Shown piece by piece: positions 1-21,677 of a DNA stretch of 21,677 nucleotides; position 1 is the stretch's first letter, and every line of letters begins with the position of its first letter. Origin of the DNA: a virus. The position numbers and the translations under genes are program-made. Location: the IMG/VR virus record IMGVR_UViG_3300020195_000180, positions 1 through 21,677 of that record. One strand, written 5' to 3'. A model generated the notes under the pieces. The model was not told the DNA's origin. It searched no databases and worked only from the letters and a program-made list of their open reading frames with translations.

Positions 1-409
1 CATAATAGACCGTTCCAACAGTGAGCCCGGTCGGCAGCGCCCCGGAGGTCGAGAGCACAATAGGGTCGCTCGCCACCATCCCGTGTGCGGTGCGGGTGAA
101 CACGGCCGGCGATGCGTTGGATATGGACGTGAGCGCCGCAACCTTGGACACAGTGGCCCAGATCAGCGTTGAATTGTCGAGCACGAAGATATTGGTCGAG
201 GTCGCGGCAAACACCGCAATGGAGCCGTCATTCTTGCGGGCATAGAAGAAGCCGCGACAGGCGCCCTGCAGCGCCCCGGTATAGGCGAGCAGCGCTGCCA
301 CAGGACCGTAGCCATCGCCGCGCGGGAACGCGTTGGTTATCGTGCGCGAGTGCTGCCCCTGATAGTCCGATACGTCGGGCTTCCATTCGGCAAAGGGCAG
401 GATCGGCAT
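1..409 (-). CDS. Tail-associated virion protein, partial (N-terminal 136 residues)
   Basis: The gene starts at 409 with ATG and is open at the left window edge, so the C-terminus is missing. The start overlaps the stop of the upstream adaptor gene by one base (TAATG), a strong sign of coupled translation. The protein begins MPILPFAEWKPDVSDY, an N-terminus I recognise from conserved proteins next to head-tail adaptors in short-tailed alphaproteobacterial phages. Residues 100-136 carry a module of the form SPAVFTRTAHG, then GALPTGLTVGTVYY, which recurs in many phage tail proteins and is also present in the 6930-8234 product. Likely a virion protein of the neck or tail; exact role unknown. Confidence 0.8.
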   Translation of the reverse strand, partial: MPILPFAEWKPDVSDYQGQHSRTITNAFPRGDGYGPVAALLAYTGALQGACRGFFYARKNDGSIAVFAATSTNIFVLDNSTLIWATVSKVAALTSISNASPAVFTRTAHGMVASDPIVLSTSGALPTGLTVGTVYY

Positions 410-1014
410 TATGGAGTCGCCCCCATGACCTTGATCGCCGCCGGGCCGTGGCTCTTGTTGCTGAGCCGGATAATCTCCTCGAACAGCTCGTCACGGCGCG
501 TCTTCCACACGCCTGCAATGTCAAAGAATCCGGCCAGCGCCTGCGCCTCCGCCAGCGTGCCAAACAGGTACAGGTCGGGATGTGCGGTCAGCAGCCAGTT
601 CGTCGTCGCCGCGTCCGACAGCGCCGGGACCTTCTGGAAATAGTAGAATTCCAACCCGGTATCGTCGACAGGGCGAACCTTGAGCGTGGTGCCTTCGATG
701 ATGAAATGCCGCGGAGTATCGGACGGCGTAGTCGGATAAGCGGCCTGCAAATAGGTAGGATGGACGTATTCCAGGCTGACGCGGGTGGAGCCCGTCCATG
801 TCACGCTCCGCCACATCAGGTAATCGGTTGGCAGCGTTGCCGAACCCGAGGACGGGGTGAGCGTGGTGCTGGTCTCCATCTGCCGCACGCGAAGCCGGCG
901 ATTGGCGCATGCCTCGAACAGCGTAATGAGGTCGGGGATCGTGGCCGTCAGGTCGGTACGCGCCAGCCATGTCTCAACCGCTGTCTGCAAGGTTGCGTAG
1001 GTCGAGATGGTCAT
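409..1014 (-). CDS. Phage head-tail adaptor protein
   Basis: This 201-residue protein fits the phage adaptor family (P22 gp4-like) that binds the portal ring and connects it to the tail. The N-terminal part is typical: TISTYATLQTAVETWLARTD, then a helix ending in EACANRRLRVRQME, then a hydrophobic region with LPTDYLMWRSV. Residues around 120-135 contain FYYFQKVPAL, also usual for this family. Start and stop both overlap neighbours by one base (TAATG on each side), so it is translated within a coupled chain of small virion genes. The length is normal for the family. Confidence 0.82.
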   Translation of the reverse strand: MTISTYATLQTAVETWLARTDLTATIPDLITLFEACANRRLRVRQMETSTTLTPSSGSATLPTDYLMWRSVTWTGSTRVSLEYVHPTYLQAAYPTTPSDTPRHFIIEGTTLKVRPVDDTGLEFYYFQKVPALSDAATTNWLLTAHPDLYLFGTLAEAQALAGFFDIAGVWKTRRDELFEEIIRLSNKSHGPAAIKVMGATP

Positions 1015-1310
1015 TACTTATCAATCCGCAGAAAGCGCCATTCGGGATCGTTCAGCTTCTTGCGTACGATCTTGTTGAACTCTTCGGAAAACAACCGAAT
1101 GCCGACATTGCCGCGCCGGTATTCCTCGGCGAGCCATTGTTCCAGGAAGATGTTGGGTATCTCCGCGATGGCGCGGCCCCAATCGCTGTGCTGGTCAAGC
1201 CCGGCAATGGCCTTGTTGTGTTCGATGATGGGCTCGACATCCTGGACGCGTTCGAACGTGATGCGCCGCTCACCTGGATCGCTGTGAACGCGAGTCTCGA
1301 TGACCGACAT
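1014..1310 (-). CDS. Conserved phage protein of the virion cluster
   Basis: A 98-residue, charged, mostly helical protein that starts MSVIETRVHSDPGERR and contains VQDVEPIIEHNKAIAG followed by IPNIFLEQWLAEEYRRGN and ending NDPEWRFLRIDK. I recognise this pattern from small proteins encoded near capsid and adaptor genes in other phages, where function is not established. The ATG overlaps the stop of the upstream gene by one base (TGATG), and its own stop overlaps the adaptor start. No signal peptide or membrane segment. Probably a minor structural or assembly protein. Confidence 0.75.
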   Translation of the reverse strand: MSVIETRVHSDPGERRITFERVQDVEPIIEHNKAIAGLDQHSDWGRAIAEIPNIFLEQWLAEEYRRGNVGIRLFSEEFNKIVRKKLNDPEWRFLRIDK

Positions 1311-1606
1311 CAGGTAAGCTCAGTGACGTTCAGCGAGCCGGCTGTTGCCGTAATCAGGCCAGCGCTAGAGGCCTGAATAGCGCCGATCTTCTGGCCCGGC
1401 GTGACGATGATGTACTCAACCCAGTTTGCCGGCAGGAATGGATCCGTCGTGGCGGCGGTCTGTGTGCCGTCCCCGACTTTGATATGGCAGGCGGAGTTGG
1501 CGACGACGCGGATCATATACGTCGTCACACCGAAGGCATTGCTGCTGGCCGAGGTGCCGGTATAGGCAACCTGCTGACAGGTCGAAAAGCGGGATGCGTC
1601 CTGCAT
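1310..1606 (-). CDS. Small virion-cluster protein, possible capsid decoration
   Basis: The 98-residue product starts MQDASRFSTCQQVAYTG and is rich in Thr, Ala and Ser with short beta-type segments; residues 36-66 include CHIKVGDGTQTAATTDPF then LPANWVEYIIVTPGQKI. Small all-beta proteins of this kind usually coat or decorate phage heads or tails, and this is inferred from composition and position, not from a proven homologue. Its ATG lies one base after the upstream stop, and its stop overlaps the next start. No membrane segment is present. Confidence 0.72.
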   Translation of the reverse strand: MQDASRFSTCQQVAYTGTSASSNAFGVTTYMIRVVANSACHIKVGDGTQTAATTDPFLPANWVEYIIVTPGQKIGAIQASSAGLITATAGSLNVTELT

Positions 1607-1607
1607 G

Positions 1608-1982
1608 TCAGCTCACCAGAATGTCGGCGTAATAGGTGACCGGCACAGTGCTCGATCCCGCGCCGTCCGAGATGAACTCGATGTTCTGGCCGGCGGTGAC
1701 GAGATTGGCTGCGGTCGGGATGACCTCGACGACATTGCCTGCGGTGCCGCCGGTCCCGGCCGTGGCCGTGGCTGTCCATGTCGGATGCGTGATCGCGGTT
1801 CCGGCGATCTTCGAGGTCAGCACGTTGGGCGCCGTGGTAACGGCCACATGCACGACGCAGCCGATAAGGACGATCTTGCCGCGCACCGGAGCGACGGCGA
1901 AGGAAGAACCTTCCGTGCTCTGGTCGATGTTGTGGGCATAGACGCGCTCGATATTGAGCGGTCGATTGATGGGAAGCGCCAT
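1608..1982 (-). CDS. Small virion-cluster protein of unknown function
   Basis: A 124-residue product beginning MALPINRPLNIERVYAHNID. The middle is rich in Val, Thr, Gly and Ala (a run around residues 68-85 contains TATATAGTGGTAGNVV), with no charged coiled coil and no membrane helix, which suits a beta-sheet surface protein. It sits between the glycosyltransferase gene (2 bases away) and another small beta-type protein. A role in head or tail decoration is inferred from the neighbourhood only. It could also be a fragment-length relative of a tail-fibre shaft protein. Confidence 0.7.
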   Translation of the reverse strand: MALPINRPLNIERVYAHNIDQSTEGSSFAVAPVRGKIVLIGCVVHVAVTTAPNVLTSKIAGTAITHPTWTATATAGTGGTAGNVVEVIPTAANLVTAGQNIEFISDGAGSSTVPVTYYADILVS

Positions 1983-1984
1983 TT

Positions 1985-2668
1985 CTATTTCTCCTTTGGG
2001 ACCAGCATGTCCGCGAAATTTGCCGTGAATTTTTTCGAGCCGACGTGGCCGAGGGTGATCGAAGGATCGAGCATGACCGGATAGCCAAGCGCGCGAACGT
2101 CCGCGAAGAACGCGATGTCCTCGCCGCGCGCCTCGCCATTCGGTTCATCAAACCGGAAGATTTTGGGAACGCGCTCGCCGGGCAACGCATCGAAGGTGAT
2201 CTTCGGAGCCTGATCCGCGAGCTTCTGGACTACCTCACGCGACACAATGGTGAAGCCAAGCCCGGCCCCATCTATCGGGATGCAGCCATACTCGTTGGCT
2301 TGCAGCCCCTCCCCGAGGTCGACGCTGACAAAGAATGTCGGCGGATCGCGCCGCGCTGTGTAGGTGGCGCAAACGCAATCCATTTTCGCGGAGAGGGCGA
2401 CGAATTTCAGGAAGTCCTCGCCCTTCCACACCATGTCGGAGTCGATCATGAACAGCCGGTTGCATGGGCTCTTGAGGAACCGATGCGCGGCCTTCGATCG
2501 TGAGTGAAAGACCGTGCTGCCGACGTTCATCTCGATATCCACGACAATCCCCCGCTGATGACAAACCGCCTGCGTTTCAAGCAGCGAGCGGGCCGTCTCA
2601 GGGGGGATGTCATGGAAAACCGGCATCGCGATCAGCACCGAAATGCCCGCGATGTCGACTGAGGACAT
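1985..2668 (-). CDS. Phage GT-A fold glycosyltransferase-like protein
   Basis: This 227-residue protein has the main marks of a GT-A glycosyltransferase. An N-terminal strand (ISVLIAMPVFHD) is followed by a DSD metal-binding motif at residues 76-78 (FMIDSDMVW). A GED motif at 182-184 is followed by a C-terminal His208 (SITLGHVG), which is a usual third metal or acceptor-site residue. There is no signal peptide or membrane anchor, so it acts in the cytoplasm. It sits among the virion genes, between the capsid gene and the adaptor genes, which suggests that it modifies a virion component. The acceptor and sugar donor cannot be read from sequence. No clear ribosome binding site precedes the ATG at 2668; coupling with the gene that ends at 2672 is likely. 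Confidence 0.75.
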   Translation of the reverse strand: MSSVDIAGISVLIAMPVFHDIPPETARSLLETQAVCHQRGIVVDIEMNVGSTVFHSRSKAAHRFLKSPCNRLFMIDSDMVWKGEDFLKFVALSAKMDCVCATYTARRDPPTFFVSVDLGEGLQANEYGCIPIDGAGLGFTIVSREVVQKLADQAPKITFDALPGERVPKIFRFDEPNGEARGEDIAFFADVRALGYPVMLDPSITLGHVGSKKFTANFADMLVPKEK

Positions 2669-2671
2669 ATA

Positions 2672-3226
2672 CTAGACGGTGGCCGAATACGGGGTTGTGG
2701 TCATGGCCGCAGTGTCGTGGCCGCGGACCTGCCAGAACCCCGACTTGGCGTCGGTGAACTCGTACAGAGACGAGATGCCGCCGCCGGTCGTGCCGCCGTT
2801 CAGCGTGAGCGTGTCGCTCGATGCCGTGTTGGTGAAGCCGATCACGACGCCGGCCGTGGTATTCAGGGACACGATGAGCCCCTGCATCACATCCACGGTG
2901 TTGGCGACCTTGATGGTGGACGCCGTGGTGGTCGCCGCCGCCTGCAGGATCAGCCGATAGACGGCCCCCGAGCCGGACGATGCCGGCAGGGTGACGGCTA
3001 TCGGGGCGGTATTGCTCAGCGTCACGGTACGATTGCCGTGCAGCGCCCGCGTTACCGCAAGCACAGTCGCGCCGGCCGTGACATTGACCACGCCCGACAG
3101 GCCAGAGAGCACATATTCTCCAGTCGCGTAGCCAGCCCGTGAGGTGGACGCGTCCTTGATCGGAATCTGGTCCGCCAGGCCGAAGTCGGTTGCGTCGGGT
3201 GAGTCGAAGTTGTCAGTCGTTCCCAT
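2672..3226 (-). CDS. Putative virion surface protein (beta-rich, Thr/Val/Ser-rich)
   Basis: A 184-residue protein starting MGTTDNFDSPDATDFGL. The remainder is a chain of short beta strands rich in Thr, Val, Ala and Gly: VVNVTAGATVLAVT, then TVTLSNTAPIAVTLP, then YRLILQAAATTTASTIKV, and a C-terminal FWQVRGHD. This style is common in capsid decoration proteins and tail-fibre pieces. It is the first gene after the major capsid gene and is separated from it by an intrinsic terminator. A GGAG ribosome binding site lies about 8 bases before the ATG. Its level may therefore depend on terminator read-through. Confidence 0.72.
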   Translation of the reverse strand: MGTTDNFDSPDATDFGLADQIPIKDASTSRAGYATGEYVLSGLSGVVNVTAGATVLAVTRALHGNRTVTLSNTAPIAVTLPASSGSGAVYRLILQAAATTTASTIKVANTVDVMQGLIVSLNTTAGVVIGFTNTASSDTLTLNGGTTGGGISSLYEFTDAKSGFWQVRGHDTAAMTTTPYSATV

Positions 3227-3241
3227 AAGGAATCTCCATTG

Positions 3242-3266
3242 AAAAAGGCCGCCCCAAAGAGCGGCC
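3242..3266 (-). terminator. Intrinsic terminator after the major capsid gene
   Basis: Read on the minus strand, the sequence has GGCCGC (3266-3261), an 8-base loop, GCGGCC (3252-3247), and then five T residues (3246-3242). A six-pair GC-only stem followed directly by a T tract is a textbook Rho-independent terminator. It stands between the capsid stop (3291) and the RBS of the next gene. It would reduce expression of the downstream genes relative to capsid unless RNA polymerase is modified. Confidence 0.85.
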
Positions 3267-3290
3267 CGATGAGTTGCGCTATGGGTTCAA

Positions 3291-4253
3291 TTAACTGGTC
3301 GTGTTATCGAAAACCCCACCCGATGCTTTCTCGTTGCGAGATTCGAGGCTATATTCCGACAACATCTGCCGGCGCTCCGAGTCGCCGGTCTTGGCGAGCG
3401 GGATCGAGACCATCTTGCGGCCCTTCATGTAGGCGACGGCCCACATGTCCATCTGCAGCACCAGCACGTCGCGGGAGCGAGTGAAGCGGTTGGCAACGAT
3501 CTTCAGCTCGCCGAAGTCGGAATCGTAGGCCGTGACCGACGCAACGATCTTCTTCGACTTGGTATCCTCCATGGCCGTGGCGCGGCCCTGGAAGGTCGAA
3601 AACACCTGCTTGTTGAAGCCGCCGGTCATGATCATCCCCGGCTTGCCACCCGAGGTCCAGATCGACTGGAGCACGGTCTTCAGCCGAGCCTCGGTGAACG
3701 CGATCTGCGTTCCGTCGGTGCGAGTGCCGGTGCCGTCCGCTGCGGACGGATCGGCAGCGCCGCCGGCCGTACCCTTGGAGGTGTTGGTCTTGATCCAGGA
3801 CAGCACCGAGGCGGTCTTGCGCGCGGTCGCCGCGGCGCCCGTGTTCTTGGCCTGGTTAGTGCCGCACAGGATCGCTTCCATGTCGCGCTTGAGTTCCAGG
3901 CCCTTGAGCATTTCCTGGTACGCGAGTTCATCATCGCGGCCGGCATGGTCGACCGCCTGCTGCGTGCCGGTGACGCGGGCCACCTTGTCGGAAATCTGGC
4001 AGATGTTGCCGAGACGGACGGTCGGGGTCGCCGCGTCCGTGGTAGCGTCGTCACCTTCGAGCACCGCATTGGTGGTGTCGACGGAGGCCAGCGCCTGGGT
4101 CTGCCATTCGTGGTTGACCGCTTTCGCCGTGGTGCGCTCGATGCCGCTCATGAACGGCGTGTCGGTCGGATCAATGCGAAAGATTTCATCGGACAGGTCT
4201 TCGCGGTTGCCGATGGCCTCATAGGTCGCAAAAGTGTTGGTCGGGAGAGCCAT
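3291..4253 (-). CDS. Major capsid protein, SU10-type (DUF5309-like)
   Basis: The 320-residue product matches what I know of the SU10-type major capsid family, an HK97-fold capsid protein. Recognisable parts are the N-terminal ALPTNTFATYEAIGNREDL with DPTDTPFMSGI, the WQTQALASVDTTNAVLEGDD strand, a helix with GLELKRDMEAILCGTNQAKN, and the C-terminal YSLESRNEKASGGV. It follows the scaffold gene by 12 bases, which is the usual order for procapsid assembly. AAGGA lies about 10 bases upstream of the ATG. The intrinsic terminator just after the stop fits a need for more capsid protein than downstream products. Length is normal for the family. Confidence 0.92.
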   Translation of the reverse strand: MALPTNTFATYEAIGNREDLSDEIFRIDPTDTPFMSGIERTTAKAVNHEWQTQALASVDTTNAVLEGDDATTDAATPTVRLGNICQISDKVARVTGTQQAVDHAGRDDELAYQEMLKGLELKRDMEAILCGTNQAKNTGAAATARKTASVLSWIKTNTSKGTAGGAADPSAADGTGTRTDGTQIAFTEARLKTVLQSIWTSGGKPGMIMTGGFNKQVFSTFQGRATAMEDTKSKKIVASVTAYDSDFGELKIVANRFTRSRDVLVLQMDMWAVAYMKGRKMVSIPLAKTGDSERRQMLSEYSLESRNEKASGGVFDNTTS

Positions 4254-4265
4254 TGTCGTTGGTCC

Positions 4266-5384
4266 TTATCGAGATGCAGCCCGTCGAGCGGCCCGGAGCG
4301 CTGCTGCGTCCTTCAGGCTGCCGCTTTGATCGAGCTTCTGTTGCAGGGCTTGGATTTGTGCGTCATTGCCCGCGCCTCGCGGCTGGGCGACGCCTGGACG
4401 CTGAGCGACCGGCGGCAACGGCTTGGCGGATGCGGCCTGCTTGGCCCGCTCCTGGGCCTCGCGGAATTTCACGCCATCGAGGATGAGTAGCTGCATGCGA
4501 TAGTCGCGCAGGCTGATCGAAGCCTGCCCGTTCCAAAGCTGCCCTAGTTCCTGATCGGTGAAGCCGTGATCCCGGAGTGCACCGATGGCGGACTCCTGGA
4601 GCTTTGCGGCCTTGGTCTTGTCTGCAAGATCAGGGACACGCTCAGCGAGCAATTCGTCCTGACGCTTGGCGAATTCGTGCCATTTCTGGCCGTATTCCTG
4701 CGTCTGGCGCTGCTGTGCGGCCTCAGCCTCCTGGCGAACAGCACCGATTTTCTTCTGCTGTGCGTCCCAGAGGGCGTAACGCGGCCAGTCCTCGCGGGCG
4801 AGGCGTTCAACGTCCGCCATCGTCCTGATGTCGGCAAACTCGCCCGACTGCTGATCGTACAAGGTTTGCAGCAAGGCCGGTAACGCGGCCTCGTATTTCT
4901 GCCGTGCCTGTGCCACCGCTTCGCGTTCGGCCGTAAGGGCCTTCTGCGAGTCGGCGGCGTCGTTTTGACTTCGGCGGATTTCCCGCTCCCGCTCCTGTTC
5001 GCGAGCCGCAACATATTCCTGCGTATCGCGAGGCAAGGAGTTGAAACGTTCCTTCGCTTCCTTTGTCCAAGACCTGGGCGGCTCGATGGCCGGCTGTGCA
5101 GCCGGTTCGGCTTCCCTCGTCTCGCCGGGGGCCTCAAGTTGAGGGTCGGCGCTGGCCTCTTGCGAGGCCAATTCCTGCGGCAGATCCAGAGCCGCGGCCT
5201 CGGGGGCGCGCTCCTGTCCTGCCGGTTGATCCTGGCGCTGCTTGCGCAGTTCGCTGCGTCGCGATGCGAGCGCGCGTCCCGCCTCACTGGGGGAAAGCGG
5301 GGTATTCTCTACCGCCGGGGTGGCAACGGGCTGGGCAACAGGAGCCGCAACCTCGCCGCCAGGGGCGTGGCCAATATCAGACAT
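4266..5384 (-). CDS. Capsid assembly scaffolding protein
   Basis: This 372-residue protein has the standard scaffold design. An N-terminal low-complexity region is rich in Pro, Ala and Glu (to about residue 105). A long charged coiled coil follows (about 115-255, many Arg, Glu and Gln), with WTKEAKERFNSLPRDTQEYV at its start. A second helical region follows, and then a basic Ala/Arg tail (AALRAARRAASR) that would contact the capsid protein. It lies directly upstream of the capsid gene. Two ATG codons are adjacent; I prefer the second (5384) because AAGGA is then 5 bases away rather than 2. The first ATG (5387) is the alternative. The stop of a small membrane-protein gene overlaps this start. 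Confidence 0.85.
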   Translation of the reverse strand: MSDIGHAPGGEVAAPVAQPVATPAVENTPLSPSEAGRALASRRSELRKQRQDQPAGQERAPEAAALDLPQELASQEASADPQLEAPGETREAEPAAQPAIEPPRSWTKEAKERFNSLPRDTQEYVAAREQEREREIRRSQNDAADSQKALTAEREAVAQARQKYEAALPALLQTLYDQQSGEFADIRTMADVERLAREDWPRYALWDAQQKKIGAVRQEAEAAQQRQTQEYGQKWHEFAKRQDELLAERVPDLADKTKAAKLQESAIGALRDHGFTDQELGQLWNGQASISLRDYRMQLLILDGVKFREAQERAKQAASAKPLPPVAQRPGVAQPRGAGNDAQIQALQQKLDQSGSLKDAAALRAARRAASR

Positions 5385-5535
5385 CATTTTCCTTTGGGTT
5401 TAGCGGCGTAAAATGGAGATGACCCCGGCCCACAACCGCGCAAAACATGCAGACTGCGATCAGCGCCCAAAGCCACTTAGGCGCCGAGCTATGCGAAAAG
5501 AACACGATAACAGGCATGGGCGCTAACGCGATCAC
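5377..5535 (-). CDS. Small hydrophobic protein, 52 residues
   Basis: A short frame fills the gap between the 5532-5807 gene and the scaffold gene. It starts with GTG at 5535, overlapping the upstream stop as GTGA, with GAGAAG just upstream. It ends with TGA at 5379-5377, overlapping the scaffold start. The product begins MIALAPMPVIVFFSHSSAPK and then has one clear membrane helix, WLWALIAVCMFCAVVG, followed by a short polar tail ending NPKENDV. An ATG at 5517 would give 46 residues. The overlapping start and stop favour a real gene, but no homologue is recognised and the N-terminal GTG is uncertain. A holin-like or other small membrane role is only a guess. Confidence 0.45.
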   Translation of the reverse strand: MIALAPMPVIVFFSHSSAPKWLWALIAVCMFCAVVGRGHLHFTPLNPKENDV

Positions 5536-5807
5536 TGGCGCTTCTCGCGCTCGATCAACTGGTCAAGCTCGGCCCGCGCAATCGCGCCGCCGCTCGCCAC
5601 CTTCGCCAGGTGGTCGCGCACCTTGCTGACCACGTGCACCGCCTGCCACAGCCGCTCCCGCGCATCCGTGTCGCGGGCATGCGTGAACCGCCACGCCTCG
5701 ATGTAACTCGCCTCCAGCGCGGACAGGCTTTCCTTCAGAAGCTCGTCGTTGAGCAGGGATTTCGCCCTGTCTCCCCGGACAATCGCCTCGTGAATCTTGT
5801 CGGTCAT
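5532..5807 (-). CDS. Conserved small helical phage protein
   Basis: A 91-residue, highly charged all-helical protein. It begins MTDKIHEAIVRGDRAKSLLN, has SALEASYIEAWRFTHARDTD in the middle, then ARERLWQAVHVVSKVRDHL, and ends AELDQLIEREKRQ. This arrangement is familiar from small proteins between the portal and scaffold genes of alphaproteobacterial short-tailed phages; function unknown to me. Its ATG overlaps the stop of the 5804-6583 gene by 4 bases (ATGA). The pattern of regular heptads suggests an oligomer, perhaps an assembly helper. Confidence 0.78.
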   Translation of the reverse strand: MTDKIHEAIVRGDRAKSLLNDELLKESLSALEASYIEAWRFTHARDTDARERLWQAVHVVSKVRDHLAKVASGGAIARAELDQLIEREKRQ

Positions 5808-6583
5808 GCACTCTCCAGCAGATGCGCTACCGCATCCTCGTCGTCCTGCATTGCCTGCCGGTACGCGTTGTGCTGCGCCATGCGCGAGCGCGCCGCGATG
5901 ATGTCCGGTCCCGACTGCTGCAGCGTGCCCATCACCCGATCGGCGCCGGCCATGGCCTGCATCGCGGCCTGCGCCTGCATCTGACGCACAAGGTCGGCGA
6001 AGGCCGCGTCCTGGGCCTCACGCCGGGCCAAGGCTTCGGCCTTGGCTTCCTCGCGGGCCAGGCGCTTCGCGTCCCGTTCGGCCTTCTCAGCGGCTTCCCT
6101 GGCCTTGTGCGCGGCCTTGCGCTTGCGGTCGCGTTCCTCGACGAGGTTGTGCCAGCGCCCGCGGGAGAAGTTCCCGCCGGACATGCTCGACCCGACCGAG
6201 CCGAGGTTGAAATCAATGCTGTACGAGGCGTCGATGCCCGTGACGGTGTAGGAGCCCGCCGAGGCAATGAGGCCGTAGCGGGCGGCTGCATCCTGCCCAG
6301 TCAGGGCGTAGGAGCCTGCCGAGGCCGTGAGCGTGGTCGTGAACGCCGCCGCCTGGCCGGTGAGCGTATAGGTGCCGACGCTGGCGGTGAGCGTGGTGGT
6401 GAACGCGGCGTCGATGCCGGTGAGCGTATAGCTGCCCGCCGAGGCGGCCAGGGTGGTGCGGAACGTCGCCGCCTGGCCGGTGACGGTGAACGAACCGGCT
6501 TCGGCCGTGAGGGTAGTGACGGTAACGCCAGTGCCGACTGCTACGCCAAGCGGCTCCTTGGCAAGTGCGTCAAAGCCGAGCAT
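5804..6583 (-). CDS. Repetitive virion protein with 20-residue beta repeats and a coiled coil
   Basis: The 259-residue product has two parts. Residues 24-123 are five tandem repeats of exactly 20 residues with the pattern TLTASAGSYTLTGQDAAFTT, alternating small and aromatic residues as in beta-solenoid or fibre shafts. After a Gly/Ser linker (SSMSGGNFSRGRWHN), residues 146-205 are a very charged coiled coil (AREAAEKAERDAKRLAREEA), then a helical tail. It probably belongs to the virion, linking a surface shaft to a helical bundle. It lies in a set of tail-type genes between portal and scaffold. The encoding DNA also repeats with a 60-base period. Confidence 0.7.
   Translation of the reverse strand: MLGFDALAKEPLGVAVGTGVTVTTLTAEAGSFTVTGQAATFRTTLAASAGSYTLTGIDAAFTTTLTASVGTYTLTGQAAAFTTTLTASAGSYALTGQDAAARYGLIASAGSYTVTGIDASYSIDFNLGSVGSSMSGGNFSRGRWHNLVEERDRKRKAAHKAREAAEKAERDAKRLAREEAKAEALARREAQDAAFADLVRQMQAQAAMQAMAGADRVMGTLQQSGPDIIAARSRMAQHNAYRQAMQDDEDAVAHLLESA
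6215..6514 (-). repeat. Five tandem 60-base coding repeats
   Basis: Each 60-base unit encodes 20 residues of the 5804-6583 protein. Conserved core positions are AGSYTLTG. The units differ mainly at residue 6 (Ala, Val or Glu) and at QAA versus IDA or QDA, in an alternating way (QAA, IDA, QAA, QDA, IDA), so pairs of units may have been copied together. The period keeps the reading frame, so the number of units can change without breaking the gene. Confidence 0.8.
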
Positions 6584-6584
6584 G

Positions 6585-6926
6585 TCACATCTTCGCTTTG
6601 ATGATCGCCTTCAACTGCACACCAGTCTTATTGCCGCCGACCACCAGCGTACCGTCGTTGATGGCGAGCACGACTGCCTTCAGCGCGCGCTCGTATTGGA
6701 TGGCGCGGTCATACATCGCGTCCAGTTGCGCCGCGGTCGGCCCGGCCGCCGGGGTGGCCGAGTTATGCGCCGCGACTATGTTGTTAAGGGTCGTCTGATC
6801 TGCGCCGCTCAGGTTCGGCGCGTAGATATCCGCGTTCGTGCCGCCGATGACAAAGCTGCCGACCTTGTTCGCCAGCCCTGCGCCGTGCAGTTCGTCGGGG
6901 AAGCTCGGCCCGATGGTCTTGGCCAT
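6585..6926 (-). CDS. Conserved tail-cluster protein of unknown function
   Basis: A 113-residue product starting MAKTIGPSFPDELHGAGLAN. It has a short beta-rich N-terminal part (GSFVIGGTNADIYA), a helical middle (LSGADQTTLNNIVAAHNSAT then AAQLDAMYDRAIQYERALKA) and a C-terminal hairpin LVVGGNKTG. AGGGG lies about 8 bases before the ATG. It sits just after the tail-fibre-like gene and 1 base before the repetitive protein. The order suggests a tail or fibre accessory protein, but no function is recognised. Confidence 0.7.
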   Translation of the reverse strand: MAKTIGPSFPDELHGAGLANKVGSFVIGGTNADIYAPNLSGADQTTLNNIVAAHNSATPAAGPTAAQLDAMYDRAIQYERALKAVVLAINDGTLVVGGNKTGVQLKAIIKAKM

Positions 6927-6929
6927 GGC

Positions 6930-8234
6930 TTAGCCCCTGATCCCGACATAGACCGCCGTCTGGAAAGCGGCGTAATTGCTGGCTAGACCTAGAAACGTCG
7001 CCGTCCCCGCGTTAGTGCTACCAAACAGGGTAGCGTAGTTATAGCCTTCCGACAGACCGGTTTTGACGCCACTGCAGCCAAACGGGATATTGCTGCTAGC
7101 CATCGAAGTGATAATCGATGCCTCGCCCTTGATGTGCTCGGTCGTCGCACCGTTGAAAGAAACACCGGCGGCAATATCGCCTGCTACCGAATTGAAAACC
7201 GTTGTGTTGAGGCTTGCGAAAACATCTTCCGTGCTCCACGTCACGAACTCACAGCGGATTTCAGAATTGATCTCGGTCAGCGAAGACGAGGTGGCGCTGC
7301 GCTGGGCGGTCAGCGTATTCACCCCGCTAAGCAAGCGACGGTTAAACCACGAGATCACGAGCCGTTTAGCAGCAACGTTCGACCATGCTGTGACGGTGCT
7401 AGCATTAATATCAAATGCCATTCCAACCAAGGATCGCGTATCGTCTCCACTTTTGATTTCCGTCCCGACATTACCGGCCGTGGTGCTGGTGGCGCGAGTT
7501 GTAGTTGATGTTTCCAACGTTAGCGTGCCGGCGTTGTTGTAGGCGTAAATCAACCGTCGAGTGCCGATCTTGTGAGTGCCGGATTGCGATCCGCTGGTGT
7601 TGACCGCAGACCCGCCGATGGCTGCGGAGAACTGAAAGGTGTCGGCCGCGAGCCCGGTAGCAATAACGTAGTAGATCGTTCCCGCTGTGACGCCGGTAGG
7701 CAACGCGCTGGATGTTGCAAAGTTTATCGCAGAACCGGAGACGAGCCCGTGAGCGGTCCACGTCGCTACAGCCGGAGACGCGATGGTCATGGTCACGGTC
7801 TGCGACGGCACCGTAATCGTCACACCAGCGGAAGGTATTTGGTAGATCGTCCCGTTGATCTTGATCTGGTCGCCGTTGTGCGGAGAAAACGTCAACGTCG
7901 TTGTATTCGTATATGTCAGCCGCCCGCATTGCGGGATGGTAACGATATCCTCGGCAAGCCCGGCAATGAACACCTCAGCCGTGCCGTTCAGGCTGATCAG
8001 CGAGCCGGTCGACGACTGCAACAGCCCCCGCGTCAGCGTCGTGCCAGCCGACGTATAGGTGCCCCGCCCCGTCTCCCACGCCGTGCCGTCCTCGATTGCG
8101 TAGCTGACCACATCCGCGTTGGGAACGCCCGCCGAGGCAAAGGTCTGATACTTGCTGACCGCAGAGCCGAGCGTGATGGTGCCCGTGCCCGTCGTCGCCG
8201 TCGTCATCCGGGCACGGTTGAACAACTTGGCCAT
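6930..8234 (-). CDS. Tail-fibre or tail-spike-like virion protein
   Basis: The 434-residue protein starts with a module common in phage tail proteins: MAKLFNRARMTTATTGTGTI, then VVSYAIEDGTAWETGRGTYT and TTLTRGLLQSSTG. Residues 153-221 carry the TAHGLVSGSAINF, SALPTGVTAGTIYYV and DTFQFSAA module that is shared with the product at 1-409. The rest is Thr/Ser/Asn-rich beta sequence ending YVGIRG, which could be a receptor-binding or attachment domain. No enzymatic motif (depolymerase, lyase, peptidase) is visible. The placement between portal and scaffold is unusual for a fibre gene. The ATG has only a weak RBS. Confidence 0.75.
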   Translation of the reverse strand: MAKLFNRARMTTATTGTGTITLGSAVSKYQTFASAGVPNADVVSYAIEDGTAWETGRGTYTSAGTTLTRGLLQSSTGSLISLNGTAEVFIAGLAEDIVTIPQCGRLTYTNTTTLTFSPHNGDQIKINGTIYQIPSAGVTITVPSQTVTMTIASPAVATWTAHGLVSGSAINFATSSALPTGVTAGTIYYVIATGLAADTFQFSAAIGGSAVNTSGSQSGTHKIGTRRLIYAYNNAGTLTLETSTTTRATSTTAGNVGTEIKSGDDTRSLVGMAFDINASTVTAWSNVAAKRLVISWFNRRLLSGVNTLTAQRSATSSSLTEINSEIRCEFVTWSTEDVFASLNTTVFNSVAGDIAAGVSFNGATTEHIKGEASIITSMASSNIPFGCSGVKTGLSEGYNYATLFGSTNAGTATFLGLASNYAAFQTAVYVGIRG

Positions 8235-8237
8235 AGG

Positions 8238-8648
8238 CTAGACGACCGTCACGATGCCGGCAGAGGCGTCAAAGTCGACCGTGAACGAATTGCCGTTGGT
8301 GATCGTCACCGTCGAGCCATAGTCCCAGAACGCAATCAGCGCCAACGTCGTGGCGTTGTAGAGCACCGCATAGCGGAAGTTATTGATCGAGCCGCCCGAC
8401 GCCGTGAACGTCACGTCCGTTCCGGTGATCTTCGCCGTGCCGCTCGACGTGCTGGTCGTGATCGTGGTTGCCGCGCCACCCGCGCTGTAGCCGTTGGCCG
8501 CCGTGATCTCCGTCAGGTTGGAAGTCACCGAGTTGGTGTTGACCGGAGCCGTCAGGGTCAGCAACACCTTGAAGGTGTTGGCGTCAAAGTCATGCTCGCC
8601 GTCCACCAGGCCCTTGGTGAACTGAAGGAATTTGGTATAGGTCGCCAT
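8238..8648 (-). CDS. Conserved phage tail-associated protein
   Basis: A 136-residue all-beta product beginning MATYTKFLQFTKGLVDGEHD. It contains a very characteristic order of motifs: TFKVLLTLTAPVNTNSV, then LTEITAANGYSAGGAAT, then DVTFTASGGSINNFRYAVLY and a C-terminal SFTVDF. I recognise this family from many phage structural clusters, where it sits next to tail-fibre genes; the function is unproven. It is followed after 3 bases by the fibre-like gene and preceded by the portal gene (4-base gap). Confidence 0.75.
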   Translation of the reverse strand: MATYTKFLQFTKGLVDGEHDFDANTFKVLLTLTAPVNTNSVTSNLTEITAANGYSAGGAATTITTSTSSGTAKITGTDVTFTASGGSINNFRYAVLYNATTLALIAFWDYGSTVTITNGNSFTVDFDASAGIVTVV

Positions 8649-8652
8649 CTAT

Positions 8653-10860
8653 TCAGTCCGCCATCGGTTCGACGTGGGAAACGCGGCCGTCCGCGCCGCG
8701 CACAACCCGCTTCGGTGCGTTCAGCTTGCGCAGATGCCCGGCAATCTCGCTCAGCAGCAGAAGATGATCGCCCGACTGGTTCGGGATAGGCTTGCCCTCC
8801 CCGTCCAGTTGAGCCGGCGCGGTCATGGCCTTGTGCGTCATCTCGGCCATCTTCCATTCGTGCTCGCGCTGCTTCATGGCCATTTCCATGCTCAACGCCT
8901 TTTCCTCGATCTGCGCCTTGCGTTCCGCCAACGCCATCTCGGCCTGCGTCTTCGTCTGCTGCGTCGCAATGTCGGCCTGCGCCTGCGTCTTCTCGATTTC
9001 ATTCTTGGCCTGCAACTCGATCAGCTTCGGATCAGGCTGAGGCTGCAACGGCGGCTGCGTTGATGGGTCGGTGAAGTATTCCTCGACGTTCTTGCGGCCA
9101 GCGAGCTTCACCATTTCTTTCGCGGAGTTGTAGAGGTTCACATCGCTGACGAGGTTAGTCTTGCCGGCCATCAGGGCTTCCTTCTGGAACGACACCAGCC
9201 CCATGAGCTTGGCCACTTCTTCTTGCTTGCTCCCAGTGCCGAGCCCGACATTGACCGTCATGTCATTGCGCTCTTTCCAGTCGCGCGGGTCGACATCAAC
9301 CCATTGGTTGCGCAGCCGCACCATGGCGGGCTTGCTGTTGTGCTTGCGGATCGTGGCATGCAGCAGCGAGAACATGTCGCGAATGCCGGTCTCCGCAAAG
9401 ATGCGCGCGATCAGGATCATCTTGCCGCGCGACGCCGCCTCCATCTGGTTGGCAATGGTGGCGACCTGGTTCTGCAACGAATTCGGATCGACGCCCTGGC
9501 CCTGCCGGGAGACGCCGGTGCGCCATTCCCGCGTTGCGTCCATGTATTGCATCGCCGGATAGATCGAGCCGGTGATATTAGGCACCACCTGCCAGGCGAG
9601 GCCGCCCGGCTGCTTGGTGCGCACGATGCCGCCCGGCCTGGACACCAGCAGATCGTCCAGCGTCGTCTCGCTGGCGAACGCCTCGGCAACCTCAACGCGC
9701 GGGTTATTGTGCAGGTACAGGTTGTCGAGCAACCCCCGCAGCAGCACCGTCTTGATGCGCTGGATATCCATCACCAGATCGGCCACGGAACGACCAAAGA
9801 AGCGATGAGTGATGATGATCGGCGTCATCGCCGCGAACGGGATGAAATCTATCGGCTCGATATCGTCCTTGCCGTCGCGCTTGAGGACAACGCCGTCCTC
9901 GCCGCCCGTGGTCACCCGATACAGGCCGGGCTTGCCATCGCCCTCATAGTCCATGCGGACATAATGCTCGGTGATGCGGATTTGCCGATTGGCACTGTTC
10001 TTGCCTTCGTCACCGTTGCCGCGCTGCCATTCGTCGACCGTGCTTCGCGCCTGGCCTTCGATGCCGCCGAGCCCGGTCTGCGGCGAGGTATAGGACGGCA
10101 GCGCCTTGACCTGCTTTTCGTCAAAGCCCTGGTCGATCAGTACGCTTTCCGAGCGCGTCACCTCATGGAAGCAGTAATCCGTATCCTTGATGGCGCGTGC
10201 GTTGCGCGCAATGCCGAATTCCTCGGGCGGCACGCCCTCAACACGGTCGCACTCGTAATCCTTCTTGATGCGCAGCGTAATGTCGTGAATCTTGGGCGCC
10301 TGCTCGCGTGCGTTGCCGAATTCCTCATAGTTTGGGTCGGGCTTTTCAGTGTGCTCGACGATCTCGACGTTCGGGTTGCTGGCCAGGATGGCGAAGGCAT
10401 CGTCCGGCTGGTCAAAATAGGTCTCGCGCTGAGAGATTTCCTTCTTCTCATGCCAGATTTTGACCACGCCAACCTTGGACAGCAGCGCATCCTTGATGAA
10501 CGAATACAGCACCAAAAAGCCGGGGTTTTTCTGCATGAAGACGTGATTGACAAAATCCGTCTCCTGCTCCGCGGCCTTCTCATCCTCCTGGCCAACGGGG
10601 TCGAAGCGCACCACCTCGTCGCCGCCGGCAAATACCTCCATCAGCGGAGGCATCAGCCCTTCGATAGTGTCGGCCACGTCGAAGGAAACGGCCTTCGACC
10701 GGCCGTTCGCGGCGGGGATGTCCTTGGACACGTCGCCAAGATAATAGCTCATGGCACTAGCGCGCTCGGTTGACAGCTTGTCGGCGGTCATTGCGGACAG
10801 CGCGTCGCTTTTCTCGGCTGCAAGCATTACCTTGAGCTGAGCGGCCGAGAGCTTGGACAT
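8653..10860 (-). CDS. Portal protein (P22 type)
   Basis: A 735-residue protein that forms the dodecameric ring at one head vertex, through which DNA is packaged and ejected. Family marks are the length, the N-terminal helical part, EVVRFDPVGQEDEKAAEQET followed by FMQKNPGFLVLYSFIKDALL, the VPPEEFGIARNARAIKDTDY wing region, RFFGRSVADLVMDIQRIKT, NNPRVEVAEAF and RPGGIVRTKQPGG. Residues from about 610 to 690 are a long coiled coil that would make the P22-like barrel inside the capsid. It follows terL after 30 bases, the normal order. Only a weak RBS precedes ATG 10860. Confidence 0.92.
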   Translation of the reverse strand: MSKLSAAQLKVMLAAEKSDALSAMTADKLSTERASAMSYYLGDVSKDIPAANGRSKAVSFDVADTIEGLMPPLMEVFAGGDEVVRFDPVGQEDEKAAEQETDFVNHVFMQKNPGFLVLYSFIKDALLSKVGVVKIWHEKKEISQRETYFDQPDDAFAILASNPNVEIVEHTEKPDPNYEEFGNAREQAPKIHDITLRIKKDYECDRVEGVPPEEFGIARNARAIKDTDYCFHEVTRSESVLIDQGFDEKQVKALPSYTSPQTGLGGIEGQARSTVDEWQRGNGDEGKNSANRQIRITEHYVRMDYEGDGKPGLYRVTTGGEDGVVLKRDGKDDIEPIDFIPFAAMTPIIITHRFFGRSVADLVMDIQRIKTVLLRGLLDNLYLHNNPRVEVAEAFASETTLDDLLVSRPGGIVRTKQPGGLAWQVVPNITGSIYPAMQYMDATREWRTGVSRQGQGVDPNSLQNQVATIANQMEAASRGKMILIARIFAETGIRDMFSLLHATIRKHNSKPAMVRLRNQWVDVDPRDWKERNDMTVNVGLGTGSKQEEVAKLMGLVSFQKEALMAGKTNLVSDVNLYNSAKEMVKLAGRKNVEEYFTDPSTQPPLQPQPDPKLIELQAKNEIEKTQAQADIATQQTKTQAEMALAERKAQIEEKALSMEMAMKQREHEWKMAEMTHKAMTAPAQLDGEGKPIPNQSGDHLLLLSEIAGHLRKLNAPKRVVRGADGRVSHVEPMAD

Positions 10861-10890
10861 ATGGTATTATTGGCTCAATTCAGGCGCGCG

Positions 10891-12186
10891 TCAGACCACG
10901 CCGGTTTTAGGATAGTTGATGGTGCGGCCGAACGCCTTGGCCCGCGACGGGTCCTCGTAAGAAATAGCCATCAGGCCGAACGCATCCGAGCAATGCGAGG
11001 ACCAATCGTGGTCCGGCCCCAGCCCGACATTCCGCGCATCGTCCTTGCGTTCGTGGTAGTAGCCCAAAGCATCGCGCCCCGGCTCGGTGGTGGCCTCGTT
11101 AAACCAGCACTTGGCGAAGATGCGGCGCACTGCCTCAACCCGCATGAGCGCAGCGCCGCGGCCCTGGTTCTTGATGACCGTCACGTCAAACCCGGCATCA
11201 CGCAGATGATCTGCGTACCGCTTGCCGGTGATGTTATTATCGTTCACCCCATCGTGGGGCAGGTAGCACAGCGCGGCCTCGTAGCCCTTGCGGCGCAGTT
11301 CGTTGACGTAATAGGCCAGCACCTGGCCAACGCCCTCGATATAGTCGAGGACACGAACCTCCTGCCCGATGAACTGGACAATCCAGATCGCCATGGCGTC
11401 GGCCGTTGCACCGCTGCCGCCAATGTCGAAATAGGCCCGGGTTGGCAATAGCGGATCAGCGCTGACGCGCCCGATGCGGCCTTCCGTTTTGGCCGCGGCC
11501 ATGACAGCCGCAAAGTAGGCGCCTTCGAACGCCCTGGCGTAATCGCCCTCCCAGATATGTTCATACCGATCTGAGTAGAGCGACAGGTCAAGCCGTCGCT
11601 CGTCTTCGAGCACGGACGGGAACCAGGGATTATCCCGCCAGTTGGCATTGACGACGACGGAGCCGGTCGGCTTTTTCTGCCGCAAGAATTCGTCAACCGC
11701 GTCCGACTTGCGACGCGGATTCCATGATGCCCATAACTCGGAGTTGTCCGCCCGGATCGTGGGCCGCAACAGCGACAGGCTGCGATGACTAAGCGTCTGG
11801 GCTTCCTCGATCCACGCGACCCTGAAACCTTCGAGCGACTTGATTGATTCCGCCGTGTGATCCTGCATGCCCTGGAAGATCAGGATGCCGTCGCCAGGGG
11901 TTTTGATCTTGTCCTCGTAGACCTTGAACTCTCGGCCGACGCCGAGGTCGTTTATCTTCGTCTCGACCAAGCGCTTGCTCGATTGCGCTAGGGTCTTCTG
12001 CACCTCGCGGATGCACACGCCGAGCATGCCGCGCTCTTGCAGGCACCTTTCGACCAGCATCTCACCGAAAAAATGGCTTTTGCCTGAGCCGCGTCCGCCA
12101 TGCGCTCCCTTGTATCGCGCAGGCTCAAGAAGCGGGCGGAATACCCTAGCCGTTTGGATTTGCAGGGTCGACAATGATCCGCTCAA
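10891..12186 (-). CDS. terL: Terminase large subunit (PBSX family)
   Basis: The ATPase and nuclease that drives and cuts DNA during packaging, 431 residues. Walker A is GGRGSGKS at residues 30-37, Walker B is VAWIEE at 123-128 with the catalytic Glu pair, and the motor motif SWNPRRKSDAVDEF follows around 156. The nuclease domain begins with YFDIGGSGATADA near 240 and its last acidic motif is HDWSSHCSDAF at about 393-403. The start is TTG at 12186 with GGAA upstream, overlapping the terS-like gene by 41 bases. Codons 381-403 exist a second time as an exact DNA copy at 13015-13084. Confidence 0.93.
   Translation of the reverse strand: MSGSLSTLQIQTARVFRPLLEPARYKGAHGGRGSGKSHFFGEMLVERCLQERGMLGVCIREVQKTLAQSSKRLVETKINDLGVGREFKVYEDKIKTPGDGILIFQGMQDHTAESIKSLEGFRVAWIEEAQTLSHRSLSLLRPTIRADNSELWASWNPRRKSDAVDEFLRQKKPTGSVVVNANWRDNPWFPSVLEDERRLDLSLYSDRYEHIWEGDYARAFEGAYFAAVMAAAKTEGRIGRVSADPLLPTRAYFDIGGSGATADAMAIWIVQFIGQEVRVLDYIEGVGQVLAYYVNELRRKGYEAALCYLPHDGVNDNNITGKRYADHLRDAGFDVTVIKNQGRGAALMRVEAVRRIFAKCWFNEATTEPGRDALGYYHERKDDARNVGLGPDHDWSSHCSDAFGLMAISYEDPSRAKAFGRTINYPKTGVV
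10978..11047. repeat. 70-base direct repeat, copy inside terL
   Basis: This stretch is identical, without a mismatch, to 13015-13084 (offset 2037 bases, same orientation). In terL it encodes residues 381-403, which hold the last nuclease motif. The flanks on both sides of the two copies differ at once. The unit contains two dyads: CGCAT/ATGCG (10981-10997) and GGACCA/TGGTCC around ATCG (10999-11014). Confidence 0.95.
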
Positions 12187-12442
12187 TTCGTTCCAGCCTG
12201 ATCGGATCGGCCTCGTTGTCGCCCCCGATAGGTTGTGTCACCTTGCCGTCGAGGCGATCACCAACCTCTTTGGCCGCCGCGGTTTCATCGCCGGCACGAT
12301 TGAGAAGCTGGCGCGCAATCCAGCGCAGCGAGCCCTTGTATGCAGGGGTATCTTCGCCTTCGTCGGCCAGGACTGCCTCCATGCGGAGCGCGTCTCGATA
12401 GGGCTTGTCCTTGTTCAGCGAGCCCGCTGGTCGGCCGGCCAT
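12146..12442 (-). CDS. Terminase small-subunit-like protein (DUF5681-like)
   Basis: A 98-residue protein that begins MAGRPAGSLNKDKPYRDALR and contains LRWIARQLLNRAGDETAAAK, then EVGDRLDGKVTQPIGG and a C-terminal IRLERIERIIVDP. The basic Gly-Arg-Pro start and the helical DRLDGK section are typical of small proteins encoded just upstream of terminase large subunits, and the family is often annotated as terminase small subunit. It would recognise the packaging site on phage DNA. AGGGA lies 7 bases before the ATG. It overlaps terL by 41 bases. The assignment as TerS rests mainly on position and the N-terminal motif. Confidence 0.7.
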   Translation of the reverse strand: MAGRPAGSLNKDKPYRDALRMEAVLADEGEDTPAYKGSLRWIARQLLNRAGDETAAAKEVGDRLDGKVTQPIGGDNEADPIRLERIERIIVDPANPNG

Positions 12443-12469
12443 ATTAAATTCCCTAAGTTATTACGTGGT

Positions 12470-12700
12470 TTATGCGTTGCTGGGGCTGGTGTGGCCGTAG
12501 CGGGGAGGCTGGTCGGCCGACGGGCGAGCGCCGGAACTTGAGCCGGTAGTCAACGTATAGGTCGGGGCCGCCAGGGTGCCCTCCATAACGAACTTGTAAA
12601 GTCCCCGCGCAATGGCCAGATGGCCACCCTCGTTTCCCCCCGTGGGAAAACAGCCCGTTGCCAACCGCAGGCACTCCAAACGGATTTCTTGATCCGACAT
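12470..12700 (-). CDS. Small phage protein, first gene of the late operon
   Basis: A 76-residue product. The N-terminal half is a helix-rich domain: MSDQEIRLECLRLATG, then GGHLAIARGLYKFVMEGT. The C-terminal half is a disordered Ser/Thr/Gly/Pro-rich tail. Similar small proteins start packaging operons in other alphaproteobacterial phages, without known function. GGAAAGG is 6 bases before the ATG, a strong RBS. A terminator-like hairpin ends only about 18 bases upstream, so expression of this gene and everything after it would depend on read-through of that hairpin. Confidence 0.72.
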   Translation of the reverse strand: MSDQEIRLECLRLATGCFPTGGNEGGHLAIARGLYKFVMEGTLAAPTYTLTTGSSSGARPSADQPPRYGHTSPSNA

Positions 12701-12717
12701 GCTTTTGCCTTTCCACG

Positions 12718-12771
12718 AAAATTAAAGCGGGGCCTCCGCCGACCGACAAAGCCGATCCATTCCTGCCCCGC
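12718..12771 (-). terminator. Terminator-like hairpin in the late-operon leader
   Basis: On the minus strand the arms GCGGGGC (12771-12765) and GCCCCGC (12733-12727) pair perfectly over 7 GC pairs. Between them an inner hairpin GATCGGC-TTT-GTCGGTC pairs over 7 positions with two G-U pairs. The outer stem is followed at once by TTTAATTTT (12726-12718). The long composite loop is unusual, but stem plus T tract fits an intrinsic terminator or attenuator ahead of the late genes. Confidence 0.6.
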
Positions 12772-12777
12772 CCATTG

Positions 12778-12864
12778 TCACCTTCCGGTGAGCGGCTGCC
12801 GCAGGGCGCAAGCGCCCCACAACCCTGGGTCCTATAGACCCAGTCGACCGTCAAACGAACGGTC
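12778..12864 (-). ncRNA. Candidate structured leader RNA with five tandem hairpins
   Basis: Read 5' to 3' on the minus strand there are five consecutive hairpins in 87 bases. H1: GACCGT/ACGGTC (12864-12846). H2: CTGGGTC/GACCCAG with loop TATAG (12843-12825). H3: GGGCG-CTTG-CGCCC (12817-12804). H4: GCGG-CAG-CCGC (12802-12792). H5: TCACC-GGAA-GGTGA (12791-12778). All stems are mismatch-free and H3 to H5 are almost contiguous, which allows coaxial stacking. H3 has a CUUG tetraloop closed by G-C and H5 a GNRA (GGAA) tetraloop only when read on the minus strand, which points to RNA of that strand. No known family is recognised. Put-like antitermination RNA or a packaging-site role are the two options considered. 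Confidence 0.55.
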
Positions 12865-12901
12865 TCCCTTCGACCGCGGAAGCCGAAGCCGAATTACGTG
12901 T

Positions 12902-12930
12902 AATGTACCCTTTGCGCCCCGTATCTTCAA
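12902..12930 (-). promoter_or_regulatory. Candidate late promoter
   Basis: On the minus strand TTGAAG (12930-12925) and TACATT (12907-12902) are separated by 17 bases, a reasonable sigma70-type promoter. Transcription would start near 12895, giving a leader of about 195 bases that carries the five hairpins and the terminator-like stem before the first late gene. The -10 box overlaps a dyad (ATTAC/GTAAT, 12893-12904) that could be an operator. Confidence 0.4.
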
Positions 12931-13014
12931 CCCGTATTGTTCCCGGCCGCTCTATCGTGCGCGGCGGCCATGGCGTGGAGCCCTGGCGGGCCGGGATGGC
13001 CTGCAATGGGAGGG

Positions 13015-13084
13015 GAACGCATCCGAGCAATGCGAGGACCAATCGTGGTCCGGCCCCAGCCCGACATTCCGCGCATCGTCCTTG
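13015..13084. repeat. 70-base direct repeat, copy in the non-coding leader region
   Basis: Exact copy of terL 10978-11047. Here it lies upstream of the candidate late promoter, in no recognised gene. On the minus strand it would still encode the last terminase nuclease motif, inside a 60-codon frame (13134-12952) that starts with GTG and has no RBS. Complete identity means the copy is recent or kept by selection. Confidence 0.95.
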
Positions 13085-13157
13085 AAGGGCTCGGCCGGGC
13101 GCAAAATGTCGGGAAGCAGGGCACGAAACGCCACCCTAGAATTAACGTGTATTTCAA

Positions 13158-13721
13158 CTACCGGGCCCCGTCAACACCTTTTTTCCACAGTTTCCTCGCC
13201 CTCACCAGCACCCTTGCCAGCACGTTCAGCCCCAGGCGCAAATTGCCGAAATCATCAAATCCCAGCCCTTGAGCCGGAACGTCGTCGATACATACCGCGT
13301 AGCAAATGCGGACTACTCGATCCCCGGACGCCTGTAACTCCATGCGGCAATCGTTCCAGCGCCGGCATACATCGGCAATCACGTCCTGGTCAGGCTCTGG
13401 CGCACAGCTCATGCCGCTGGCCACCAGCACAAAGCCCGGCGACTTCGGGCGCCCGAGCGGATAGCCGACGATCTCCGCATGGCGGCGCACCAGACGAACC
13501 CAAGCCTCGCCAGCGTCGTATTGCTCCTGCGTGATGCCGGACGGGTCTTCCGGGAAGTTCCGGTGCCGGAGGTGCAGTTGGCCTAGCGTGAAGCCAGCCA
13601 GGGGGTCCAGCGCGTGCCTTTCGGACAGCCCGACCTTGGCCAGCTCGCGGACGCGGACCTGCTGCGTCTCCGGGTGCACCCCTTCGGTCTTGTCCAGTTT
13701 AGGCCGTCCAGATCGTGCCAA
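13158..13721 (-). CDS. Conserved phage protein at the end of the early block, possible late regulator
   Basis: I prefer a TTG start at 13721, two bases after the upstream stop, giving 187 residues beginning MARSGRPKLDKTEGVHPETQ. A GTG at 13778 would add 19 residues but has no RBS and overlaps the previous gene by 55 bases. The basic start with Gly-Arg-Pro, then DPLAGFTLGQLHLRH, ITQEQYDAGEAWVRLVRRHA, VIADVCRRWNDCRMEL and a C-terminal helix resembles a family often found between replication and packaging genes of alphaproteobacterial phages. The function is not known. Its position, last before the late leader, is that of antitermination protein Q in lambdoid phages; this is a positional inference only. 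Confidence 0.65.
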   Translation of the reverse strand: MARSGRPKLDKTEGVHPETQQVRVRELAKVGLSERHALDPLAGFTLGQLHLRHRNFPEDPSGITQEQYDAGEAWVRLVRRHAEIVGYPLGRPKSPGFVLVASGMSCAPEPDQDVIADVCRRWNDCRMELQASGDRVVRICYAVCIDDVPAQGLGFDDFGNLRLGLNVLARVLVRARKLWKKGVDGAR

Positions 13722-13723
13722 GG

Positions 13724-13927
13724 TTAGCCCGCTCGCGCTAGATTCCGACGCTGAACGCTCTCGATTATCTTCTGCCACAGTCTATAATGGACTTGGCCGT
13801 TGCTTTTCCGTAGCCGCGCCCAGGCATAGATTTCAAGCCGATAGAACCGGCTATGGTCTGCAAAACGACACCTGCGGATGTCACGCAACAATTCCGAATT
13901 AGCTGGCCAAATTTGGTAAAAACACAT
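13724..13927 (-). CDS. Small basic aromatic-rich phage protein, possibly made by frameshift
   Basis: The frame encodes 67 residues from ATG 13927: MCFYQIWPANSELLRDIRR, then SRFYRLEIYAWARLRKSNGQ and VHYRLWQKIIESVQRR. Many Trp, Tyr, Phe and Arg residues and sensible helices suggest a real DNA- or RNA-binding protein. The GC content is lower than in its neighbours. AGGGG precedes the ATG by only 2 bases, a poor arrangement. Directly upstream a 14-codon frame (13977-13933, MTDALLALIPDAKG) starts as ATGA on the previous stop and ends with TAG. A -1 slip on A AAG GGG (13942-13936) would join the two into one 84-residue protein. A true indel is the other explanation. Confidence 0.55.
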   Translation of the reverse strand: MCFYQIWPANSELLRDIRRCRFADHSRFYRLEIYAWARLRKSNGQVHYRLWQKIIESVQRRNLARAG

Positions 13928-13973
13928 CTCCCCTACCCCTTTGCATCCGGTATCAGCGCCAGAAGGGCGTCGG

Positions 13974-14231
13974 TCATCGACGCAACGCTCGAAAGCCACG
14001 CGGCCGCCTAACCTTGTACGCGCTCATCCATTCATCCGCCGCTTTGATCGCGTCCGCGTAGCCTTGCAGCAGGTCCTCGACGATCAGCTTGCGCCGGGCA
14101 ATCTCCGCGTCGCTTGCCAGCGGGTTGGCCAACACTCGCGGCGGAGCCCGCAACGATACCTCATAGCTCAGCCGAGCCGCCCGTTCCGACATACCGCCGT
14201 ACAGCGGATCAGTGAGCCAGGGCTTGCTCAT
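13974..14231 (-). CDS. Small helical phage protein of unknown function
   Basis: An 85-residue protein: MSKPWLTDPLYGGMSERAAR, then VSLRAPPRVLANPLASDAEI, a helix ARRKLIVEDLLQGYADAIKA, and a basic end (YKVRRPRGFRALRR). It starts as ATGA on the stop of the helicase gene (4-base overlap), so it is co-translated with it. The basic C-terminus suggests nucleic-acid contact. A role as replication accessory, such as helicase loader, is possible from position but not shown by any motif. Confidence 0.68.
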   Translation of the reverse strand: MSKPWLTDPLYGGMSERAARLSYEVSLRAPPRVLANPLASDAEIARRKLIVEDLLQGYADAIKAADEWMSAYKVRRPRGFRALRR

Positions 14232-15064
14232 ATCGATACCCCGCCAGGCTGCGGACTGAACACGCCCGTCGCGGGATCAACGAAAAAATGGCACTCGCCG
14301 CGCCGGCCAGCACCGTGCTCACGCACCTTCGCGCTGATAACCTTACAGGTCGAGCTGATCGGCGGGCGAACAACGATCAGCCCGTTGTCGCATTTATTGT
14401 ACCAGTTCATCGAGCCCTCGATGTCGGCCAGCGTAGGCGTCTTGCCCTGCTCGACACCGGCCTTTGTCGGATGAGCCACCAGGATCACGGTCACGTCCAG
14501 CGAGCGGCAAAATTGCTTGAGGTACATCAGGCATTGGCCGATATAATCGCTCAGCAGCATTTCCTTGGGCTTGGAGCGCTCCAATTCGTTCCAGGGGTCG
14601 ATCAGTAGCAGATCCACGCCATCGCGCTCCACGGCCACCACAGCGCGATCCAGCACCCATTGCAGCGTCTTCGGCACGCTGTCATAGGCAACCGGAGTCG
14701 CCGATTGGACGAAGCAATAATCATCCGCGAAGGCATCCCATCCCCGCCGCCCCCCCCATATCAAGCGCAACTTTTCCTGGATGTGCCTCTCGTTTTCCGG
14801 GACGTAGAGGAAGCTTTTCATCTGGTGTGCACGGGCAACATTGGCCACGACGTTAAGCAGTAGCGTCGATTTTCCGTGCCCGGCAACCCCGGTGACGATT
14901 GTGAATTGGCCGGGATAAAGCTTCCAAATCTCGTCGAGTTCCGGCCATCCGGTACCGACCGCGATGTCGGAAATGTTTCCCCCTTGCGGCAGATTGGCCA
15001 GCGAGTGATAGCCCGGCTGGCCATGGCGATCACCTGAAACGACGGTCAAATGCGGTGCGTTCAT
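14228..15064 (-). CDS. DnaB/Twinkle-type replicative helicase domain protein
   Basis: A RecA-fold ATPase of 278 residues. Walker A is GVAGHGKST at residues 59-67 and Walker B is LLLIDPW at 152-158. The VILVAHPTK segment at 193-201 and the preceding TGWPELDEIWKLYPGQFTIV are typical of DnaB, T7 gp4 and Twinkle helicase domains. Neither a DnaB N-terminal domain nor a primase or zinc domain is present, so this is a stand-alone helicase core, much shorter than DnaB (about 450-470). It would unwind phage DNA at the fork, using host primase. It follows the replication initiator directly with a one-base overlap. Confidence 0.85.
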   Translation of the reverse strand: MNAPHLTVVSGDRHGQPGYHSLANLPQGGNISDIAVGTGWPELDEIWKLYPGQFTIVTGVAGHGKSTLLLNVVANVARAHQMKSFLYVPENERHIQEKLRLIWGGRRGWDAFADDYCFVQSATPVAYDSVPKTLQWVLDRAVVAVERDGVDLLLIDPWNELERSKPKEMLLSDYIGQCLMYLKQFCRSLDVTVILVAHPTKAGVEQGKTPTLADIEGSMNWYNKCDNGLIVVRPPISSTCKVISAKVREHGAGRRGECHFFVDPATGVFSPQPGGVSI

Positions 15065-15804
15065 CAGATAATCCCATCGGGGTAAGGCTGGCCATCAGGC
15101 GTCAGAACCGCAGCCGGGCCGTTAATCACGCGGCCGAGCCATTCGGCCGGCGAAACTTTCGTTGACGCCTCTTCGAGGCGAGAACGGGCTTTCGCGATGG
15201 TATTCGGATCGTCCTCTTTACCTATTGAATGCAATAGTTTAGCCGTCAAGCTGCCGCCAGATTTAGGGCCTAAAATCTCGCGACCTCGACGGAACAGTTG
15301 GGTTTTTTGGTCGATTGGAGGCGGCGCTTCAGCGCCCGAACCTTCTTCAGGTTCGGAACCTTCTTTCTTCTCTACTTCTGTATCTGACTCTGTCTCTGGG
15401 GGCGTTTCTGAAACGGCGGATGAAACCGTTTCATCCCGTTTCACTTTGCGTTCCTGGAACCGTTTCACTCTATCGGTTGAAACGTCGGACTTGAGTTCCC
15501 GGAACCGTTTCACTCGATTGGTTGAAACGTCGGACTTATGTTGCCTGTTACACCAGTTGTGCGGAGTGAGGCGGCCGTCGTAATCGTCTAACAAGGACCG
15601 TTGCAGCAACTCGTCGATTAGATCAACAATCTTCTTTTCGGGCATCCGTAGCACATAGGCGATGGCATCCGTCGCCGGCAGCCAACCGTTATTTTTAGAC
15701 GCAACACAAAGCAGGTTAACCCAGGCCTTGAACAGGTCGCTTGGAAGCATTTGTACCTTCGGGTCATTCACTGCGTCGTCGTAGAAGCGGAACCATCGGT
15801 TCAT
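15064..15804 (-). CDS. Phage replication initiator with winged-helix N-terminus
   Basis: A 246-residue protein. The N-terminal domain (residues 1-85) starts MNRWFRFYDDAVNDPKVQML, with FKAWVNLLCVASKNNGWLP and a helix-turn-helix region IAYVLRMPEKKIVDLIDELL, as in many phage replication proteins with the role of lambda O. The middle (about 88-165) is low complexity and contains a 15-residue duplication KSDVSTNRVKRFRE / KSDVSTDRVKRFQE and a Glu/Pro-rich stretch. The C-terminal part (KVSPAEWLGRVINGPAAV) resembles the ends of other phage initiators. The DNA of the middle carries iteron-like repeats, as lambda O carries its origin. It is followed by the helicase gene. Confidence 0.75.
   Translation of the reverse strand: MNRWFRFYDDAVNDPKVQMLPSDLFKAWVNLLCVASKNNGWLPATDAIAYVLRMPEKKIVDLIDELLQRSLLDDYDGRLTPHNWCNRQHKSDVSTNRVKRFRELKSDVSTDRVKRFQERKVKRDETVSSAVSETPPETESDTEVEKKEGSEPEEGSGAEAPPPIDQKTQLFRRGREILGPKSGGSLTAKLLHSIGKEDDPNTIAKARSRLEEASTKVSPAEWLGRVINGPAAVLTPDGQPYPDGII
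15403..15529. repeat. Iteron-like CGTTTCA/TGAAACG cluster, candidate origin
   Basis: Within 127 bases the motif GTTTC or GAAAC occurs nine times. It forms a dyad CGTTTC-T-GAAACG (15403-15415), a second dyad TGAAAC-C-GTTTCA (15421-15433), a single CGTTTCAC (15437-15444), and two copies of a 45-base unit (15456-15500, 15501-15545) that each hold CGTTTCA, 10 bases, TGAAACG. The first 37 bases of the two units differ at only two positions. AT-richer DNA with a CTATTG/CAATAG hairpin (15222-15237) lies to the left. Confidence 0.65.
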
Positions 15805-15995
15805 GCTCCATCCCTCGCTTTCCCCGGCTCGACCGGATCGCCGTCATGCGGCCAGTGCATCAGTCCGCCCCACTCACCGTGCGTAGGCCCTAGATCGGCA
15901 GCCCAGTTCCATCCCGCCTCGTAATAGGATTGGACCTGGCTATGCGGGATATAGCGGTAGAGCCTTGTGCGGAGATGGTCGGGGTCGATGGTCAT
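15801..15995 (-). CDS. Small conserved phage protein
   Basis: A 64-residue product: MTIDPDHLRTRLYRYIPHSQ, then YYEAGWNWAADLGPTHGEWG and LMHWPHDGDP. The LYRYIPHSQVQSYYEAGW and DLGPTHGEW motifs are familiar from a small family in rhizobial prophages, with unknown function. ATGA overlaps on both sides (with the methyltransferase stop at 15992 and the initiator start at 15804) tie it into the operon. No zinc ligands, membrane helix or catalytic motif seen. Confidence 0.75.
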   Translation of the reverse strand: MTIDPDHLRTRLYRYIPHSQVQSYYEAGWNWAADLGPTHGEWGGLMHWPHDGDPVEPGKARDGA

Positions 15996-16894
15996 TCGGC
16001 ATCCACCATGGAGATCTGCGCTTTGGGCAGTAAAAAACCTTGACGATCTTCGGCGTCGAGATAGCGGCAGGATTGTCGCCAGTAGCTTTCCTTAAGTTCG
16101 ATGCCCAAAAACTTGCGACCGAGTTTGAGGGAAACAACGCCCTCGCTGCCAATCCCCATGAATGGGGAAAACACAACGTTGCCGACGTTGCTCCACATGA
16201 TGACGGCGCGCTCGATCACGTCGAGTTGCAAAGGACACAGATGCCGCTCGTCGCCGGTCTCACGCGCAGCTTGCACGTTGAGCACGTTGGATTGATTGAC
16301 GCTCGTCCAAACAGGGGATGCCCATTCCTGCCACTGCTTGAGCGGGAAATCAGATGGCGTGTGACTGATCGGCTCGGCATTATCGCCGGGCTTTATGAAT
16401 GTCAGCAGATAGTCAGGCATACCGCCGCGGGACTTGCTGCTGTCCTTTTGCAATTGTTTGTAGAGCAAACCAACGTGCTTCGTCCTGGTCATCTCAACTA
16501 CCGGGCATTTCCAGATCGTGCGACGTCCGTGCAATATCCAGCCGGCCTCTTCGTGGATACGAATGAGCTGGCCAGAGAAGTCCTTGATGCCGACCGCGCC
16601 CTCGCGCCATTTTGTCATCGGCAGGTCTGAACAATGTACCGCCGTGAGCCGGCCCGGCTTTGTCATCCTGTAAAGCTCGCGGACCAGCCACGAATAATGC
16701 GTAGCAAACTCGCTATCGGTCGAATTGCCCATGTCCGCCGCGCTCTCCGAATAAACGAACAGAGAACCAAACGGAGGCGAATAGACCGAGTGGTCTACGC
16801 AATCGTCCGGCATCTGCATGGCCACGTCCACGCAATCACCGTTGATGGCCTGGTATCTATAACCGCTTGCGGAATTCAGGCAACGCATATCCAT
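15992..16894 (-). CDS. Site-specific DNA methyltransferase (N4/N6 amino, beta class)
   Basis: The 300-residue protein has the two key motifs in beta-class order. The catalytic motif IV is SPPF at residues 39-42, near the N-terminus, and the AdoMet-binding motif I is FMGIGSEG at 245-252, near the C-terminus, followed by FLGIELKESYW. SPPF is more common in N4-cytosine enzymes, DPPY in N6-adenine enzymes, so m4C is the better guess, but m6A is possible. No partner restriction enzyme is visible, so it is an orphan enzyme, likely for protection of phage DNA or for regulation. The start overlaps the helicase gene by 19 bases. A second in-frame ATG is at 16888. Confidence 0.85.
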   Translation of the reverse strand: MDMRCLNSASGYRYQAINGDCVDVAMQMPDDCVDHSVYSPPFGSLFVYSESAADMGNSTDSEFATHYSWLVRELYRMTKPGRLTAVHCSDLPMTKWREGAVGIKDFSGQLIRIHEEAGWILHGRRTIWKCPVVEMTRTKHVGLLYKQLQKDSSKSRGGMPDYLLTFIKPGDNAEPISHTPSDFPLKQWQEWASPVWTSVNQSNVLNVQAARETGDERHLCPLQLDVIERAVIMWSNVGNVVFSPFMGIGSEGVVSLKLGRKFLGIELKESYWRQSCRYLDAEDRQGFLLPKAQISMVDAE

Positions 16895-18261
16895 GGCTCC
16901 AAATGTGCGGTATGTTTCGGGACATACGAGGATTTGACAGTCGCGACCTGACCTATCGCGCGTTTCATGGATGCACGCATGGCCATTTTCATCTCGACAT
17001 GATCACCAGCCTTCCGGTCGATCACGTTGCCAGTGGCAATCTCGCCATCGGCGACGGCAAGGTGAACCTTGAGCGCGCGTTTTTGTCCATAGCGCCAGCA
17101 TCGTCGGATGGCTTGATACCAGGTTTCATAGGAATAGCTGCGACCGACGAATGCCATTCTCGCGCAGTGCGCCCAATCGAGGCCAAAGCACATTGACGGC
17201 TTAACAATCAGGTGCCGTGCCGCCCCGGTCGAAAACGCGAGCAGCTTTTCTTCTTTTTCCTCGATCGACTGCGAACCACGAACCTCGATCGCGGAGGGAA
17301 TGGTTGCTCGAAGCGCATCGGCCTCATAGTTCGTATCGCAATAGATCAGCCACGTCTCGTTAGGTTCGGCAGCAACCGTAGCGCCAACCGCTTCGGCCCG
17401 CGCTGCGCCGGTCTGTCGTTTCACATCGTGAATGTCGGTAGCAGAGAGCGATGGCGAGCCGAACAGGTCATCGCTATTACGGTTGATGATTGTGGATTTA
17501 ACGACATGGCGAATAATCTCAAACGACGGAAGATCGAATCCGATATCATCTCCACCTAGATCGGACGGCCTCTCAGCCATCCTGGTCCAAGACGACATCC
17601 AATCCCAAAACGCGGTCACCGCGTGGCACTTCAATCGCCATTTTTGCGAGGCAGTCGATGTATCGTTGATGAAAAACCGCGACAACATCTCGTTGGCAGC
17701 CATCGAATCGCAGAACTCGGCATAGTTGCCAAATTCCATGTGATCGTTCGGGGCTGGCGTTGCGGAGGCTACCAATTTGAACCGAGCCGATTTATGCGCC
17801 GCGATCAGCATGCGCGTAGTTACTCCGGTGAAGCTCTTGAGGATCGATGCCTCATCGCACGACACAATGCCGAAATAGGGCAGGTCAAGTTTGTCGCGGC
17901 GGTCATAATTGCAGATATTGATGATGCCGGCACGCGCCTCAGATTGGTCGCGAATGATTGCTGCCTCATATCCCCATCGCTCGGCTCGCCGTTTGGTTTG
18001 AGCCGCCACGGCAAGCGGCGTCCAGATTAGGACCGGGAGGTTTGTTGCCTCCATAGCGCGCTGGCAGAACTCTAACTGAATTTCTGTCTTGCCCATCCCA
18101 GTGTCAAGAAAGCATCCCGCAGCCCCGATCCGCAGATGGTGATCGACGCAATTCCGCTGATCGGCTCGCAGATGCACGGCAAGATCAGGCACTCTGGCAA
18201 GGCCTCGATGCTTTGCCTTGACGGCCTTACTCGCTAGAAATTGAGCGTAGCTCTGGCTCAC
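16876..18261 (-). CDS. SNF2-type DEAD/DEAH-box helicase
   Basis: The start is GTG at 18261, overlapping the nuclease stop as GTGA and preceded by GGAGG at a good distance, giving 461 residues. A longer reading back to 18504 would overlap the nuclease gene with meaningless sequence. Motif I is DTGMGKT at residues 53-59, motif II is DEAS at 136-139, and motif III is SATPAPND at 166-173. Motif VI is QAIRRCWRYGQKR near the C-terminus, as in SNF2/SF2 proteins of phages. It would use ATP to translocate on or remodel phage DNA. It is paired with the VRR-NUC gene, a known phage association. Confidence 0.88.
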   Translation of the reverse strand: MSQSYAQFLASKAVKAKHRGLARVPDLAVHLRADQRNCVDHHLRIGAAGCFLDTGMGKTEIQLEFCQRAMEATNLPVLIWTPLAVAAQTKRRAERWGYEAAIIRDQSEARAGIINICNYDRRDKLDLPYFGIVSCDEASILKSFTGVTTRMLIAAHKSARFKLVASATPAPNDHMEFGNYAEFCDSMAANEMLSRFFINDTSTASQKWRLKCHAVTAFWDWMSSWTRMAERPSDLGGDDIGFDLPSFEIIRHVVKSTIINRNSDDLFGSPSLSATDIHDVKRQTGAARAEAVGATVAAEPNETWLIYCDTNYEADALRATIPSAIEVRGSQSIEEKEEKLLAFSTGAARHLIVKPSMCFGLDWAHCARMAFVGRSYSYETWYQAIRRCWRYGQKRALKVHLAVADGEIATGNVIDRKAGDHVEMKMAMRASMKRAIGQVATVKSSYVPKHTAHLEPWICVA

Positions 18262-18710
18262 GCCGCCCTCCCCATCATCTCTACCGCGCGGATCGCGCCC
18301 CACTTGATCAGAATGGCGGTAACATCCTCTGGCGATCGCGCCAGGGCGTACAGCGCCCCGGCATCCAGCGCGTCCAACTCGAATTGCTTCTGCCAGAGGG
18401 ATTGCTTGCCTTTCTTGGTCTTCAATTCGAGAAATCCGGCGCGGCCGTTCATGACGATAAGAAAATCCGCCGCACCGCGTCGGGCTCCCATGGCTATTTG
18501 CCACCGGCCGGCTTTGCGACCGTTTGCGCTCTGGATGCCGAGCGGAATATGCGTGTACAGCACATTGCGCCGGCTGCTTTTCCGCAGCAGGTCCAACGTA
18601 AAGTCGTGCAGATTGCGTTCGGTTAGATCGGTCACGCCATCCGCTCGCTTTCCGAGCTGCGCGGCATATTCGAGCACGTCGTCCTTGCAGGTAAATTCGG
18701 GTTCAAACAT
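18258..18710 (-). CDS. VRR-NUC domain nuclease
   Basis: A 150-residue stand-alone nuclease of the PD-(D/E)XK fold. The catalytic parts are visible: GARRGAADFLIV with Asp82, then FLELK with Glu95 and Lys97, then GKQSLWQKQF with Gln107. The N-terminal 45 residues are a helical addition. Its ATG overlaps the stop of the GcrA-like gene (TAATG) and its stop overlaps the start of the helicase gene (GTGA). VRR-NUC proteins next to SNF2 helicases are a recurrent phage pair, proposed to process branched replication or recombination DNA (family knowledge). Confidence 0.88.
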   Translation of the reverse strand: MFEPEFTCKDDVLEYAAQLGKRADGVTDLTERNLHDFTLDLLRKSSRRNVLYTHIPLGIQSANGRKAGRWQIAMGARRGAADFLIVMNGRAGFLELKTKKGKQSLWQKQFELDALDAGALYALARSPEDVTAILIKWGAIRAVEMMGRAA

Positions 18711-19420
18711 TATCTCGCCATCTCCATCAAGTTGGGTGCCTTGCGAACAGGCGACATCGGCTCGGCAACATAGTTATACGCCACCGCCATATGGCCAGGG
18801 CAATACGCACGGTCCTGCGACAGCTTTGCGGTCGGCGCGCCGCAGAAGAAAAACCCCGGCTCTTTCGGATCACCAACCGGCCAGCGGCAGCTCGTATCGG
18901 TCAATTGCAGAAAGGTCTTTCGCTGCTCGATCGGCATGTCGATGACCGGGCGGAGTTTGAATTGCTGACAATCGAGGCGGGGATCCTTGGCAACATTGCG
19001 GCGATGATCGTTGCGCCGGAAATTGGGGCTATCGACCTTGGACGCCGTTGGTTTCCATTGCGTGCGCTTGGCTTTCCGAGCAGCTTCGGCAGCAGCGTTC
19101 CGCACCCCATGTGCATTAGGTAATGCCAGGCCAATCCTCTGGCACTTGCCTATAATGGCGTTGCGCGAAACGCCGAGCGTGTCGGCAATGTCACGAGCGG
19201 AAAGCCCCTTGTTCTGGACTAGAGCTAGAAGTTGTTCAATGCGGGCTGGTGTCCAAGGCGATCCAGCTGGAATGGCGGCCTCACTCCGTCCACCTATACC
19301 CGTCTCGGCGGGTGTAAGGTGCGAAAGGTCAGCGGCATCCTTTGCGGCATCCTTTGGAGCCACGGGAATAGATGACATCTCGCGATTGGGCAGCCTCGAC
19401 ATAGAGTTTCTCCATGACAT
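18710..19420 (-). CDS. GcrA-like cell-cycle transcription regulator
   Basis: The product shows both GcrA parts. At residues 55-98 is the helix-turn-helix domain (WTPARIEQLLALVQ, LSARDIADTLGVSRNAIIG). At 172-214 is the C-terminal cysteine-rich domain (DTSCRWPVGDP, FFFCGAP, AYCPGHMAVAY) with Cys178, Cys193, Cys207 and His210. In Caulobacter, GcrA binds sigma70 RNA polymerase and acts at GANTC-methylated promoters (family knowledge). A phage copy could redirect host transcription or act on its own promoters. The N-terminus is uncertain: ATG 19420 and ATG 19402 each have a GGAG site because an 18-base unit is duplicated, and ATG 19378 is a third choice. It overlaps the zinc-finger gene by 50-92 bases. 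At 236 residues it is longer than typical GcrA (about 170-175). Confidence 0.85.
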   Translation of the reverse strand: MSWRNSMSRLPNREMSSIPVAPKDAAKDAADLSHLTPAETGIGGRSEAAIPAGSPWTPARIEQLLALVQNKGLSARDIADTLGVSRNAIIGKCQRIGLALPNAHGVRNAAAEAARKAKRTQWKPTASKVDSPNFRRNDHRRNVAKDPRLDCQQFKLRPVIDMPIEQRKTFLQLTDTSCRWPVGDPKEPGFFFCGAPTAKLSQDRAYCPGHMAVAYNYVAEPMSPVRKAPNLMEMAR

Positions 19421-19736
19421 AGAGTTTCTCCATTAATGCGGCCTTGTCCACGCTACGCTCCCTTGGGGGCGGAGACGCAAGGTTGGGGATTCTGTAAAGC
19501 GCCCGATAAACCGCGACGTGGGATGCGTTCTTTTTGCGCCAGCGCTTTGCGCGAACCGCGTTTTTAGACCGCCACGCCGGATTGTCTTTGCGGTTTTGTT
19601 TATACCAAGTAACTATTCTAATAGCTTTCTTGGCGACACGGCACGCCAGAGTGCAATATGCAGGAGCTGTCCCTCTCGGCCGCCAATTTTTAAATCCTAC
19701 GCCGCACACGCGGCAGGTAAGGTCAGTGCCCGTCAT
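19329..19736 (-). CDS. Small zinc-finger basic protein
   Basis: A 135-residue protein with an N-terminal zinc-finger pattern, CRVCGVGF then YCTLACR, giving a CxxC and CxxxC pair separated by about 17 residues. It is followed by a basic segment (WRSKNAVRAKRWRKKNAS) that should bind nucleic acid. Such modules appear in HNH-like and other small phage proteins, but no catalytic His-Asn-His is visible. GGAGG lies 6 bases before ATG 19736, and the ATG overlaps the previous stop as ATGA. The last 31 codons are shared with the N-terminus of the GcrA-like gene in another frame, and this overlap contains two tandem duplications. The C-terminus ends with a doubled KGCR. Confidence 0.68.
   Translation of the reverse strand: MTGTDLTCRVCGVGFKNWRPRGTAPAYCTLACRVAKKAIRIVTWYKQNRKDNPAWRSKNAVRAKRWRKKNASHVAVYRALYRIPNLASPPPRERSVDKAALMEKLYVMEKLYVEAAQSRDVIYSRGSKGCRKGCR
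19398..19433. repeat. Perfect 18-base tandem duplication carrying RBS and start codon
   Basis: Two identical 18-base units lie head to tail (19398-19415 and 19416-19433). On the minus strand each unit has GGAG followed after 7 bases by ATG, so the ribosome binding site and start of the GcrA-like gene exist twice. In the other frame the repeat adds MEKLYV to the zinc-finger protein. A second perfect tandem duplication of 12 bases lies at 19332-19355. Confidence 0.9.
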
Positions 19737-19954
19737 CCTTCCCCTCCCCCAGTTCCGGAGCCAGCCATACGGCTAAGTGCGCGAGCCGCGTGCCCCGTTA
19801 CGGCGAGGAAAGGCGGAGGCTGGCTTGTGTATTGCGTGGCCAGCCTCCGCAGTTGCCTCACCCTGCCATGCCAGGAGTGAGGGGGAGCGGGTATCTCGCG
19901 GGCCGGGCTCGATACCGGCTGTAGCCACGTCTTTCGACGCGACACTTGCAGCAT
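19733..19954 (-). CDS. Small protein of unknown function
   Basis: A 73-residue frame whose stop overlaps the zinc-finger start as ATGA. The last part, LRRLATQYTSQPPPFLAVTG then HAARALSRMAG, looks like a genuine small phage protein, whereas the first 30 residues look random. A GTG at 19861 would give 42 residues starting MRQLRRLATQ and is a good alternative. A perfect 12-base inverted repeat lies inside. The overlap with the next gene is the main support for it being real. Confidence 0.4.
   Translation of the reverse strand: MLQVSRRKTWLQPVSSPAREIPAPPHSWHGRVRQLRRLATQYTSQPPPFLAVTGHAARALSRMAGSGTGGGEG
19813..19850. repeat. 12-base perfect inverted repeat (strong hairpin)
   Basis: Arms GCGGAGGCTGGC (19813-19824) and GCCAGCCTCCGC (19839-19850) are exact complements around a 14-base loop. 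A second imperfect stem lies beside it (CCTCAC 19856 to GTGAGG about 19882 with an inner CCTG/CAGG). On the minus strand the first stem is followed by CTTTCC, a weak T tract, so attenuation is possible but not clear. Confidence 0.6.
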
Positions 19955-20146
19955 TCGTCAGGAATCCCGCTCCCGATTGGTTACGGGTTATGCTTCGGAC
20001 ACCAATGAGTCCGCACCACTTAGTGTCCACCCTTGGGAACAGCCCGGACCAGCTGCGCTGCTTTGTCCTCTCAGCGTGTCCTTCCACGCGGCCGCGAGAA
20101 CTAAATCGGGTGCCGAGCATGGTGTGCACCATCTCGGAGGTGGGCT
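19955..20146. other. Stretch without a convincing gene
   Basis: Between the Cro-like gene and the small 19733-19954 frame no gene can be called with confidence. One minus-strand frame (20150-19773) starts as ATGA on the Cro stop with MKPTSEMVHTMLG and continues for about 125 codons, but its later part looks random, it has no good RBS, and it would cover the 19733-19954 frame. No tRNA or known RNA is seen. It holds a dyad ATGGTG/CACCAT (20119-20132) and several GC-rich hairpins. Confidence 0.4.
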
Positions 20147-20383
20147 TCATGCGGAAGCCCGTTCGGGCTCTGGCATCCCCCATAACGACGGGGAGGCCTC
20201 AAGGCCGTGGCGCTCGATCTCAGGCGCCAGCAGCAGATACGTCCGGGCCGGGAACTTCCCGGCGTATTTCCAGCTTGCTACGGCGCTATATCGCGAGCCC
20301 GTCAGATTAGCCACGGCGGCGATGCCGCCGAGCTTGTCGATGATCGGAGTCGTAGGGCTATCCTTGGGGTCGCGTCGGGCCAT
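20147..20383 (-). CDS. Cro-like helix-turn-helix repressor
   Basis: A 78-residue DNA-binding protein of Cro/YdaS-like type. After a short polar start (MARRDPKDSPTTP) comes the helix-turn-helix region IIDKLGGIAAVANLTG, SRYSAVASWKYAG, with FPARTYLLLAPEIERHG behind it. The pattern of a Trp in the recognition helix followed by a Gly is usual for phage Cro-like proteins. It is the first gene of the minus-strand early operon and probably controls the divergent promoters next to it. A promoter-like pair ends so close to the ATG that the mRNA may have no leader, in agreement with the lack of an RBS. Confidence 0.72.
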   Translation of the reverse strand: MARRDPKDSPTTPIIDKLGGIAAVANLTGSRYSAVASWKYAGKFPARTYLLLAPEIERHGLEASPSLWGMPEPERASA

Positions 20384-20539
20384 GCGCCCAATTTATTCGA
20401 CAGAATTTGGAAATGCAAGGGCGAAATGATTTTGCTACTAATTTTGCGGCCTGTCGAAATCGAAATTATTTTGATCGACAGGCTTGCATTTCGCAATTAT
20501 TTCGATTAGTCTCCTCCACATCGAAACGGGAAAGCGGCC
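20384..20539. promoter_or_regulatory. Divergent promoter and operator region
   Basis: This 156-base AT-rich stretch separates the minus-strand Cro-like gene and the plus-strand pentapeptide gene. Minus promoter: TTGCAT (20418-20413), 17 bases, TAAATT (20395-20390). Plus promoter, weaker: TTGCAT (20484-20489), 17 bases, TAGTCT (20507-20512). The two -35 boxes lie in an inverted repeat, GAAATGCAAG (20410-20419) and CTTGCATTTC (20483-20492). Between them are CCTGTCGA (20450-20457) and TCGACAGG (20475-20482), a perfect 8-base dyad, and a third TCGACAG at 20397-20403. These are likely repressor operators. Confidence 0.6.
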
Positions 20540-21160
20540 ATGCCAATCAGCTTCGCCATCACCAACCGATATACCGGCGCGGTTCAGTTCACCGCAGAGA
20601 TCGAATGCGACGACGCCGCGCCGACCCGAGTGAAGGTTGGCTTGGCGGTGAAGTGGGCCTTCAAGGATCGCGCGTACCTCAGTGGCGCGGACCTCAGTGG
20701 CGCGTACCTCAGTGGCGCGAACCTCAATTGCGCGAACCTCAGTGGCGCGTACCTCAGTGGCGCGGACCTCAGTGGCGCGTACCTCAGTGGCGCGAACCTC
20801 AGTTGCGCGAACCTCAGTTGCGCGAACCTCAGTGGCGCGTACCTCAGTTGCGCGAACCTCAGTGGCGCGTACCTCAGTGGCGCGAACCTCAGTTGCGCGA
20901 ACCTCAGTGGCTATAATCTCGCCAAAGGGCAATCGCTGGCGCTGCTCGGCACGCCCGACGATTGGAACGCCTTCACCTATTTCACCGACCAGGGTGAGCA
21001 GCGCATCCACGTCGGCTGCCGCGACTTCAACCTCGCCGAGGCCCGCGCCCATTGGGCCGGGAAGCCGGCTCGCCGCGAGGTGCTGGCCGCCCTCGACTAC
21101 GCCGAGGCCATCGGCCGTGCGCGGGATTGGGGCAGCGCAGCCGCGCAGGTTGCCGCCTAA
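20540..21160 (+). CDS. Pentapeptide-repeat protein
   Basis: The 206-residue product has an N-terminal domain (1-44, [17 protein letters not shown] and EIECDD). Sixteen tandem pentapeptides follow at 45-124 with the consensus A(N/D/Y)LS(G/C), then a C-terminal domain ([51 protein letters not shown]). The Leu in the middle of each unit is the hallmark of the right-handed quadrilateral beta helix. Some family members mimic DNA and inhibit gyrase (for example Qnr and MfpA); most have no known role, and mimicry is not shown here. GGGAAAG precedes the ATG. It is the first gene of the plus-strand operon and probably early. Confidence 0.85.
20672..20911 (+). repeat. Sixteen tandem 15-base units in the pentapeptide gene
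   Basis: The unit is GCG(A/T/G)ACCTCAGT(G/T)GC with few changes, so codons as well as residues are almost the same in each copy. Variation is concentrated in the second codon (AAC, GAC, TAC) and the last codon (GGC, TGC). Such uniform DNA indicates recent expansion or ongoing unit gain and loss. All reading frames stay open over the array, which creates false frames on both strands. Confidence 0.9.
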
Positions 21161-21219
21161 CACCACCACCACACCAACGGGAGCGGCCATGGCCCTCCCC
21201 GAGCAAGCGGGAGAGACGG

Positions 21220-21677
21220 ATGAACATCGACGCGGGGGTTGCTCGGAAAGTTCTAGAGGTCGTGGACGCCGGCCTGGTGAGCGGCCTCGGCCAGCCCGAG
21301 CCCGGCCAGATGTGCGTCGAGGCCGCCGTGTGCTTCGCGCTTGGCCTCCCGCACGGCGACAATCCGTCCTGCGTTTCTCCACCCCTGCGCTCGATCAAGA
21401 TTAGGCTTAATGACCGCAATTGGTCCTCGAATGAGGCGCGAGCCAAGGGGCTCCGCCGGCTCGCCGTCGCTCAACTCGGCAGCGCGGGCGTGTTAGATGA
21501 AAAGGAGTTCATTCGGCGGCTGGTCGATTATGCAATCCGCAAGTCGGTCCCGCTCGCGCTTCGCGCCGCTGCGTCCATCCACAAAGATCACAAGCACAAG
21601 GCCGCTCTGCTCGACGCGGCGTCCCGATGCGAAAAAGAAGGAACGCGCGAAGCGGCCTTGCAAGCGAAGACCGCCAC
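21220..21677 (+). CDS. Conserved phage or prophage protein, partial (first 152 residues)
   Basis: The gene starts at ATG 21220 with GGGAGAG just upstream and is open at the right window edge. It reads MNIDAGVARKVLEVVDAGLV, then GLGQPEPGQMCVEAAVCFAL, LPHGDNPSCV, KGLRRLAVAQLGSAG and AAASIHKDHKHKAALLDAAS. These motifs are highly typical of a small family in rhizobial phages and prophages whose function is unknown to me. It lies 60 bases after the pentapeptide gene and is probably in the same plus-strand operon. No membrane segment or catalytic motif is evident in the visible part. Confidence 0.75.
   Translation, partial: MNIDAGVARKVLEVVDAGLVSGLGQPEPGQMCVEAAVCFALGLPHGDNPSCVSPPLRSIKIRLNDRNWSSNEARAKGLRRLAVAQLGSAGVLDEKEFIRRLVDYAIRKSVPLALRAAASIHKDHKHKAALLDAASRCEKEGTREAALQAKTA

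Follow-up and report, generated by a model that had tools for sequence, protein, structure and literature searches.

A phage gene remotely related to GafZ beside a promoter, hairpin cluster and terminator: a candidate antitermination switch ahead of a late operon

Introduction

GafZ acts at the gene transfer agent (GTA) cluster of Caulobacter crescentus together with GafY and IHF. It binds a palindrome between the −35 and −10 boxes of the GTA promoter, is found in association with polymerase and Nus factors, and lets polymerase pass a terminator (PMC11150451). The protein resembles the C-terminal part of GafA (PMC11150451), the direct activator of the Rhodobacter GTA, with which BLAST finds DUF6456 proteins and whose homologs carry the DUF6456 annotation (PMC9638019). 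A different arrangement is found in phage HK022, where the put RNA acts on early genes without a phage protein (PMC9378689).

Antitermination systems of the kind considered here are already known from lambda Q and GafZ. What is new is evidence that alphaproteobacterial phages carry GafZ-related genes that adjoin a module of promoter and terminator ahead of the late genes. In the open literature searched, no description of a phage GafZ-related gene with such a module was found, and DUF6456 was mentioned only in the context of GTAs. If the reading put forward below is correct, it would assign a function to an unknown phage gene family ahead of the packaging genes, explain how late genes are switched on in alphaproteobacterial phages, whose genomes here show no Q protein recognised by sequence, and point to the origin of the GTA regulator GafZ.

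Results

The window, meaning the whole stretch of DNA that was analysed, is a 21,677-base uncultured virus record (IMGVR_UViG_3300020195_000180). The host is probably an alphaproteobacterium, judging from the relatives of the terminase, the presence of a GcrA homolog and related prophages in Hyphomicrobiales. Most genes are coded on the minus strand, in the order helicase, methylase and replication genes, g206 (13158 to 13778), a non-coding stretch, a 76-amino-acid (aa) gene (12470 to 12700), the terminase small (terS; 12146 to 12442) and large (terL; 10891 to 12186) subunit genes, portal, scaffold and major capsid. The terL product matched the PHROG terminase large subunit (E value, 1.2e−48), while terS is a probable assignment whose homologs immediately precede terL in dozens of loci. 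The 76-aa gene, the first of the late genes, shares 42 aa of homology with a small gene of other phages; in the phage contigs L082 to L087 its homologs immediately follow a longer gene and have no leader of the window kind. Other genes in the window include the phage-borne homolog of GcrA, an alphaproteobacterial cell-cycle regulator (18710 to 19420; Pfam E value, 3.2e−29), an N6/N4 DNA methylase gene (15992 to 16894) and, on the opposite (plus) strand, a pentapeptide-repeat protein gene with tandem DNA repeats (20540 to 21160).

The non-coding stretch between g206 and the 76-aa gene is 457 bases long and holds a promoter, hairpins and a terminator. The terminator ahead of the late operon, reported in an earlier note made from the sequence alone, is present at 12773 to 12718 on the minus strand. 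Its outer stem pairs GGGCGGGGC (12773 to 12765) with GCCCCGCTT (12733 to 12725), the inner stem pairs GATCGGC with GTCGGTC, and this nested structure (−27 kcal/mol; z, −2.8) runs into the U-tract TTTAATTTT at 12726 to 12718. The ribosome-binding site that the same note placed before the first late gene could be recognised as an RBS-like GGAAAGG followed by the ATG at 12700. Only 18 nt separate the terminator from this ATG; because no promoter fits between the two, transcription of the late genes from upstream must cross the terminator. A second intrinsic terminator, cited earlier at 3242 to 3266, is also real and was located at 3267 to 3246 on the minus strand (GGGCCGCTCTTTGGGGCGGCCTTTTTC; stem of 9 bp, tail TTTTT), where it follows the major capsid gene within the late operon. 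Its presence is expected if polymerase is modified. Intrinsic terminators that act as attenuators after a capsid gene are common, too.

An iterated profile search from g206 identified 16 homologs in loci related through terL or dnaB, nearly all of them between dnaB and terS. These form two groups: group A, which contains the window (19 to 36% identity), and the better conserved group B, the two aligning at 96.6% in hhalign. An HMM built without the window recovered g206 (E value, 1.2e−21) as the sole match among the 376 window ORFs. A single-sequence scan gave no close relatives, and a three-sequence profile returned only the two contigs already known. Genes of the g206 family are present in 44 of 397 Hyphomicrobiales genomes sampled and precede the packaging genes in many soil phages.

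Relationship to DUF6456 was assessed against Pfam and against chromosomal proteins collected from Hyphomicrobiales genomes; in Kaistia the DUF6456 gene comes after a DnaA-like gene, as in the reported GafY-GafZ pair. Group B matched Pfam DUF6456 with a best E value of 2e−6, and the three group-B proteins tested scored at or near the cut-off of PF20057. No match to PF20057 was obtained with g206, which by the curated cut-off falls outside that family. A group-A profile with the window's g206 as its first sequence aligned to chromosomal DUF6456/GafZ at 93.8% in hhalign (E value, 1.7e−7; 137 columns), and groups A and B together reached 97.4%, against 0.1% for an unrelated terS control. The closest subgroup of g206 alone (three sequences) gave 1.1%, no match; because the link needs the wider group, the claim made here is one of superfamily and not of Pfam family membership, and at that level these profile comparisons make it very probable that g206 belongs with GafZ.

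An AF2 model of g206 (pLDDT, 84; pTM, 0.74) was compared with known and predicted structures. Foldseek returned phage proteins of unknown function, one of them named DUF6456 (probability, 1.00; E value, 0.03), and fold searches of the PDB gave nothing significant (best Foldseek E value, 0.72). Sigma-4-like chains were frequent among the weak structural matches, with Z scores of 6 or less; this is the range of unrelated helical models. Searches of Pfam with g206 and group A gave no Q-family match, and neither did searches of PHROGs and NCBIfam, in which group B was included as well.

To describe the surroundings of these genes, 80 further loci were fetched with group B. The module at the group-B gene end consists of TTGAC, a spacer often containing GCAAATCA, a −10 box, often GTCGCAAGTGATTTGC, and then a hairpin such as CCCGCCCGGAGAAATCCGTTGGCGGGTTTTT. 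In 39 of 76 group-B loci, TTGAC is found between −40 and +80 relative to the gene end, compared with 35 of 397 control ORF ends (P = 2e−16), and a terminator lies no more than 110 nt downstream of 24 of 34 group-B promoters (random stretches, 110 of 2,000). The group-A copies in bacterial genomes (n = 29) are an independent set that played no part in defining the module. Here TTGAC was found at the gene end in 9 of 29 copies versus 14 of 187 controls (P = 9e−4), a terminator in 8 of 29 (control, 9 of 100), and only 5 of 29 scored 12 or more on a promoter matrix (control, 3 of 100). The module is not shown by all relatives of g206. In Bradyrhizobium phage ppBeUSDA76-2, a group-B gene (16651 to 17184), a terminator and terS/terL follow in order, with a poor −35 box. 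RNAalifold predicted no pairs for the relatives' terminators aligned with MAFFT, an alignment in which the stems were out of register, so that the lack of pairs does not count against covariation. In many group-B leaders (L172, L170, L171, L174, L214, L215 and others), GTGATTTGC was observed shortly after the −10 box. It is the reverse complement of GCAAATCAC, which occurs in the spacer of group-B promoters, and the two are possibly an inverted binding-site pair across the start site.

The promoter matrix was derived from the late promoters of 34 group-B relatives, with the window left out. On the minus strand of the window, the promoter-like pair already pointed out at 12930 to 12902 was found again (−35, TTGAAG, 12930 to 12925; 17-nt spacer, ATACGGGGCGCAAAGGG; −10, TACATT, 12907 to 12902), though it is weak: 8 of 12 positions agree with the sigma-70 consensus, below the cut-off of 9 of 12 used in a generic scan. 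Transcription would be expected to start near 12895. The matrix, which measures partly general promoter likeness because it was seeded with TTGAC, ranked this pair 2nd of 43,264 positions and top on the minus strand; when the 480-nt region was shuffled 1,000 times, its score was reached in 9. An alternative overlaps the end of g206 (−35 box and spacer, 13174 to 13152, minus strand). Here TTGACG at 13174 is positioned exactly as the TTGAC boxes of the relatives (matrix rank, 14 of 43,264; score, 9.4) and is adjoined by a GGGCCC palindrome; the −10 box would be TACACG (13151 to 13146). The relatives' motif GCAAATCA is absent from the window, and no clear palindrome is found in the spacer of the 12930 promoter. 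Since TTGACG sits at the relatives' position, at a lower score, and GCAAATCA is missing, the 12930 promoter is likely but not certain. The presumed binding site of a regulator is not recognisable in the window by analogy with the relatives.

Downstream of this promoter, the leader carries a cluster of hairpins at 12875 to 12778 on the minus strand: H1 (GGTC/GACC, 12875 to 12861), H2 (GACCGT/ACGGTC, 12864 to 12846), H3 (CTGGGTC/GACCCAG, 12843 to 12825), H4 (GGGCG-CTTG-CGCCC, 12817 to 12804), H5 (GCGGC-A-GCCGC, 12802 to 12792) and H6 (TCACC-GGAA-GGTGA, 12791 to 12778). Most of the packed, mismatch-free hairpins described in the earlier note thus lie where it had placed them, and its CUUG and GGAA tetraloops are present on the minus strand in H4 and H6, respectively. 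Not all of the hairpins can form together. The GACC arm is common to H1 and H2, which makes these two mutually exclusive, and H5 cannot form as written because its loop is 1 nt; therefore, about four hairpins can coexist. In the 120-nt fold, a short outer helix encloses the first three hairpins as a multibranch. With pair span limited to 30, the cluster folds at −47.0 kcal/mol compared with −32.7 ± 4.0 kcal/mol for dinucleotide shuffles, none of 1,000 being as stable, and, of 2,158 segments taken from the two strands, it is lowest in local energy as well as in z (−5.6). Unrestricted 120-nt folds are less exceptional, as z falls to −4.9 in coding segments and to −4.6 on the plus strand at the cluster. 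Because these score similarly, the strand cannot be assigned from folding energy alone; the minus strand is set by position, terminator and gene direction.

The leader matched no Rfam family at the gathering score or at a relaxed E value, which agrees with the earlier impression that it resembles no recognised RNA. BLASTN and nhmmer identified no leader homologs in 80 terL-relative loci, 80 dnaB-relative loci or the phage collection, and an exact scan of viral contigs for one leader hairpin gave nothing. The best leader match (L037) lies within a RusA-like coding gene and was rejected as a homolog. Leaders between promoter and terminator in the relatives are usually short and lack a hairpin cluster of the window kind.

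Discussion

The 457-base interval is read here as the late control region of an alphaproteobacterial phage, operating as a processive antitermination switch of the GafZ/Q type, with a probability of roughly 0.55. Because promoter, hairpins and terminator are found together with a GafZ-related gene upstream, the late genes are probably switched on by antitermination, and the odds lean to the same slight extent towards control of the late operon across the terminator at 12726. Under this reading, host sigma-70 polymerase would start at the 12930 to 12902 promoter, or possibly at the end of g206 (13174), make the leader and stop at the 12726 terminator. When g206 protein had accumulated sufficiently, it would act as the antiterminator, loading onto polymerase at or near the promoter and travelling along with it. 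The modified polymerase would then pass the terminators at 12726 and 3246, and this read-through, transcribing the packaging and head genes, would be the late-gene switch. The suggestion of the earlier note that the leader could be the site of a Q-like factor gains indirect support from the GafZ-related gene upstream, the best minus-strand matrix promoter and the recurrence of the layout; the motif and the spacer palindrome that would mark such a site are the part that was not borne out.

In the window, the gene of the candidate regulator comes immediately before the promoter, the terminator and the late operon, an order that recurs in the relatives, and by analogy a GafZ-like gene in that place is the layout that would be expected of a Q-type switch. 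As with lambda Q (pR′, qut and tR′), regulator gene, promoter, a leader of ∼170 nt, terminator and late genes follow in order, although g206 has no Q-family match in Pfam and no pause element or Q-binding site was recognised. GafZ is of the same superfamily as g206 by profile comparison, and it controls, as g206 would, a phage-type packaging and head operon with a terminator near its start. GafZ also has a predicted sigma-like helix-turn-helix; the sigma-4-like matches of g206 are of the weak kind described above. The two systems differ in that g206 is phage borne, directly upstream of its presumed target and with no adjacent GafY-like gene noted, and in that the terminator precedes the first late gene in the window but follows it in the GafZ system. 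The window further lacks a palindrome between the −35 (12930) and −10 boxes and carries the hairpin cluster in its leader. Like HK022 put, it has a phage promoter that is followed by a structured leader RNA, here one with no Rfam match and no leader homolog.

The competing account to which most weight is given, with perhaps one chance in four, is a plain boundary terminator that ends the early transcript through g206, the late genes being served by leaky read-through or a cryptic promoter. Dedicated antitermination would then be absent and the hairpins an ordinary structured 5′ leader. The terminator is real, intrinsic terminators are common between operons, the promoter is weak relative to consensus, and the relatives' motif is missing from the window, all of which suit this account. 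It sits poorly with the 18-nt gap before the ATG, which leaves no space for another promoter, with the gene-promoter-terminator order recurring in relatives, and with the placement of g206 in the GafZ superfamily. The inverted repeats could instead work as DNA, either as a cos/pac packaging site or as a site for protein binding close to terS. Their location just upstream of terS, their symmetry on both strands and the good folding of the plus strand favor such an element, but only the coding strand places a U-tract at the last hairpin, and the succession of promoter, leader, terminator and RBS suits transcription. This is the least probable of the alternatives.

A put-like or attenuator RNA, in which the nascent cluster either modifies polymerase or alternates between folds that do and do not terminate, is improbable, at somewhat better odds than the DNA element. 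In its favor, no local fold in the window is more stable than the cluster, H1 and H2 exclude each other, and the tetraloops are of the kinds noted above. Against these features stand the empty Rfam search, the failure to find a leader homolog in any fetched locus, and relatives whose promoter and terminator usually stand too close together for such a cluster, none being present between them, and the put-like RNA advanced in the earlier note was not supported. For the antitermination switch itself, a specific role for the hairpin cluster is the weakest step: that the cluster plays a particular part in antitermination is doubtful, and its effect may be no more than to stabilise the leader or set its pace. 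It is unique to the window among the loci compared, and the proposed mechanism assigns it no specific part. A mixed protein-and-RNA system, combining a class of GafZ-related late antiterminators throughout alphaproteobacterial phages, of which GafZ/GafA would be the domesticated form, with a leader RNA acquired here that takes part in antitermination, is given about one chance in ten.

Two repeats were observed in the same region. A perfect 70-bp direct repeat (10978 to 11047 and 13015 to 13084) places a copy of the 3′ part of terL between g206 and the late promoter, in the non-coding stretch. No comparable repeat was found among the terL relatives, and the copy may be a recent duplication or an assembly fault. 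A 15-bp inverted repeat (13060 to 13074 and 13099 to 13113) is fully paired as RNA, with two G-U pairs. One arm lies within the copied terL fragment, and the outer arm would pair with terL mRNA too; the repeat is possibly due to chance.

A similar gene order was identified in EBPR podovirus 2 (L252, 3246 to 4300), in which gp13, with TTGACA at the gene end, is followed by an annotated terminator, gp14, terS and terL. Profile comparison of gp13 with the g206 family gave 0.2%, no detectable relation, and it was rejected as a member; it is perhaps another late-regulator family. The Foldseek match F8TUR2 has the same length as gp13 and may be this protein.
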